NCBI RefSeq assembly: GCF_900172335.1 | Contig: NZ_FWFX01000012.1 | Span: 1 to 64,000, forward strand | Source of the DNA: Roseovarius albus | Lineage (GTDB): Bacteria; Pseudomonadota; Alphaproteobacteria; Rhodobacterales; Rhodobacteraceae | Length of the DNA stretch: 64,000 nt | Reading direction: 5' to 3' | In this document: piece by piece, positions 1 to 64,000 of the stretch | How the letters are laid out: each line of letters opens with the position of its first letter | How positions within the stretch are numbered: position 1 is the first letter of the stretch | Notes under the pieces: generated by a model | Database searches by the model: none | What the model was told of the DNA's origin: nothing | Seen by the model: only the letters and a program-made list of their open reading frames with translations | Translations under genes and position numbers: made by a program

Positions 1-124
1 CCTCGATCGCCGATGTCGCAATCTGCTCCGGGCTGCGCGGCACATGCGGCGACTTATCCTGCGTTCCCCCCGAGCCGGTCACGGCACAGGTGATGAATAC
101 TTCGCGGTTCATGGTCAAAGGCAT
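1..124 (-). CDS. BKACE family (DUF849) beta-keto acid cleavage enzyme, N-terminal fragment
   Basis: Only the first 41 codons are in the window; the rest lies beyond the left edge. The start (MPLTMNREVFITCAVTGSGG) is the typical N-terminus of the BKACE / 3-keto-5-aminohexanoate cleavage family, which uses acetyl-CoA to split beta-keto acids. ATG at 124 is preceded by GGAGGA at 130-135, which supports this start over the internal ATG at 112. The divergent GlxA-type regulator suggests the carnitine branch of the family (3-dehydrocarnitine cleavage), but that is inference from context. Confidence 0.85.
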   Translation of the reverse strand, partial: MPLTMNREVFITCAVTGSGGTQDKSPHVPRSPEQIATSAIE

Positions 125-179
125 GACGATTCCTCCAATGGATTTGGAAATCAGAGTAGCCCGCTGGTGTAGAAAGTGA

Positions 180-199
180 TTTTGCCCTAAAAGACAAAA
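180..199. promoter_or_regulatory. Candidate operator for the GlxA-type regulator
   Basis: Inverted repeat TTTTG-N10-CAAAA in the 78-base gap between the divergent BKACE gene and the regulator, ending three bases before the regulator ATG. Its position fits autoregulation or control of both genes. Function is inferred from symmetry and position only. Confidence 0.35.
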
Positions 200-202
200 A
201 TC

Positions 203-1174
203 ATGCAAAAATGGACAAAACCAGATCAGCCCCCGATACGGATTGCGCTCTTGCTTTTTGACCGCTTTTCCAACCTGTGTATGGCCAATTGTATTGAGCC
301 TTTGCGTGCCGCAAATACTCAAACACTGCGCGAAAACTTTCATTGGATGATTTACACGGTAGATGGCGCTCCAGCCAGTTCATCCAGCGGGATCGAAGTT
401 GTGGCACATGCAAATCTGGCCGAATTGACGCAGGTGGATTACCTATTTGTGCTAGCCAGCTATAACCATGACGAACATGACCGACGAGAAACCCGACGAA
501 TCCTTCGGTCTGCCGCTGCCAAGGCGAGTACCGTGGTTGGCCTTGATGCAGGACCATGGTTGCTCGCGTCTGCGGGCTTATTGGATGGGCGGCAAGCAAC
601 GATTCACTGGGACTTGTTGGATGCGTTTTCCGAGCGTTTTCTGGAAGTGCGAGCCGAGCGCGAACAAGTTCTGCACGACGGCCCCTACATGACCTGCGCC
701 GGGGCCATGTCTGCGCTGGAGATGACATTAGGTTTGATTGAGCATCACCTCGGAGCGGCACCACGTCTGGATGTTGAAGCCTTGTTTTTGCATGGCACAC
801 AGTTGGGAGAACTCCGATCTGATCAGAACACGTCTTCCGACCCTCTCACCAAACGTGCCCTTCAAGTAATGCGTGAAAACATCGAAAATCCTCTGGGCCT
901 TGCTGAACTATCTCACCGACTATCCTGCCAGCCCCGCACATTGAGCAGGCGTTTTCATACACGATTGGGCGCGTCTCCGGGAGCGGTCTATCGCCACATG
1001 CGCTTGGCTGCAGCACGAAAACTGTTGGAGTCCAGTACCCTTAGCGTCTCTGAAACTGCTTTGCGCTGTGGCTACGATTCACCTGCAGCCATGGCGCGTG
1101 CTATTCGTCAATATTACGGCCTGAGCCCCAGGCAGCTCCGCCTCAAAGCCAGGTCGATAATCCAGCAGGTGTGA
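203..1174 (+). CDS. GlxA family AraC-type transcriptional regulator (CdhR/GbdR-like)
   Basis: 323 residues with the two-domain layout of GlxA regulators: an N-terminal DJ-1/PfpI-like domain (about residues 12-185) and a C-terminal AraC double helix-turn-helix (about 225-318, ending in the usual GLSPRQLR). The sub-family motif LLDGRQATIHW is present; the cysteine of catalytic DJ-1 proteins is absent, so the domain probably senses a ligand. The CdhR, GbdR and ArgR activators of carnitine, glycine betaine and arginine use share this architecture. Divergent transcription from a BKACE gene favours a CdhR-like role in carnitine catabolism; the effector itself cannot be read from sequence. Confidence 0.85.
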   Translation: MQKWTKPDQPPIRIALLLFDRFSNLCMANCIEPLRAANTQTLRENFHWMIYTVDGAPASSSSGIEVVAHANLAELTQVDYLFVLASYNHDEHDRRETRRILRSAAAKASTVVGLDAGPWLLASAGLLDGRQATIHWDLLDAFSERFLEVRAEREQVLHDGPYMTCAGAMSALEMTLGLIEHHLGAAPRLDVEALFLHGTQLGELRSDQNTSSDPLTKRALQVMRENIENPLGLAELSHRLSCQPRTLSRRFHTRLGASPGAVYRHMRLAAARKLLESSTLSVSETALRCGYDSPAAMARAIRQYYGLSPRQLRLKARSIIQQV

Positions 1175-1183
1175 TCAACCTGC

Positions 1184-1558
1184 CTAGGTTTTGCCGAGGG
1201 TGTTAACCGTTGCGTCCCGCATGCTCTTGAGTTCATCGATGGCCTCGTCAAGCTGCACGCGCTGCGCCTGCAAGTCGACCAACTGCCTGTCCGCCAATTC
1301 GATCAGGTTCTGCATTTGCGCGTCAGTGCCTTCATTTTCATAAATCAAAAGCCATTGGCGAATATCTTCAAGCGGGAAACCCCACTTGCGACCGCGCAGT
1401 ATCAATGTCATCCGGGCAACTTCGCGCGATCCATAAAAACGTGATCGCCCTTCACGCTCTGGTTGAAGCAATTCAATGTACTCATAATACCGAAGCGTCC
1501 TTGGAGTCACGTCGAACTTGGCGCACATTTCTTTGAACGATAAGCGAGTTTCAGACAT
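1184..1558 (-). CDS. MerR family transcriptional regulator
   Basis: 124 residues: an N-terminal winged helix of the MerR type (FDVTPRTLRYYEYIELLQP, about residues 12-32; then SRFYGSREVARM) and a C-terminal dimerisation helix (about 80-118). No metal-binding cysteine cluster is visible, so it is not a CueR/MerR metal sensor; it looks closer to the LiuR-like group that controls amino-acid or acyl-CoA oxidation. It lies divergent from two PaaI-type thioesterase genes with a 110-base gap, so it may control them. It converges with the GlxA regulator, ending 9 bases from it. Confidence 0.85.
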   Translation of the reverse strand: MSETRLSFKEMCAKFDVTPRTLRYYEYIELLQPEREGRSRFYGSREVARMTLILRGRKWGFPLEDIRQWLLIYENEGTDAQMQNLIELADRQLVDLQAQRVQLDEAIDELKSMRDATVNTLGKT

Positions 1559-1668
1559 ATGGAGATCCTATATCGTTACGTCATTACTTTACCGCAGTCT
1601 GAAACAAGAGCAACCATCAGCTTGCGCCGTGCAAAGATTCCGGCACATATAGACCCAGACAAGAGGGC

Positions 1669-2094
1669 ATGATGGATATCAATCAAACCAAAATTGCAAA
1701 ACAGTTTATCGAAGCAATTCCACATTCGCAGGCGCTTGGCATGAAGCTTGCCAGCGTTAGCAAAGGTACAGCTGAGATGACGATGGATTATAACAAGCAG
1801 TTCGTCGGTGACCCGGCTACGGGGGTGATCCACGGTGGTGCCGTTTCCGCGTTGATGGATACCTGTTGTGGGACCGCAGTGATGAGCCATCCGTCCTCGC
1901 CCACGAGCACGGCCACTATTGATCTGAGGATCGACTACATGCGTCCTGCCACCCCGGGCCAACGTATTACGGCCATTGCCGAATGTTACCACATCACCCG
2001 TTCAGTCGCCTTTGTGCGCGCTCGCGCTATAGATGAGGACGCGGATCGTCCTGTTGCCACGGCAACCGGCACTTTCACGGTAGAGGGTAAATGA
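1669..2094 (+). CDS. PaaI family hotdog-fold thioesterase
   Basis: 141-residue single hotdog domain of the PaaI type. The motif GVIHGGAVSALMDT (about residues 62-75) carries the HGG and the helix Asp expected for catalysis on acyl-CoA thioesters. The ATG at 1669 follows AGAGGG at a suitable spacing. It overlaps the next gene by four bases (ATGA), so the two paralogous thioesterases are translationally coupled. The substrate is unknown; phenylacetyl-CoA or medium-chain acyl-CoA proofreading are typical family roles. Confidence 0.88.
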   Translation: MMDINQTKIAKQFIEAIPHSQALGMKLASVSKGTAEMTMDYNKQFVGDPATGVIHGGAVSALMDTCCGTAVMSHPSSPTSTATIDLRIDYMRPATPGQRITAIAECYHITRSVAFVRARAIDEDADRPVATATGTFTVEGK

Positions 2095-2603
2095 TGTCGC
2101 GCGTAAAACCGGAACCGATGCAGGTGATTAAGCAACGTCGTGATGCAGTGCTGAATGCGTTGGTTAGTGGCGTCCCTTACGTTCAATTTCTGGGTATTCA
2201 CTTTGATCGCCGCGGTGATGAGTTGACTGCCGTCATGCCTTTCGAGGAACGGTTAATCGGCAATCCGATGCTGCCTGCCCTGCATGGCGGAGCAACAGCA
2301 GCCTTTCTTGAGGTGACCGCGATCATTGGCCTGAGTTGGTCGATGCTTTGGCAGGATATTGAATCCGGCAATCTGGATGCCGAGGAGATGGCCGCAGGCA
2401 ATATGCCACGCCTTCCTAAAACCATCAGCTTCACCGTCGATTACCTGCGGTCGGGTTTGCCCCGCGATGCCTATGCTCGCGCACATGTCACCCGCTCGGG
2501 CCGTCGCTATGCCACCGTACATACCGAAGCGTGGCAGGACAATCGCGCACGTCCTATTGCGCAGGCCACCGCACATTTCCTGATGCCGCGTCAGGATGGC
2601 TGA
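2091..2603 (+). CDS. PaaI family hotdog-fold thioesterase (second paralogue)
   Basis: 170 residues, hotdog fold. The motif PALHGGATAAFLEV keeps HGG but has Glu where the upstream paralogue has Asp, as in several thioesterase subfamilies. Two hotdog proteins encoded back to back may form a heteromer or act on different acyl-CoAs. It starts inside the stop codon of the first paralogue and overlaps the MATE gene by 8 bases, giving a three-gene operon. Confidence 0.85.
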   Translation: MMSRVKPEPMQVIKQRRDAVLNALVSGVPYVQFLGIHFDRRGDELTAVMPFEERLIGNPMLPALHGGATAAFLEVTAIIGLSWSMLWQDIESGNLDAEEMAAGNMPRLPKTISFTVDYLRSGLPRDAYARAHVTRSGRRYATVHTEAWQDNRARPIAQATAHFLMPRQDG

Positions 2604-3915
2604 GGCGACGCAACCCATCACCCATAAACGGGTTTTTAAAATTGCGGCACCCATTGTGCTATCAAATGCAACCGTCCCAATCCTGGGGGCCGTAGATACG
2701 GGTGTCGTAGGTCAAATCGGTGAAGCCGCCCCAATCGCCGCCGTCGCCGTCGGCGCGACTATGTTGACCGCAATCTATTGGATGTTCGGATTTCTGCGCA
2801 TGGGCACCAGTGGCTTGACCAGTCAAGCGTTTGGGGCTGGGCGGTCGGGCGAGGTTTCAGCCCTATTGATGCGGGCCTTGATGATTGGCTTTACGGCAGG
2901 GGTCTCGATCATCCTGCTCCAACTTCCGATATTCGCCGGTGCCTTCGTTGTGTCACCCGCAAGCGCCGAGGTCGAAGAACTCGCCCGTGAATACATGGCC
3001 ATCCGCGTCTGGAGTGCGCCAGCACTGATCGGCCTATACGGCATTACCGGCTGGTTGATCGCTCTCGAGCGCACTAAATCCGTTCTGGTCTTGCAGGTTT
3101 GGATGAACGGCCTGAATATTGTGTTGGATTTATGGTTTGTGCTGGGCCTCGGTTGGGGAGTGGCTGGCGTTGCACAAGCCACTTTCATTGCAGAATGGAC
3201 AGGCTTGGCCCTTGGACTTTGGTTATGTCGGGATGTTTTTTCCAATCCCGCGTGGCGTGATTGGTCCCGTGTTTTCGACCCTGTGCAACTTCGCCACATG
3301 TCAGTAGTAAATATCGACATCCTACTCCGATCGTTGATGTTACAAATAATGTTTGTCTCATTCTTGTTGCTGGGCGGTGTGTACGGGGATGTCGCCTTAG
3401 CAGCCAATCAGGTTCTGCTGCAATTCTTGCATATCACGGCCTACGCGATGGATGGGTTTGCTTTTGCTGTTGAAGCTCTCGTCGGGCAAGCTGTCGGGGC
3501 GCGCAATCAAGCTCGCCTTCGGCGCAGCGTTATCATTTCCAGCCAATGGGGGCTGATTGCAAATATCCTTTTCGCTCTAGCCTTCGCACTCTGTGGCGGC
3601 ATGTTGATTGACCTGATGGCCAAAGCACCCGAGGTTCAAACTGAGGCACGCCTATATCTGCCGTACATGGTGTTGGCTCCGCTTTTGGGGTTGGGAGCTT
3701 GGATGTTGGACGGCATATTCATCGGCGCCACCCGGACGCGCGACATGCGCAACATGATGGCGCTCAGCCTTCTCGTTTACCTCGTCTCGCTCGCGTCACT
3801 GATGCCGATATTTGGCAACCACGGCCTGTGGATTGCCCTGCTGATCAGCTTCGTTGCGCGCGGTGTGACCCTTGGACTGCGCTATCCCGCATTGGAGGCC
3901 AGCGCGGCAAAATAA
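2596..3915 (+). CDS. MATE family efflux transporter (DinF-like)
   Basis: 439 residues, almost entirely hydrophobic, with about 12 predicted membrane segments in two homologous halves as in MATE Na+/H+-coupled multidrug antiporters. The N-terminus (APIVLSNATVPILGAVDTGV) is the DinF-type first helix with the family's Pro/Asn/Asp pattern. Last gene of the thioesterase operon, overlapping it by 8 bases. The exported compound cannot be predicted. Confidence 0.92.
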   Translation: MAEATQPITHKRVFKIAAPIVLSNATVPILGAVDTGVVGQIGEAAPIAAVAVGATMLTAIYWMFGFLRMGTSGLTSQAFGAGRSGEVSALLMRALMIGFTAGVSIILLQLPIFAGAFVVSPASAEVEELAREYMAIRVWSAPALIGLYGITGWLIALERTKSVLVLQVWMNGLNIVLDLWFVLGLGWGVAGVAQATFIAEWTGLALGLWLCRDVFSNPAWRDWSRVFDPVQLRHMSVVNIDILLRSLMLQIMFVSFLLLGGVYGDVALAANQVLLQFLHITAYAMDGFAFAVEALVGQAVGARNQARLRRSVIISSQWGLIANILFALAFALCGGMLIDLMAKAPEVQTEARLYLPYMVLAPLLGLGAWMLDGIFIGATRTRDMRNMMALSLLVYLVSLASLMPIFGNHGLWIALLISFVARGVTLGLRYPALEASAAK

Positions 3916-4053
3916 CAGCATTTCGCCCATATCCTGCCTGACTTTGGGGTAAGAACGGTCTTAAGAATTGATAAATGCACGCAAATCGGGCAATAATTCC
4001 GAAAATCATAAGGCGTTGAGCAGAAAATGACGCCACCAAACGAGGCAAGAGTA

Positions 4054-4413
4054 ATGAAAAACAGGCTTTTATTGTGTATTGCAGTGGTTCTCACCGCTTG
4101 CGGCGGCGGACGCGACCAAAGCCGTCCAACCAGCTATGCATCTTCCGTGTCACGCGCGGCCCCTCTGGTGAATGGCCCGATCAACAAGGCCTGCCTGGCC
4201 TCGGATCGCAAGGCCCGCTCGCGTCAATTGTGCGGGTGTATCCAAGCGGTGGCCAATCAGACCTTGACCGTGACCGAACAAAAGCGCGCGATCCAGTTCT
4301 ACCGCGATCCGCATCTGGCACAGGAAGTTCGCCAGTCAGATCGCGCCAGTGACGAACGGTTCTGGAAAACCTATGTGGCCTACGGCGAACGTGCAAAAGC
4401 GATCTGCACTTAA
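4054..4413 (+). CDS. Small secreted lipoprotein of unknown function
   Basis: 119 residues from the ATG at 4054, chosen because the lipoprotein signal begins there (KNRLLLCIAVVLTACGGG, lipobox LTAC, lipidated Cys near residue 16) and GAGG lies at 4042-4045. The mature part has a CLCG-like region (ACLASDRKARSRQLCGCIQA) with paired cysteines and ends in a further Cys, so disulfides are likely in the periplasm. I recognise no characterised homologue; similar short proteins occur in Rhodobacterales. It converges with the ABC-2 permease gene, 16 bases apart. Confidence 0.75.
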   Translation: MKNRLLLCIAVVLTACGGGRDQSRPTSYASSVSRAAPLVNGPINKACLASDRKARSRQLCGCIQAVANQTLTVTEQKRAIQFYRDPHLAQEVRQSDRASDERFWKTYVAYGERAKAICT

Positions 4414-4429
4414 TCTCGCTCAAATAGAT

Positions 4430-5233
4430 TCAAGCTTTCAGCCGGTAACCCCGGCTGAACATGCCCCAGGCGATCAAACAGATCGTGAGTGTAGCAAAGC
4501 TCGCGACACAAAGCCCCAACCAAGGGGATGCATCAGACACCCCCAGCACCCCAAATCGCACACCATCGATTAGATAGAAAATCGGGTTGAATTGCGTAAA
4601 CGTCCGGAGGACCGGTGGCAGAGCCTGCACTGAATAGAACGTGCCTGAAAGGAATGCCAAGGGCGTCACGATGAAATTGGTGATCGCTGCCATCTGGTCG
4701 AACTTGTTGGCGAAAATTCCCGCGACAATACCTAGCCCCCCCAAGAAGGCGGCACCCAGAATGACGAAGACCAGCGCCCAGATCGGGTGCTGTACGCCAA
4801 TGCCCAAAAACATCAGCAAGCCCAATCCGATGGCCAAAGCCACCAACAGACCCCGCCCCACTGCGCCGGCCAGATAACCGAACACCAATTCCGCCGGGCT
4901 GAGCGGTGGCATCAGGGTATCCACGATGTTCCCCTGCACTTTGGAAATGACAATCGAAGAAGATGTATTGGCAAAGGCGTTCTGAATCACCGTCATCATC
5001 AAAATGCCTGGCGCGATAAAGGTGGTGAAATCCACACCCATCACGTCACCGCGACGTGGACCAATGGCGATAGAGAATATCATTAAGAAAAGACCAGCCG
5101 TGACTAGCGGGGCCATCAATGTCTGTGTCCAGACCGCTAGAAAACGTTGCACTTCGCGCGAGGCCAAAGTGTAAAGTCCCAGCCAGTTGATCGCCCCAAA
5201 TCGGCGAGCCCCCATGTCGGATTTACCAGTCAT
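4430..5233 (-). CDS. ABC-2 type transporter permease
   Basis: 267 residues with six hydrophobic segments and the ABC-2 permease signature of the DrrB/NodJ/YadH group (LASREVQRFLAVWTQTLMAP near the N-terminus; NFIVTPLAFLSGTFY at about residues 188-202). Such permeases export drugs, polysaccharides or lipids with a separate ATPase. No ATP-binding gene adjoins it here, so the partner must be elsewhere. ATG at 5233; an internal ATG at 5215 is possible. Confidence 0.88.
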   Translation of the reverse strand: MTGKSDMGARRFGAINWLGLYTLASREVQRFLAVWTQTLMAPLVTAGLFLMIFSIAIGPRRGDVMGVDFTTFIAPGILMMTVIQNAFANTSSSIVISKVQGNIVDTLMPPLSPAELVFGYLAGAVGRGLLVALAIGLGLLMFLGIGVQHPIWALVFVILGAAFLGGLGIVAGIFANKFDQMAAITNFIVTPLAFLSGTFYSVQALPPVLRTFTQFNPIFYLIDGVRFGVLGVSDASPWLGLCVASFATLTICLIAWGMFSRGYRLKA

Positions 5234-5240
5234 GATCTTA

Positions 5241-5260
5241 GATTCCGTCAGATGCGATTC
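5241..5260. promoter_or_regulatory. Two GANTC (CcrM) methylation sites upstream of gcrA
   Basis: GATTC at 5241-5245 and again at 5256-5260, about 100-120 bases before the gcrA start. GANTC is the site of the alphaproteobacterial cell-cycle methylase CcrM, and GcrA recognises methylated GANTC promoters. Their pairing here suggests cell-cycle feedback on gcrA, but no promoter elements were mapped. Confidence 0.4.
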
Positions 5261-5361
5261 GATGCCTTGTAACTTAATGCACAGTGACTAGAATAGGGCC
5301 TTCGATGGAATTTACGGGCGGTCTGTGATAAAGGCCCCCAAGAGGATGAGGAAGCAGGCCA

Positions 5362-5937
5362 ATGTCCTGGAACGACGAGCGCGTTGAACTTCTGAAGAAG
5401 ATGTGGGGCGAAGGCCAATCCGCCAGCCAGATCGCCAAGGAACTGGGCGGTGTCACACGCAATGCCGTAATCGGCAAGGTGCATCGGCTGGGCCTGTCCA
5501 ACCGCAATGGATCAGGCGGCAGTTCGGATTCGGCAGCCAAGGCCAAACCAAAGGCTGCGGCAAAACCAAAGGCCGCGCCGAAAGCAGCGCCAGAGCCAAA
5601 GCCGGAAATCAAAACCCAGCCTGCACGTGATACAACTGCGGCACCGATCAGCAGGGCCAAGCAGATCATTCCGGCGGGGCAACCATTGCCGCCGCAGCCT
5701 TCAGCCAATGAAATTGATCCTGCCGCTTTGGCAAAGGTGAATGAGATTGAAAAGAAAGCAAAAAAACTAAGCCTGATGGAGCTGACCGAGCGCACCTGCA
5801 AGTGGCCTGTTGGCGATCCGGCAACGCCAGATTTTTGGTTCTGCGGCCTACCCGTGCAATCCGGCAAGCCCTATTGCGAAGCCCACGTTGGCGTGGCCTT
5901 CCAACCCATGAGCAGCCGTCGCGACCGCAAACGGTAA
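5362..5937 (+). CDS. gcrA: GcrA cell cycle regulator
   Basis: 191 residues. The N-terminal 45 residues are the hallmark GcrA DNA-binding domain (SWNDERVELLKKMWGEGQSA, then TRNAVIGKVHRLGL). A low-complexity Ala/Lys/Pro linker follows (about 55-105), then a C-terminal domain with TCKWPVGDP, FWFCGLP and PYCEAH, the RNA polymerase sigma70-binding part. GcrA activates CcrM-methylated promoters and drives replication and division genes. Transcribed alone and ended by a strong terminator. Confidence 0.97.
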   Translation: MSWNDERVELLKKMWGEGQSASQIAKELGGVTRNAVIGKVHRLGLSNRNGSGGSSDSAAKAKPKAAAKPKAAPKAAPEPKPEIKTQPARDTTAAPISRAKQIIPAGQPLPPQPSANEIDPAALAKVNEIEKKAKKLSLMELTERTCKWPVGDPATPDFWFCGLPVQSGKPYCEAHVGVAFQPMSSRRDRKR

Positions 5938-5960
5938 CAGGTGCTAACGCTTTAAAACAA

Positions 5961-5988
5961 AAGCCCCGGAATTTTCCGGGGCTTTTTT
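5961..5988. terminator. Rho-independent terminator between gcrA and the hemY-like gene
   Basis: A 10-11 bp GC-rich stem (AAGCCCCGGA / TCCGGGGCTT) with a tiny loop followed by TTTTTT. A-rich sequence on the other side gives a weaker U-tract on the minus strand, so it can serve both convergent genes. Confidence 0.9.
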
Positions 5989-6009
5989 GTTGCCATGACC
6001 ATTTTTCAA

Positions 6010-7521
6010 TTAGGTTGGGTTGGGCTGTTTGTCCTGGTCACCTGATGCATCTTCGTTCCCGTCTGCCGCGTCCAGCACTTCGGCATCTTCAATCTCAGCT
6101 TCAGCACCCTCTTCCTCATTTCCGGATGCGTCTTCCGTTGACGGGGCCGCGCCAACCAGCAGCGGCAGCATCTCAAATCCAACCGGGCTGGTGGTCGCAC
6201 TGACCGGAGGCGCCCGCCAGCTGAGCGTATCGAATGATTCGCAATTTTCGCAGGACGGCACCCAATCCGCATGAATGTGCTGACAACTGTCACAGACCCA
6301 TTGCGGGCCGCGAGGGGCCGCAAGTGCGCGGGCCAGCCAAGCGCGGACGACTGCATCATCTGCCCCCTCACCACGTTCGATCGCCGCCATCAGAGTGAGT
6401 ACCCGCGTGTCCGGTTCGCTCTCGGCCAAATCACCCATAGCGCGGCGGGCCGCAGGGAAATCTTCAGCTGCGATTTGCAGTTCAGCACTCAACAGCTTCG
6501 CTTCGCGATGATCCGCGTGGTACTTAAGCAGTTTTGCGAACCGCTTCACGCGGGCTGCAGGTGTTTCTTCAGGTTCGATCTCCGCAAAAACAGCTGCAAG
6601 ATCTGGGTGAGGCTGAGCATTCCAAGCTTTCACGATCAACCGGGTCGCATTGCGCTTGGAGCCTTGCGCAATATAGCTGCGGGCAGCCAACACAGCCGCA
6701 GGCACCAGATCTGGCGACATCTTGTTCGCCTCAATCGCGGTTTCACGGGCTGCAATATCGTGGCCGTCATCCCAAACGCCACGTGCCTCGGACAGGGCCA
6801 GAACCGCATCGCGGCGCTTGTGCACATCGCGCGGCAACGCCCCGTACTTCAGCTTGGCTTTCAGGGTGCCCCGTGCGCCACTCCAATCTTCACTCTTGGC
6901 TTGCAGGTTCAGCAAAGTATCCTGCACTTCCGCATGCTTTGGTTTGAGCGCAAAGGCCGTTTCCGCCAACTTCAAAGCCGTCTGCGTATCGCCCGATTCC
7001 AGCTTTTGCTGCATCAAGCCACGCACGCCAACAAAGCGGGTTTTTTCGTTCTTCAGCAGCTTCTTGTAGACTTCTTCGGCTTTCTTGTGGTCGCCCTTTA
7101 TCTCGGCGGCTTGGGCCGTGATCAGATTGGTTAGCGCGGGTTTCTTGAGATATTTATCTGCCTTGGCCGCTTTGGCCATCGCGACATCCCCTTCCCCCGA
7201 AGCCAAAGCCACGATGCCATCGGACAACGCCTTATAACCTTTTTCTTGACGGTTTTTATCGAAATAACGCGAGATTGCGGTCTCGTCACCGTTGATAAAT
7301 TTCAGCAAAGCAACAAGGAAGGCCAACACCTTCAAACCTAACCAGACCGCAATGACCATCAAGATCACGGCGATCACAGCGGTCAGCAAGGTCAGGTTAT
7401 ATTCCTGCCCCGCCATTTCGATGCGGACGCCGCCGTCCAACTCCAGCAGCATGATTGCGCCGTAGGCCGCAGCAGCGATCAGGGCGACAAATACGACGAT
7501 CTTTGTAATGGACCACAACAT
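6010..7521 (-). CDS. HemY-like TPR membrane protein (Orf52-type)
   Basis: 503 residues. Two N-terminal membrane helices (about residues 5-27 and 43-70) are followed by the HemY N-terminal domain and tetratricopeptide-like helices to about residue 400. The tail holds a small Cys cluster (WVCDSCQHIHADWVPSCENC), a likely zinc ribbon, then an acidic end. It is named for its position in the E. coli hemCDXY cluster and is not the protoporphyrinogen oxidase HemY. It sits downstream of a Mic60-like gene; in alphaproteobacteria a co-located gene, Orf52, is proposed to work with Mic60 on membrane shape. Confidence 0.88.
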   Translation of the reverse strand: MLWSITKIVVFVALIAAAAYGAIMLLELDGGVRIEMAGQEYNLTLLTAVIAVILMVIAVWLGLKVLAFLVALLKFINGDETAISRYFDKNRQEKGYKALSDGIVALASGEGDVAMAKAAKADKYLKKPALTNLITAQAAEIKGDHKKAEEVYKKLLKNEKTRFVGVRGLMQQKLESGDTQTALKLAETAFALKPKHAEVQDTLLNLQAKSEDWSGARGTLKAKLKYGALPRDVHKRRDAVLALSEARGVWDDGHDIAARETAIEANKMSPDLVPAAVLAARSYIAQGSKRNATRLIVKAWNAQPHPDLAAVFAEIEPEETPAARVKRFAKLLKYHADHREAKLLSAELQIAAEDFPAARRAMGDLAESEPDTRVLTLMAAIERGEGADDAVVRAWLARALAAPRGPQWVCDSCQHIHADWVPSCENCESFDTLSWRAPPVSATTSPVGFEMLPLLVGAAPSTEDASGNEEEGAEAEIEDAEVLDAADGNEDASGDQDKQPNPT

Positions 7522-7542
7522 GTTAAACGCCCCTAATCCCTA

Positions 7543-8898
7543 TCAGTTCAAATTTTCATTCAGCGTCTGTAGCGCTGATATGGCGGCCAATCGTTGGGCC
7601 ACATCCCCGGACCAATCCGTCAGAATGACCAGTGCCGGTTCCGGCAAGGCCTGTAATTCCGACAAGACGTCATGAAGACGCTCTTCGCGCAAGGCCGCTT
7701 CGGCCCGGGAAAGCACCGCATCGGCACTGTCACCTTCTTGCGGTTCAAGCGAGCGAGCGCCAAGCGCACTGCGCAACAGTGCCCCAACACCCTTGCTTCC
7801 GTTGTCTTCCCCGGCTGTGCTTCGCGCTATCCGTAACGCCTCGCGGGCCAACTCAGGAAAACTTTCCTGTAATTCAGCCAGAGATTTCACGCCATCGCCT
7901 GAAAACTGCGACAGATCCTTAGGAACGGCCACGCCCGCGGCTGAAAGCTCCGATACAGGGGTTGAAAACGCCGCCCCCGTATCCATGGCAATTTGGATCT
8001 GGCCAAGCGCCGCACGTTGCGCCGCAAGTTTGGCCTCGGCTTCCATACCCTGCGCCTGCCCGAGCATCGCCTCGATTTCAGTGCGTTGTTGAGTCATCTG
8101 GTCCTGAAGGGCCATGAGAGCATCGGCATCTGCACCGCTTCCGCTTGCCAAAGACGCCAGACCTTCGAGATTGGTTTCAACCTGCTCCAAGCGCTTGACC
8201 AAGCCGGACACCGAAGCCCCAAGCTCGTCATGAGCGGTCTGCAAGCCCGACAAGTCAGGCATTACCGTATCAGCACCCTTTTTCTGCAAGGCGTCAATCG
8301 CTTCCGAATGTTTCGCGATCAAGGCCTCAAGCTGCGGCACCCGATCATCAGCAACCTGATCAGAACGCCCCCAATCCGGAAACAGATACAATGACGCTGC
8401 AAATCCGATACCTGCGGCGATCACGCCTCCGAACACGGCGGGAAAGAACCCACTCTTGCGCGGCTCGTTTTCTGGCGGCTCTCCTACAGATACGGGCTCT
8501 GGTGCGGATGCTTCGGAAAGAACGGGCTCCAATGCCTCTGATTCCTCCAAAGCAATGGAATCTTCGGTGGTGACTTCTGTATCGACACCTTCGAAGGCTT
8601 CGTCTCCACCATTGGTTTCCACGTCTGCTTCATTTACGTCAGATGTTTCGCTTTCAGTATCAACATCTTTCGGCTGATCCTCGGGCACCTCACCTGTCGG
8701 TGTTTCCTCTGGCTGATCTTTCGGCTCAGAGATCTTTTCTACAGCATCCTCAGAGGCCTGCACTTCTGTTTCTTGGCTCTGATCGGTTGAATTATCCGTG
8801 GTTTCCTGCTTTGCAGATGCTTCGACATCCGCCTCTTCAGGCTTGGCAGTTGCCTTTTTGGGTTTCGCTGCCTTGCGAGATTTCGGAGTTTTAGCCAC
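7543..8898 (-). CDS. Mitofilin/Mic60-like membrane protein (COG4223)
   Basis: 451 residues starting with GTG at 8898 after AAGGTGA. Layout matches alphaproteobacterial Mic60: Lys/Ala-rich start, long acidic disordered stretch (about residues 20-145), one membrane helix (about 151-173, FFPAVFGGVIAAGIGFAASL), a coiled coil (about 185-290) and a helical C-terminal mitofilin-type domain. Mic60 homologues bend the inner membrane and tie it to the outer membrane; in phototrophs they shape intracytoplasmic membranes. It lies between hemD and the hemY-like gene, the position of hemX in enterobacteria. Confidence 0.85.
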   Translation of the reverse strand: MAKTPKSRKAAKPKKATAKPEEADVEASAKQETTDNSTDQSQETEVQASEDAVEKISEPKDQPEETPTGEVPEDQPKDVDTESETSDVNEADVETNGGDEAFEGVDTEVTTEDSIALEESEALEPVLSEASAPEPVSVGEPPENEPRKSGFFPAVFGGVIAAGIGFAASLYLFPDWGRSDQVADDRVPQLEALIAKHSEAIDALQKKGADTVMPDLSGLQTAHDELGASVSGLVKRLEQVETNLEGLASLASGSGADADALMALQDQMTQQRTEIEAMLGQAQGMEAEAKLAAQRAALGQIQIAMDTGAAFSTPVSELSAAGVAVPKDLSQFSGDGVKSLAELQESFPELAREALRIARSTAGEDNGSKGVGALLRSALGARSLEPQEGDSADAVLSRAEAALREERLHDVLSELQALPEPALVILTDWSGDVAQRLAAISALQTLNENLN

Positions 8899-8958
8899 GT
8901 TAAATCACCTTTTCGAATCTTGAGCCGCGGTCGGCGTCAATTGACCTTACTTTGCGGA

Positions 8959-9678
8959 TTACAGACCCTCAAGTCGCTTAACGTCCCTGATTTGTTTGGC
9001 AACTTCATCCAAAACCGCTTGCAGATTAGGTTTCAGGGCTGTTCGCAGTTGAGCAGAGTATGCTTCTGGCACGGTCGCGGCAACCTTATTACTGATCGCC
9101 ACGGGATAGATCTGTGCCGCTGGATTCGCTTGATCAAATAGCAACCTGGAACTGCGCGCCGACATCAGCGGAACAATCACCGGGTTGGCACTCTGGAGCA
9201 AATCTTTGGCCTCAGACGTCAGCCGCTTTGCATGCTGACGATAAACAATTGCACTTTGAACCGTGATACCAGACTGGTCGAGCTTGGCAGCAATATCCTC
9301 CGACACATGTTCACCGCGAAGATACAACGCAGGCAATTGGGGCCTCGCTGCAAGCAGGACTTTAACCAGTTCAGCCGCATCACCCTTGCAATCGACTGGA
9401 TCGAGCCCGATCGCTCGCGCTGCCGTGGCCGTTGTGGAGCCGACTGCGTAACAGGCGAATGCCCGATCATCTGTTAGCGCGGCAAACGCCTGCACCGCGA
9501 CATGCGAAGTGAAGACCAAGGTGTTTATCGATACCCATTTCACCTGAGGCGAGAGAAACTCCATTCGCATTGCTGGGGCCCGTAAAATGCGAAGATCTGC
9601 GCCAAAACGCGCGATCAGCTCTTGTTCAAACCTGATGGCCGCCTCTTCAGGACGTATAATCAGAATTGTCGGTAGCAT
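8959..9678 (-). CDS. hemD: Uroporphyrinogen-III synthase
   Basis: 239 residues from the ATG at 9678, where the family N-terminus begins ([17 protein letters not shown]); an upstream in-frame start at 9759 would overlap the divergent tsaD. HemD closes hydroxymethylbilane into uroporphyrinogen III, the common precursor of haem, sirohaem, cobalamin and chlorophyll. Recognisable parts are the [12 protein letters not shown] region, the LYLRGEH strand and the C-terminal [10 protein letters not shown]. hemC is not adjacent. First gene of the operon with the Mic60-like and hemY-like genes. Confidence 0.9.
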
Positions 9679-9751
9679 TCGTTTAAACCAGAGTTGTTTG
9701 CGCCTGTCCCCGGTGTTACCTGTCCTGAAAGGCTCACGCAACGGACAGAGT

Positions 9752-10849
9752 ATGAACAACGACTTAACAGTGCTTGGATTGGAAAGCAGTTGTGATGATA
9801 CTGCCGCTGCAGTCGTGCGTGTTTCCGATGGGCAGCCCCCCCAAATCTTGTCATCTGTCGTGTTCGGGCAAAATGATTTGCACGCCGACTTTGGCGGTGT
9901 GGTGCCGGAAATCGCAGCGCGCGCGCATGCTGAAAAGCTTGATTACTGCGTTAGGGACGCATTGCAAGCATCAGGTACCGCATTGAGCGACATCGACCTG
10001 ATCGCTGTCACCGCAGGACCCGGCCTGATTGGTGGAGTTCTCTCTGGTGTGATGTGCGCCAAGGGGATTGCAGCGGGTGCAGATCTGCCTTTGATCGGTG
10101 TGAACCACCTTGCTGGGCACGCCCTAACCCCTCGTTTGACAGACCAGCTGACGTACCCCTACCTGATGCTGCTGGTCTCAGGTGGGCATTGTCAGTTTCT
10201 CATCGTCCATAGCCCCACGGGGTTTACACGCGTTGGAGGCACCATTGATGACGCCCCGGGCGAGGCTTTTGATAAAACCGCACGGCTTCTTGGCTTGTCG
10301 CAACCCGGTGGCCCAAGTGTGGAGGTGCGCGCCAAGCTGGGGGATCCAAAGCGGTTCCGCTTCCCACGGCCCTTGCTGGATCGCGATGACTGCGACCTGT
10401 CCTTCTCGGGCTTGAAAACCGCACTTCTGCGTACCCGCGATACGATCATTACAGAGCAAGGCGGGCTTAGGCAGCAAGATGTAAATGACTTGTGCGCCGG
10501 GTTTCAAGCCGCGGTGACCGACACCTTGGCAGCCAAAACGCGCCGCGCCCTTAGGAAATATCTACAGAAGGCTCCCCAATCCCCTGCGATTGCGGTGGCG
10601 GGAGGCGTTGCGGCCAATCAGGCGATCCGATCTGCTCTCGAAACAGCCGCCGCCGAGCATGACACGGCTTTCGTCGCGCCTCCTCTGGCGCTTTGTACCG
10701 ACAACGCGGCCATGATCGCCTATGCCGGGGCAGAGGTGTTCAGCGCCGGAGAACGCAGCGACATGACACTTGCCGCGCGTCCCCGTTGGCCCTTGGATCA
10801 AACCAGCCCCTCAATGTTGGGCAGCGGCAAAAAAGGGGCCAAAGCATGA
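9752..10849 (+). CDS. tsaD: tRNA N6-adenosine threonylcarbamoyltransferase
   Basis: 365 residues from the ATG at 9752, where the invariant N-terminal [10 protein letters not shown] begins. TsaD transfers threonylcarbamoyl from TC-AMP to A37 of ANN-decoding tRNAs, with TsaB and TsaE. The metal-binding HLAGHA motif, LVSGGHCQ and the C-terminal [10 protein letters not shown] and CTDNAAMIA motifs are all present. It overlaps gpsA by four bases (ATGA), starting the tsaD-gpsA-yciI-EVE operon divergent from hemD. Confidence 0.97.
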
Positions 10850-11805
10850 TTTGTGTGATGGGGGCTGGGGCATTCGGGACTGCGCTGGCGATTTCTCTGG
10901 CCCACAATGGCGAGGTTTCCCTCTGGGCGCGGGACGCTAGACATGCGCAAGAAATGGATCAGCATCGCGAAAACCGCAAACGCCTGCCCGGGATTATGCT
11001 GCCGGATCGAATTAGTATCCATTCTGATCCGAGTTCACTGCCTGAGGACAGCACGATTTTGCTCTCGATCCCAACACAAAAACTACGGGCTGCCTTAACG
11101 GAACACGCTAAGACACTTTCAAGAGCTACGCTTGTGGCCTGCTGCAAAGGCATCGAACTTTCCACGGGTAAGGGCCCCGTGCAAATCATCAACGAAATCC
11201 TTCCAAACGCGAAAACCGCGATTCTGACGGGCCCATCCTTCGCCGATGACATCGCCCGTGACTTGCCAACGGCGCTAACCTTGGCCTGCGAAGACGAGGC
11301 TGTAGGCAAAACGCTTCAAAACAACCTGACGACCCCGAACCTCAGACTTTACCGAACCACGGATGTGACCGGCGCTGAACTGGGTGGTGCACTGAAAAAC
11401 GTTATAGCAATTGGCTGTGGCACCGTCATAGGAGCGGGGCTGGGCGAAAGCGCACGCGCGGCACTGATGACCCGTGGCTTTGCCGAGATGAGCCGTATGG
11501 CCGTTTCTCTCGGTGCGAACGTAGAAACATTGGCTGGTCTGTCTGGCTTTGGCGATCTGGTATTGACCTGCGGCTCCGATCAGTCGCGCAATTTTCGCTA
11601 TGGCCGCAGCATCGGACGCGATGAGACGTTCGACAGCGCTGTCACAGTCGAAGGTGCTGCCACGGCAAAAGCGGTGCGTGATATTGCCCACGAAAAGTCA
11701 CTCGAAATGCCGATCACAGAAGTGATCGCCGCTTTGATCGATCAGGAATTGCGCGTTGATCAGGCCATGGATATGTTACTCTCAAGACCACTGAAGGAAG
11801 AATAA
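10846..11805 (+). CDS. gpsA: NAD(P)-dependent glycerol-3-phosphate dehydrogenase
   Basis: 319 residues. Start at 10846 is fixed by the Rossmann motif directly after it ([18 protein letters not shown], GxGxxG). GpsA reduces dihydroxyacetone phosphate to sn-glycerol-3-phosphate for phospholipid synthesis. Other family blocks: [25 protein letters not shown] with the catalytic Lys, and [11 protein letters not shown]. The tsaD-gpsA order is usual in alphaproteobacteria. Coupled to both neighbours by overlapping start and stop codons. Confidence 0.97.
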
Positions 11806-12074
11806 TGCTAATTGCTCTGATGGCCCAAGACAAACCAGGTGCCCTGCAAACCCGTCTCGATAACCGTGATAAGCATGTTGCCTATCTCAAGGAAACCGGT
11901 GTCGTTAGTCAGGCAGGTCCGTTGCTGGACAACAACGAACAAATGATCGGCTCGCTGGTCATTCTGGATGTTGACGATATGGCCGCAGCCCAAGCCTGGG
12001 CCGCCAATGACCCCTATGCCAAGGCGGACCTGTTTGCCGAGGTCAAACTGGTCCCTTGGAAAAAGGTGATCTGA
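11805..12074 (+). CDS. YciI family protein
   Basis: 89 residues, a complete ferredoxin-like YciI domain. It has the conserved His/Asp pattern (RDKHVAYL; later ANDPYAKADLF with the NDPY/AxADLF motif). YciI proteins are small putative hydrolase or dehydrochlorinase-like enzymes of largely unknown role. The ATG shares one base with the gpsA stop (TAATG), so translation is coupled. The gpsA-yciI-EVE order recurs in Rhodobacterales, to my knowledge. Confidence 0.88.
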   Translation: MLIALMAQDKPGALQTRLDNRDKHVAYLKETGVVSQAGPLLDNNEQMIGSLVILDVDDMAAAQAWAANDPYAKADLFAEVKLVPWKKVI

Positions 12075-12076
12075 TC

Positions 12077-12496
12077 ATGCGCTACTGGCTGTTCAAATCC
12101 GAACCCTCAACCTGGAGCTGGGATGATCAGGTCGCCAAGGGCGATGAGGGCGAAGAGTGGGACGGCGTACGCAATTATCAGGCACGCAACTTCATGCGCG
12201 AAATGAAGGTTGGCGATCGCGGATTTTTCTACCACAGCCAAAAGGAAAAGGCTGTGGTGGGCATCGTCGAAGTAATCAACGAGGCCCACTCTGACAGCAC
12301 CACGGATGATGAACGCTGGGAATGCGTCGACATCAAAGCCGTTGGCCCGTTACAAACACCGATTACGCTGGCAATGATCAAGGCCGACCCAAGGCTGGCC
12401 GAGATGGCGCTGGTGCGCACATCGCGGCTATCCGTACAACCAGTCACGGCTGATGAATGGGCCATTGTCTGTGATATGGCTGGTTCCGCGCCTTAG
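12077..12496 (+). CDS. EVE domain-containing protein
   Basis: 139 residues from the ATG at 12077, three bases after the yciI stop. The N-terminus RYWLFKSEPSTWSWDD and the WDGVRNYQARNFM and GDRGFFYHS blocks define a stand-alone EVE domain, a PUA-like fold. EVE domains bind modified bases in DNA or RNA. The aromatic cage residues around SEPSTWSW and YHS are present. Last gene of the tsaD operon, converging with the ABC exporter gene. Confidence 0.93.
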   Translation: MRYWLFKSEPSTWSWDDQVAKGDEGEEWDGVRNYQARNFMREMKVGDRGFFYHSQKEKAVVGIVEVINEAHSDSTTDDERWECVDIKAVGPLQTPITLAMIKADPRLAEMALVRTSRLSVQPVTADEWAIVCDMAGSAP

Positions 12497-12501
12497 ACGC
12501 C

Positions 12502-14292
12502 TCAGCCTTTCTTGCCGTTGTACCCGCTACGCTGCGCATTATAGAGCTGCGCATAGAGGCCATTTACCTCCAACAACTCGTCATGTGTGCCCTGTTCGAA
12601 CAGCCCACCCGATTCCATGACATAGATCTGATCGGCATCCGCGATTGACGAAAGCCTGTGTGCAACAACGATTGTGGTGCGCCCATTGGTCAACCGGGTT
12701 AGCGCGGTTTTGATCCGTGCCTCGGTGGCCTGGTCAAGCGCGCTTGTCGCCTCATCAAGCAGCAGAATCGGCGCGTCACTTAAAAATGCCCTGGCAATCG
12801 CAATCCGTTGCTTTTGCCCACCCGACAACTGTGCGCCCTTTGGGCCAACCGCAGTATCGCCTCGTTTACGCATCAGATCAGCAATCTCGGCATTTTCGGC
12901 AGCTTGCCAGATCTGCTCATCCGTTGCTTCCCGGTTCACGTATTTGATGTTTTCCCAGATAGATTTGTTGAAAATCACGATATCTTGGGCAACGACGGAA
13001 AACGCAGAACGGAGGGACTTAATTTTTAGCTCGTCGACTTTTCCCCCACCGACTGTAATTTCACCACCCTTCACATCGTACAACCTCGTCAGTAACGACA
13101 GAACTGTTGTTTTGCCTGACCCAGTCGCTCCAACAATGGCGGATACCTTTCCACCCTCGAAATTCATGTTTAGTCCGTTGAACAATGGCTGTTCTGGATC
13201 GTACGAAAACACGACATCCTTCAAAGTAATGTCACCACTGGTATCGAACTCGGTACCTGCATTAGGTGCGTCTTTGATGGAACTGTCCTCAGAGTACAAG
13301 CTGCGCACACGGTCCAATGTCACCAGATTGGACTGCATGGAGCTGAAATACTGCCCCAACAATCGCGCAGGATCGAATACCATAACCAAACCCAGCAGGA
13401 ACGTGATTATGCCTGCGCTATCCACGTCATAATTAGGGCTCAGCACCATATAGCCGCCGCCGCCGATAACCATCACATAGACGACCGCCGAACTCAGGTC
13501 GATGGATGGCGAGACGAGTGCCTGAATGCGTTGCATGTGAACACTTAGGCCGCGCAATCTATTGCTTCCTTCGGTGAGACGATCGATCTCTTTATCTTCT
13601 TGGGCCGAAATCTTCACCGTCCGCATTGAGCTGATCGTTTCTTCGATATTGCTCATGTTTTCAATTGCGGCGAGTTCCACCTCGTTTTGCGCTTTTCTGA
13701 CCCGAGCAGAAACATGGTTCATGATCCACATAATGAACGGCAAAACAACCAAAGCAGATGAGAACAAAATCCAATTTTTATAAATGAGATAGCCGGAAAC
13801 AATGAGCACTGTGACTAAGTCACGAACGGCATTTGCGGTACTTATGCCAACGAAAAAGCCTAGTTTTTGCGACTGACCGCCAAGTTTATGAATGATTTCC
13901 CCTGATTTGGTCCGCTCAAAATAAGCTAGATCAAGAATCATCAGGTGCTTGATCAAGTCTGAGCGCATTCTGAACACGACATCGCTACTCATCCTGACGG
14001 CTACCAGCGGCACCAAGTAAGACATCGCGCCACGTACGACGAACAGGAAGAACACGAAAAAGCTGATCATGATCAAATCACGGACGGTTCCGGATTCGAA
14101 AATCACCCGAAGGCCGCTTTCCGTTTTGGCCAGAAATTGCTGATAAACAAGCCCCTGAACGATGATCATCAACAAAACCAAAAGCATCATACCGACTTTG
14201 TGCTTTAGGTATCCATGCCAAAACCAGTGAAGGTTATCTTTGTCTTTCGCTGAAAAGAACGGTTCTCTTTTTTTATTTGACGTCTTTGCCAT
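12502..14292 (-). CDS. ABC transporter, fused permease and ATPase (MsbA-like exporter)
   Basis: 596 residues: an N-terminal six-helix ABC exporter membrane domain (about 20-320) and a C-terminal ATPase. The ATPase shows Walker A GATGSGKTT, signature LSGGQKQRIAIARA, Walker B ILLLDEATSALD and the switch VAHRLSS. Half-transporters of this type work as homodimers, exporting lipids, glycans or peptides. It stands alone, so no partner points to a substrate. Confidence 0.92.
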   Translation of the reverse strand: MAKTSNKKREPFFSAKDKDNLHWFWHGYLKHKVGMMLLVLLMIIVQGLVYQQFLAKTESGLRVIFESGTVRDLIMISFFVFFLFVVRGAMSYLVPLVAVRMSSDVVFRMRSDLIKHLMILDLAYFERTKSGEIIHKLGGQSQKLGFFVGISTANAVRDLVTVLIVSGYLIYKNWILFSSALVVLPFIMWIMNHVSARVRKAQNEVELAAIENMSNIEETISSMRTVKISAQEDKEIDRLTEGSNRLRGLSVHMQRIQALVSPSIDLSSAVVYVMVIGGGGYMVLSPNYDVDSAGIITFLLGLVMVFDPARLLGQYFSSMQSNLVTLDRVRSLYSEDSSIKDAPNAGTEFDTSGDITLKDVVFSYDPEQPLFNGLNMNFEGGKVSAIVGATGSGKTTVLSLLTRLYDVKGGEITVGGGKVDELKIKSLRSAFSVVAQDIVIFNKSIWENIKYVNREATDEQIWQAAENAEIADLMRKRGDTAVGPKGAQLSGGQKQRIAIARAFLSDAPILLLDEATSALDQATEARIKTALTRLTNGRTTIVVAHRLSSIADADQIYVMESGGLFEQGTHDELLEVNGLYAQLYNAQRSGYNGKKG

Positions 14293-14382
14293 CGCGAATT
14301 TTGCCTGTCACTCATAGGTTCTGTTTGCTCTTATAGGGTTCTCGCAGAAAGGTCAGCCCCCACTTTGCCTTCGGCGAAATTC

Positions 14383-15081
14383 CTACACGCCCATATAGCT
14401 TGCCGCGATGGATGGATCACCGCGAAGCGTTTCGGCTGACAAGGTTTCACCATTTCGGCCATTCTCAATAAACGCCACGCGGTCAGCAACCGGCAGCACC
14501 GCATCAAGGCGTTGCTCAATCAACAAAACGGCAATGCCATCTGCCCGCATTTTGAGAATAACTTGCCGGATTGCTTCGATCATCGATGGTTGCAATCCTT
14601 CCGTTGGCTCATCCAAAAGCAATACCTTGGGACGCAAACATAAGGCCCGCGCGGTAGCCAACATTTGTTGCTCTCCGCCTGAAAGCGTTTGGGCGGGTTG
14701 CTGCAATCGTTCGCGCAATCGAGGGAACAGGTCGAGTACTTCCTCTAACGTATCTGCGCCACTGTTGCGCGCCCTCAGACCAACCTCAAGATTCTGCGCG
14801 ACACTCAGGCCCGTGAACAAACGTCGCCCCTGTGGGACATATCCGATTCCAGCGCGCGGGATCTCATAGGCAGGCATGTTGCTGATCACCTGACCATCTA
14901 GCGTGATTTCGCCAGACATCAGTGGTAAAAGCCCCATGATGGTTTTCATCGTTGTGGTTTTCCCCGCGCCGTTTCGTCCCAGCAAACAGAGAATTTCACC
15001 CGCGCGTACTTCCAAAGACAGATCACGCAGCACCTGCGCTTGATCGTAGCCAGCATTTACGCCTCGCAACTCAAGCATCAT
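14383..15081 (-). CDS. livF: Branched-chain amino acid-type ABC transporter ATPase, LivF subunit
   Basis: 233 residues from ATG at 15081 (a second ATG follows at 15078; both sit inside the end of livG). Walker A GRNGAGKTT, signature LSGGEQQMLATARAL and Walker B VLLLDEPTEGL are intact, and IGYVPQGRRLFTGLSV is the LivF Q-loop. With LivG it powers the LivHM channel. Last of four tightly overlapping genes of a HAAT importer; substrate could be amino acids, amides or other small organics. Confidence 0.93.
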   Translation of the reverse strand: MMLELRGVNAGYDQAQVLRDLSLEVRAGEILCLLGRNGAGKTTTMKTIMGLLPLMSGEITLDGQVISNMPAYEIPRAGIGYVPQGRRLFTGLSVAQNLEVGLRARNSGADTLEEVLDLFPRLRERLQQPAQTLSGGEQQMLATARALCLRPKVLLLDEPTEGLQPSMIEAIRQVILKMRADGIAVLLIEQRLDAVLPVADRVAFIENGRNGETLSAETLRGDPSIAASYMGV

Positions 15082-15784
15082 CACGTCCCAAATAGGCCGT
15101 CTGTACCGCAAAGTTATTCTGAATTTCTTCTGGGGTACCTTCTGCCAGCATACGGCCCCCATCCAGTACGCTAATTTTGTTGGCGGTTGCCATCACAACC
15201 TTCATATTATGCTCGATCAACAGGATCGTTGCCTGATCAGCCAAATCGCGGATGAGTTCTTTGAACGCCTCAATCTCCCCATCTGACAACCCTTGTGTCG
15301 GTTCGTCCAAAATCAGCAATCGAGGATTTTGTGCCAGCCCCATCCCGATTTCAAGCAACCGTTTATGGCCATAGGCAAGATCCCCGGCGGTTTGGTCAGC
15401 ACGGCCCAACAAACCAACTTTGTCTATCGTTGCCTCAACCACTTCAGTAACTTGCGCACCTTTCAAAAAACGTCGTGCCGCCAGTGCAATGTTCTCGCGC
15501 GCACTCAAACCCGGAAAGATCGAGGTGATCTGAAACGTATAGGCGATTCCCCTTTGGATTCGCTCATGGGCCGGCAAAACGGTGATATCGTACCCATCAA
15601 AGGTGACGGTACCTGACGTTGGAGCTAGGCGCCCACAAATGAGGCTGACGAAGGTGGTTTTTCCCGCGCCATTCGGGCCAATCAATGCGCGTATCTGCCC
15701 AGCAGGCAGCTCAAAATCCACGCTCGAGACCGCCTCAAGCCCATCAAAACTTTTACTCAACCCTTTGGTAGACAGCAAAGTCAT
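15071..15784 (-). CDS. livG: Branched-chain amino acid-type ABC transporter ATPase, LivG subunit
   Basis: 237 residues. Walker A GPNGAGKTT, Walker B LLILDEPTQGL and the LivG-specific signature LAYGHKRLLEIGM, which replaces canonical LSGGQ as in other LivG proteins. It overlaps livM by four bases (ATGA) and livF by about 11 bases. Forms the ATPase pair with LivF at the cytoplasmic face. Confidence 0.94.
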   Translation of the reverse strand: MTLLSTKGLSKSFDGLEAVSSVDFELPAGQIRALIGPNGAGKTTFVSLICGRLAPTSGTVTFDGYDITVLPAHERIQRGIAYTFQITSIFPGLSARENIALAARRFLKGAQVTEVVEATIDKVGLLGRADQTAGDLAYGHKRLLEIGMGLAQNPRLLILDEPTQGLSDGEIEAFKELIRDLADQATILLIEHNMKVVMATANKISVLDGGRMLAEGTPEEIQNNFAVQTAYLGRDDA

Positions 15785-16713
15785 GGCAGGCCCTTCCAGA
15801 ATCGGCGACGCAATTCGCCCATCAAACCTTGCGGAGCAAAGAGCGTCAGCAGCACCAGCACCACGCCAGCAATCAACATATAGGCACTGGTGATCCCGCT
15901 GGAGAGATCAATAAGGTAGAACATGAACAAAGTACCAACAAAGGGGCCAAGGACAGTACCCGCGCCGCCAAGCAACACCCACAACAGTGGGAAGATCGAA
16001 TACTGGACCGAGGCAAAGCTGGCTCCGGCATAGCCAAACAGCAGGCCATAAGTGGCCCCAGCCGTACCGGACAACGTGCCCGATACCACCATCGCCCCCA
16101 GCTTATGTGCAAAGGTACTATAGCCCAGCATGGTCACCCGTTCTTCGTTTTCGCGAATGGCGATCAGGGTTTTGCCAAAGGGCGACCGGATCAGCCACAG
16201 GCAAACCACCAGACAGATCGAAAACAGGATCAACGCCGCAAAATAACGATTGGTCGGGTCACTTAGATCGATTCCGGCGATCATCCGGGCGCTTTGGGCA
16301 ATCACAAAGCCCTCGTCACCGCGAGTCCATTCCCCGAAATACAAGATGGTAAGGTACCCGGCCTGCGCAAACATTAACGTCACAATCATGAAGGCCACAC
16401 CGGTCGTGCGTAACGCCAGAAGGGCCAGCCCTCCGGACACCAATGCTGCCGAAACCACTCCGGCGATAAGCGCGGGAGCCGCAGGCAGGTCAAAATGCTG
16501 AATACCCAGCCCCATGCCGTACATACCCGCCGCGAAAAACAACGCATGCCCTAGGCTCAATAATCCAGTGTAGCCAAAGAGAATATTGTACCCAATGGCG
16601 TAGCTGGCGAGCACCATAATCCGCGCCAGATTTCCGTGATGGTAAGCGGGCAGGACGAATTGCAACGCAAACAACACTGCCAACAGGCCGATATGCAGCC
16701 CGACCACCTTCAT
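15781..16713 (-). CDS. livM: Branched-chain amino acid-type ABC transporter permease, LivM subunit
   Basis: 310 residues with about nine hydrophobic segments. Family blocks: ASYAIGYNILFGYTGLLSLG near residue 36 and the EAA-like loop RENEERVTMLGYSTFAHKLG at about 187-206, which docks the ATPase. It pairs with LivH. Start and stop overlap the neighbouring genes by four bases each. Confidence 0.95.
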   Translation of the reverse strand: MKVVGLHIGLLAVLFALQFVLPAYHHGNLARIMVLASYAIGYNILFGYTGLLSLGHALFFAAGMYGMGLGIQHFDLPAAPALIAGVVSAALVSGGLALLALRTTGVAFMIVTLMFAQAGYLTILYFGEWTRGDEGFVIAQSARMIAGIDLSDPTNRYFAALILFSICLVVCLWLIRSPFGKTLIAIRENEERVTMLGYSTFAHKLGAMVVSGTLSGTAGATYGLLFGYAGASFASVQYSIFPLLWVLLGGAGTVLGPFVGTLFMFYLIDLSSGITSAYMLIAGVVLVLLTLFAPQGLMGELRRRFWKGLP

Positions 16714-17636
16714 ACGCTACGGATTCCAAACAGGCCCTGCGGGCGGAACACCAGAACCAGTCCAACCAACAGCGTGGCCAAAATTTTGGCCAATGTCGGC
16801 GAGAAGAACACAGAGATGATTCCGTCACTGAGGCCAATCAATATGGCGGCAACAACTGTCCCCGGAAGACTCCCCAATCCGCCAATAATCACCACAATGA
16901 ACGACAGCAGCAACGGATCCGCCCCCATCAGATAATGCGCCTGTTGAATGGGCACGATTAAAACTGCGGCCATAGCGGCCAGCCCTGCGCCAATTCCAAA
17001 AACCAGTGCATAAATCCGCTCAACCGGAATTCCAAAAGCCAAGGCCATCTCGCGATCTGCCTGCGTGGCGCGCATCAGCAGGCCAATCTTGGTGCGGGTC
17101 ATCATCAATCGAACCGCAAGCAACAAGGCCGCCGCGGCAACGATAACGAACAGCTTGTAGGTGGTTGTCCCCAACCCCCAAGGCCAGATGAGCTTGAAAC
17201 CATCCGCACCCATCTCGAACCACGGCAAGGCGATGCGCGTGTTAAAGGGCGGTTGCACTGGGCGCGCCTCGGGGCCAAAGCTCATCAACGTCAATTGCTG
17301 AATGATGTAGAGTAATCCGATGGTGGCCACGATCGTGCGTTCGGGATCATAGTCCAATCGTTTCAGAATCGTCATATCCGCCGCGATGGCGAGGCTACCC
17401 ACCAACAAGGGTGCGATCACAAGTGCCGCCGCAAAGCCGACTGCCGGATGCCCACCCAGCATTTGCGCCACACACCAGGCAATCACCGCGCCCAGCATGA
17501 AAAACTCACCATGGGCAATGTTGACCACCCGCATCACGCCAAATACCAGCGACAATCCTACAGCCGTTAGTGCCAGCACCGATGCCGTGATCATGCCCTC
17601 AAGCGTGGCAAGTAGTATGTAAGGGCCCAGTTCCAT
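16710..17636 (-). CDS. livH: Branched-chain amino acid-type ABC transporter permease, LivH subunit
   Basis: 308 residues, about eight membrane segments. The LivH hallmark GLSLVFGVMRVVNIAHGEFF lies at about residues 28-47 and the ATPase-docking loop at about 190-207 (MRATQADREMALAFGIPV). First gene of the HAAT operon livHMGF. No periplasmic binding protein gene precedes it; the next gene upstream is an M16 peptidase after a 122-base gap that contains only a short GC-rich hairpin near 17707-17724. Confidence 0.95.
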   Translation of the reverse strand: MELGPYILLATLEGMITASVLALTAVGLSLVFGVMRVVNIAHGEFFMLGAVIAWCVAQMLGGHPAVGFAAALVIAPLLVGSLAIAADMTILKRLDYDPERTIVATIGLLYIIQQLTLMSFGPEARPVQPPFNTRIALPWFEMGADGFKLIWPWGLGTTTYKLFVIVAAAALLLAVRLMMTRTKIGLLMRATQADREMALAFGIPVERIYALVFGIGAGLAAMAAVLIVPIQQAHYLMGADPLLLSFIVVIIGGLGSLPGTVVAAILIGLSDGIISVFFSPTLAKILATLLVGLVLVFRPQGLFGIRSV

Positions 17637-17758
17637 TAGGTTTCAGCCATGCATGGTTGAAGCCGATAGGGCAAGGGGAAGGATGTAGGAAGGGGCGCAT
17701 TTTAACGCGGGATTAAACACCCCGCCGGTTCAAGCGAGGTGTTCCACATAATTCTAGG

Positions 17759-19057
17759 TCAAAGACCCTCGGGCTGACCAACCACCACAAAAGTCAACTT
17801 GTCGGGGTCCAGAAATTCACGCGCCACGCGGTTAATGTCTTCCAGCGTCACGGCATTCACCCGGTCATTACGATTTGCGATGTAATCAGTCGGCCGGCCA
17901 CTCATCTGCATCCCAGCGGCAATGTTGGCGATGGTACCATTTCCGTCAAACCGCAGGGGGTATGCCCCGGTCAGATAGGTTTTCGCATCATCCAATTCAG
18001 CCTGTGTCACGCCTTCATCGCGAATTCGGGCCCATTCATTTTGAATGACCTCAATCGCTTCGGCGACACGGTCGTTTCCAGAAGCAACCGAACCCATCAT
18101 AATCTCGGCCCCATCACGGTCGGACAGGAAAGTGTAGATCCCATAGGTCAAACCACGTTTTTCACGAACCTCTTGCATCAGGCGACTTTCAAACCCCCCG
18201 CCCCCAAGGATGTGGTTCAAGACAAAGGCGGCAAAGAAATCATCATCGTTGCGATCAATCCCGGGCTGTCCAAATGTCACGACCGACTGCGGTGTCGGGA
18301 AATCCACAACCTGAACGTCGCCGGGGAGGTTGATCGTCGCCTCACCTGCCAAATCTACTGACGCCTCGGGCAGGTCTGCCAAAAGATCATCCAGCAACGC
18401 GCCCAGTTCTTCGGCGTTGATGTCCCCCACCGCACTGACAAACAGATGATCGCGCGTCAGGGCAGCCTGATGCGCGGCAACGATGTCATCCCGCGTGAGT
18501 GCCGCGACGCTTTCCAGGGTGCCATCTTGCACGCTGCCATAGGGATGTTCGCCGTAAACCAGTTCACGAAACTCGGATCTGGCGATGGCATCTGGGTCTT
18601 TCGCGTCAGATTGAAGGCCGGATTCCACCTGCGCTCGTACCCGATCAATGGCATCCTGATCGAAACGCGGGTTGATCAGGCTGTCGCGCAGCAGATCAAT
18701 CGCCTCAACCCGGTTTTCGGTCAGGAACCGCGCTGAAACACTCACGGCATCATCGCTGACACTATACGAGAAGGACACGGCCAGCTCTTCGGCGCGGCGA
18801 TTGAAGGCTTGAGAATCCAAGTCACCCGCCCCTTCCTCCAGCAATGCTCCCATGAGATTGGTAGCCCCACGCTTACCGGATGTATCCAGACTTGCCCCTC
18901 CACGGAAACGCAATTCTAGCGCGACAAAGGGGATTTCGTGACTCTCAACCAGCCAGGCATCAATACCGCCGGTGCTTGTGAGCTCTTGAATATCGACATC
19001 AGCTCGCGCAGGGATAGCTGCGAAGACGGCCACAAAGGCCAAAGCAAAGCGGATCAT
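17759..19057 (-). CDS. M16 family peptidase-like protein, non-catalytic partner subunit
   Basis: 432 residues with a Sec signal peptide (about residues 1-19, ending ARA) and two M16 peptidase domains. Where active members carry HxxEH, this one reads NLMGALLEEGAGD, so the zinc site is lost; it keeps the glycine-rich loop IAAGMQ and the RGLTYGIY motif that binds substrate in the partner. In bacterial M16B pairs one subunit holds the zinc and the other helps bind substrate. Its ATG overlaps the stop of the catalytic partner (ATGA), so equal amounts are likely made in the periplasm. Confidence 0.9.
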   Translation of the reverse strand: MIRFALAFVAVFAAIPARADVDIQELTSTGGIDAWLVESHEIPFVALELRFRGGASLDTSGKRGATNLMGALLEEGAGDLDSQAFNRRAEELAVSFSYSVSDDAVSVSARFLTENRVEAIDLLRDSLINPRFDQDAIDRVRAQVESGLQSDAKDPDAIARSEFRELVYGEHPYGSVQDGTLESVAALTRDDIVAAHQAALTRDHLFVSAVGDINAEELGALLDDLLADLPEASVDLAGEATINLPGDVQVVDFPTPQSVVTFGQPGIDRNDDDFFAAFVLNHILGGGGFESRLMQEVREKRGLTYGIYTFLSDRDGAEIMMGSVASGNDRVAEAIEVIQNEWARIRDEGVTQAELDDAKTYLTGAYPLRFDGNGTIANIAAGMQMSGRPTDYIANRNDRVNAVTLEDINRVAREFLDPDKLTFVVVGQPEGL

Positions 19058-20385
19058 TGTGTGACCTCCGTTCCTTTCAACCAGCCGGTGACGGCGTTCT
19101 TGCGATCAAAGACATCCTTGGCTGCCTGCATAATGTCCTCTTCAGTCACGGCCTGAAGGATCTCGGGCCAAGCCTGCACATCCTCAACCGTCAATCCGGT
19201 CGACAACCCCCGGCCATAGCGGTTGGCCAAGGACCTGACGCTATCGCGTGCGTAGATCTGCGAGGCGCGCAGTTGCATCTTGATTCGCTCAAGGTGCTCC
19301 GGATCGACACCAGTTTCCATGAACTCTGCCAGAACCTCATCCATCGCGGTTTCGGCTTCTTCCAATGTCACATCTGATGCGGGGACAATGCCCACTTCGA
19401 ACGTCGTCTCATCCAGCGACCCACCGCCATAATAAGCATAGGTATAGATGGATTTCGGAGTCTCGAACTGCAGCTTTTCGGCCAGAACGGAAGTCGTACC
19501 CCCGCCCAGAATTTCAGCCAGAATAGTCAGGGCTGCCGCTTCTTCTTGGTCTCCTAGATTTCGTTCCGGCGCGAGATAGGACCTTGCAACATAGGGCTGT
19601 GCCACACGCGGATCCTCAAAGACCAGCCGCCGTTCCGCAGTTTGTGGAGGCTCCTGAGCGCGCTCACGTTCTGGCAAATCGGCGTTGGCCGGGATCACAC
19701 CGTAGTAGGTCTCGGCAAGCGCCTTCACCTCGTCTGGCTCAACATCCCCTGCAACCACCAAAATGGCATTGTTGGGCGCATAGTGTCTTTCGTAGAAAGT
19801 TAGAGCGTCCTCAAGGTCCAGCGCATGCATTTCATGCTTCCACCCGATGATCGGTACGCCGTAGCGGTGATTAAGGTACTGCGCGGCATTCTTTTGCTCG
19901 CGGAATAGGGCTGATGGATCATTTTCGGTGCGTTGATTGCGCTCTTCGATGATCACATCGCGCTCGGTTAGGATTTCCTCCTCACCCAGCTGTATATTGA
20001 CCATACGGTCGCTTTCCATCTGCATCATCAGCTCAAGCCGGTCCGCGGCAATCCGCTGAAAGTAAGCCGTATAGTCGTAGCTGGTGAACGCATTGTCGCT
20101 GCCGCCGTTTTGAGCAACGGTCGCTGAAAACTCTCCCGGCTCCAGTTTTTCAGTGCCTTTAAACAGCAAATGCTCAAGAAAGTGCGCAACGCCTGAGGCT
20201 CCTGCAGGTTCATCGGCGGACCCTGCTTTGTACCAGACCATATGAACCACGACCGGGGCGCGGTGATCTTCGATCACAACCACCTCCATCCCGTTATCAA
20301 GGGTGAAGTTTGTGACCTGTTCGTTTGCCCGCGCTGGCATCGTCGCCACCGCCAACAAAGCAGAACAGAGGGCCAGAATGCGCAT
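19054..20385 (-). CDS. M16 family zinc metallopeptidase, catalytic subunit
   Basis: 443 residues from the second of two adjacent ATGs (20385), better spaced from GGAGGT. Signal peptide to about residue 20. The zinc and catalytic motif HFLEH is at about residues 68-72, with the downstream Glu ligand region ILTERDVIIEERNQR. It resembles processing-peptidase-like M16B enzymes that work with an inactive partner, here encoded next. Probable periplasmic peptide degradation. The order lspA, DUF3035, M16, M16 is common in Rhodobacterales. Confidence 0.93.
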   Translation of the reverse strand: MRILALCSALLAVATMPARANEQVTNFTLDNGMEVVVIEDHRAPVVVHMVWYKAGSADEPAGASGVAHFLEHLLFKGTEKLEPGEFSATVAQNGGSDNAFTSYDYTAYFQRIAADRLELMMQMESDRMVNIQLGEEEILTERDVIIEERNQRTENDPSALFREQKNAAQYLNHRYGVPIIGWKHEMHALDLEDALTFYERHYAPNNAILVVAGDVEPDEVKALAETYYGVIPANADLPERERAQEPPQTAERRLVFEDPRVAQPYVARSYLAPERNLGDQEEAAALTILAEILGGGTTSVLAEKLQFETPKSIYTYAYYGGGSLDETTFEVGIVPASDVTLEEAETAMDEVLAEFMETGVDPEHLERIKMQLRASQIYARDSVRSLANRYGRGLSTGLTVEDVQAWPEILQAVTEEDIMQAAKDVFDRKNAVTGWLKGTEVTQ

Positions 20386-20483
20386 CATGCACCTCCGCTT
20401 ATGAAATCAACTGGTTGATTAGTTACGTTGCCTTCCCAAGACTTCAAGAAAGCTTAACTATATTTGATAATTAATTCGCAAAA

Positions 20484-21002
20484 TTATTCGCCTGGGGGGG
20501 CTGAAGGTGTACCAACGCCTTGCGCGCTTAGTTGTTCGCGCGCAGCTTGCGAATTCAGCCATTCTTTTTTGTAAGCCAGAGTATAATCATCATCGGGCCC
20601 AATATTGAGAATATTTACACGCCCACGCTTTTTGCGCACTTCAGCGTCCTCAACCGCAACGATGGTGCGGATATCTGGCTCAACGCCATAGCGGCGCGAA
20701 TAATTGACCAATGCTGTTTCGCTCGCGTTTATCTTGTTTCCTGCCAGTGCCGCCGGATTACCACCAAGTGCGATGACGCCCTCGGCTCTGGGATTTACAT
20801 CCGTCAAGTTCGCTGTACCCGGTGCAGGCGCGGGCAAGCTAGTAAAGCTTTCGGGCTCTTGCAGCGGCTTGGACGGGAGAATCGCAAATTCATCTGGGCC
20901 ATTGCCCGTATGCTTGATCCGGGTCAGGGGTTTATCCTTTCCAGAACAGGCCGCCACAGCGGTCAAAACCATCGCCATCATCACTACACGTGGCATTGCC
21001 AT
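20484..21002 (-). CDS. DUF3035 family lipoprotein
   Basis: 172 residues. Lipoprotein signal with lipobox AVAAC (lipidated Cys about residue 19). The body has the DUF3035 pattern: TGNGPDEFAILPSKPLQEP, then LPAPAPGTANLTDVNPRAEG and ALGG, a Pro-rich extended chain, and a charged C-terminus. AGGAG lies before the ATG at 21002. Function is unknown; the gene almost always sits by lspA in Rhodobacterales, and LspA would process its signal. Confidence 0.88.
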   Translation of the reverse strand: MAMPRVVMMAMVLTAVAACSGKDKPLTRIKHTGNGPDEFAILPSKPLQEPESFTSLPAPAPGTANLTDVNPRAEGVIALGGNPAALAGNKINASETALVNYSRRYGVEPDIRTIVAVEDAEVRKKRGRVNILNIGPDDDYTLAYKKEWLNSQAAREQLSAQGVGTPSAPPGE

Positions 21003-21053
21003 TGCCTATCTCCTGCCATTTCCCAAGGCTTTTACCCTATTCCTGTGCGCCCG

Positions 21054-21524
21054 TCACGCAGGCTTTTTTGAGGGGGTGAAAAAGATCAAACCAATCGCAC
21101 CTGCGAAAACCGCGATGTCAGCCACGTTGAATGAATATGGATTGTTGAAACCGCAGCACGACATGTTCAGAAAGTCCGCCACCGCCCCGTAGAGCACCCG
21201 GTCGATGACATTGCCTAAAGCACCACCAATCAATAGGCCCGTGGCGACTTTTTGCCAAAAGCTGCCTTCTTCACGCTTCACCCACCACAAAACCGCCGCA
21301 CAGATAACCAGAGCGACCCCGATCAGGATCCACCGGGTCATCGGGCTATCCTGCGCCAATAGGCCGAAATTCACGCCGTAATTCCACGCCATGCGGAAGT
21401 TCAGTAAGGGCGGCAGCACATCAATGGAGTATTCATTGATCAAATCCATGTGATGCACGACCCAATACTTGCTTATCTGATCAAGCAAAAAGGTCAGCAA
21501 CCCAGTCCAGAAAATGATCCGCAT
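21054..21524 (-). CDS. lspA: Lipoprotein signal peptidase II
   Basis: 156 residues, four membrane helices. The aspartyl catalytic pair is in GNVIDRV (about residues 110-116) and VADFLN. The N-terminal FLLDQISKYWVV and the RMAWNYGVNFGLL block match the family. It cuts the signal peptide of lipidated prolipoproteins in the inner membrane. It lies between purH and the DUF3035 lipoprotein gene in the same direction. Confidence 0.96.
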   Translation of the reverse strand: MRIIFWTGLLTFLLDQISKYWVVHHMDLINEYSIDVLPPLLNFRMAWNYGVNFGLLAQDSPMTRWILIGVALVICAAVLWWVKREEGSFWQKVATGLLIGGALGNVIDRVLYGAVADFLNMSCCGFNNPYSFNVADIAVFAGAIGLIFFTPSKKPA

Positions 21525-21557
21525 TCGTGTCTCCCGCCCTATCCGGCCAACAGGTAT

Positions 21558-23147
21558 TTAGTGAAGGAAGTGGCGCATGCCAGTCAGGACCATCGCAAGA
21601 CCTGCTTCGTCCGCCGCCGCGATCACATCTTCGTCACGCATAGAACCGCCGGGGTGGATCACTGCCGTTGCACCCGCTTCGGCCGCCGTTAGCAACCCGT
21701 CGGCGAATGGAAAGAACGCATCTGATGCGACAACGCTTCCTTGGGTAAGCGGTGTGCTCAGGCCCAGTTCGGCGGCCATATCTTCAGATTTACGGGCAGC
21801 AATCCGGCAGCTATCGACGCGGCTCATTTGGCCGGCACCAACGCCGACGGTCGCACCATCTTTGACATAGACGATCGCATTTGACTTCACGTGTTTCGCA
21901 ACCTTCCAAGCAAACAACATATCTGCCATTTCCTGCTCGGTCGGGGTGCGCTTGGTCACAACCTTCAAATCATCGGCTGTCAGAACGCCGCTGTCTTTGT
22001 CCTGTACTAGGTATCCGCCGGATACTTGCTTGATCATCAGGGCTGCCTCGGCAGGATCTGCCAGTCCGTCAGTGGTCAGCAGGCGCAGGTTTTTTTTGGC
22101 TGCGAATATGGCTTTTGCTTCGTCATCCGCACCGGGTGCAATGACCACCTCGGTAAAGATCTGAGTGATTTCCTGCGCCGTTGCACCATCCAACGGTTGG
22201 TTCAGGGCAATAATTCCACCAAAGGCCGATGTCCGGTCGCAATCGAACGCGCGTGAATACGCTTCTTGCAAGGAGGCGCCACGTGCGACGCCACAAGGGT
22301 TGGCGTGCTTGATGATCGCACAGGCAGGGCCGTTTTCCGGTGCAAATTCACTGACCAGCTCAAATGCCGCATCGGTATCGTTAATATTGTTATAGCTCAG
22401 TTCTTTGCCCTGGTGCTGAGCGGCTGTCGCCACGCCTGCGCGGGTGCTGCCATCTTTGTAAAACGCTGCTTGCTGATGCGGGTTTTCGCCATAGCGCAGC
22501 GTTTGTGCCAATGTCCCAGCCACAGCACAGCGCCGCGGGGCCTGCTCATCTAGCGCCTTGGCCATCCAAGCCGACACGGCGGCATCATAAGCGCCGGTGC
22601 GTGAGTAGGCGTTCAACGCCAAACGCTGGCGGAAGGCATATGTTGTCTGGCCGTCGTTGGCTTTCAGCTCTTCCAGCAGGGGGGCATAATCTTCGACATC
22701 AACCACAACATTCACGAATGAGTGGTTCTTGGCCGCCGCACGGATCATCGCCGGGCCGCCAATGTCGATGTTTTCGATGCAGGTGTCATAATCGGCACCT
22801 TTGGCAACGGTTTCCTCGAATGGATACAGGTTCACCACCAATAGATCGATCGCGCCAATGCCGTGGGTGTCCATCGCAGCCAGGTGGTCGTCATTATCAC
22901 GCAACGCCAGCAAACCGCCATGCACCATCGGGTGCAGGGTTTTCACCCGGCCGTCCATCATTTCAGGAAAGCCGGTCACATCCGCCACATCACGTACATC
23001 CAGCCCGGCTTCGCGCAGGGTCTTGGCACTGCCGCCGGTCGATAACAACTCTACCCCCATGTCGGACAGGGCACGGCCCAGATCAATCAGTCCGGTTTTA
23101 TCGGACACAGACAATAGGGCACGGCGAACAGGGGCGAGGTTGGTCAT
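21558..23147 (-). CDS. purH: Bifunctional AICAR formyltransferase / IMP cyclohydrolase
   Basis: 529 residues, the full family length. N-terminal MGS-like IMP cyclohydrolase domain (about 1-150; [39 protein letters not shown]) and C-terminal AICAR transformylase domain with RYGENPHQ and [11 protein letters not shown]. Catalyses the last two steps of IMP synthesis. Upstream of lspA, a common Rhodobacterales order. Confidence 0.97.
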
Positions 23148-23180
23148 GGGCAGCGGATCCTTAGCAGCTCGGTCAGCGGG

Positions 23181-24929
23181 TCAATTTTCAAGATCAGTCA
23201 GACCATCCAAATCGTCCTGCACCAGATCGCGAATGCTGACGGGTGCATCTTCGGGCTTAGCCAATGACCATCTTATGCGGCTCGCATACTCCATTGCGCG
23301 ACCAGATAGAATAACCTGTTTCGTCGCACGCGGCTTTAATCGGTGTTTTTCCAGATAAACACTGGGCTCTAGCTTTAATTGACAGGCGCTATCAGTTCGA
23401 AACAGCCACATCTCGCCACTCTTGAGCACCATCGACACCATAGTGCCTCCCATATCCAGCGAGGCTTCGACATCCGGATGCAGGTGGAACCGGATATCGA
23501 AATTGATTCCCAACAGATTGCGCGCGTCCATTTGTTTATCAAAAACACGCTTGTCCTGATCCGAGGGGATAAAGAGCGTTTCCTCCCCTACGATGCCGCT
23601 GCCGTCAAACACGACCTCCAGCTTGCGGCGGTGAATCAAGCCATGAGTCTGCCTATATCCGTCATGTTGGCCTTCGAAACTGATCCCATCCGGTGCGGGG
23701 TTGATTGCTACCGGTACCCGCATTGGTACTTGCGTTAACCAATCACGATTTTCATCGGTTGACCCCAAACGCGAACTGGAATGCCCATCCATCACAAGTG
23801 CCGAATGCGAAGGTGTTGCGCGCCCCGCTCGACGCCATTGGCTGCCAAAACTGCGACCAGAGCCGCAATTCACAATCAATGGTCTGCGGCCGGATGTAAG
23901 TTCAAACGCAAGGGTCGAGGCATGGGCTTCGGTCGAGGCCTTTCCCTTGGGCGGGGCGGCGGCGTCGATGATGATGCTGGTTCGGCCAGCGGATAAGCGT
24001 GCAAACCCCATGGATAGACCCATAGGCTGGCCATGTTTGACGCCGCTTTCCGCCAAAGCATGGTCCAAACGCCCGGTTAATCCTCGACCCCCGCCATGAA
24101 AGCGGGCAAGGCTTCCATCAGCGTGGCGCAGGGTGCGAAGGGTGGGCGCGATCCGCTCAATGGCAGCCCGATGCGCATCGCTGGGGGTTTTGCCAGCCTC
24201 GTGCAGGGCCATCGCGGTCCAGTTCAGCAAAGTGAACACTTCGAGCAATTCTTCGGGGTTGCGGGTCGGAATGCCACCTTGTTCGCTAATTTGCACGTTG
24301 CATTCTTTTGCCAATGCTTTCAACGCAGTAGGCAATTGCCCTTCCATTCCTTCAAGCGACAAACCGGCGTAGATCAGGCCGATCAACGCCTCAAACCGGG
24401 GTAGACCGGGAGGTGATGCGCGCCAGCGACGTTCAAGGAAGAGAGTCTGCTGCCCAAGGGAGCGGTAAAACTGTGTTGATCGCTCCGCTTCTTGCCCCCG
24501 AAGCAGAAAAATCGCGTGGTTGATCCAACGGATGAGACGGCGCCCAGTCAGCTCAGGCGTCCAACCGGACCCGGCCCCGTGACCATAGAGAGCAATCCAT
24601 TGCCACAGCCAGTCTTGCGCAACTTTGCGCGCCGCTGTATCGCCAACGGCTGCCAAGTCATCAAGCCAGATAAACCCTTGTAATTCTGTCGAAAAACTCT
24701 CATCCGGGGAGGCAACATCCCACAGGCTTTGACCCGCCCCCTGCAGTAGGTGCCCAGCAAACAGAAAATTCCCCGAGATCAGCTGACGCCCCTTGGCAAA
24801 GCTGCCAATCGTGCGCGGTTCAGGCTGCGACACGAACCCCGTCGCCGGGCGGGACAGCGTCACACGCCGCGCGGCCAGACGGTTCATCCAGCGCGCCCAA
24901 TTGATAGACAGATTATCGGAGTATGTCAT
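23181..24929 (-). CDS. Heparinase II/III family protein
   Basis: 582 residues: an alpha/alpha-toroid N-terminal part (about 1-300) and a heparinase II/III C-terminal beta-domain (about 310-540) with RPLIVNCGSGRSFG, RATPSHSALVMDG and HRRKLEVVFDG. The family includes polysaccharide lyases, but this cytosolic-looking form has no signal peptide and is conserved next to purH in Rhodobacterales, so a housekeeping envelope role is possible. True lyase activity is uncertain. 33 bases upstream of purH in the same direction. Confidence 0.88.
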   Translation of the reverse strand: MTYSDNLSINWARWMNRLAARRVTLSRPATGFVSQPEPRTIGSFAKGRQLISGNFLFAGHLLQGAGQSLWDVASPDESFSTELQGFIWLDDLAAVGDTAARKVAQDWLWQWIALYGHGAGSGWTPELTGRRLIRWINHAIFLLRGQEAERSTQFYRSLGQQTLFLERRWRASPPGLPRFEALIGLIYAGLSLEGMEGQLPTALKALAKECNVQISEQGGIPTRNPEELLEVFTLLNWTAMALHEAGKTPSDAHRAAIERIAPTLRTLRHADGSLARFHGGGRGLTGRLDHALAESGVKHGQPMGLSMGFARLSAGRTSIIIDAAAPPKGKASTEAHASTLAFELTSGRRPLIVNCGSGRSFGSQWRRAGRATPSHSALVMDGHSSSRLGSTDENRDWLTQVPMRVPVAINPAPDGISFEGQHDGYRQTHGLIHRRKLEVVFDGSGIVGEETLFIPSDQDKRVFDKQMDARNLLGINFDIRFHLHPDVEASLDMGGTMVSMVLKSGEMWLFRTDSACQLKLEPSVYLEKHRLKPRATKQVILSGRAMEYASRIRWSLAKPEDAPVSIRDLVQDDLDGLTDLEN

Positions 24930-25030
24930 TGACCCGGCCTCTGCACGCTCTTCGCGGCGTTCCAGATAACAGCATATCCGGGAGGAAAACCCAAGTCACG
25001 GAATGATGCAGTTTTGAGCGCGATAAGTTT

Positions 25031-25043
25031 GTACAAGTTGTAC
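25031..25043. promoter_or_regulatory. Perfect 13-base palindrome, candidate operator
   Basis: GTACAAGTTGTAC, an exact inverted repeat, followed six bases later by TTTTGTACA, which repeats one arm. It lies about 100 bases upstream of the heparinase-family gene start. Operator function is inferred. Confidence 0.35.
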
Positions 25044-25079
25044 GTGGGTTTTGTACATAAATCGAAACGAAGCCCAACA

Positions 25080-25106
25080 GGTTGGGCAATTCCTGCCCAC
25101 CCCTCG
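25080..25106. repeat. REP-like palindrome, degenerate copy
   Basis: GGTTGGGCAATTCCTGCCCA followed by CCCCTCGG. It matches the core of the three better copies (GGTGGGCA - TGCCCACC) with several changes. Opens the accessory islet that ends at the copy at 26557-26584. Confidence 0.6.
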
Positions 25107-25180
25107 GTCAACGCATTATCAACCATAGCGTAGTGATGATGCCGTTTGTCGGACTATCGTCGTATCCGCCGACATGGAGC

Positions 25181-25312
25181 AACCCGGTCGAGCACAGATT
25201 AGTCACGAGGGCGGTGGATTGGCTGCATTCATCGATCCGCCGTGACAATCGATGCGGGCAAGTTGATCCGGAATGGATGGCACAGGATTATGCGAACGAT
25301 TTTGGCGAATGA
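25181..25312 (+). pseudogene. REP-associated tyrosine transposase (RAYT), C-terminal remnant
   Basis: The reading frame over these bases gives NPVEHRLVTRAVDWLHSS, then DPEW and a terminal ANDFGE stop. This is the C-terminal signature of RAYT / TnpA-REP transposases (consensus NPVKHGLV...DWPWSSFHR...DW...FGE). The catalytic HUH region with its Tyr is missing: the open frame extends upstream only to about 25082, where an imperfect trace (VVMMPF at 25130-25150) could be a decayed HUH segment. It is bracketed by REP-like palindromes, the DNA substrate of such enzymes. Certainly non-functional in this form. Confidence 0.8.
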
Positions 25313-25314
25313 CC

Positions 25315-25340
25315 CGTAGGGTGGGCAGTTTTGCCCACCA
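25315..25340 (+). repeat. REP-like palindrome (left arm of an inverted pair)
   Basis: Begins CGTAGGGTGGGCAGTTTTGC and ends CCACCA. Stem GGTGGGCA / TGCCCACC with a four-base loop. It starts three bases after the RAYT remnant stop codon and is inverted relative to the copy at 25382-25407, 41 bases away, making a REPIN-like doublet. Confidence 0.8.
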
Positions 25341-25381
25341 AGTGTTTCACAACAGTCGTTTACGCACATGGTGAGGACAGC

Positions 25382-25407
25382 GGTGGGCAAAAATTGCCCA
25401 CCCTACG
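25382..25407 (-). repeat. REP-like palindrome (right arm of an inverted pair)
   Basis: GGTGGGCAAAAATTGCCCAC continuing to CCTACG; the reverse complement begins CGTAGGGTGGGCAATTTTTG, matching the left arm except in the loop. Non-palindromic CGTAG tail lies outside the pair on both sides, as in REP doublets. Confidence 0.8.
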
Positions 25408-25471
25408 GCTCGCTGAATGTTGTCCACATAACCCAAACCTTCAAAAATTTTTATAATTTCGCGGTGAAAAA

Positions 25472-26176
25472 TCACTCGGCCAAGATCTGGCCGCGCCCGC
25501 AGGCCCCAATCAAACCAGCATCCTCAAATGCCTGTTTCAACCGATCCGATATGAATATTTTACGCGGGTATTCGCCATCGCAAAACAGATCGCGGTCACC
25601 GATTCTATCTAGGTGAAACACAGGTTTCCACGCCTCTACCGGCGGTCTGGGGCTGTAAAATCCGGGGAGCCTATCGGAATGCGGATTAACCAAAGTTGGG
25701 CCTTCCGGGTACATCTTCATCGGCGGTTCGGTTTTTTCCGCATTCATTGCAAAAATCCGATGCCCCGGTGCAAACCAGAAGTACTGCTTTTCAACCGGCT
25801 CACCTTTGCTGTTTTCGACCTGCACCGGCACAAATTGATGAATGCCCGGGTCATACGCTTCGACGACATCACGGAAGGCTTCAGAGGCCAGCTGTCGTTG
25901 CCCCCCACCCCAATCCACATAGTCCTCGTAGAGTGCAGGCAGATCTGTGCGGCCTCGCAATACCGTCACTTTCAATCGCGTTGGGAGATTAGTTGGGTCC
26001 AAATGCCGCCCTGATTGCCAGACTTCCGTGACAGATAACTTGGATTTCCCAATGTCGATACTCCAATCCATCGGTTGGATATGTTTCCAATCTTCATCCA
26101 AGGGATCAATGTCGGTACTGCGACCGCTGTCTTTGGGATCATTCGGGCCGACACCTTCTTTTAAATACCAGATCAT
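25472..26176 (-). CDS. Imm11 (DUF1629) family immunity protein
   Basis: 234 residues from the ATG at 26176 (MIWYLKEGVGPNDPKD); the frame is open further upstream but that part is unlike the family. The C-terminal half has the Imm11 pattern, ending RKIFISDRLKQAFEDAGLIG (family: fvSerlkealekagltG). Imm11 proteins neutralise polymorphic toxins released by type VI or Rhs-like systems. No recognisable toxin gene lies beside it, so it is an orphan. It sits in an islet bounded by REP-like repeats, which suggests horizontal gain. Confidence 0.75.
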   Translation of the reverse strand: MIWYLKEGVGPNDPKDSGRSTDIDPLDEDWKHIQPMDWSIDIGKSKLSVTEVWQSGRHLDPTNLPTRLKVTVLRGRTDLPALYEDYVDWGGGQRQLASEAFRDVVEAYDPGIHQFVPVQVENSKGEPVEKQYFWFAPGHRIFAMNAEKTEPPMKMYPEGPTLVNPHSDRLPGFYSPRPPVEAWKPVFHLDRIGDRDLFCDGEYPRKIFISDRLKQAFEDAGLIGACGRGQILAE

Positions 26177-26471
26177 TGCAGCACATCCTTTGCAGAGGCC
26201 GGTTTCGCCCCATCTTCTGCAGTGTTTCGGCATCCACCAACCGGGAGATGATCGGGTGCAGGCGCAGGTCGCCATCTTTGATCACCTGTTTGAAATTGGC
26301 AATCACGCTGGTGGTGGTTTTCTGATCGGGTGCGATCATGTCCAGCAGCCAGTTGATCTCGCCGCTCGCCCATACATCGGCTTTCAGGTGCACCTGCGCG
26401 CGCATGGCGACGATCTTTTTGAGGATTTCGGGGTCGATGCCGGAAGAGACGGCGGTTTGTAAGATCTGCAT
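26139..26471 (-). CDS. Hypothetical protein, possible partner of the Imm11 gene
   Basis: 110 residues, predicted mostly helical (MQILQTAVSSGIDPEILKKI start; middle WASGEINWLLDMIAPD). No family is recognised. It overlaps the Imm11 start by 38 bases, which is unusual, so it may be a truncated or frameshifted remnant of an upstream toxin or adaptor gene whose true stop has moved. It has no clear ribosome binding site. Low confidence that it is expressed as drawn. Confidence 0.35.
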   Translation of the reverse strand: MQILQTAVSSGIDPEILKKIVAMRAQVHLKADVWASGEINWLLDMIAPDQKTTTSVIANFKQVIKDGDLRLHPIISRLVDAETLQKMGRNRPLQRMCCNDLVFKRRCRPE

Positions 26472-26556
26472 GGGATAGGTATGCCCGGATCACAAGGGGC
26501 GCACAACCCATAGGTGCGGCACGCGGATATGTAGCGGCCTGTTTTACTGCTTAAAA

Positions 26557-26584
26557 AGGGTGGGCAAGAATTGCCCACCCTACG
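26557..26584 (-). repeat. REP-like palindrome, right boundary of the islet
   Basis: Begins AGGGTGGGCAAGAATTGCCC and ends ACCCTACG, same orientation as the copy at 25382-25407. The perfect AGGGTGGGCA / TGCCCACCCT stem lies 15 bases beyond the stop of the OmpA-like gene, where it may also act as a transcript stabiliser or terminator. Confidence 0.8.
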
Positions 26585-26598
26585 AGTGAAGACTGAGA

Positions 26599-27264
26599 TC
26601 AGGCCGCGTTGGGCAGGATCACGATATCGACGCGACGGTTCTGGGCGCGACCTTCTTCGGTCAGATTCGAGGCCACGGGTTGGTCTTCGCCACGACCAAA
26701 GGTCTGGACGCGGTTGAAGGGCACACCACCTTCGTGCAGCACGTCAGCAACCGCATTGGCGCGACGCTCTGACAGGGCCTGGTTGTGATCTGCGCCGCCG
26801 GTGTTGTCGGTGTGGCCAACGACCTGAACGGTGCTGTCAGGGTAATCCTGCAGGCTGCGGGCCACGGTCAACAGATCGCCGCGCAGAACCGGGCTGATAT
26901 TCGAGCTGTCGACATTGAACAAAATATCTTCGGGCATGGTCAGGATCAGGCGGTCACCAGTGTTGGTGATCTGGATGTCCTCGTTATCGAGGTTCTGACG
27001 CAGCTCGGCCTCTTGCCGGTCCAGATAACTGCCGTAAACAGCGCCACCAGCGGCACCCAGTACACCACCGATGATCGCACCTTTGGTTTTGTCATCACTC
27101 AACACTGCGCCGGCACCTGCGCCGACGAGGCCCCCCAGAATTGCGCCTGTTTGCGCCTTTTGATTGGGATTCGTTCCACCCAACTGGCCAGGGTCGGTAC
27201 AGCCGGCCACCAGCAATGCAGAAATACCTGCCATGACGGTCATGGATTTACGTGCTCGGGTCAT
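26599..27264 (-). CDS. OmpA family lipoprotein (YiaD-like)
   Basis: 221 residues from the ATG at 27264, preceded by TGAGG; an ATG four codons earlier lacks a good site. Lipoprotein signal with lipobox LLVAGC, then glycine-zipper segments (AILGGLVGAGAGAVL, GGVLGAAGGAVYG; about residues 42-75), then an OmpA domain with the peptidoglycan-binding block HTDNTGGADHNQALSERRA and a final RRVDIVI. It anchors the outer membrane to peptidoglycan. It stands alone. Confidence 0.92.
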   Translation of the reverse strand: MTRARKSMTVMAGISALLVAGCTDPGQLGGTNPNQKAQTGAILGGLVGAGAGAVLSDDKTKGAIIGGVLGAAGGAVYGSYLDRQEAELRQNLDNEDIQITNTGDRLILTMPEDILFNVDSSNISPVLRGDLLTVARSLQDYPDSTVQVVGHTDNTGGADHNQALSERRANAVADVLHEGGVPFNRVQTFGRGEDQPVASNLTEEGRAQNRRVDIVILPNAA

Positions 27265-27322
27265 TTTATGCCTCATTACTCAACGCCCGTTTTTACGGGA
27301 TCGCGTGAATCATACGCAAAAC

Positions 27323-27363
27323 GCCGCCGATCCCCAAGTCAAATCCATGGGGAAATCGGCGGC
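27323..27363 (-). terminator. Strong stem-loop downstream of the Ada-like gene
   Basis: GCCGCCGAT pairs with ATCGGCGGC and, after a two-base bulge, CCCC with GGGG; a flanking TTGCGCAT / ATACGCAA extends the stem with one mismatch. On the minus strand it is followed by GTTTTGCG, only a short U-run. Probable terminator between the Ada-like gene and the OmpA-like gene. Confidence 0.65.
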
Positions 27364-27395
27364 ATCTTGCGCATAATTTCGTGAGGTAAAGCGTA

Positions 27396-28244
27396 TCAGG
27401 CCTCTTGCCGGGCGGACTCCCAGGCCAGAATGGCCCGTTTGACGGGCAACCCCCAGTGATACCCCCCCAAACCGCCGCTTTTTCGCAGGGCGCGGTGGCA
27501 GGGGATCAGCAGGCTGATTGGGTTGCGGCCAACGGCAGTGCCCACCGCCCGCACCGCGCGGGGCCGGTTGATGACACGGGCAATTTCGGAATAGGTGGTG
27601 ACGTGGCCGGAGGGAATTTCAAGCAGCGCCTCCCACACTTTTATTTGCAGGGCTGAGCCGATCAGGTAAAGCGGCGCCTTCTCGGTGATTTGATCACCGG
27701 CCCCATAGGCCGTGAGCACCCAGGGGCGCAGCATCATCGGGTCTTCGATAAACTCGGCTTTGGGCCAGCGCGAGACCAGATCCTCCATTGTCGCCTCTTC
27801 GCCCATCTCCTCGGCGAACCCGATGCCGCAAATGCCTTTTTCGGTGCCCATGACCAATGAAAGACCAAAGGGGCTATCGAACCAGCCCCAGTAGATCTTC
27901 AATCCCTCCCCCTTGCGAGCGTATTCGCCCGGGCTCATCGCCTCCCACCGCAAGAAGAGGTCATGTAGACGGCCCGAGCCGGACAAGCCCAGTTCATGCG
28001 CTGTGCCCAGCGTGGTAAAACGTTGATCCAGAAGGGATTTGGCGTGACCTAGCGCGAGATACTGTTGGTACCGTTTTGGTGAGACACCGACCCATGTAGT
28101 GAACAGCCGCTGGAAATGTGCGGGACTCATATTCATCTCGGCCGCCAGATCGTTCAATGACTGCCCCGGTCCACCCTGATCAATCAGATCAATGGCCCGG
28201 CGCATGACCTGAAAATGATAACCTTCTTGTGTTTCCGCATTCAT
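27396..28244 (-). CDS. Ada-like AraC regulator fused to methylated-DNA-protein-cysteine methyltransferase
   Basis: 282 residues. An N-terminal AraC helix-turn-helix pair (about 12-110) is followed by the O6-alkylguanine transferase domain (about 120-280). The alkyl-acceptor motif LLIPCHRALRKSGGLGGYHW has Cys near residue 249, with GHVTTYSEIA as the DNA-binding helix. The N-terminal zinc domain of E. coli Ada, which takes methyl from phosphotriesters, is missing, so the inducing signal must differ. It repairs O6-alkylguanine and may regulate genes. Divergent from nth. Confidence 0.92.
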   Translation of the reverse strand: MNAETQEGYHFQVMRRAIDLIDQGGPGQSLNDLAAEMNMSPAHFQRLFTTWVGVSPKRYQQYLALGHAKSLLDQRFTTLGTAHELGLSGSGRLHDLFLRWEAMSPGEYARKGEGLKIYWGWFDSPFGLSLVMGTEKGICGIGFAEEMGEEATMEDLVSRWPKAEFIEDPMMLRPWVLTAYGAGDQITEKAPLYLIGSALQIKVWEALLEIPSGHVTTYSEIARVINRPRAVRAVGTAVGRNPISLLIPCHRALRKSGGLGGYHWGLPVKRAILAWESARQEA

Positions 28245-28343
28245 CTGTTGCGCTCCTGTCTCATGTTCGCAGAATAGGCTTTACACTCACACCACGCGAC
28301 CCGAATGTTGCGCATAGCTAAATTACCCGGCATAGGGGCAGCC

Positions 28344-28988
28344 ATGGCCAAACAACTTGATTATCATACCATCCGCGAGATTTTTACCCGGTTTCATGAA
28401 CAAGAAGCAGAGCCTAAAGGCGAGCTGGAACATGTGAATGTGTATACGCTGGTGGTGGCTGTGGCGCTGAGTGCGCAGGCGACCGATGCGGGTGTGAACA
28501 AAGCCACGCGCGAACTGTTCAAAATTGCAGATACACCGCAGAAGATGCTGGATCTGGGTGAGGAACAGCTGATCGAGCATATCAAAACCATCGGTCTGTT
28601 TCGCAATAAGGCCAAGAACGTGATCAAGCTGTCGCGGATTTTGGTGGAGGACTATGGCGGCGAGGTGCCAAATTCCCGCGCCGCGCTGGAATCGCTTCCC
28701 GGTGTCGGGCGCAAGACGGCCAACGTGGTGCTGAACATGTGGTGGGGGATGCCAACGCAGGCGGTGGACACGCATATTTTCCGGGTGGGCAATCGCACTG
28801 GCATTTGCCCCGGGAAAGATGTTAACGCGGTCGAGCGCGCGATTGAGGATAATATTCCGGCGGATTTTCAGCATCATGCCCATCATTGGCTGATCCTGCA
28901 TGGCCGGTATCACTGCAAGGCGCGCAAACCCCTGTGCGGCACCTGCCTGATCCGCGACCTATGTGAATTTGAGGACAAGAACCTATGA
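28344..28988 (+). CDS. nth: Endonuclease III
   Basis: 214 residues from the ATG at 28344 (after AGGGGCA), matching the usual 211-residue length; an in-frame ATG at 28305 is less likely. Helix-hairpin-helix LPGVGRKTANVVLN with the catalytic Lys, VDTHIFRVGNR with the catalytic Asp, and the iron-sulfur spacing C-X6-C-X2-C-X5-C at the end are all present. A glycosylase/AP-lyase removing oxidised pyrimidines. Overlaps the next gene by four bases. Confidence 0.96.
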   Translation: MAKQLDYHTIREIFTRFHEQEAEPKGELEHVNVYTLVVAVALSAQATDAGVNKATRELFKIADTPQKMLDLGEEQLIEHIKTIGLFRNKAKNVIKLSRILVEDYGGEVPNSRAALESLPGVGRKTANVVLNMWWGMPTQAVDTHIFRVGNRTGICPGKDVNAVERAIEDNIPADFQHHAHHWLILHGRYHCKARKPLCGTCLIRDLCEFEDKNL

Positions 28989-29968
28989 GCAAGTACCAAG
29001 TTGTTGGCATCGGAAATGCCGTTGTCGATGTGATCAGCCAAAGTGATGATGCGTTTCTGTCGCGCATGGGGATCGACAAGGGCATCATGCAGTTGACCGA
29101 TCAGGAACGTGGTGAGTATCTCTACAGCCAGATGGAGAACCGCACGCAGATGGCGGGTGGATCGGTGGCCAACACCATCGCGGGACTTGGTGCGCTTGGT
29201 CTGAGCACCGGGTTCATTGGCCGGGTCAACGATGACGATCTAGGCCAGTTCTATGCCAAGGAAATGGCCGATGCGGGCACGGATTTCGTTAATCCTCCGG
29301 TGGCGGGCGATATGCCGACCTCGCGCTGTATGATCTTTGTCTCGCCTGATGGGGAGCGATCGATGAACACCTATCTGGGGATCTCGACAGAACTCGGCCC
29401 CGAGGATGTGCAGGAAGAGGTCGCCGGACAGGCGGAGCTGCTGTTTCTGGAAGGGTATCTGTTTGACAAGGCCAAGGGCAAAGCCGCGTTTCAGGCGGCC
29501 GCAGCGGCCTGCCGTGCAGGCGGCGGCAAGGCGGGGATTTCCCTGTCTGATCCGTTCTGTGTGGACCGTCACCGCGAGGATTTCCGGGCGCTGGTCAAGG
29601 ATCTGGATTTTGTCCTGGGCAATGAGCACGAGTGGAAATCGCTTTATCAAACCGAGGATCTGGGCGCGGCGCTGGAACAGGCGGCCTCCGAGAGCGGTCT
29701 GATCGTCTGCACCCGGTCCGGGCAGGAAGTGGTGATTGCCCAAGGCGGCGAGACCACCACCGTGCCGGTGCGCGCCGTTGTGCCGACCGATACCACCGGG
29801 GCCGGTGATCAGTTTGCCACCGGGTTCATCTTTGGAATGGCCACGGGTCAGAGCCTTGAGGTGTCTGGCCGGATGGGCTGCATTGCAGCGGCAGAGGTGA
29901 TCGGCCACTACGGTGCCCGCCCCGAGGCGGATGTGATGGCGTTGTTCAAGAATGAGGGGTTGGTTTGA
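28985..29968 (+). CDS. PfkB family sugar kinase, probable adenosine kinase
   Basis: 327 residues. N-terminal VVGIGNAVVDVISQ, the substrate loop AGGSVANTIAGLGALG and the C-terminal PfkB signature with catalytic Asp (DTTGAGDQFATGFIFG) are intact. In Rhodobacterales this clade is annotated as adenosine kinase, phosphorylating adenosine to AMP; substrate is assigned by similarity from memory. Translationally coupled to nth (ATGA). Confidence 0.9.
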   Translation: MSKYQVVGIGNAVVDVISQSDDAFLSRMGIDKGIMQLTDQERGEYLYSQMENRTQMAGGSVANTIAGLGALGLSTGFIGRVNDDDLGQFYAKEMADAGTDFVNPPVAGDMPTSRCMIFVSPDGERSMNTYLGISTELGPEDVQEEVAGQAELLFLEGYLFDKAKGKAAFQAAAAACRAGGGKAGISLSDPFCVDRHREDFRALVKDLDFVLGNEHEWKSLYQTEDLGAALEQAASESGLIVCTRSGQEVVIAQGGETTTVPVRAVVPTDTTGAGDQFATGFIFGMATGQSLEVSGRMGCIAAAEVIGHYGARPEADVMALFKNEGLV

Positions 29969-30060
29969 TTAGCAACCCTTCAGGTCAAACAAGAAAATAG
30001 TCGCAGATGCTTTTCCTGACACCTTCTTGTTAACCACTGCAATGCAGTTATGTGTGACAC

Positions 30061-30294
30061 ATGAAATCGTTATCACTAGTTTTCGGAGCGCTGTTGGTCA
30101 TAGGCGCTTGGGCATTGCTCCAGATCGGCAAGGGGGTGACATTCACCTACGGCGAATACGAAGAATGGAATAAAGCATTTCTTGAAGACTACTATGCTTG
30201 CTGCTTAATGACGGATTTGCAGACGGTGGCTCCCATCGCACTATTAGGGATCGTCTTGCTTCTATTTTCCGCTTGGAGGTTCACCCGGCGTTAA
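30061..30294 (+). CDS. Small membrane protein of unknown function
   Basis: 77 residues with two hydrophobic segments (about 5-23 and 52-70) around a polar acidic loop containing a YYACC motif and ending in WRFTRR, consistent with cytosolic positive charges. No family recognised and the ribosome binding site is weak. It sits alone between the adenosine kinase gene and a structured non-coding stretch. Confidence 0.45.
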   Translation: MKSLSLVFGALLVIGAWALLQIGKGVTFTYGEYEEWNKAFLEDYYACCLMTDLQTVAPIALLGIVLLLFSAWRFTRR

Positions 30295-30886
30295 GCGAGG
30301 TCCTCACTTTCGTATTGTGAAATTAAATAGCTGCCTTCTCCCGCATTTTGCAGGCTTTTGAAGCCAGTAACCAAAAAGAAGCATCAGTCAAAATTTCCGG
30401 GCTTCTCATTTCTTAACCTGATGGATCAGGCCATATGTATAACCACCGTCCAAACGAAGGGTTGGTTTAATCTAAAAATCAAACTCTTAGGACCACGCCC
30501 GATCCTGAGTGGGCGTTCACTCCTATAGCGTTGGGTGCCGTGGCTTCCACTTTCCTAAAGCTATTGCTTGTTGAAACGTCGCAAAACGCCCTCCCGCGGG
30601 GAGGGCCGGGCGTGGTCCGGGTTCAAGCGCATGGCGCAAATTTGGTCGTGAGCGCAAGGCGCTTGACCCGCAAATCAGATCACGCAACTGTGTTGAAGGA
30701 TAGCTCGCCACTTTAGGTAGTTCGGATAGGGTGGGTTAAGCAGAGTGAACGGATGAGGGCGCTCTTGATTTTCGATGGAATAACAACACTCCCTGCAGCC
30801 CCTTGTAATTTCGATGGCTCGATTCATAAAGCGTGTTTTTCGCGTCGGGCATATGCATCATTGAGGGCCTCGCGGTATAGCCTGCA
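30295..30886. other. 592-base intergenic region with inverted repeats
   Basis: No convincing gene: the short open frames in it lack codon bias or family features. It holds the inverted repeat described at 30490-30618 and a degenerate GGATAGGGTGGGTT near 30725 that resembles half a REP-like element. The last 100 bases should hold the promoter of the DMT transporter gene. Confidence 0.55.
30490..30618. repeat. 12-base perfect inverted repeat enclosing a structured segment
   Basis: GGACCACGCCCG at 30490-30501 and its exact reverse complement CGGGCGTGGTCC at 30607-30618. Between them lies a second hairpin (CCCTCCCGCGGGGAGGG, about 30590-30606). The layout fits an imperfect mobile repeat, a RAYT-type REP cluster remnant, or a small structured RNA. 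Confidence 0.55.
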
Positions 30887-31792
30887 ATGATCGCGCATAA
30901 CCGCGAAGTTGCAGCCAGCATTGGGCTGGTGATCGGTGGGGCTCTTTGGGGGCTTTATTGGTTGCCATTGCGTTTTTTGGCAGAGCGTGGCTTACCTGGG
31001 GCGTGGGCTGGCCTGATCGTCTACCTAGGATGTGCCATAGTGGTCGTCGCACTCGTCCTTTCAGGGCGGTTCGCGATCAAACATCGAAGCCTCGATTTGG
31101 CCATCTGCGGGTTGGCCACCGGTGCCGCATTCAGCCTTTATTCAACATCTCTGGTGTTCACGGATGTGGTGCGAGCCATCTTGCTATTCTACCTCACCCC
31201 CATCTGGGGCACACTATTGGGTCGGGTATTTCTGGGCGAGGCGCTGACATCTGCCCGGGTGTTCGCACTTGCAATGGCCTTGGGGGGGCTTTTGGTGGTT
31301 TTAGGTCTCGGCGATGGCTGGCCGGTGCCCCGAAACATCGGTGACTGGCTTGCGCTGGCCTCTGGCATGGCCTGGGCCTTTGGCTCGATGCGCGTGTACC
31401 AACTTACCAATGTGACCACCTTCGAACAGATGGCTGCGTTTGTGTTCGGGGCGCTGGTCATCACCGGCCTGACCATGATTGCGGCACCAGAGTTACTTAC
31501 GGCAGGCACAGGAATTTCGGTCGGTCTTCGCGCCCTACCTTGGGGCCTGCTCATGGCTCTTTATGTTATTCCAATGTTAGTGCTCACTGTGGGACCTGCA
31601 CGGTTGCTGACGCCCGGTCGTGTTGGAATATTGCTGATGAGTGATGTGCTTGTTGGCGTAATGTCCGCAGCAATATGGTCCGGCGAGCCGTTTGGCTGGC
31701 GCGAGGTGTTAGGCAGTGCACTCATCATAGGCGCGGCGGTGGTCGAAGTGGCCGGGCAGCGTCCTCAGGGACGCATGCCTTCATCTGAGTGA
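30887..31792 (+). CDS. DMT superfamily (EamA) transporter
   Basis: 301 residues with about ten membrane segments in two EamA repeats (first about 12-135, second about 155-290). LTPIWGTLLGRVFLGEALT closes repeat one, a typical EamA motif. Members export amino acids or other metabolites; the substrate is not predictable. Single gene with a terminator behind it. Confidence 0.9.
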   Translation: MIAHNREVAASIGLVIGGALWGLYWLPLRFLAERGLPGAWAGLIVYLGCAIVVVALVLSGRFAIKHRSLDLAICGLATGAAFSLYSTSLVFTDVVRAILLFYLTPIWGTLLGRVFLGEALTSARVFALAMALGGLLVVLGLGDGWPVPRNIGDWLALASGMAWAFGSMRVYQLTNVTTFEQMAAFVFGALVITGLTMIAAPELLTAGTGISVGLRALPWGLLMALYVIPMLVLTVGPARLLTPGRVGILLMSDVLVGVMSAAIWSGEPFGWREVLGSALIIGAAVVEVAGQRPQGRMPSSE

Positions 31793-31835
31793 CACAGGTG
31801 GGCTAGGGAATGCGGACTTTGCCCGCAACAATACA

Positions 31836-31866
31836 AAACCCGGCAGTCGGTACTGCCGGGTTTCTT
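31836..31866. terminator. Rho-independent terminator between the DMT transporter and the SerC-SerA fusion gene
   Basis: A 12 bp perfect stem AAACCCGGCAGT / ACTGCCGGGTTT with loop CGGT, followed by TTTCTTTATT; on the minus strand the stem is followed by TTTGTAT. Serves both convergent genes. Confidence 0.9.
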
Positions 31867-31890
31867 TATTCTGAACCTGACGATCAGGCC

Positions 31891-34842
31891 TTAGGCGTAG
31901 CCACCGTTCAGGCCCAGCGCGTCGCAATCGCGGCGCAGGGTGTTGGCGGCCAGGGTTAGGGCTTCGCCGTGGCTGGCGATCAGTTCGGCGCGGCGGATCG
32001 GGTCGCGGGTGGATTCAATCGCGCCCCAAATCGCGGCCAGTGTTTCCGACGCATCGCGCAGACGGCCCAGAGCCTCGGTATCAGCTGCCGCATTGGCGAT
32101 AACTGAACCGGAGACCTTGCCAACGCCCGGCACGGTTTGTGCGCCGCCGCTGGTGTAGCCTGCTGGCACGTCGCCTTTGCAGTTGATGACGTGGCGATAA
32201 CGGATGCACGACAGGATCTGATCAACCGCTTGCTTGGCGCCTTCGACGCGCGAGGTGTGCTCGGTATCCGCTGCGGCATGAGGCAGCAGTTCCAGACGGC
32301 CTGGGAAGGCTTCGATCAATGGGCGGTAGGGCACCATTGGGCCAAACAGGCTGCCATCGTCATTGACGAACAGGTCCGCATCGATGGCCGCATAAGCGAC
32401 CTTGCCGCTGTCCATCGCTGCGTGCAGCGCGTCGGCGTCGATCACTTCACCACGGTCGTAGTTCACGATGATCGCGCCATCATTGAGCGCGTTCAGCACG
32501 GACGCACCGACCAGACCAGCGTTGGCGAATGTGCCATCGGCACCTTTGGCACCCAGACCGGTGTGGGGCGACAGAACGTCAGCACCTGCAGCGGCTTCTT
32601 CTGGGGTTGCGGCAAAGATGAAGCCTTCGGATTCGATCCATTTGCGGTGGTTTTCGCGGGCAAAGATCGAAACGCTCATGCCGAACGCTTTGGCGAGCTT
32701 GGCCACTTCGCGACCAATGTTGCCATAGCTGATCACAGCCATGCGCTTGCCTTCCAGCTTTTCAGTTGGATAGTCGCGCAGGTGCTTGCCGGTATCAAAG
32801 TCCCCTTTGACAACGCGGTCATGCATGTCGGCCACGTCCAGGTTTGGCAGGACCTTCAGCAGGGCCTTCATCGCCATTTGTGCGGTTGCACGGCTGTTGA
32901 AGCTTGGGGTGTTCATCAGCGGGGCAGAACCGCCCGCACCGTCACCGCCGCCCCAGCAAGCGCAGGCCATGTTGCCGGTGCCAGCACCGATGCGCACGCC
33001 GCCCTCGGGGAAGGTTGCGCCTTCGGGGAAGAAGGTCGCCGCCGCGATCACCGCGTCGTACTGGTTGCCACAGCAGGCGGCAGTCAGTTCTTCGTTGGTG
33101 CTGAGGTCAGGCTGATAGAAGAAGTGCTGACCGGCTGGCAGGTCTGAGCCGTCCCATGCGCCAACGGTGAAGGTGCCGCCATTGGCTTCGATATGGGCTT
33201 GAACCTCGGATGGGTCAGGCTCGCCATCGGCACCGAACTTCAGACCGACCAGATCGGCGATCAGGATGCGGTAGGCGCGGTTTGGATCATCCTTGCGGAC
33301 ATTGGAACCAGCTTCCTCTGGCGCGTCAAAGGTTGTGCCTTCTTCGGCCAGCAGCTCTTCGAGCACCACGATCTTGGCGCGCAGGTAAGCGTAGGAAATG
33401 TTTTCCAGCAGCGCGACAATGTCGTCTTGGTCACGAATACCGCCCATCCATGCGCGGTAGTCACCGGGGGTTCCGGGGAAGGCGTTGACATAACGGGCGG
33501 CGTCCAAGCCAGCCTCGTGCCAGCCATTTGGATGGGTCAGACCCTCGTAGCCCAACAACTGTTTGGACCGCGCGATGATGCGGGCGTGTACGTCTGCATC
33601 GGTGATGTCAGGGTCGTTGACGGCCAGCAGGGTTACAGCCGCGCCGCGCTTGTCGGCATTGGCCACACCGGCGACCAGCAGGTCTTGGCCGGCCAGCCAG
33701 TCGTTGATGCGCTGACGGTTGGCGGCGGAACGTTCGTTCATGGTCGCAACCGAGCCGAACATTTTTTCAACGCGCAGCAGGCCGAATGTGGTTTCAGCAA
33801 AGGCCAGCGAGGAGAAGGTGTTGATCACACCGCCGATCATTTTGTTGGCTTCTGGGTCGTAGAACGGGCCAAGGCCAACAGTTTTCTCACCGGTCAGCGG
33901 TTTCTTGGCGTCTTTTGGAACGACCAGTTTCAGCTGACGGGCGATGGCCCATGCCGGGTTTTTCTGGTTGTCTTCGATTAGCTGAATGGCCGCTGGTGTG
34001 AAGGAGGCCAGGAAGTAACCTGAGATACCGCCGATCGCCTTTTGGAACGGGGTGAAGATGTTACATTTGGTCAGGAAGCCTTCGACGACCTCAGGCGACC
34101 ATGGCATGGCGCCCAGCATCGAAGTGGCGTCGATCATCGCGTGGCGGTTTTGTGGATCGCGGTCCAGCCATTCCAGCAGCGATTTGACTTCTTCTTCGGT
34201 GTAGGTGGTAGCACCGGTTGTTTCGTGGCCAACGCCAACAAACAGAGTGATGCCCATTGCTTCCAGCTCGTCCGCGCTTGGGATCGAACCTTCGTCGCCC
34301 GCAAAAACAACTTTGTCGTCGTGGCCGTTTTGGGCAAAGCGCTGCATCTCGACGATCTGGGTGCCCCAGCTTTGGCGGAAGAAGCCGCCGGCTTTCGCCG
34401 CCTCGGATTCAGGAGCGGGCGTGTCAACGAACAGTTTCTGTCCATCGAGGTTAGGGTTCATCAGGTGCATGATCGCCACTGTGAAACCACTGTGGCCGCC
34501 GCCCAGACCAACCGCCATGTGGTTGGATTTCGGGAAGCCGAAGTAGCGGTGGATGTGGTGCATCATGTCCAGCAGGATGGCGTCCGCAGGGTAACCGCGG
34601 TGCATCGAGCGGCCGATCTCGGCGGTGGTGAAAGGGCCAAGGTCCTTGCCGGTGTCGTCCAGCTTGCGATACGTATTCTCGAGCCAACGATCAAAGTCGT
34701 AGCGGTTCTGACGGCCGTCTGCCTCGTCCTTGACCACATCGGTGATCGGGCCAACACCGAAGAACGGGTTGACAGTGCGGGCTGGCGGGCCGTTACGTGT
34801 GGCTTCGAGAGAAGCAAGTCTTTGGGCGGCGAGGTCAGTCAT
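31891..34842 (-). CDS. Fused SerC-like aminotransferase and SerA-like 2-hydroxyacid dehydrogenase
   Basis: 983 residues in two enzymes. The N-terminal half (about 20-500) is a class V / phosphoserine aminotransferase-like PLP domain: MIDATS with the PLP Asp near 238 and FTPFQKAIGGISG with the Schiff-base Lys near 268, as in SerC. The C-terminal part (about 525-905) resembles D-3-phosphoglycerate dehydrogenase: NTPSFNSRATAQ, Rossmann YGNIGREVAKLAKAFG near 706, VNYDRGEVID with the catalytic Arg, and LLPHAAADT with the catalytic His. A helical tail follows. Both activities look intact, so it could run the 3-phosphoglycerate-to-phosphoserine steps, or an analogous hydroxyacid-to-amino-acid conversion, in one chain. 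I know no characterised example. Confidence 0.85.
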   Translation of the reverse strand: MTDLAAQRLASLEATRNGPPARTVNPFFGVGPITDVVKDEADGRQNRYDFDRWLENTYRKLDDTGKDLGPFTTAEIGRSMHRGYPADAILLDMMHHIHRYFGFPKSNHMAVGLGGGHSGFTVAIMHLMNPNLDGQKLFVDTPAPESEAAKAGGFFRQSWGTQIVEMQRFAQNGHDDKVVFAGDEGSIPSADELEAMGITLFVGVGHETTGATTYTEEEVKSLLEWLDRDPQNRHAMIDATSMLGAMPWSPEVVEGFLTKCNIFTPFQKAIGGISGYFLASFTPAAIQLIEDNQKNPAWAIARQLKLVVPKDAKKPLTGEKTVGLGPFYDPEANKMIGGVINTFSSLAFAETTFGLLRVEKMFGSVATMNERSAANRQRINDWLAGQDLLVAGVANADKRGAAVTLLAVNDPDITDADVHARIIARSKQLLGYEGLTHPNGWHEAGLDAARYVNAFPGTPGDYRAWMGGIRDQDDIVALLENISYAYLRAKIVVLEELLAEEGTTFDAPEEAGSNVRKDDPNRAYRILIADLVGLKFGADGEPDPSEVQAHIEANGGTFTVGAWDGSDLPAGQHFFYQPDLSTNEELTAACCGNQYDAVIAAATFFPEGATFPEGGVRIGAGTGNMACACWGGGDGAGGSAPLMNTPSFNSRATAQMAMKALLKVLPNLDVADMHDRVVKGDFDTGKHLRDYPTEKLEGKRMAVISYGNIGREVAKLAKAFGMSVSIFARENHRKWIESEGFIFAATPEEAAAGADVLSPHTGLGAKGADGTFANAGLVGASVLNALNDGAIIVNYDRGEVIDADALHAAMDSGKVAYAAIDADLFVNDDGSLFGPMVPYRPLIEAFPGRLELLPHAAADTEHTSRVEGAKQAVDQILSCIRYRHVINCKGDVPAGYTSGGAQTVPGVGKVSGSVIANAAADTEALGRLRDASETLAAIWGAIESTRDPIRRAELIASHGEALTLAANTLRRDCDALGLNGGYA

Positions 34843-34866
34843 AGGCAGGCTCGTTTCATCTAAAAT

Positions 34867-34888
34867 CTAACGGGATTGATCGCGTTAG
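34867..34888. promoter_or_regulatory. Inverted repeat upstream of the SerC-SerA fusion gene
   Basis: CTAACG-N10-CGTTAG, 25 bases before the start codon, so it would lie in or beside the promoter or 5' leader. Candidate operator; the 277-base divergent gap to glpD otherwise shows only AT-rich promoter-like sequence. Confidence 0.35.
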
Positions 34889-35119
34889 CGATATCGCGCC
34901 CTTATATTCAGCGTGTTTGGAAATGCGAACATAAATTTACTGTATGCGTCGCATTTTTGAAATTCTCTGTCGTTAAGAACATGGTTCTGGAAAGAAAACT
35001 GTCTTTTTGACCTTCCGTCACATGTAAATTTGCGTGCCTGATGGTTGCGTTAACATATCCAGAGTGCAATCAGTAAAACGATTCGGTACAGAGTTGGTCT
35101 GCACCGAGGCAGATAGTGA

Positions 35120-36745
35120 ATGATCGACATGACCAATCCCCCCAACATTCTGGCAGAGCAAGAAGTGGTCGACCTTTTCGTCGTAGGGGGTGGGATCAAC
35201 GGCTGTGGCATCGCGCGTGATGCTGCCGGGCGTGGGTATCGCGTGGCGCTGGCAGAAATGAATGATTTGGCATCGGCAACCTCATCTGCCTCGACCAAGT
35301 TGTTTCACGGTGGGCTGCGATATCTGGAGTACTTTGATGTCCACCTTGTCCGAGAGGCCCTGAAAGAGCGTGAAGTTTTGTTGCAGAACATGCCACACAT
35401 TAGTTGGCCGATGCGATTTGTTCTTCCTTACCACAAAGATATGCGGTTCGAGAGTAGCACACCCGCAGCGAAGCTATTGTCCTGTGTCATGCCTTGGATG
35501 AAGGGCCGGCGCCCTGCATGGATGATCCGCTTTGGCTTGTTCATGTATGATTATTTGGGCGGCCGGGAGATTCTTCCCGGCACAAAGACTTTGGATCTGC
35601 GCAACTCTCTCGAAGGGGTGCCACTGAAAGAGAAGTATCAACATGCCTACGAGTATTCGGACTGTTGGATACAGGATTCGCGACTGGTTGTGTTGAACGC
35701 GCGTGATGCGGCCGCCCACGGCGCAGAAATCATGACACATACCCGCGCGGTTTCGGCTGAAATACAGGACGGCCTTTGGAATATCGCTCTGCGCAATCAG
35801 TCAACCGATGAGGAACGGCATGTCAAAGCGCGGATGTTAGTGAATGCGGGCGGCCCTTGGGTGATGGATGTGATCCAGAACACGGCTCGCCTGAACTCAA
35901 GTGACAACATCCGACTGGTGCGGGGCAGTCACATCGTGACCCGGAAGCTGTTTGATCATGGCAAATGCTATTTCTTTCAGGGCACCGACGGGCGGATCAT
36001 TTTTGCCATCCCCTATGAGCAGGACTTTACCCTCATCGGGACAACAGACAGTGACCATCCAGACCCGGAGACCAAGCCGGAATGCAGTGAGAAAGAGCAA
36101 GAGTACCTTTTGAACTTCGCCTCGCAGTACTTCGAGCAATCACTCACCAGCGAAGATGTAGTTTGGACCTATTCCGGTGTGAGACCACTATATAACGACG
36201 GCGCGAGCTCAGCCTCGGCCGTGACACGTGAGTATGTGTTGAAGCTTGATGAGCGCGCAGGGGCGCCGTTGCTGAATGTCTTCGGCGGCAAGATCACCAC
36301 ATACCGCAAGCTCGCCGAAGCCGCTCTCATCAAGATAAACGAGGCACTGCCTGATCGCACGGATCGCAGCCCCTGGACCGAAGTTGCCCCCTTGCCCGGT
36401 GGCGATTTTCCGGTTGAGGATGTGGTCAAACTACAGGCTGAGCTACGCGCGGAATATACTTTTCTGGATGAGCCGTGGGCGCACCGCCTGATCCGCCACT
36501 ATGGTTTGGAAGCCTGGGATATCCTGGGCGATGCGAAAACTGTTGAGGATCTGGGTCAGAATTTTGGCGCGACCATCAGCGAACGCGAATTGCGCTGGTC
36601 CATTGCAAATGAATGGACCCAAAGTGCCGAAGATTACCTTTGGCGGCGCACCCGTCAGGGTCTCCGATTAAGTCACACCGAGACAGACACGCTCGCCAAA
36701 TTCATCGCGGACGTTGTTAGCTCACAACGTAGTGAAGCTCACTGA
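35120..36745 (+). CDS. glpD: Glycerol-3-phosphate dehydrogenase (FAD-dependent, aerobic)
   Basis: 541 residues. N-terminal FAD motif LFVVGGGINGCGIARDAAGRG (one stretch of the dinucleotide fold, about residues 18-38), FHGGLRYLE, and C-terminal GGKITTYRKLAE are family blocks. A membrane-associated enzyme oxidising glycerol-3-phosphate to dihydroxyacetone phosphate and feeding quinone. No glpK, glpF or glpR is adjacent, so this is a stand-alone copy. Its 3' end overlaps the SHMT-like gene on the other strand by 29 bases. Confidence 0.96.
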   Translation: MIDMTNPPNILAEQEVVDLFVVGGGINGCGIARDAAGRGYRVALAEMNDLASATSSASTKLFHGGLRYLEYFDVHLVREALKEREVLLQNMPHISWPMRFVLPYHKDMRFESSTPAAKLLSCVMPWMKGRRPAWMIRFGLFMYDYLGGREILPGTKTLDLRNSLEGVPLKEKYQHAYEYSDCWIQDSRLVVLNARDAAAHGAEIMTHTRAVSAEIQDGLWNIALRNQSTDEERHVKARMLVNAGGPWVMDVIQNTARLNSSDNIRLVRGSHIVTRKLFDHGKCYFFQGTDGRIIFAIPYEQDFTLIGTTDSDHPDPETKPECSEKEQEYLLNFASQYFEQSLTSEDVVWTYSGVRPLYNDGASSASAVTREYVLKLDERAGAPLLNVFGGKITTYRKLAEAALIKINEALPDRTDRSPWTEVAPLPGGDFPVEDVVKLQAELRAEYTFLDEPWAHRLIRHYGLEAWDILGDAKTVEDLGQNFGATISERELRWSIANEWTQSAEDYLWRRTRQGLRLSHTETDTLAKFIADVVSSQRSEAH

Positions 36746-38036
36746 ATTTCTGCCGCCAGGCCGACACCTCTGGCAGCAGTGCCTCGGGCGTATCAGACTG
36801 CAGCGCTTGCGAAATTAGCTGCGCCAGATGTGGGGCGTGTTCTGCCGTCATGCCCCAGCGCACCAATTCCGGCGTGCCAATCCGCATCCCGTTCATATCG
36901 CCCTCAACCTCGGCAATCGGCAGGCCGATGCCACAGGCCAAGAACCCGGCCGTGCGCAGTTTCTTGGAGGCCGCCTGTCCGCCGCCATATTGGGCCGCTT
37001 CCAGCGCAAACTGGTGCGAACGCGTAACGCCCTCAGCCGTGGCAAACACCGGCTCGCCAAGATCAGCCAGTGCCTTGGCAAGCGCCTGCGCCATGTCGAT
37101 CATCGCTTGCGCATAGGTTTGGCCATGTTCGCGCCAATCCAGCATCGACACGGCAAGGGCTGCTGACTTGGCCGCATCAAAATTGGCCGTCATGCCCGGA
37201 AAGGCGATCGCATCCAGACGCTGCGCCAGATCCGCCTCGTTGGTGACAATCAGCCCGCCAGCCGGTCCACCGAGGCTTTTATAGGTGCTCATGGTCATCA
37301 GATGTGCGCCCTCAGCCAGTGGGTTTTTCCATGCCTTGCCTGCGATAATGCCGCATTGGTGGGCGGCATCGAACAGGACCTTGGCGCTTACACTGTCCGC
37401 GATCTCGCGGATCTCGCGTACGGGATGTTCAAACAGGTTCAGGCTGCCGCCAATGGTGATAAGCTTAGGCTGCACTTCTTGGGTCAGAATGCGCAGAGCA
37501 TCGATATCCACCGTATAGCCATCGGCCTGTACCGGGGCGGGCACGGCGTTCAAGCCGTAAAGCCCGGCACAGCCAGCACCGTGGTGGGTGACGTGCCCGC
37601 CGATTGAGGCAGGTGGTACAATGATGGTATCGCCCGGTTGGCAGATCGTCATGAAGGCATAGAGATTTGCAATCGCCCCGGATGGTACGCGAATTTCAGC
37701 GAACTGAGCATCGAACACTTCGGCGCAAATCTGTGCCGCTATAACCTCGATCTCTTCGATTGCTTCCAACCCCATTTCGTATTTGTCACCGGGGTAGCCG
37801 AGCGAGGGGCGAGAGCCGATGCCGGAGGCCAGCAAAGCCTCGGCCCGGGTGTTCATCACATTGGTAGCCGGGTTCAGGTTGAAGCATTCACGCTCGTGGA
37901 TCTCCTTGTTGCGCTCTGCAAGCGCATCAATCCGGTCCAAGATGTCGGCGTTGGTGGCCTTCGCCGTGATGCTGGCAATCTCTTGCACGCGGGTTTCGCA
38001 GTGGTCGGGCACCCAGTTCCGCATGGTCAATGTCAT
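36717..38036 (-). CDS. Serine hydroxymethyltransferase-like PLP enzyme
   Basis: 439 residues, fold type I PLP enzyme of the SHMT family. Recognisable: RPSLGYPGDKYEMGLEAIEEIE near the N-terminus, LFDAAHQCGII with the PLP Asp and His, and STYKSLGGPAGGLIVT with the Schiff-base Lys (SHMT: THKTLRGPRGG). It differs clearly from housekeeping GlyA, so it may use another amino acid or aldehyde, as alpha-methylserine or 3-hydroxyaspartate aldolase-like enzymes do. GGAGAAC precedes the ATG. Divergent LysR regulator suggests substrate induction. Confidence 0.82.
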   Translation of the reverse strand: MTLTMRNWVPDHCETRVQEIASITAKATNADILDRIDALAERNKEIHERECFNLNPATNVMNTRAEALLASGIGSRPSLGYPGDKYEMGLEAIEEIEVIAAQICAEVFDAQFAEIRVPSGAIANLYAFMTICQPGDTIIVPPASIGGHVTHHGAGCAGLYGLNAVPAPVQADGYTVDIDALRILTQEVQPKLITIGGSLNLFEHPVREIREIADSVSAKVLFDAAHQCGIIAGKAWKNPLAEGAHLMTMSTYKSLGGPAGGLIVTNEADLAQRLDAIAFPGMTANFDAAKSAALAVSMLDWREHGQTYAQAMIDMAQALAKALADLGEPVFATAEGVTRSHQFALEAAQYGGGQAASKKLRTAGFLACGIGLPIAEVEGDMNGMRIGTPELVRWGMTAEHAPHLAQLISQALQSDTPEALLPEVSAWRQKFSELHYVVS

Positions 38037-38090
38037 GGCTGTTCTCCTTTGGAGGCAGATTGAACACTCTCGACCAATCGCGCAAACCAG

Positions 38091-38132
38091 ATTATCTATG
38101 AACTGAGTTTAGAAAAACTAAGGCTAGATAAT
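38091..38132. promoter_or_regulatory. Inverted repeat in the LysR / SHMT-like divergent promoter
   Basis: ATTATCTA at 38091-38098 and TAGATAAT at 38125-38132, exact inverted arms with a 26-base spacer, the right arm running into the LysR start codon. A second nested pair, TTTAG-AAAAA-CTAA, lies within. Good candidate for LysR-type autoregulation of both genes. Confidence 0.5.
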
Positions 38133-39030
38133 GTCAGTTTCCCCGCCCCGCCCCAAGGGCCCGCCCCTGAATGCCCTTCGCGCGTTTGAGGCCGCCGCAC
38201 GGCTGGGTGGCTTTGCGCAGGCCAGCGAGGAACTCTGCGTCACGCCTGGCGCGATTTCTCAGCATATCAAAACGCTGGAGGACTGGACGGGAACGCCCTT
38301 GTTTCAACGCAAGGCTCATGGTGTTGTGCTGACGGAGGATGGCCAACGCCTGCTGCCACATTTTACGCAGGCCTTTGACGCCTTGGGAAACGCAACGCGA
38401 GCGCTGCGAGCAACGATGGCGCTGCCAACCATCACCATTGCCGCCCTGCCCAGCATCGCTCAGCTTTGGCTCTCTCCCCGAATGCCTGCCCTGCGTGCCG
38501 CCATGCCAGAAGTTCGCTTTACAATTCTGGCGATGGAAACCCCGCCTAACCTGAGCCGCGAGCTGATTGATATCAGCCTCTTCATGCGCCCAACCTCGGA
38601 TGATGAGAATCAGCATATCCTTTGCGAGGATCACATATTCCCTGTCTGCACATCTGAAGTTGCCAAACAAATTGTAAAACCTGTTGATCTGCTCGATCAC
38701 ACATTAATTCACGATGAAAGTTGGTCCGACGATTGGGATCTCTGGTTAAAGAAGTATGGGCCTGATGTTTTCAATACGCAGACTGAAGCGCGATACTCAC
38801 TTTATAGTCTAGCGCTTGATGATGCCCGTGCGGGGGCGGGCGTGTTGATGGGCCATGCGGCCTTGGTGAATCGGGATCTTGAAAAAGGTATATTGGTGCG
38901 CCCTCTCGAGGGATTCATTCAGACCGATCAGCCCTTGATCATGGAAACTTCACCACTCAAAAACGCACCCAAAGAGGTCTCAGATTGCGCTCACTATCTG
39001 ATGAATGATCACCGCATAGGAAACGAATAG
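38131..39030 (+). CDS. LysR family transcriptional regulator (GcvA-like)
   Basis: 299 residues. N-terminal winged helix (PLNALRAFEAAARLGGFAQA, then TPGAISQHIKTLE; about 12-70) and a C-terminal periplasmic-binding-protein-like effector domain (about 95-295). It belongs to the GcvA-type branch, whose members often control amino-acid catabolism. Divergent from the SHMT-like gene, with the shared inverted repeat in the gap. Confidence 0.92.
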   Translation: MSVSPPRPKGPPLNALRAFEAAARLGGFAQASEELCVTPGAISQHIKTLEDWTGTPLFQRKAHGVVLTEDGQRLLPHFTQAFDALGNATRALRATMALPTITIAALPSIAQLWLSPRMPALRAAMPEVRFTILAMETPPNLSRELIDISLFMRPTSDDENQHILCEDHIFPVCTSEVAKQIVKPVDLLDHTLIHDESWSDDWDLWLKKYGPDVFNTQTEARYSLYSLALDDARAGAGVLMGHAALVNRDLEKGILVRPLEGFIQTDQPLIMETSPLKNAPKEVSDCAHYLMNDHRIGNE

Positions 39031-39082
39031 TACAGCAGCATACATCTCGTTTATCCTTAAATTTCAAGCATATAAATAAGAA

Positions 39083-39281
39083 GGTTCCGGCCCGCGAACA
39101 GGCCAGAACCCACGCCTAACAATGACAACAATAAGACCACCGGACTCTTTAAAGGAATGCCACCCAGCGAACACTCGTAAAATAGTACGTCTCTAATATG
39201 TAAATAACAGCGGTTTTGCTCAAGTCAGGTTTCCCTGACCTTTGAACCGCAATGCGGGTATTTATCTGAGAAACGATACCC
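39083..39281. repeat. Cluster of three stem-loops between LysR and moeA
   Basis: In the 279-base gap between convergent genes: GGTTCCGGCC / GGCCAGAACC at 39083-39110; a two-part stem GCGGTT ... AACCGC (39210-39250) with inner GTCAGG-TTTC-CCTGAC; and GGGTAT / ATACCC at 39256-39281. None has a run of T directly behind, so they may be protein-binding or processing structures, a small RNA, or Rho-dependent stop signals. Confidence 0.5.
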
Positions 39282-39309
39282 TTAGAGGGACATTTACTCC
39301 CCCTCCGCG

Positions 39310-40566
39310 CTAAAAACTCTGGAACGGAATGTACCGCACGAGGTCATTTTCCTGAATGTTGACAGGCCCATCTGGCAGCTCGACCAGGCCTTCGGCCCAA
39401 CTCAGGCCGCTGATTCGACCCGAGCCTTCGGATTTGAACACCTCGACTTTGCCGTCGCGCAGACGGGCGCGCAGGTATTCGCGGCGGCCGGGTTTCTTGT
39501 TTTTTGCAAAGGTGGCGGGCAAATAGAAACCTTGCGGTTCTGTCCAGCCCTGCCCCGACAAAAGACACATCGCTGGGCGGGCAAAGATCAATGTGCACAC
39601 CATAGCTGCAACCGGATTGCCCGGCAGGCCAAACACTGGCGTATCATACCATAGGCCCAGCGCCAAAGGGCGACCGGGTTTGAAGGCGATGCGCCATTCG
39701 GTCATGGCACCTGCTTCGTTCAAGAGCGCTGAGACGTGATCCTCGTCCCCGGCGGAGGCCCCGCCTGAGGTCAGGATGACATCCGCCTCAGATGCAGCAC
39801 GATCAAAGGCGGCGCGCAGTTTTTCGCGGTCATCGGTGATCCGCCCGATGTCTATGCAGTCATATCCGAATTGTTGGATCAGGCCTGTGAGCATGGGGCG
39901 GTTGGCGTCATAAATTTGGCCCGGCGCAGCTTGCGCCCCTGCTTCGACCAGTTCGTCGCCGGTGGAGATGACGGCCACTTTGAGGCGTTTGTAGACGTCG
40001 ATCTGCGCAACACCTGCCGAAGCCATCAGGGCCAGATCTGCGGGGGTGATCTGGCGACCTGCACTAAGGATCTCATCGCCGGCCTGCACATCCTCGCCTG
40101 CCTTACGGGTGTTCGCCCCGGGTTTGATACCGGCTCGAAAGGCTATTTCGCCGTCGCCCAACGTGACATCCTCTTGCAGGATTACGGTATCGACCCCATC
40201 AGGCAAAGCCGCGCCGGTCAGGATGCGGATGGCATGGCCCGCGGGCACATTTCCATCGAAGCGCAAACCGGCCGCGGCGCGACCATCGACAAAGGGCAAA
40301 ACTTGATCACCGACGCCAAGGCTCGCGAAAGCAAAACCGTATCCGTCAACAGCGGTGTTTGGATGCGGTGGGTTGGCGCGCTTGGCGATGACTGGCGCGG
40401 CCAGAATGCGGCCTAGCGCCTGATCAAGGCTGATGTGTTCTGTGCCCACCACCGGGGTCAGTCGCTCTTGTAATAGGGCCAGCGCGTCATCGACCGGGGT
40501 CCAGTCCACCCCGGCGGGGAGCGCGAAACAGTCATCGTGCAAGGGGGGTGGCTTGAGGGGGCTCAC
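39310..40566 (-). CDS. moeA: Molybdopterin molybdotransferase
   Basis: 418 residues starting with GTG at 40566 inside the mobB stop (GTGA). MoeA inserts molybdate into adenylated molybdopterin. Domains: an N-terminal region (NTAVDGYGFAF near 70), the MPT-binding MoCF domain with VAVISTGDELV, DANRPML and VILTSGGASAGDEDHV, the GLPGNPVAAMV block, and the C-terminal beta domain. Last gene of the fdhD-mobA-mobB-moeA operon. Confidence 0.95.
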   Translation of the reverse strand: MSPLKPPPLHDDCFALPAGVDWTPVDDALALLQERLTPVVGTEHISLDQALGRILAAPVIAKRANPPHPNTAVDGYGFAFASLGVGDQVLPFVDGRAAAGLRFDGNVPAGHAIRILTGAALPDGVDTVILQEDVTLGDGEIAFRAGIKPGANTRKAGEDVQAGDEILSAGRQITPADLALMASAGVAQIDVYKRLKVAVISTGDELVEAGAQAAPGQIYDANRPMLTGLIQQFGYDCIDIGRITDDREKLRAAFDRAASEADVILTSGGASAGDEDHVSALLNEAGAMTEWRIAFKPGRPLALGLWYDTPVFGLPGNPVAAMVCTLIFARPAMCLLSGQGWTEPQGFYLPATFAKNKKPGRREYLRARLRDGKVEVFKSEGSGRISGLSWAEGLVELPDGPVNIQENDLVRYIPFQSF

Positions 40567-41054
40567 AACCCAACCTCCTGCAAGACAAAATCAGCGATGG
40601 CCTTGGTGTCGTTCAGGTCAAACACCGGGCGATCCAGATCAAGCGGCACATCGCTGGCCACGGCGTGCACAGTTGGGTCATCGGGCGCGATCAGGGGATT
40701 GCCGGTCTCGGCGCGGTGGGCTTCGACTTTGGGATGATTGTCGCGTTTGTAACCTTCGACAAGGATCAGATCGACGGGGGCGAGTTTGGAGAGCAGCGCT
40801 TCGAGGGGCGGCTCATCCTCCTCGCGCAATTCATGCATCAGGGCAAAGCGGTTTTTGGAGGCCAGAAGCACCTCACTCGCGCCGGCGACGCGGTGGCGGT
40901 GGCTGTCTTTGCCGGGGTGATCCACATCGAATGTGTGATGCGCGTGTTTAACGGTGGAGACGGTAAAGCCGCGCCCGGTGATTTCGCTCACCAGCCGTTC
41001 CATAAGCCCGGTTTTGCCCGCGTTCTTCCAGCCCGCGACGCCGTATATTCTCAT
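40563..41054 (-). CDS. mobB: Molybdopterin-guanine dinucleotide biosynthesis protein B
   Basis: 163 residues. P-loop GWKNAGKTGLMERL at about 7-20, then KHAHHTFDVDHPGKDS and LILVEGYKRDNHPK, as in MobB GTPases, which assist MobA in making the guanine dinucleotide form of the cofactor. Overlaps mobA and moeA by four bases each. Confidence 0.95.
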   Translation of the reverse strand: MRIYGVAGWKNAGKTGLMERLVSEITGRGFTVSTVKHAHHTFDVDHPGKDSHRHRVAGASEVLLASKNRFALMHELREEDEPPLEALLSKLAPVDLILVEGYKRDNHPKVEAHRAETGNPLIAPDDPTVHAVASDVPLDLDRPVFDLNDTKAIADFVLQEVGL

Positions 41055-41707
41055 CTCATGTCCCCAGCATCGCCGTTGAATATTGCCTGTGCTTGTTTCA
41101 GGTCTTCGGGCGTGTTCACGTTGAAAAACGGATCGCCCGCGTCATTGAACACAGCCTCGCGTCCGTGGTGTTTATCGGTCCAGATCACTACCTTGCGCAA
41201 GCCATCATTCAGGGCAGCACGCAGATCATCCCGCAAGGCCACAGGCCAGATGCCAAAGGTGGGATGGCGGATCAGGCCGGAGCGGCTCATCGATTTGGTC
41301 TTTTCGCCCTCAGCACGCGGGGTGGCGGCCAAGGCAAGGAGATGATCCATCCCTTCGGACGCCAGCAAAAGCTGCGGCACCAGATCGCAGGGAAAGAACG
41401 GCGTGTCAGCAGCAACGGTGACGATGCTGTCTGCCCCCTGCTCTGCCGCCCAATCGAGGCCGGCCAGCACCCCAACCAAGGGTCCGGCATATCCCGCGAT
41501 ACTGTCAGGTAGAACCGGCAGATTGAGATGCGCAAACCGCGACGCATCGCCATTGGCGTTCAGGGCAAGACCCGCCACTTGCGGTTCCAGCCGGTCAATC
41601 ACATGATCCAGAATGGTGCTGTCCCCAAGCGGCAAAAGCCCCTTGTCCCCGCCGCCCATGCGCGTCGCCTGCCCGCCTGCGAGGATGATGCCGAACGGTT
41701 GGGTCAT
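41051..41707 (-). CDS. mobA: Molybdenum cofactor guanylyltransferase
   Basis: 218 residues. Nucleotidyltransferase signature ILAGGQATRMGGGDKGLLPL near the start, metal-binding AADTPFFP and VNTPEDLKQA at the end. Transfers GMP from GTP to molybdopterin, giving the MGD cofactor used by formate dehydrogenase and other DMSO-reductase family enzymes. Coupled by four-base overlaps to mobB and to the upstream YcxB-like gene. Confidence 0.95.
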   Translation of the reverse strand: MTQPFGIILAGGQATRMGGGDKGLLPLGDSTILDHVIDRLEPQVAGLALNANGDASRFAHLNLPVLPDSIAGYAGPLVGVLAGLDWAAEQGADSIVTVAADTPFFPCDLVPQLLLASEGMDHLLALAATPRAEGEKTKSMSRSGLIRHPTFGIWPVALRDDLRAALNDGLRKVVIWTDKHHGREAVFNDAGDPFFNVNTPEDLKQAQAIFNGDAGDMR

Positions 41708-42249
41708 TGATGGGTACCCCGTGCCACTGCGTGCCAGCTCCTGATTTTCTCGAGTTGCTCAATACGCGCATTTGTAAAAGCGGCCAAAGATATCAGCATC
41801 ACAGCAAACGGTGTTCGAAGTATCAATGTTTGATCAGTCTGATCAATTTCGTGAACGACATACCACTTAGTTGTCCAGTCCTGACCACCACATTGCATGC
41901 GAAAGCCATCTTCATCGAATTCGTAAAAAACCAATGATCCAATCTTGTAAATATCCGGTTCCGTTAGCCCTTGGCGCTGCGTAACATATCGGCCCCAGCG
42001 ATTGCACAGAACCATAGCAAAAACAACACTCGTGACGAAAACGACTAGCCCCGCTCCTCCATGAAGGCCCAGCATCAGGACCAACACATGCCCTGCCAAT
42101 GCGAACGCTATTCCGACAAGAAAATATAAAGCAGCATTTCCTCCAACATAGAACAACCAAAACAACACACCATTGTTTTTTCGAAAATTTCTTAATTCAC
42201 TCTCCCACTCTGGGGTAACCTTATACTCGATAGAAATGGCTTCTTTCAT
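41704..42249 (-). CDS. YcxB-like membrane protein embedded in the molybdenum cofactor operon
   Basis: 181 residues: a short cytosolic start (MKEAISIEYKVTPEWESELR), two hydrophobic segments (about 28-52 and 58-80), then a C-terminal domain (about 95-165) like the YcxB family (SLVFYEFDEDGFRMQC, WTTKWYVVHEIDQTDQTLIL). No link of this family to cofactor synthesis is known to me. It is coupled to both fdhD and mobA by four-base overlaps. AT content is visibly higher than in its neighbours, suggesting a later insertion. Confidence 0.75.
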   Translation of the reverse strand: MKEAISIEYKVTPEWESELRNFRKNNGVLFWLFYVGGNAALYFLVGIAFALAGHVLVLMLGLHGGAGLVVFVTSVVFAMVLCNRWGRYVTQRQGLTEPDIYKIGSLVFYEFDEDGFRMQCGGQDWTTKWYVVHEIDQTDQTLILRTPFAVMLISLAAFTNARIEQLEKIRSWHAVARGTHQ

Positions 42250-43127
42250 TCCGTGCCTTTCCGACCGAAGCGCTTGTCCTCTTCCGCCACCTGTGTCGGG
42301 TCGGCGTCGCGCAGGAGGCGCTCCTCGCCGCTGAGGCAGACAAAGCGTTTGCCGCGCATGCGGCCAATCAGGGTCAGGCCCACCTGGCGGGCGATTTCCA
42401 CGCCCCAGGCGGTGAAGCCCGAGCGTGAGGCCAGCACCGGGATGCCCATCAGCGCGGTTTTGATCACCATTTCCGAGGTCAGCCGCCCGGTGGTGTACAT
42501 CACCTTGTCGGCGGCGTTGACCTGTTCGGCGAACATCCAGCCGGCGATTTTGTCGACGGCGTTGTGGCGGCCGACGTCCTCCATATAGACCAGCGGGCGG
42601 TTTCCCTGACAGAGCACTGAACCGTGGATTGCCCCGGCCTCGAGGTACAGCGAAGGCGTGCGGTTGATCTTGGCGGCCAGTGCGTAGAGGTCGGAGGTTT
42701 TGACCTGCAGGTCCGGCAGGGTAACACCCTCAAGCCCCTCCATCATGTCGCCAAACACCGTGCCCACCGCGCAACCCGAGGTGCGGGTCTTTTTCTTGAG
42801 CTTTTCTTCGTAGGTGGTTTGGCTGTCGGTGCGGACCACCACGGTTTCAAGGTCATCGTCGTAGTCGACTTTGGTGACGGTTTCGCCGTCACGCAGCATG
42901 CCCTGATTACGCAGAAATCCCAGCGCCAGATATTCGGGGTAATCACCAATGGTCATGGCGGTCACTATTTCCTGACCATTGAGGAAGATCGTCAAAGGCC
43001 GTTCCTCGACCACCGCGATCTGGGTGATCTGACCGTCGTGATCAACGCCTTCGACCGCGCGGGTTAACCGCCCGGCCCCGGGAGTGGGGGCGATCAGATA
43101 ATCGCTTTGATCCTCTGAAACAGCCAA
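42246..43127 (-). CDS. fdhD: Formate dehydrogenase sulfurtransferase FdhD
   Basis: 293 residues from TTG at 43127, placed 5-6 bases after AGGAGGA; an upstream in-frame TTG at 43142 has no such site. FdhD passes sulfur from IscS to the bis-MGD cofactor of formate dehydrogenase. Recognisable: LTIFLNGQEIVTAMTIGDYPEYLALGFL (in two halves), EDVGRHNAVDKIAGW and the C-terminal SRSGFTAWGVEIA. The active-site loop reads TSGCAVGT: the first Cys (about residue 119) of the CxxC pair remains, the second is Gly. First gene of the operon. Confidence 0.93.
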   Translation of the reverse strand: MAVSEDQSDYLIAPTPGAGRLTRAVEGVDHDGQITQIAVVEERPLTIFLNGQEIVTAMTIGDYPEYLALGFLRNQGMLRDGETVTKVDYDDDLETVVVRTDSQTTYEEKLKKKTRTSGCAVGTVFGDMMEGLEGVTLPDLQVKTSDLYALAAKINRTPSLYLEAGAIHGSVLCQGNRPLVYMEDVGRHNAVDKIAGWMFAEQVNAADKVMYTTGRLTSEMVIKTALMGIPVLASRSGFTAWGVEIARQVGLTLIGRMRGKRFVCLSGEERLLRDADPTQVAEEDKRFGRKGTE

Positions 43128-43191
43128 TTGATCCTCCTGCAATAAACCGTTACGCCGGTGCGTAGATTATTTGCCAATCTAGGGCCGAACT

Positions 43192-43911
43192 GTGCCAACG
43201 GAAACCACGAAATCGATCTTCTTCAGGGGTGTACGCGATGCGGCCCCGTTTTTGCTTGTTGTGGGCCCTTTTGCCTTGCTTTTCGGGGTGGTTGCGACCG
43301 AGGCGGGACTTTCTGTCTTTGAAACGCTGAGCTTTTCGGTAGCCGTTATTGCCGGGGCGGCGCAATTCACTGCTTTGGCCCTGATGGAAGATCAGGTGCC
43401 GACCATCATTGTGTTAATTTCTGCGTTGGCGGTGAACCTGCGCATGGCGATGTATTCGGCGTCATTAACCCCCTATCTGGGTGGAGCAACTTTGGGCCAG
43501 CGGGCCGTCGCAGCATATTTTCTGGTCGATCAGTCCTATGCACTGTCGATCCTGAAGTTTGAAACCAATCCGGACATGACCATGCCGCAAAGGCTGGCGT
43601 ATTTCTCAGGCACCGTCGCTGCAGTGTGCCCGTTCTGGTATGTATTTACTTTCGCCGGATCGCTGATTGGCGAATCTATCCCTGAGAGTCTTGCGCTGGA
43701 TTTTGCTGTACCCATTACCTTTCTTGCTTTGATCACGCCGATGCTGCGCAGTCGTGCGCATGTCGCAGCCGCGTTTGTTTCGATTGTGATGGCGTTGCTA
43801 TTTGTCTGGCTGCCCTTCAATCTGGGCCTGCTGGTCGCTGGGATCACCGCGATGATGACAGGCGCGGAGATTGAGCGTCGCACGACCCTGCGTAGCGGGG
43901 GCAACGCATGA
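43192..43911 (+). CDS. azlC: AzlC family branched-chain amino acid exporter subunit
   Basis: 239 residues from GTG at 43192. Hydrophobic with about six to seven helices; family blocks FALLFGVVATEAGLSVFETL and LINLRMAMYSASL-like VNLRMAMYSASLTPYL. With AzlD it exports branched-chain amino acids or analogues. Overlaps azlD by four bases; divergent from fdhD with a 64-base gap. Confidence 0.93.
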   Translation: MPTETTKSIFFRGVRDAAPFLLVVGPFALLFGVVATEAGLSVFETLSFSVAVIAGAAQFTALALMEDQVPTIIVLISALAVNLRMAMYSASLTPYLGGATLGQRAVAAYFLVDQSYALSILKFETNPDMTMPQRLAYFSGTVAAVCPFWYVFTFAGSLIGESIPESLALDFAVPITFLALITPMLRSRAHVAAAFVSIVMALLFVWLPFNLGLLVAGITAMMTGAEIERRTTLRSGGNA

Positions 43912-44234
43912 TCGACAAAGGCACGCTTTGGCTGGTGATCATCGGGCTGGGTGTCGGCAGTTACACCATGCGGTTTCTGTTTCTGGGCTTTATCGGAAAC
44001 CGGGAAATGCCAGAGTGGTTCTTAAGGCACCTGCGTTATACCGCGGTTGCCGTTTTGCCGGGGCTGGTTGCACCACTTGTTGTCTGGCCCGAGGCCACAG
44101 GAGGCAATCTGGACGCACCACGCTTGATCGCGGCGGTTGTCACAATCATTGCCAGCCTAGTCACGCGCAATATTGTTTTGTCTATTATTCTGGGGGCGCT
44201 CAGCCTTTATGGCGGGCTATATCTGCTGGGCTAG
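43908..44234 (+). CDS. azlD: AzlD family membrane protein, exporter partner subunit
   Basis: 108 residues, four hydrophobic helices. YTMRFLFLGFIGNREMPEWF and RYTAVAVLPGLVAP are AzlD-type blocks. Small partner of AzlC in the inner membrane, translated from the overlapping ATGA. Converges with the peroxiredoxin gene. Confidence 0.92.
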   Translation: MIDKGTLWLVIIGLGVGSYTMRFLFLGFIGNREMPEWFLRHLRYTAVAVLPGLVAPLVVWPEATGGNLDAPRLIAAVVTIIASLVTRNIVLSIILGALSLYGGLYLLG

Positions 44235-44261
44235 GGTTTCCTACCCCAGCAGTGAATATGC

Positions 44262-44912
44262 TTAGCTTGGCGCTTTGGTTTTGCGCAGGTAGGGGAAGAT
44301 GGTTTCGAACTCACCGAACTTCTCTTTCGCGTCTTCATTCGACACGGCTGGTGGGATGATCACGTCTTCACCGGGCACCCAGTTGGCGGGTGTAGCGACA
44401 CCTTTGGACGACATCTGCAATCCGTCCAGCGCGCGCAGGATTTCTGCGAAGTTCCGACCAACCGTCATCGGGTAGGTCATCGACAGTTTCAGCTGCTTGT
44501 CAGGACCTATGATGAAAACAGAGCGCACCGTCGCGCTGTCGGCAGGGGTGCGTCCATCGGGCATGTAAGCCTCGGCTGGGAGCATGTCATAGGCTTTGGA
44601 GACAGCCAGCCCGTCATCGGCGATGATAGGGAACCCGGGGTTCGCATTACCGTAGGCTTTTATATCTTCTTTCCATTTCTTGTGGTCTTCGACACCATCG
44701 ACCGAAACGCCGAGCACCTTGGTGTTGCGCGCCGCCCATTCATCGTTCAACTGCGCAACCGCGCTGAATTCGGTAGTGCAGACAGGGGTAAAATCCTTGG
44801 GGTGCGAGAACAGAATCGCCCAGCTATCGCCGATCCAATCGTGAAAATCGATCTCTCCCTGATCGGTCTGGGCGGTAAAATTAGGAACAGTGTCATTAAT
44901 GCGAAGAGCCAT
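44262..44912 (-). CDS. 1-Cys peroxiredoxin (Prx6 type)
   Basis: 216 residues. The peroxidatic Cys is near residue 45 in HPKDFTPVCTTEFSAV; the downstream half has the Prx6 pattern (VFIIGPDKQLKLSMTYPMTVGRNF) and no resolving Cys. Reduces hydrogen and organic peroxides in the cytosol with an external thiol. Single gene. Confidence 0.94.
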   Translation of the reverse strand: MALRINDTVPNFTAQTDQGEIDFHDWIGDSWAILFSHPKDFTPVCTTEFSAVAQLNDEWAARNTKVLGVSVDGVEDHKKWKEDIKAYGNANPGFPIIADDGLAVSKAYDMLPAEAYMPDGRTPADSATVRSVFIIGPDKQLKLSMTYPMTVGRNFAEILRALDGLQMSSKGVATPANWVPGEDVIIPPAVSNEDAKEKFGEFETIFPYLRKTKAPS

Positions 44913-45323
44913 TTGGAGCTTCCTTTCTTTGCCAAATTGGTTGTGTCGAGAACAGGCTGCTGGCAGTAGGGCGAGGCAACCGACGAATTACACCCAAGCC
45001 ACCCGCGACGACCAATACAACAAGATCGTGGCAGACGCTCTCAGGCTCACTTGGCCCGCATCGTCATGTATTTGCATCTAAAACGCAATGCTGAGAAAAC
45101 GCCAAAACGATCACAATCTTCGCCTTATGTTCAGAAATTTAGTTTATTTTCTGTGCCCTGTCAGTCGAGGGCATGACCGGGGAGTAGTGACAAGGCCGTT
45201 TTGGACCGATACATCTGCATCAACTGAGACATTGAAGGGGCTTCGGGCATGGATCTGTCATCAATCTGCCCAAACACCACCAGAATATCCTTGTAGTTTT
45301 TCCTTTTCGCTTATGGTTCACGT
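44913..45323. other. 411-base intergenic region, nothing recognised
   Basis: Between the divergent peroxiredoxin and ABC exporter genes. Open frames here are short and lack family features. The right half is AT-rich, consistent with promoters for the exporter operon. No repeats or RNA structures stood out. Confidence 0.5.
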
Positions 45324-47129
45324 ATGTACGACGTCTTTAAAAAACTGTTCATATTGCTGAGCGCGCAAGAGCGCAGCAGGTTTGTCCTTCTGTCCGGTCT
45401 GCTGGTCTTTGTCGCCTTTGCAGATGTCTTTGGCATCTCCACGGTTTTGGTTTTGTTGAAGGCTTTCGCGGAACCTCAGATCCTGGAAAGCAATGCGTTA
45501 CTGGCTTGGCTGCACGACACTTTGGGCTTTACAACGCTGTTTTCTTTTCAGGTGTTTTTGTCCTTGCTCGCTCTGCTGGTTGTCACGACAGCGCAGGTCC
45601 TGAAGGCGGGTGGAAGCTATGCAATTGTCCGGTTTTCGGAAATGCGGGGGTTCGAGATTTCAGTACGACTGTTCAGCTCCATTCTACAACAGCCGTACTC
45701 TTGGTTTCTGGACCACAATAGTGCCGATATCAGCAAGACCGTTCTCCAAGAAGTGCATCGCCTTGTGCACTCAGTTTTGATCCCCTGTCTGCAGCTATTG
45801 GCAAATGGCATCCTCGCGCTGTCCATCGTGACCTTCCTCGTTATTCTGGATCCTTTGGTCTCCCTTACTGCAGCTGGTTTGTTAGGCGGCAGCTATGTGT
45901 TGATCTATGTCTCGCTGCGAAAGGTGCTGAGCCGCCTTGGGCAAAAGACCGTAGACGCAAATAAGGGCCGTTACCGGATTACGACAGAGGCCACGGGCGG
46001 CATCAAGGAAGTTAAGCTAATGGATCTGGAGCAGTACTACATCGGGCGCTTCATCAAACCTGCGCTGAATTATGCAAGCTCCGGCTCCAAATCTGCAGTG
46101 TTGTGGCAGATGCCGCGTTTTGCGCTGGAGGCTCTGACGTTTGCGGTTTTGCTGGGCACGATGCTGTTTATGCTAGTGCGTCACGACGGCAATATCGTTG
46201 CGGCCATTCCCACATTGGGAACCATCGCCTTTGCTGTGATGAAACTACTGCCCGCCTTGCAAAACATCTACTTCAACTTGTCAAACATCCGCACCAGCAA
46301 GCCCCTGCTGGACCAGATCGCGAAGGAATATGTCGAGGCAGAGCAAAATCGTCTTAAGCACGCAGATGCCGGAAATCAGCAAGAGCGTATGGCGTTTCGT
46401 GAAAGTTTGGAAGCGCGCAATCTGAGTTTCGCCTACCCGAATTCGACGCGGCCCTCATTGCAGGATGTGAATCTGAACGTGGCGGCAAAATCCACGGTTG
46501 GGTTTGTCGGCGGGACAGGCGCGGGCAAGACCACATTGATCGATAGTGTCTTGGGCCTGCTAGCCCCTGATACCGGAGAGATCTTGATCGATGGCGTGCC
46601 AATCACGCCAGAGAATGTCCGGAACTGGCGGCGCTGCATCGGTTATGTGCCGCAAGTGATCTATTTGACCGACAGTACCGTCGCCGAAAACATCGCCTTT
46701 GGCGTCTCACCCGAGGCCATCGACATGACCGAGGTCGAACGCGCCGCCAAAGCCGCCTCGTTGCACGACTTTGTCGATAGCGAATTGCCACAAGGATACC
46801 AGACCGTGATCGGGGAACGTGGGGTGCGGCTCTCTGGCGGGCAGCGACAGCGCATCGGGATTGCGCGCGCGCTGTATCACGACCCCGAACTATTGATTTT
46901 GGACGAGGCGACCTCGGCGTTGGACAATGTGACCGAACGTGCGGTTATGGATGCGGTCAGCAATATCGGGCATGAGAAAACCATCATCATGATTGCCCAC
47001 CGCCTGAGTACGGTGAAGAACTGTGACCGTATTTTTCTGATGGAGAGCGGCAGTGTCGTTGCAAGCGGCACTTATGAGGAATTGCTTGCGGAAAATGCGA
47101 GCTTCAAGGAACTGGCATCGGCGGGGTAG
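45324..47129 (+). CDS. ABC transporter, fused permease and ATPase, probable polysaccharide-related exporter
   Basis: 601 residues: six-helix ABC exporter domain (about 15-325) and ATPase (about 355-595) with Walker A GGTGAGKTT, signature LSGGQRQRIGIARAL, Walker B LLILDEATSALD and MIAHRLST. Similar to exporters encoded with capsule or glycan genes (PglK/WlaB-like flippases). The glycosyltransferase genes that follow support a lipid-linked glycan as cargo; this is inference. Confidence 0.9.
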   Translation: MYDVFKKLFILLSAQERSRFVLLSGLLVFVAFADVFGISTVLVLLKAFAEPQILESNALLAWLHDTLGFTTLFSFQVFLSLLALLVVTTAQVLKAGGSYAIVRFSEMRGFEISVRLFSSILQQPYSWFLDHNSADISKTVLQEVHRLVHSVLIPCLQLLANGILALSIVTFLVILDPLVSLTAAGLLGGSYVLIYVSLRKVLSRLGQKTVDANKGRYRITTEATGGIKEVKLMDLEQYYIGRFIKPALNYASSGSKSAVLWQMPRFALEALTFAVLLGTMLFMLVRHDGNIVAAIPTLGTIAFAVMKLLPALQNIYFNLSNIRTSKPLLDQIAKEYVEAEQNRLKHADAGNQQERMAFRESLEARNLSFAYPNSTRPSLQDVNLNVAAKSTVGFVGGTGAGKTTLIDSVLGLLAPDTGEILIDGVPITPENVRNWRRCIGYVPQVIYLTDSTVAENIAFGVSPEAIDMTEVERAAKAASLHDFVDSELPQGYQTVIGERGVRLSGGQRQRIGIARALYHDPELLILDEATSALDNVTERAVMDAVSNIGHEKTIIMIAHRLSTVKNCDRIFLMESGSVVASGTYEELLAENASFKELASAG

Positions 47130-47285
47130 TTCCTTTCGAGGCTATGGAGTTTGACTAGCTGAAGCGCGCCATCACTCTCGGCCCCTATCATCAACGGTTA
47201 ACAGATTCTTAAACTCTCACGCAGCAGAGTCGCGGGAACGTTGTTTCCCGACCTGATGCAGAGGTGTTGCCCCTTGAAGAAAAGC

Positions 47286-48137
47286 ATGAACTACCGATAC
47301 CCCAACCGGATCTTCAGGTATCTGCAACGTGCCGGGGTTTACAATGACCGCAATCTGTTTTGGTCGTTTTATGAACCGCGCAACTTTGGTGACTGGATCG
47401 GCCCCTATCTGTTTGAAGCCTACACAGGCAGGCTGCCAATGCACTATGTGCCCAATCTGGGTGGACGTTCCACCGCCGTCTACGCAGCTGGCAGCATCCT
47501 TCGCAATGTCGAGCGTCCCGATAGGGCAACAATCTGGGGCTCGGGCATCATTCACAGCGCAGACACATTTCCACGCCCAAAGGAAGTATTGGCGGTCAGG
47601 GGGCCACGTTCGAACGCACGGCTGTCGGAACTGGGATATGAAACTGCTGCGGTTCATGGCGACCCGGGAATTTTGTTGCCGTTGCTTTACCACCCGCGGG
47701 TTCGCAAATCCTTCAGGGTCGGTTTGATCCCGCACTATGATGACTATGACCTCATGCGGTCCGCCTATTCCGGCATGCCTGATTTGCAAATTGTAGATGT
47801 CCGAAAAGATGTGGAAAGCGTCATCAATCAAATCACTGCTTGCGAGATGACTCTGTCATCGTCGTTACACGGTATCATCCTGTCACATAGTTACGGAGTA
47901 CCGTGTTGCTGGATTGACTCTTGGCATGGGTTGATCGGGGATGGCGTCAAGTTTCTTGACTATTTTGAAGCCGCTGCGATTTTTGGCGTTCGTCCTCAGG
48001 CCTTGCCAAAATCCGCAGAAATTGCGGAATTGGAGTCAATGGTTCGAGACTCCGATATGGCCGAGTTGGCACCTCTGCAAGGTCCTCTGCGGGCGGTGTG
48101 CCCGTTCGCTTCACTCGGCCCTAATCGCGAAAAATAA
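47286..48137 (+). CDS. Polysaccharide pyruvyl transferase family protein
   Basis: 283 residues from the ATG at 47286; upstream in-frame TTG (47241) and ATG (47256) starts have no better signals. NFGDWIGPYLFE, LAVRGPRSNARLSELG, GDPGILLPLLY and SSSLHGIILSHSYGVPCCWI are the blocks of the family that adds ketal pyruvate from PEP to sugars. Probably decorates an exopolysaccharide. Same direction as the ABC exporter. Confidence 0.88.
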   Translation: MNYRYPNRIFRYLQRAGVYNDRNLFWSFYEPRNFGDWIGPYLFEAYTGRLPMHYVPNLGGRSTAVYAAGSILRNVERPDRATIWGSGIIHSADTFPRPKEVLAVRGPRSNARLSELGYETAAVHGDPGILLPLLYHPRVRKSFRVGLIPHYDDYDLMRSAYSGMPDLQIVDVRKDVESVINQITACEMTLSSSLHGIILSHSYGVPCCWIDSWHGLIGDGVKFLDYFEAAAIFGVRPQALPKSAEIAELESMVRDSDMAELAPLQGPLRAVCPFASLGPNREK

Positions 48138-48366
48138 AGTCGTCTGTCTGGACGATTTGAGCTTTCGCTTGTTGTTTTTCTTTGGGGACCTGACGGGGCT
48201 GCCGTGGTTCTGCTGGCACAGCTTTGGATGTGGCCGTGCGCATGGGGGTGCGCAGCAAGTGAAACAGCGCCTCGCGCTTGCCCATAAGCTGTTCAGGCAC
48301 CGACCGTCTTTGCGACGGCTTTCGATTGTCTTGCATATTTTGCCTGCTGTTTTTTCTGCTCTGCAA
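48121..48366 (-). CDS. Possible small basic protein
   Basis: 81 residues rich in Arg, Lys and Gln with a Pro/Gln tail ending QTDDFIFRD. No family is recognised and it overlaps the 3' end of the pyruvyl transferase gene by 17 bases on the other strand. It lies downstream of the WecG-type gene and may simply be an open frame. Low confidence. Confidence 0.25.
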   Translation of the reverse strand: MQSRKNSRQNMQDNRKPSQRRSVPEQLMGKREALFHLLRTPMRTATSKAVPAEPRQPRQVPKEKQQAKAQIVQTDDFIFRD

Positions 48367-48432
48367 GCACTATACAGACATCGCTTAAAAAATTAACAAA
48401 AATTTAACCTTCTACGCTATAAGCGCAGAGAT

Positions 48433-49200
48433 TCATTGCATCTTTGCCCGCCGCGCGGACAAATAAAGCCCCGGCAGGATCAGAAAGCAGGCACCATATC
48501 GTTTGGCCAATCGGATTGGGTTGCTTAGCATGCGCCACAACCATTCCAGCGCCAATTTACGTACCCAGGCCGGGGCGCGCCGTTGTGTGCCCGCGATGAA
48601 ATCGAGCCCTGCACCGATGGAGACAAAACCGCATCTTGGGGCAATTTCAGAGGCAAAATGAGCGAAAACCTCCTGCTTGGGTGCTCCAAGCGCCAAGAAG
48701 CACAGGCGGATATCATTGTCACGGAGTTCTTGCGCGACCTGCTGCGCTTCATCACCTGTCGGGTTGAACCCGAACGTCGGCGCAATTTTCACCCGGACAT
48801 CCAAACTGGGAAACTGCGATTCCAAACGTTGCCCAGCCACATCAAGTGTTTCAGCCGCCGCACCAACGAAAGCGACAGGAACATTGGCTTCGGCCGCAAC
48901 CTTTGCCAGGGGCACAACCAAGTTTGCACCAGGCACCAGTTTCACACTCTGGCCCATGACACCGCGCAGCCAGACAATTGGATTGCCGTCCGCCACCACC
49001 AGATCATGCGCCTGATAGGCCTTCTCGAAGACTGGATCGTGAGACAGTTTCACGATGTGATCGAGGTTGAGTGTTGCGAGCGTGAAGCCTTTGCCCATGG
49101 TCAAATTCTTGGCCACCTGTGCAAGCATGGTTTCAAGGTCCGGCGTATTCACCAGAGACAGAAACTCAACATTTTTGTCTTTACCAAGACCTTGAGACAT
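48433..49200 (-). CDS. WecG/TagA/CpsF family glycosyltransferase
   Basis: 255 residues. Family blocks: TLNLDHIVKLSHDP, LVVADGNPIVWL, FVGAAAETLDVAG, CFLALGAPKQEVF and GAGLDFIAGTQRRAPAWVRK, followed by EWLWRML. Such GT26 enzymes transfer the second sugar (for example ManNAc or mannose) to an undecaprenyl-linked sugar. It points towards the exporter gene and belongs to the same glycan island. Confidence 0.94.
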   Translation of the reverse strand: MSQGLGKDKNVEFLSLVNTPDLETMLAQVAKNLTMGKGFTLATLNLDHIVKLSHDPVFEKAYQAHDLVVADGNPIVWLRGVMGQSVKLVPGANLVVPLAKVAAEANVPVAFVGAAAETLDVAGQRLESQFPSLDVRVKIAPTFGFNPTGDEAQQVAQELRDNDIRLCFLALGAPKQEVFAHFASEIAPRCGFVSIGAGLDFIAGTQRRAPAWVRKLALEWLWRMLSNPIRLAKRYGACFLILPGLYLSARRAKMQ

Positions 49201-49394
49201 GCGCGGCCCTATTCACCATGGAACCATATGAATTTTCTACATCTTGGCGTATCAGCCTACCGTATACGGAGCAAGCGCACAGCTCGATCTCACAATAGAA
49301 TGCAGAGATAACCACCCCACCCGCGTCTAAGTCTCCTCCATTTACCTGAGTGACGTAAACGATTTGTTTACCAATACTCGCCCAAATCAAAAGC

Positions 49395-50438
49395 ATGAAT
49401 CTGTGCCCTCAGAAAAGTTTAGCGGGTTGGCAATCTGAAACCTACGCCGCTGCATCGATGCCCAGTGCCACTTTGATTTCGGCGCAGTCATTTCTGGTCG
49501 ACCGCATAGTCCCAGATTGCGAAGTCATTCACCTTCCCTCGGCGGATGTGCCCGGTGGCATCTTGAAGTACAGGATTGCTGTGAGTGCCTTCCGGTCTCA
49601 AGAAAGACCACGGCGGCTAAAATTCGTGCCTGCTCAAAACATAACGGCCCCGGATGGCAGCATCATATTCGACTTTCGTCATCATAGCCCCGGCAACTGG
49701 GCACACCTGCTCACTATGCATCTGCCGCTGCTTTTTCACATCTCTGAACAACTTGCGATCCCATGGCAGCAAGCCTTGATTCTGATGCCAAAAAGCGCCC
49801 CACGTTATGCAAGGCGTGCGCTCGCTATGTTTGGGCTCAAAACGCTCTTTACTGATGACATCGTACATGGTGCCGGGGTAGAGATCATTGCCGATCCCTG
49901 GCAGTGTTTTTGGCCGGTCCGCCCGGATTGGGCGACGACACATTCCGTTTTGTCGGCCTTACATGCAGCAATCGCGCGAGAGGATCGGCAATTACCAAGA
50001 CGGATTTTGTTATTACGGCGCGATACGCGCACGCTGACCAACTCCGCAGATATAGTAGCGTTGACAGAGCCATTGGGCTTTGAGGTGGTGTACCCAGAGG
50101 ATTACACCCCTGCAGAACAAGCCGCGTTCTTTATGAATGCCGAAGCGATCATTGCGGTGCATGGTGCCGGGCTGGCCCCTTTGCTGTATCGCACCAAGAA
50201 TAGCGCGCACATGAAACTTGTTGAGTTGTTTCCATGCGGGCACATCACCTCTGTGTTTCGCTTCATCGCAACCCAAACAAATACGGCTTGGGTTGGGGTG
50301 CGTGGAAAACTACGCCCTGAATACGTGAAACCTGCCTATCGCTTGTCAAAGCCCTATCGCCGTTTCTCCCTCGACAATTTCGAGGTCGACCCCCGTTCTC
50401 TAATGCTTGCATTACGAAAGCTGGAGATTGCGGCCTGA
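49395..50438 (+). CDS. Glycosyltransferase family 61 protein
   Basis: 347 residues. The DUF563/GT61 pattern is clear: NWAHLLTMHLPLLFHI, RILLLRRDTRTLTN and AEAIIAVHGAGLAPLLY, the last being the nucleotide-sugar site. GT61 is best known from plant xylan and N-glycan enzymes but is frequent in marine bacteria. Probably extends a surface glycan. 31 bases before the next glycosyltransferase. Confidence 0.9.
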   Translation: MNLCPQKSLAGWQSETYAAASMPSATLISAQSFLVDRIVPDCEVIHLPSADVPGGILKYRIAVSAFRSQERPRRLKFVPAQNITAPDGSIIFDFRHHSPGNWAHLLTMHLPLLFHISEQLAIPWQQALILMPKSAPRYARRALAMFGLKTLFTDDIVHGAGVEIIADPWQCFWPVRPDWATTHSVLSALHAAIAREDRQLPRRILLLRRDTRTLTNSADIVALTEPLGFEVVYPEDYTPAEQAAFFMNAEAIIAVHGAGLAPLLYRTKNSAHMKLVELFPCGHITSVFRFIATQTNTAWVGVRGKLRPEYVKPAYRLSKPYRRFSLDNFEVDPRSLMLALRKLEIAA

Positions 50439-50469
50439 AAGTTAAACTTTTCATAAATTTGAGAAAGTC

Positions 50470-51447
50470 ATGCTGAGTGATCACCTCCACAACCTTAAAA
50501 CACAGAGCCTGAGCCTTCGGGAATTTGAACATTTATCGCGCATGCTGGTTTTAGGGGAACGGTTCAGTCACGCCGCCGAAGCAAAGGCTATTATTCCAAA
50601 AAAAATCGCCCCGCGGCTCACTTCTGCGAGGCAGCTTTCCACGCCGACCATCCCACGCGTTATCCATCAGACCTTTGAAACAAGTCAGGTCACTCAAAGT
50701 ATGTATGACGCCGCAATGCGTTGGGTGGAGATCAATCCAGAGTTTGAATATCGCTTTTATGATAAAGACGACCGTCGTGATTTTATCCGGAAGCATTTCG
50801 GGGGTGACATGCTCTCCGCTTATGACAAAATCAACCATGGTGCATTCAAGGCTGATTTCTGGAGATACTGCATTTTGTATCAGCATGGCGGCGTCTACGC
50901 CGACATTGATATCCTGACCTTGGCACCGCTTCGGCAGGTCATCCATGCCGGGGATCAGTTCGTAGCAGCACGAGAACCCATCGTGCGGTATGGCATTACA
51001 AACAGCTTTATCTGTGTGCCGTCCAAGCATCCGTTCATGAAAGCTGCAATTGAGCGCGCCACCCAAAAGATCCATGAAAACTCCGGGAAATTCGATGGGT
51101 TCATGCTAACCGGCCCCGCCAATTTGGGTATGGCGGTCAATGCCTGTTTGGGGCGGGCGGAAAATACGGAACAAAACTTAGGTGTTAGCTTTGACGGCAC
51201 AGCCCATTCCTATCGGTTGGTCGAATTGCTATCGCCCTTGCCAAATCGTCCACGCTGTATGGTCGATAACGGCAGGGTTATCCTGCAGTCTGAATATCCC
51301 GGGTATCGCAAGGAGTTGAGTGTTTTTGGGTTAAAACACTGGTTAATGGACCCGGTCTATAGCGGGTTTGTTCCCCGACTGCGACGAAGTCTTGTTGGTA
51401 GGGTTGTTCGAAGGTACGTTCGAAAATTCATACCCAAGACTCCCTGA
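50470..51447 (+). CDS. OCH1/GT32-like glycosyltransferase
   Basis: 325 residues. IPRVIHQTFET begins the sugar-binding DXD domain, and FKADFWRYCILYQHGGVYAD with the DID metal motif right after is the GT32 (OCH1 mannosyltransferase) hallmark. KHPFMKAAIERA and TGPANLGMAVN follow. Likely soluble, acting on membrane-bound glycans. Six bases upstream of the glycosylase-like gene. Confidence 0.9.
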   Translation: MLSDHLHNLKTQSLSLREFEHLSRMLVLGERFSHAAEAKAIIPKKIAPRLTSARQLSTPTIPRVIHQTFETSQVTQSMYDAAMRWVEINPEFEYRFYDKDDRRDFIRKHFGGDMLSAYDKINHGAFKADFWRYCILYQHGGVYADIDILTLAPLRQVIHAGDQFVAAREPIVRYGITNSFICVPSKHPFMKAAIERATQKIHENSGKFDGFMLTGPANLGMAVNACLGRAENTEQNLGVSFDGTAHSYRLVELLSPLPNRPRCMVDNGRVILQSEYPGYRKELSVFGLKHWLMDPVYSGFVPRLRRSLVGRVVRRYVRKFIPKTP

Positions 51448-51452
51448 GGCGC

Positions 51453-52115
51453 ATGCGTACGTTCGACGACATCTACCAAATTGCAATTGATCGCAAAGGC
51501 AGTGCGGCAGCCGTCGAGGCATTACTCCGCACGCCACTGCCGTTGGAGGAATTGCGTGAAATCCCCGAGGACCGCTGGCTGGCCATGATGGCCAAGTGCA
51601 TTTTCCAGGCTGGATTCAGCTGGAAAGTCATTGAAAGCAAGTGGGAGGGATTTGAGGCCGCCTTTGACGGGTTTGACATCGGGCGCTGTGCGTTCATGGA
51701 TGACGAAAAATTTGACAGTCTGATCAGCGATACACGTATCATTCGCAATGGCACCAAGATCGCCGCAGTGCGTGACAATGCGGCTTTTTTGTTAGAATTG
51801 CGCGCCGAAGGTGGAGTTGGCGAAACACTCGGTGGCTGGCCCTCTACCGACTTCATCGGCTTGTTGGAGATGCTCAAAAAACGCGGCTCACGATTGGGTG
51901 GAAGTACTGGCCCGATCGCCTTACGGTTTGTTGGGCGTGATGGATTCTTGCTCTCGGCCGACGTGACCGCCCGACTGATCGCAGAGGGTGTGATCGACAA
52001 ACCCGCCACCTCCAAGTCCGCGATGAAGGCAGTGCAGTCCGCCTTCAACACTTGGATGGATCAATCTGGACGCTCGTTAACGGAGATCAGCAAGGTGCTG
52101 GCCCTGTCGGTTTAA
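51453..52115 (+). CDS. DNA-3-methyladenine glycosylase I-like protein
   Basis: 220 residues similar to the TAG family: [22 protein letters not shown] matches the family block LILQGFQAGLSW.., followed by [20 protein letters not shown] and [19 protein letters not shown] removes 3-methyladenine from DNA. The zinc-ribbon Cys/His of E. coli Tag are absent, so this is a divergent member. It follows the GT32 gene closely but is functionally unrelated. Overlaps the lysK gene on the opposite strand by 4 bases. Confidence 0.8.
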
Positions 52116-53686
52116 CCCAACTTTCCGGCCAGACCATCATCGATCAGTTTGATGCTTTCTTCGATGCCGTAGAGTGCGATGAACCCACCAAAACGCGGGC
52201 CTTGCGACGCACCCAGAAGCACCTCGTATAGCGCCTTGAACCAATCGCGCAGTGGGTCAAACCGTTCGCGGCCGCAAGCAAAGACCAACCCTTGCAGCTC
52301 TTCTGAATCCGCCGGACCATCCCATTCTGCCAACTTGTCGCGCAGTTCTTGCAGCGCCTCGCGTTCCAGATCCGTCGGCGCGCGGAACACGCGTTGTGGT
52401 TTGACGAAATCGTTGTAATACCGCACGGCAAACCCGGCGGCCTGATCCAGATCTGGGTGTGTTTCGGCGCTTGCTTCGGGTGCATAGCGTTGGATGAATC
52501 CCCAAAGTTGTTCTTTATCTTCGGCACTGGAAACCGAAGCCAGGTTGAGCAGCATCGAGAAGGGCACAACCATATTGCTTTCGGGGACATTGCCGCCGTG
52601 GATGTGCCACACCGGGTTGTTCAACTGCGCCTTAAGATCCTGTGTCGGATAGGCGCGCAGCTGTTGGTGGTATTCATCCACCGCCTTTGGGATCACGTCA
52701 AAATGCATTCGCTTGGCGGTTTTCGGCTTTTGATACATAAAGTACGACAGGCTTTCGGAACTGGCATAGGTCAGCCATTCGTCAATCGACACGCCATTGC
52801 CAGATGTTTTGGAGATCTTCTGACCGTTCTCATCAAGGAACAACTCATAGGTGAAGTGCTCGGGCGCTTTTGCCCCCAGCACCCGGCAGATGCCATCATA
52901 GATCGGCGTGTTGGTGGAATGGTCTTTACCATACATCTCGAAATCGACGCCCAGCGCGGCCCAGCGTGCGCCGAAGTCTGGCTTCCACTGCAGCTTCACA
53001 TTGCCGCCGGTCACCGGCAGCGTCCATTCTTTGCCATCCTCGTCATCAAAGGTGATGGTATGGTCCGATGCATTCACCGATTTCATCGGCACATACAGGA
53101 CCCGCCCAGTTTCCGGGTGGATCGGCAAGAAGATCGAATAGGTCTGGCGACGCTCTTCGCGCAGGCTTTTGAGCATGATCGACATGATGTCATCATAGCG
53201 TTCAACGCAACGGCGCAGGATCTCGTCAAACTGGCCCGAAGCATAAAACTCGGTCGAGCTGATGAACTCATAATCAAACCCAAAGGTGTCCAGGAAGCGG
53301 CACAGCATCGCGTTATTGTGCGCGCCAAAACTGTCGTGCGTGCCAAAGGGATCGGGCACCGAGGTCAGTGGCTTTTGCAGGTGTTCTGTCAACGATTCTG
53401 AATTGGGCACATTGCCCGGCACCTTACGCATGCCATCCAGATCATCAGAGAATGACACCAGTTTGGTCGGAATGTCGCTGATCTCTTCAAAGGCGCGCTT
53501 GACCATCGCGGTGCGTGCCACCTCGCCAAATGTACCGATATGCGGCAAGCCCGAGGGGCCGTAACCTGTTTCAAACAGGACATATCCCTTTTCCGGCGGG
53601 GTCTTTTGATAGCGTTTGAGCACCCGGCGGGCTTCTTCAAAGGGCCAGGCTTTGGATTGAAGGGCGGCGTCGCGCAGCTCAGACAT
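52112..53686 (-). CDS. lysK: Lysyl-tRNA synthetase, class I
   Basis: 524 residues from the ATG at 53686, preceded by GGAGA; an upstream start at 53734 lacks a site. Class I HIGH-type motif [11 protein letters not shown] at about residues 45-55 and KMSKS-type [11 protein letters not shown] near 280 are present, with an alpha-helix-cage C-terminus. Charges tRNA-Lys; class I LysRS is mainly archaeal but replaces class II in many alphaproteobacteria. Confidence 0.95.
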
Positions 53687-53802
53687 GGGAAATCTCCGGT
53701 TTTTCTTGGCGTATTGTCGCGCACAAGATCGCACGCTTCCTATTGCTCATGCTCCTTACAGTCAATATTCTGCACCGCAACATTAGTGCGAAAGGATGCT
53801 TG

Positions 53803-54228
53803 ATGACCGACCAGATCCCTCACCCCCTCAGCCCACAGGACTGCCTTGTCGTGGTGATGATCGCCGTTTCGGCCTCGGATGAAACCATTCGCACTTCGGA
53901 ATTGGTCAAGATCGAAGTGGCCGTGAACAACCTGCCGATCTTTGCGCAGTATGATCTGGACCGCATGCGGATCATGGCGCAGACGGTGTTTGACCTCTTT
54001 AGTGTCGAAGACGGTTTGGACGCGCTTTTTGGTTTGGTGCGGGACAACCTGCCCGAAGAGCTGTTTGAAACGGCCTACGCATTGGCCTGCGATGTTGCTG
54101 CAGCGGATGGCGCATTGGACGAGGCAGAACTGCGTATTCTGGAAGAGATTCGCTATGAACTGAACATCGACCGGCTGCACGCGGCCGCCATCGAACGCGG
54201 CTCGCGTGCAAGACATATGACGGTGTAA
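53803..54228 (+). CDS. TerB-like tellurite resistance family protein
   Basis: 141 residues from the ATG at 53803 after AAGGA; the frame is open further back but unlike the family. All-helical TerB-like fold with acidic metal-binding pattern: MIAVSASDETIRTSELVKIE and AADGALDEAELRILEEI. TerB-like domains occur in membrane-linked stress complexes; a defined role is unknown. Divergent from lysK. Confidence 0.8.
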   Translation: MTDQIPHPLSPQDCLVVVMIAVSASDETIRTSELVKIEVAVNNLPIFAQYDLDRMRIMAQTVFDLFSVEDGLDALFGLVRDNLPEELFETAYALACDVAAADGALDEAELRILEEIRYELNIDRLHAAAIERGSRARHMTV

Positions 54229-54640
54229 ACGAATAGCACAATGCCTTGCATCGCCCACAACATCTGACTGACATTCACTTCTGTTTTGCGATGGGTGGTA
54301 AAAAGCCTGCCTAAGCGCAACTTATGCATATGTCATAAACGCGCAAACTTTGCAGACGTTTACTTCGACAAATTCGATTTTGACTGACTTTTGGGTTCCT
54401 GGCTATAGCTGGCGGTGGCTGGCTGCTGCTGGGTACCTGATGGTTGGCTTGTGTGCTGTAGATAATAGCTTTCGGAGTGGTGTCAATAATAAATCAACAA
54501 AATCATATAGTTGACAAAATTTATCAACAATTAAAATTCAATTGAACCTACAAAAATGCGACATCTCCCTATGTCGGAATTCGGCGCGCGCAGATCTAAA
54601 TCGCGATGCAGGCTGAGGTCAAATAGCAAGGACGCCAGCC
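54229..54640. other. 412-base intergenic region upstream of dddP
   Basis: No gene. The left part is mixed-sequence; the middle has a GCTGG-rich run (about 54405-54440); the right 150 bases are very AT-rich and hold the palindrome at 54510-54528 and a TTGACA box at 54511 with an AAAATT -10-like box 16-17 bases on. AAGGA precedes the dddP ATG. Confidence 0.6.
54510..54528. promoter_or_regulatory. 19-base palindrome, candidate operator of dddP
   Basis: GTTGACAAAATTTATCAAC: arms GTTGA and TCAAC, nearly perfect through the centre with one mismatched pair. It contains the TTGACA -35-like box, so a bound regulator would block the promoter. It lies about 115 bases before the dddP start. Confidence 0.5.
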
Positions 54641-55984
54641 ATGAACACGCATTACCGTGATACGCGCAAGATTGACCCGACCCGTGGGGACACCATCGGG
54701 GACAATACGCCAAATGATAAAAACCGGGTCGAGATTGGCCCAACGCAATTGGCGTTTTCAGAGTGGGAAGCGGCAGGGTTGGTGCCGCCGGATCTGCAGA
54801 AAATGCGCCGCCATCGTTGGGAGCGGCTAACCCAGTTCATCAATGATCGCGATTATGCGGGCCTGCTGGTGTTTGATCCGCTCAACATTCGCTATGCCAC
54901 CGACAGCACCAACATGCAGCTGTGGAATACGCATAATCCGTTTCGAGCGCTGCTGATCTGCGCGGATGGTTACATGGTGATGTGGGATTACAAAAACTCA
55001 CCCTTTCTCAGCGAATTCAATCCGCTGGTGCGTGAGCAAAGATCAGGCGCAGATCTGTTCTATTTCGACCGTGGTGACAAGGTGGATGTGGCGGCGGATG
55101 TGTTCTCGAACGAGGTGCGCGTACTGCTGGAGGAACACAGCTCCGGCAACAAACGTTTGGCCGTCGACAAGATCATGTTGCACGGGTTGCGTGCGCTCGA
55201 AGCCCAAGGGTTTCAGATCATGGAAGGCGAAGAGCTGACCGAGAAATGCCGCGCGGTGAAAGGCCCGGATGAGATCTTGGCTATGCGTTGTGCCAGCCAT
55301 GCTTGCGAAACCGCGGTCGCCGAGATGGAAAAATTCGCAAGAGAGAAAATTCCCGGGGGGGGCGTTTCAGAAGATGACATCTGGGCGGTGCTGCACGCTG
55401 AAAACATCCGCCGCGGCGGCGAATGGATCGAAACTCGGCTTCTTGCCTCGGGCCCACGCACCAACCCGTGGTTTCAGGAATGCGGCCCGCGCATCGTTCA
55501 AAACAATGAAATCGTGAGTTTTGATACTGATCTGATCGGAAGCTACGGCATCTGTGTTGATATCAGCCGCAGCTGGTGGATTGGCGATGAAAAGCCGCCC
55601 GCCGATATGATCTATGCCATGCAACACGGGCATGAACACATCATGCAGAACATGGAGATGCTGAAGCCCGGTGTGATGATCCCGGAGTTGAGCGCTAATA
55701 CCCATGTCCTGGATGACCAGTATCAGAAACAGAAATACGGCTGCCTGATGCACGGTGTGGGCCTGTGTGATGAATGGCCACTGGTGGCCTATCCGGATCA
55801 CGCAGTCGAGGGTGCCTATGATTACCCGCTTGAACCGGGGATGGTTCTGTGTGTCGAGACTTTGGTCAGCCCTGAGGGCGGCGACTTCTCTATCAAGCTG
55901 GAGGATCAGGTGCTGATCACCGAAGACGGTTATGAAAACCTGACCAAATATCCGTTTGATCCGGCGTTGATGGGTGAAGCCTAA
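54641..55984 (+). CDS. dddP: DMSP lyase DddP
   Basis: 447 residues, exactly the length of characterised DddP. It is an M24-metallopeptidase-fold enzyme that cleaves dimethylsulfoniopropionate to dimethyl sulfide and acrylate. All known iron ligands are at the published positions: Asp295, Asp297 (SFDTDLIG), Asp307 (CVDISRSWW), His371 (MHGVGLCDEW), Glu406 and Glu421 (KLEDQ); the catalytic Asp377 is in CDEWP. The N-terminal domain (about 1-200) shares the family pattern RYATDSTNMQLWNTHNPFRA. Stands alone, without acrylate-use genes beside it. Confidence 0.97.
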   Translation: MNTHYRDTRKIDPTRGDTIGDNTPNDKNRVEIGPTQLAFSEWEAAGLVPPDLQKMRRHRWERLTQFINDRDYAGLLVFDPLNIRYATDSTNMQLWNTHNPFRALLICADGYMVMWDYKNSPFLSEFNPLVREQRSGADLFYFDRGDKVDVAADVFSNEVRVLLEEHSSGNKRLAVDKIMLHGLRALEAQGFQIMEGEELTEKCRAVKGPDEILAMRCASHACETAVAEMEKFAREKIPGGGVSEDDIWAVLHAENIRRGGEWIETRLLASGPRTNPWFQECGPRIVQNNEIVSFDTDLIGSYGICVDISRSWWIGDEKPPADMIYAMQHGHEHIMQNMEMLKPGVMIPELSANTHVLDDQYQKQKYGCLMHGVGLCDEWPLVAYPDHAVEGAYDYPLEPGMVLCVETLVSPEGGDFSIKLEDQVLITEDGYENLTKYPFDPALMGEA

Positions 55985-56006
55985 ATCGCACGCGCCCTGA
56001 AATTGA

Positions 56007-56040
56007 GCGAAGGTGAAATTATTACAAACTTCACCTTCGC
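56007..56040 (+). terminator. Stem-loop downstream of dddP
   Basis: An 11 bp perfect stem GCGAAGGTGAA / TTCACCTTCGC with a 12-base AT-rich loop, 22 bases after the dddP stop. No T-run follows, so it may protect the mRNA end or need Rho rather than terminate alone. Confidence 0.6.
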
Positions 56041-56120
56041 GTGACGGCAGGGTCATAATACTGGTTGTTTGCAAGGCGCTTGCCTAGGTTTGTCGGGTCT
56101 TTCCACGAAAGGGCCCACTC

Positions 56121-57332
56121 ATGCCGACCGAACGCTTTACCTTTACTGGCCATGCAGGCCACGAACTGGCTGCGCGCCTTGATCTGCCCGAGGGGCCGCA
56201 TCTGGCCACGGCCCTGTTTGCCCATTGCTTTACCTGTTCCAAAGATATCCCCGCCGCGCGCCGGATTTCGGCCCGTTTGGCTGGGGCCGGCATTGCAGTT
56301 TTGCGGTTTGATTTTACCGGCTTGGGCCATTCCAAGGGCGAGTTTGAAAACACGTCCTTCGCAACCAACGTGAACGATCTGGTTCTGGCTGCTGAAGCGT
56401 TGAAGGAACGTGGCATGGCCCCAGGCATGTTGGTCGGGCATTCTTTGGGCGGTGCCGCCGTCTTGGGCACAGCGCGCAAGATCGACAGCGTCAAAGCCGT
56501 GGTCACCATCGGTGCGCCGTATGATCCCGGTCACGTGACCCACAACTTTGGTGATGCATTGGATCAAATTGCAGCTGACGGTGTGGCCGAGGTTATGCTG
56601 GGGGGCCGCGCCATCCGCATTGGCCAAGGCTTCGTTGAGAATGTGAACGCCGAGAACCTAGCAGACGACATTGCCAACCTGAATCGCGCGCTGCTGGTAC
56701 TACATGCCCCACTGGATTCAACGGTCGGCATCGATAATGCCGCCGAGATTTTCAAGGCGGCCAAGCACCCCAAAAGCTTTGTCACTCTGGACAATGCCGA
56801 TCACCTGGTCACCGATGCGGCAGACGCTGAATATGCAGCTGAGGTTATTGCCGCCTGGGGTGCGCGTTATCTTGATCTACGGGCCCCGGCCCCGCCCCCG
56901 GGCGCGCCAGAGGGGATTGTTCGCGTGTCTGAGGCCGACACCCACGGCTTTTTGCAAGACGTGAACTCTGGCCCCAAGCACCACACGCTGGCGGATGAGC
57001 CGGTGGCCTATGGCGGCTCAGATCAGGGCATGACACCTTATGGGTTCCTGTCTGGGGGCCTCGGTGCGTGCACCTCGATGACCATTCGCATGTATGCGCG
57101 CCGCAAGGGATGGCCATTGGAACATATCAGTGTCGATGTGAACCACAACAAGGTCCACGCTCAGGATGCAGATTCCCGCAACGAGACACAAGCAGACAAG
57201 TTCACCCGAGTGATTCACCTCAAAGGGGCATTGACCGAAGACCAGCGCGCCAAACTTTTGGAGATCGCTGACAAGTGCCCGGTACACCGCACACTTGAAC
57301 GTAGTTCGCTGGTTGAAACGAAGTTGGCTTAG
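56121..57332 (+). CDS. Bifunctional alpha/beta hydrolase - OsmC family protein
   Basis: 403 residues in two domains. The N-terminal alpha/beta hydrolase (about 1-255) has the nucleophile elbow [10 protein letters not shown], and [10 protein letters not shown] near its end gives the His. The C-terminal OsmC domain (about 265-402) has the peroxidatic Cys in [15 protein letters not shown] and the second Cys in [10 protein letters not shown]. The fusion recurs in bacteria; the OsmC part reduces organic hydroperoxides. Which substrate links the two is unknown. Confidence 0.93.
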
Positions 57333-57916
57333 GCCTTCGCAGGGTCAGGGGGCATGCCCCCCATTTTCTGCGCAACTGCGATGGAACTACACATTTCTTG
57401 GTGCAGGCGTTCGATCTCGTCTAGCTGTCCGCCAATTGCGAAAAACGGCGTACCGGACGCTTGGGTGCGTACATAGAGCTTTGCCACGCCGTTCGGAACC
57501 TTGGGGCGCACGATGTAGAAGCTTTCAATGTCATCAATATTGATTGTCCGCGATATCCGGCCCTGATCGTTGATATTGATCCGTGTCAGCTCCAGCGTAC
57601 GCTGCACGATGTTCAATCGCAGCTGATGGCGAAACCCGCGCGTACCATAGGCAAAAATGAACAAGCCGACAGCAACTGATGCGAGTGAAAGAAATCGACT
57701 GCTGGTGACCATTTGTTCGGTCGCGTTGTCAGGTAAAAGGGCCTGAACCATAATCGCACCTACGATTAAAAGTACGCCAGCCAGACGCAAGACAACCTCG
57801 GTGATCGCTTCCAAACGAAAACGTTCCGGGCGCTCCCGCGCGGTCACGCCAAGGGCAGACGGGAACATCATCACTGACCTCCAGTCCAGGTCACTTATCG
57901 CTTCAGGTTGCTGCAT
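57329..57916 (-). CDS. Hypothetical membrane protein
   Basis: 195 residues. A cytosolic start, two hydrophobic helices (about 44-63 and 76-94), then a soluble domain (about 100-170; RTINIDDIESFYIVRPKV) that looks like a PH-like beta domain following membrane helices. No family recognised with confidence. It converges with the hydrolase-OsmC gene, overlapping by four bases. Confidence 0.7.
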   Translation of the reverse strand: MQQPEAISDLDWRSVMMFPSALGVTARERPERFRLEAITEVVLRLAGVLLIVGAIMVQALLPDNATEQMVTSSRFLSLASVAVGLFIFAYGTRGFRHQLRLNIVQRTLELTRININDQGRISRTINIDDIESFYIVRPKVPNGVAKLYVRTQASGTPFFAIGGQLDEIERLHQEMCSSIAVAQKMGGMPPDPAKA

Positions 57917-58054
57917 GATTGATTCCGTCGCTCCACTTCACGTTGCAACATTCACGCTGAAAACGGCAAGAATACGGCTGAGCCTCAACTAATCGGGCGA
58001 TCTCTCGTGGTTTTTAACCAAATTGGCCAAAAATTTTCTGAGGCCCCTGACAGT

Positions 58055-58999
58055 TCAAGCAAGCTCCCCGGCTCTTTGGGCAAACCAATCCACCAAGCGG
58101 GCCACTGCTGATGTCCTGTCTGAGACAGGGCGGTGTTGCAGATAATAAGATGTTTCACGATTTGACGCGCTTGGCCCGACCCGCAAAATCTCGTTGCGGT
58201 GCAGCAAATCATCGACCAGACCGCGCCATCCCAAAGCAACGCCCTCACCGCTCCGCACCGCACGGATCAAAAAAGGATAGGCGTCATAAGGGGTGGTTGG
58301 GCCGAAGTCCGGTATCGGCAGCCCTAGGTGTGTAAAGTAGCTGCGCCAAGTCAAGAACCCGGAGTTCCCAACTGCAAAGTGCAAAAAATCATCTGCTACA
58401 AGGTTCGAAAAGTCGATTTTGCCTTCTGGCTCGCCTCGCTCTCTTTGCTTTTGATGATATCGCGCCAGAAAGCTAGGACTGCAAACTGGAAATGTTTCAT
58501 CCTTGATCAGCGGAAAATATGGCCTGTCCGACAATTGCGAAACATCCCAGACGACGGCGGCATCGATACGCCTGAAATCAAGATATTCAAGCTGATCGGA
58601 CGTAATCAGCCGCACGGGAACGCCGCCCATCGCACGCCGCAAATCTGAAAACCGCGGCATCAGCCATTGATCCGAAAATCCATAGCTGCAGGCCAATACA
58701 ACACCGTGGTCCTCTCCCTGCGCCATAACCTCTTGCCAGACCGACGCCACGTGCCCGATGCCCAGCGCAACCGCATCTGCCAGTTTCTGCCCGGCTTCGG
58801 TTGGGGTGATCTTGTTGTGATCGCGGTGGAACAAGGCGCAACCCAACCGCCCTTCAAGCGTGGCAATGTGGCGTGAAACGGCGGGCTGGCTCAGGTTCAG
58901 TTCCTTTGCCGCCAGCGAAAATCCACGATGCCGCACTGCCGCTTCCATGACGAGCAGAGCGTTCAGCGAACCAGTCAAGAGGCGAGATTGCATTTCCAT
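58055..58999 (-). CDS. LysR family transcriptional regulator
   Basis: 314 residues from the ATG at 58999 (MEMQSRLLTG); the frame is open to 59080 but that extra stretch would reach the divergent gene's promoter. Winged helix with RHRGFSLAAKELNLSQPAVS, effector domain about 95-310 of the GcvA-like type (DQLEYLDFRRIDAAV). Divergent from the two-domain CoA transferase, so it probably regulates it. Confidence 0.9.
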   Translation of the reverse strand: MEMQSRLLTGSLNALLVMEAAVRHRGFSLAAKELNLSQPAVSRHIATLEGRLGCALFHRDHNKITPTEAGQKLADAVALGIGHVASVWQEVMAQGEDHGVVLACSYGFSDQWLMPRFSDLRRAMGGVPVRLITSDQLEYLDFRRIDAAVVWDVSQLSDRPYFPLIKDETFPVCSPSFLARYHQKQRERGEPEGKIDFSNLVADDFLHFAVGNSGFLTWRSYFTHLGLPIPDFGPTTPYDAYPFLIRAVRSGEGVALGWRGLVDDLLHRNEILRVGPSASNRETSYYLQHRPVSDRTSAVARLVDWFAQRAGELA

Positions 59000-59102
59000 A
59001 ACAAAATGTAATCCAATGCATAGAAATATGTCCAGTTTATCAGTTATTTTTTGACGGTTAATCTGATCACTGAATGACAATGCCTCATCCCCTTACGAAA
59101 GC

Positions 59103-61571
59103 ATGACAATGAATCGTCCTCTCTCTCACATTCGCGTTTTGGATTTTGGTCAATATCTGGCTGCCCCTCTGGTTGGCATGATGCTGGCCGATATGGGGGC
59201 CGAAGTTATTCGCATTGATCCCCCAAATGGCCCGGCCTTTGATGATCCGGCGTTTGACATGCTGTCACGTGGGAAAAAGGCGGTGACACTGGATCTGAAA
59301 TCGGATGAGGGCCGCGCCACTGCGCTAGAACTGGCCAAGCGATCCGACGTGGTACTGGAGAACTTCCGCCCCGGAGTGATGGACCGCTTGGGATTAGGCC
59401 CGGACACCCTGCGCGGCATCAATAGTCAGCTTGTCTATCTTTCCATGCCCGGCTTCGCTTCAACCGATGAAGAACTGGCCAACCTGCCAGCTTGGGAGGC
59501 CGTGATCGCCGCCTACACAGGCCAATTCACTGACATGGGACTGAACCGCCGTCTGATGGGCATCAACCCGTCGTTCACGCCGCTGACCCTCGCCTCGGCC
59601 TATGGTTCCAGTTTCGGGGCAATGGCGGTGTTGTTCGCGCTGAATGCACGCGAGATAAACGGCGGCGACCATATCGAGGTGCCGCTGGCCACAGCCCTAC
59701 TGGAAGGGTTGATCTACAACTGCGAACAGATCGAAGACTATCCCGAACGCTATAAATCCCCACGAGAGGTAGAGCTGGACCGCCGCACTGCCGAGGGACT
59801 GCCGATGAACCTGAAATTCGAGGAACTCTCTGAATTCCTTGATCCTTTCTATCGCACCTATACCTGTGAAGACGGGCGTGGGTTCTATGTGGTCAGCGGA
59901 TCAGTCGCGACGCACCCGCGCCGGGTTCTGGAAACCTTGGGACTCAAGGATCTGGCCGATGAACTGCCTGATTTCTCTGCCTATCTGAACACCGCCGATT
60001 GGCCTGCGGAATGGTCGATGCGCAACTACCCCGTCGGCGCATCTGACCGTGCACTCGTGTCGTCGGCAATGAAAGCCGCGTTTCTGACCAAACCGGCCCA
60101 CGAATGGGAGGAGCTTTTTGGCGCGGCCAAAGCGCCTGCCACCGCGCAACGCTTTACCAAGGAATGGCTGGCAGACCCGCACGCTTTGACCTCCGGACTG
60201 GTGCTTGAGGTAGAAACCCATTGCCATGGCACCATGCGTCAAATGGGCAACGTCGCCTGGTTATCGGGGGATGATGCCGCAGCTCAAAAAGCGGATGTCA
60301 GTTCTGCGGACCTTGCGGCTCTCCTTTCTGAATCCGAACGGCACTCTGGCCCCACACAAAATGATACAGGTTGGCTCGATGGCCTCAATGTACTAGATCT
60401 GACCAATGTGATCGCTGGCCCAACCATCGGCTCAACACTGGCCCGTTATGGTGCCAGTGTAACACTGGTGCAACCGGTCGAACCTTCGGTAGATCCGTGG
60501 AACACCGTTGTTTTTGGCATCCATGCCCAACGCGGCAAGGAAAGCATTCTGCTTAATCTGCGCACGGATCAAGGCCAAGAGGTTCTACGCAAATTAATCG
60601 ACAAGGCCGACGTCATCACTATGAACGGCACCGATGAGCAGCGCGATAAACTTGGGTTATCGCCAGCAAGCCTTGAGGAAATAAATCCACGTCTCATTTT
60701 GGTGCAACTCGACGCCTTTGGCGGGCCAATGCGCGGGCCGAAATCCGATCATCTGGGCTATGATGACCTGGCACAAGCGGCCACCGGCGTAATGACACGC
60801 TTTGGCGGCAGCATGGAAACCCCCGAGGAGCACGCCCACTTTGGTACTATTGACGTGCTGACTGGATTCTGCGCCTGCGTGGCCCTAGGGAGCGCTTTGC
60901 TGCGTCTGCGGGAAACCGGAAAGGGTGGGATTGCGCGGGCGTCACTAGCCGGGGCGGGCAACCTCATTCAAGCGCAGTTTATGTATGATTACGCCACACG
61001 CGCCCCGTTTGATGAGTCGTCTGGGCGAGAGGTTCTGGGCTGGGGGCCGTTCTATCATTGCTATGAAGCCGCTGATCAATGGATGTTCTTCGCCGCCCCA
61101 ATAGAACGCGGAAGTGCACTTGCCCGTTGCCCGGATACCGCTGATCTGGCGGAGCTTCCCGAGGATGAGTTGCACAAAGCCCTAGTGGAACGGTTCAAGA
61201 CCCAGCCTTTGGCCCATTGGCGGACGGCCTTTGGCGATGGCTCCAGTACAGTTGTGCCGCTCGCCTCGCTTCACCAAACGCGCGACGCCTCGTTGCAGCT
61301 TGAAAGCAACGGCAGTATCGATCTCACCCAATCTACCTTCCGTGTCATCCGGCATGATCAGCACCCAATGGGCCGCTGGTGTGATTTAGTTGCCCCCAAC
61401 GCTGTGCGTCCTCAATCAGCCCGGATCACCATCCCGGGACCGATGCCAAAGTATGGGCAACACACACGTGATATTTTGGCGCGCTTCGGCTATTCTGCAG
61501 CGCAAATCGACGGGATGATCGCAAGCGGCGCAGCAGGTGAATGCTGGTCGGAGAAATACCTGCCAGAGTGA
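59103..61571 (+). CDS. Tandem two-domain CaiB/BaiF (class III) CoA transferase
   Basis: 822 residues, two class III CoA transferase domains (about 5-400 and 425-820). Domain 2 keeps the catalytic Asp in LGYDDLAQAATG (near residue 554); in domain 1 the matching position is Glu (PAWEAVIAAYTG, near 132), so only the second site looks canonical. It moves CoA between carboxylic acids. DMSP CoA-transferase/lyase DddD has the same double architecture, but I could not match this sequence to it. It converges with a monooxygenase-hydrolase operon, suggesting CoA activation of a ring-opening product. Confidence 0.88.
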   Translation: MTMNRPLSHIRVLDFGQYLAAPLVGMMLADMGAEVIRIDPPNGPAFDDPAFDMLSRGKKAVTLDLKSDEGRATALELAKRSDVVLENFRPGVMDRLGLGPDTLRGINSQLVYLSMPGFASTDEELANLPAWEAVIAAYTGQFTDMGLNRRLMGINPSFTPLTLASAYGSSFGAMAVLFALNAREINGGDHIEVPLATALLEGLIYNCEQIEDYPERYKSPREVELDRRTAEGLPMNLKFEELSEFLDPFYRTYTCEDGRGFYVVSGSVATHPRRVLETLGLKDLADELPDFSAYLNTADWPAEWSMRNYPVGASDRALVSSAMKAAFLTKPAHEWEELFGAAKAPATAQRFTKEWLADPHALTSGLVLEVETHCHGTMRQMGNVAWLSGDDAAAQKADVSSADLAALLSESERHSGPTQNDTGWLDGLNVLDLTNVIAGPTIGSTLARYGASVTLVQPVEPSVDPWNTVVFGIHAQRGKESILLNLRTDQGQEVLRKLIDKADVITMNGTDEQRDKLGLSPASLEEINPRLILVQLDAFGGPMRGPKSDHLGYDDLAQAATGVMTRFGGSMETPEEHAHFGTIDVLTGFCACVALGSALLRLRETGKGGIARASLAGAGNLIQAQFMYDYATRAPFDESSGREVLGWGPFYHCYEAADQWMFFAAPIERGSALARCPDTADLAELPEDELHKALVERFKTQPLAHWRTAFGDGSSTVVPLASLHQTRDASLQLESNGSIDLTQSTFRVIRHDQHPMGRWCDLVAPNAVRPQSARITIPGPMPKYGQHTRDILARFGYSAAQIDGMIASGAAGECWSEKYLPE

Positions 61572-61577
61572 TCGCAC

Positions 61578-62354
61578 TCAGGCCAAATCACTGATGAATT
61601 GATGGATGTGCCGGGCGACTTGATCGCCGGCCTCCAGCAACAAAGAATGCTTGTATCCATCCATGATCACCAGTTCGGCATCCGGCAAAGCTGCCCCAAT
61701 CTGACGGTTCAAGCGAGGATTGCATCCGCCATCATTTTCACCAGTTAAAACCAAGGATGGTGCCATGACTTCGTGTAACCAAGGGGCCATTTCGGTGCCC
61801 GCGTAGATTCGGAAGACGTTCATGAAAATATCCGGGTCGGTGCCGATCACCTGTTGCAGGCGGCGCTCGACCACATCGCCATGGTTGGCGATGAAGTCGT
61901 CAGTGAACCAACGGTCGGTCAGGGTGGGTAAGATTTGCGGAATGCCCCTTTCTTCCATTGCTTTGACTACGCCCCAGACTTTGGCGCTGTCATCCTCGGT
62001 ACGGAAAGCTGCGGTGGACAGCAGGCCCAGCGACAACACGCGATCAGGATAGCGCAGCGCATAGGCCGGGCCGATCATACCGCCCAGCGAATGCCCGGCA
62101 AAATGCGCCTGTTCAATCCCGGTGCGTTCGCGCACGCGCTCCAGATCGTTGACCAGTTCATCAAGGCCAAACTCATCATCCGGCAAAGGCGATTCCCCGT
62201 GCCCGCGCAGATCATAAGTGATGACAGTGTAATGCGGTGTCAGCTCTGGCAAGGCTTTGGCCCAAGTGTTGCGCGCAGCGCCAATCCCGTGGATCAAGAA
62301 CAGCGGCGGGCCATCGCCCTGAACCGTGTATTCGCAGTCAATCACGTCGCTCAT
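61578..62354 (-). CDS. Alpha/beta fold hydrolase
   Basis: 258 residues, like enol-lactonases and esterases (PcaD-type). Oxyanion HGIGAARNTW, nucleophile AGHSLGGMIG near residue 101, acid in GENDGGCN and His in GYKHSLLLE. Last gene of the operon after the tautomerase. Candidate for opening a lactone or ester made by the upstream monooxygenase (Baeyer-Villiger-like chemistry), by inference. Confidence 0.92.
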   Translation of the reverse strand: MSDVIDCEYTVQGDGPPLFLIHGIGAARNTWAKALPELTPHYTVITYDLRGHGESPLPDDEFGLDELVNDLERVRERTGIEQAHFAGHSLGGMIGPAYALRYPDRVLSLGLLSTAAFRTEDDSAKVWGVVKAMEERGIPQILPTLTDRWFTDDFIANHGDVVERRLQQVIGTDPDIFMNVFRIYAGTEMAPWLHEVMAPSLVLTGENDGGCNPRLNRQIGAALPDAELVIMDGYKHSLLLEAGDQVARHIHQFISDLA

Positions 62355-62363
62355 GCGGCCCCC

Positions 62364-62558
62364 TCAATCAGGAAACTTGTCTGAACACAGCTGGCCACCC
62401 GAGCCCCAGTCCTCTTTATCCACATCGGTGATCACCACATGCACGCTTTCCGGTGTACCACCAGCGGCACTGACGAAGGCATCGGTCAGTTCTTTGACCA
62501 AGGCGCGCTTTTGATCAACGCTGCGGCCTTTGAACATTTCCACCCGGATGATTGGCAT
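62364..62558 (-). CDS. 4-Oxalocrotonate tautomerase family protein
   Basis: 64 residues, the size of one 4-OT subunit. After the initiator Met is removed, the catalytic Pro1 is exposed (MPIIRVEMFKGRSVDQKRAL), and VHVVITDVDKEDWG gives the conserved end. Such enzymes isomerise unsaturated keto acids in ring-degradation pathways. Nine bases upstream of the hydrolase gene. Confidence 0.93.
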   Translation of the reverse strand: MPIIRVEMFKGRSVDQKRALVKELTDAFVSAAGGTPESVHVVITDVDKEDWGSGGQLCSDKFPD

Positions 62559-62568
62559 GTGGGTCTCC

Positions 62569-63060
62569 TTACTCGGTCTCGTGGGGGCGAACGATATGAA
62601 ACGCGCCGCTCATGTAGGTCAGGGGTTTTTCTCCGGCGTTCGAAATGCCGGTGACATTACCAATGCAGATTGCGTGGCTGCCGTGGATGTGGCGGTGGTT
62701 CAGCGAACAGGTGAAGGCGGTCGCGCGCGGCAGCATCGGACCAAACTCGGTTTCGATGATCTCGACCCCCTCGAAACGGTTCGGGTTCGAGGCATCCAAC
62801 GCCCCGGCAAAGCGCGTCGCCAGACTTGCGGCATCTTCGGGCAGGATATTCACGCAGAACGCTCCGTTCTCAGACACGGTCTGCGCGATCCGGCTGTCGG
62901 CCTTGAGACAGACCAGAACCGACGGCGGGTCCGCTGAGAGCGAAGAAAAGGCACTGACTGTGGCCCCCATCTTGCCCGAAGGGCCATCTGTGGTGACAAC
63001 AGTAACAGTGGATGCCACATGGCGCATGGCGGTAATAAACGCGTCACGGGCAGCATTCAT
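62569..63060 (-). CDS. Flavin reductase family protein
   Basis: 163 residues from the ATG at 63060, overlapping the monooxygenase gene by four bases. MRHVASTVTVVTTDGPSG and ATVSAFSSLSADPPSVLVCL bind flavin, with HIHGSHAICIGNVTG later. Supplies reduced flavin to a two-component monooxygenase, here surely the LLM protein encoded just upstream. Confidence 0.94.
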   Translation of the reverse strand: MNAARDAFITAMRHVASTVTVVTTDGPSGKMGATVSAFSSLSADPPSVLVCLKADSRIAQTVSENGAFCVNILPEDAASLATRFAGALDASNPNRFEGVEIIETEFGPMLPRATAFTCSLNHRHIHGSHAICIGNVTGISNAGEKPLTYMSGAFHIVRPHETE

Positions 63061-64000
63061 TGGGCGGCAATCCCGGCGGTGCGGCCTGTAAAGTGCGGCA
63101 TGACCTCTTCGGCGAAGCACTGGATCGAGTCCATTGTCTGGCTCAGCTCGAGCCCGAAATTCATGTTCAGGATGACACGATCGATCCCCAGCTCGGCATA
63201 TGGCCCAAGCTTGTCGATCATTTCCTGTGGTGTGCAGATCAAAAGGCTTTCCCCCAGTTCTTCGACCGTCTGGTCGCGTGGCAGTTCTCTGATCATACCA
63301 TTGTCAACAATTCCGGGGCCGGTAAAGACATTATCGAAGCGGCTGTAATAACTGTAGGCGGCTTCAATCTTGCGCTGGCGTTCCGCCGCACTGTGGGCGA
63401 CATGAGCGACCCGGCTGAGCGAGAGGGTCAGATGCGCACCCGCCTCGCCCATTTCGTCCTTGGCTCGGGTGAAGCCGCCGACCTGATCCATCAGCAATTG
63501 GTGGTTGCCGGACAGGGGCGTGGTCTGGATGTGAAAACCACGCTTGGTGCAATGGTAAATCCCTTCAGGATTCATCACCGCCATCATCATCGATATGGGG
63601 CGCACCGGGCGGGGCATGACGGTGAGGGGGTCAAATTTGTAATATTTGCCATCCCAGCTCACCTCTTCCTCGGTCAGCAAGGCCTGCAGCACGTTCAACG
63701 ATTCATCAAACCGTTCACGGGTCTCGGCCATGGGCACATCAAGGCGTTCCATCTCATAGGCAAAGGCCCCGCGCCCGACACCCAGCATCAGGCGGCCTTC
63801 GGTAAAGATATCGGCAACAATCAATTCGCCCGCATAGATCCGCATGTCGTGCAGCGGCAGCACCACGACCGAAGTCATGATTTTCACCCGTTCGGTCATC
63901 GAGGCGATTTTGGTGGCAAAGGTCAGCGGTGCGGGCATCATCAGCACATTAATCAGGTGGTGTTCGGTCAGGGAGACGGCATCATAGCTCAACCGGTCGG
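63057..64000 (-). CDS. LLM class flavin-dependent monooxygenase, C-terminal part
   Basis: The open frame runs through the right edge, so the N-terminus is missing. Luciferase-like fold: SLTEHHLINVLMMPAPLTFA near the visible start, VVVLPLHDMRIYAGELIVAD, GRLMLGVGRGAF, RERFDESLNVLQ and VMPRPVRPISM. Works with the coupled flavin reductase to oxygenate an unknown organic substrate. First visible gene of the catabolic operon; more genes may lie beyond the window. Confidence 0.92.
   Translation of the reverse strand, partial: DRLSYDAVSLTEHHLINVLMMPAPLTFATKIASMTERVKIMTSVVVLPLHDMRIYAGELIVADIFTEGRLMLGVGRGAFAYEMERLDVPMAETRERFDESLNVLQALLTEEEVSWDGKYYKFDPLTVMPRPVRPISMMMAVMNPEGIYHCTKRGFHIQTTPLSGNHQLLMDQVGGFTRAKDEMGEAGAHLTLSLSRVAHVAHSAAERQRKIEAAYSYYSRFDNVFTGPGIVDNGMIRELPRDQTVEELGESLLICTPQEMIDKLGPYAELGIDRVILNMNFGLELSQTMDSIQCFAEEVMPHFTGRTAGIAAQ

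Follow-up and report, generated by a model that had tools for sequence, protein, structure and literature searches.

An LLM-class monooxygenase operon and a two-domain CoA-transferase-like gene as probably separate units meeting tail to tail in Roseovarius albus

Gene content and layout of the locus

The window analyzed here comprises positions 1 to 64,000 of a 141,960-base contig of Roseovarius albus, and its right-hand end carries two sets of genes, called unit 1 and unit 2 below (Table 1). A sequence-only reading had gathered a luciferase-like (LLM-class) monooxygenase, a flavin reductase, a tautomerase, a hydrolase, and a "tandem CoA transferase" at this place into a single catabolic locus. 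Every gene that it named was confirmed as an uninterrupted ORF and as a member of the family given, as judged from the ORF list and from Pfam and NCBIfam scans. The "tandem" is a single ORF of 822 aa that carries the CoA_transf_3 domain twice.

Table 1. Features of unit 1 and unit 2, from left to right in contig positions
Feature	Unit	Positions	Strand	Length (aa)	Family evidence	Remarks
LysR1	2	58055-59080	-		PF00126 and PF03466	Divergent; longest ORF
Class III CoA-transferase-like protein	2	59103-61571	+	822	PF02515, two stretches, E 1.7e-127	
Alpha/beta hydrolase	1	61578-62354	-	258	PF00561, E 3.3e-33	Nearest are 3-oxoadipate enol-lactonase models
4-OT-type tautomerase	1	62364-62558	-	64	PF01361, 65.0 bits vs 22	
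HpaC/RutF-type flavin reductase	1	62569-63060	-	163	PF01613, E 4.7e-33	
LLM class monooxygenase	1	63057-64094	-	345		First 94 bases outside window (63057..64000 inside)
LysR2 (second LysR)		64197-65015				Divergent from LLM; just outside window

On the minus strand, unit 1 reads LLM, flavin reductase, tautomerase, and alpha/beta hydrolase. The reductase ORF overlaps the LLM stop by 4 bases, and AAGGAG stands ahead of the tautomerase ATG. Only 6 bases separate the stop of the hydrolase gene from that of the CoA transferase gene; these two genes converge from opposite strands and so cannot share one mRNA. For LysR1, Met28 at 58999 is our guess at the start codon.

The cluster had been expected to continue past the window. 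What does continue there is the beginning of the LLM gene, along with the divergent LysR2; the later ORFs do not look pathway-like by eye. LysR2 is followed by one VWA-like and one membrane protein gene and, farther on, by genes resembling hemE/hemC (also named by eye). Behind the VWA-like gene, a 32-residue remnant (contig 65767-65862; L002:5767-5862, plus strand) is 72% identical to the C terminus of LysR2, which suggests an old duplication or insertion adjoining unit 1.

To the left of unit 2, the plus strand carries a gene for the DMSP lyase DddP (54641-55984; NF043017, 909.8 bits against a cutoff of 600) and one for an alpha/beta hydrolase fused to an OsmC domain (56121-57332). A DMSP link via this DddP gene was considered and rejected, as none of 20 CoA-transferase loci had a DddP match at E 1e-20. 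At the same threshold, the 80 LLM loci described below gave one DddP match (32%, L062).

Distribution of the two units, their junction, and the partners of unit 2

The two units have different distributions. Of the 295 family genomes scanned, 20 matched the CoA transferase at E 1e-100; 10 of these hold orthologues (68 to 100% identity, R. albus included), and 10 more hold only paralogues (42 to 50%). LLM matches occurred in 10 of the 295, nine of them (R. albus included) at 52% or above and one at 30%. The two orthologue lists overlap in the R. albus genome only.

Neighborhoods were compared in both directions, with the unit genes counted from tblastn matches, the ORF caller having merged or missed some genes. 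In 14 to 20 kb around each of the nine other CoA-transferase orthologues, no LLM, reductase, tautomerase, or hydrolase gene of unit 1 was found (0/9 loci), and 11 additional paralogue loci gave one weak LLM match (27%, L042). A scan for LLM relatives took one genome per species and kept the best 80 of 100 relatives, each with at most 8 kb of flanking sequence per side (loci of 3.2 to 17 kb). None of these 80 loci has an orthologous CoA transferase within those flanks; three have CaiB matches of 23 to 36%. The sequence-only reading had named failure of co-inheritance across relatives as what would count against a single locus, and such failure is what we find for the CoA transferase and the adjoining LysR1. 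That these genes form one locus is not borne out, since the CoA transferase and hydrolase genes are read toward each other and their homologues occur apart. We are confident that the supposed single pathway is two independent units meeting tail to tail.

Within the genus, the LLM is present in 14 of 60 genomes and the CoA-transferase orthologue in 2 of 60, namely R. albus and the closest relative found, G338; two more genomes have a paralogue at 42 to 43%. G338 is also the only relative that shares the arrangement of unit 1 and unit 2, with LLM proteins 94% and CoA transferases 88% identical between the two genomes. That the units are adjacent and convergent in both could be read as one pathway, as the sequence-only reading proposed, with unit 1 supplying the compound that the CoA transferase then activates and with the units joined because they cooperate. 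However, G338 keeps the gene order of the window to the left and right of the junction (44 to 74 kb; about 30 kb collinear, with some ORFs unmatched), so that the adjacency in G338 is background and its retention says little. The lack of association in the 9 CoA-transferase and 80 LLM loci, the other recurrent partners of the CoA-transferase relatives (see below), and the separate divergent LysR of each unit also speak against a single pathway, which we regard as highly improbable.

The reading as two separate units gains a history from the genus loci that we compared, which came from 11 of the 13 other LLM genomes (G338 and 10 more). In five of these 10 (L167-L171), unit 1 has next to it on the right the two genes (296 and 151 aa) found there in R. 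albus, and four of the five also keep the next three right-hand genes. The stretches examined for L167-L171 lack the CoA transferase, LysR1, and the genes that lie farther out on that side. The other five loci share neither side, single matches apart. Because L167-L171 keep the right-hand genes without the CoA-transferase side, the break falls between the CoA transferase and the hydrolase, and the same pattern suggests that unit 1 probably occupied the site before unit 2. Unit 2 would then have come to adjoin unit 1 in a common ancestor of R. albus and G338. Of the proposed route, the oxygenation, opening, and isomerization part is supported as a conserved operon, while activation to a CoA ester is not, the transferase not being co-inherited. 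The CoA transferase should therefore stay out of the pathway gene set, which corrects what an experimenter would delete or express. What is left is a compact, testable oxygenase-hydrolase set with an adjoining LysR, present in many alpha- and gammaproteobacteria.

Unit 2, that is, the two-domain CoA-transferase-like protein with LysR1, is most likely a system separate from unit 1. A LysR1 homologue (53 to 54%) stands beside the CoA transferase in four of the nine orthologue loci (L025-L028). The other five (L029-L033) have a helix-turn-helix regulator and an N,N-dimethylformamidase-beta-like gene, the latter 68 to 100% identical to its Dinoroseobacter shibae counterpart. A GMC oxidoreductase gene, 73 to 79% identical to an Agrobacterium plasmid gene, is found in all 11 paralogue loci (L034-L044), and a related LysR in 10 of the 11; the paralogue match in L044 spans one half only. 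Judged by these neighborhoods, a GMC oxidoreductase with a two-domain CoA transferase (and LysR) would be a recurrent, unnamed unit, kin to unit 2. The arrangement of the two-domain paralogue with the GMC oxidoreductase is also seen on rhizobial and agrobacterial plasmids (L139:2177-7487).

Asp584, in the second half of the CoA-transferase-like protein, is kept in all 20 rows covering the position, and the matching first-half position is Ser in 21 of 21 rows. A single active site, located in the second half, is therefore likely. The match of Asp584 to the catalytic Asp is tentative, having been made by hand alignment to a motif, and the HMMER alignment to 1x74 is shifted by about two residues there. 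The two-domain DMSP CoA-transferase/lyase DddD has a similar layout, with two fused CaiB domains in about 820 aa and one Asp in the second half, and the unit 2 protein may resemble it in these respects, but no ddd genes are annotated among the partners of the orthologues.

Unit 1 across bacteria

The relatives of the LLM belong mostly to alpha- and gammaproteobacteria, with a few bins called Acidimicrobiales, and include Roseovarius nubinhibens ISM, which carries unit 1 (L061). Many of these species are known as marine or from marine animals. The hydrolase is found in 63 of the 80 LLM loci, the tautomerase in 29 (distant from the LLM in one, L134), and the reductase in 13 (upstream of the LLM in two, L132 and L134). 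Where at least 3 kb lies downstream of the LLM (61 loci), the hydrolase is present in 49 and absent in 12. In all 66 full-length LLM-hydrolase pairs, the two genes share a strand and the hydrolase is downstream of the LLM; these pairs were drawn from the 80 loci and from 8 further loci of the family, with at least three genomes counted twice. A divergent LysR2 homologue occurs within 500 bases in 30 of the 74 loci having enough upstream sequence. Distances among LLM proteins and among their hydrolases are correlated (Spearman 0.70, against a maximum of 0.22 in 2,000 permutations), which fits co-inheritance and also shared ancestry. Taken together, conservation of gene content and order supports unit 1 as a conserved operon with a core of LLM and hydrolase, often with a tautomerase, and sometimes with a flavin reductase and a divergent LysR.

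The surroundings of this operon vary. Besides the genes of unit 1 itself, no neighbor family recurs in more than 6 of 81 loci, and deduction of the substrate from neighbors was rejected because gene contexts differ between loci. Three loci in gammaproteobacterial bins (L133, L098, and L111) have the LLM in a long run of same-strand genes, among them genes resembling those of polyamine and 2-aminoethylphosphonate catabolism, mostly as judged by eye (in L133, two proteins were scanned and the others were judged from sequence starts). In L133 (3277-14896) and L098, the run extends to the tautomerase and hydrolase, and L107 has genes of sizes similar to those in the polyamine/phosphonate-type loci. 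L104 encodes carnitine-dehydrogenase-like and 3-keto-acid-cleavage-like proteins (both under cutoff), L144 a TcuA above cutoff, and L097 a hydroxyproline-dehydratase-like enolase (under cutoff). In two Roseovarius loci, a PhyH-type gene lies behind the hydrolase (L056:10569-11423, scanned; L055, by eye), and the L055 operon additionally contains an Ldh_2 dehydrogenase gene (added genes at L055:9965-11032 and 11881-12708).

Proposed chemistry of unit 1 and comparison with known systems

The LLM belongs to the luciferase-like superfamily (PF00296, 144 bits against 27.9), and its predicted model is a luciferase-type TIM barrel by Foldseek and VIA-align, with RslO1, luciferases, and a type II Baeyer-Villiger enzyme as the nearest folds. 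All of the named NCBIfam LLM subfamilies listed (25 of 27 matching families) score under cutoff, the best being TIGR03619 (100.4 against 166.9). The hydrolase keeps its triad of Ser89, Asp208, and His236 in 67 of 67 rows. The tautomerase passes NF001966 (82.6 against 80 bits) and NF002571 (63.3 against 55) and, in mature numbering, has Pro1 in 34 of 35 rows and both Arg11 and Trp50 in 35 of 35. In 4-oxalocrotonate tautomerase proper, Pro1, Arg11, and Arg39 are the key residues; although both models are passed, we rejected this assignment on residues, as Arg39 is found in 0 of 35 rows.

The best overall explanation, which we think somewhat likelier to be right than wrong, is that two independent units abut and that unit 1 is a two-component flavin monooxygenase operon. 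From the fold neighbors of the LLM, the enol-lactonase-like hydrolase with its kept triad, and the kept Pro1 and Arg11 of the tautomerase, we infer a chemistry, with its order, cofactor, and substrate class, to which we give an even chance: oxygen insertion or ring opening that depends on FMNH2, then hydrolysis and tautomerization, without CoA. The flavin reductase would supply FMNH2 to the LLM, which would insert one oxygen beside a carbonyl, or open a small ring, of its substrate. The hydrolase would cut the resulting enol ester, lactone, or amide, the tautomerase would convert the enol acid to the keto form, and the keto acid would enter central metabolism without CoA activation. One study states that lactones of type II Baeyer-Villiger monooxygenases open spontaneously or via an esterase and that marine SAR202 bacteria have many LLM-type enzymes and CaiB-type transferases (PMC5395668).

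Luciferases among the closest folds of the LLM model also bring to mind a scavenging or detoxification role with no ring pathway, in which the LLM would act on an open-chain aldehyde or ketone to give an acid or an ester split by the hydrolase. The variable gene contexts would suit such a stand-alone unit. We nevertheless find it improbable, because it leaves no obvious role for the tautomerase and because a divergent LysR (30 of 74 loci) points to a catabolic unit that is inducible. As for the preferred oxygenation-hydrolysis-tautomerization route, its substrate is probably a widespread compound. More tentatively, unit 1 might be a widely shared new module, made up of the LLM, the enol-lactonase-like hydrolase, and often the tautomerase, that opens a ring in some common marine metabolite through insertion of oxygen, hydrolysis, and ketonization; if so, Roseovarius, SAR116, gammaproteobacteria, and animal-associated bacteria would have a catabolic route that is new.

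The description of the locus as undescribed holds as far as we looked: among the matches listed, no NCBIfam model lies above cutoff for the LLM, hydrolase, or reductase, and the literature searched for unit 1 yielded no publication describing it. The Rut pathway shares the families of unit 1 (LLM, RutF-like reductase, and RutD-like hydrolase), but the RutF and RutD scores are far under cutoff (89.9 against 254.75 bits and 67.9 against 238.5), and RutA, RutB, and RutC are absent among the matches listed for nine proteins, which bears out the earlier distinction from Rut. For the hydrolase, models of the 3-oxoadipate enol-lactonase PcaD are the best NCBIfam matches, and 2xua is the best sequence match among solved structures. 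Even so, TIGR02427 stays under cutoff (148.5 against 255.85 bits), and no other pca-type protein is among those scanned beside the hydrolase. The type II Baeyer-Villiger enzyme 3,6-diketocamphane monooxygenase (4uwm/5aec) appears similar in fold to the modeled LLM but is just 17 to 18% identical.

Plasmids gave 385 LLM records at E 1e-20; among the 25 listed, one is 66% identical (Roseovarius pelagicus) and 24 are 27.6 to 28.8%. One of these 24 lies in an Acinetobacter venetianus plasmid operon (CP060162, L138) that resembles unit 1 in having an LLM, a flavin reductase, and a PcaD-like hydrolase (28, 34, and 29% identical), all with NCBIfam rows under cutoff. In gene order, this operon may correspond to the trigonelline (tgn) genes. 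The likeness in three components would admit a trigonelline-like route, in which the LLM cleaves an N-heterocyclic betaine or other N-heteroaromatic ring and the hydrolase removes a formamide or ester, and neighbors for methylated amines point the same way (an MttB-family gene in L142, and a choline dehydrogenase adjoining a 66% LLM elsewhere). Yet these neighbors are single cases, the assignment of the plasmid operon to tgn is tentative, and aldehyde dehydrogenase is absent among the unit 1 proteins scanned, so that we hold this route to be unlikely. Opening of the trigonelline ring by TgnA/TgnB is described in PMC8269262, which also argues that such machinery is unlikely to act on homarine. 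The A. venetianus operon further differs from unit 1 in having an aldehyde dehydrogenase, an "amino acid synthesis" gene, a permease, and a 313-aa reductase, with no tautomerase annotated, and its LLM, at 28%, falls far under the 52 to 100% within the unit 1 family. In sum, unit 1, as a two-component flavin monooxygenase operon, is an unnamed addition to the already known two-component luciferase-like monooxygenase operons.
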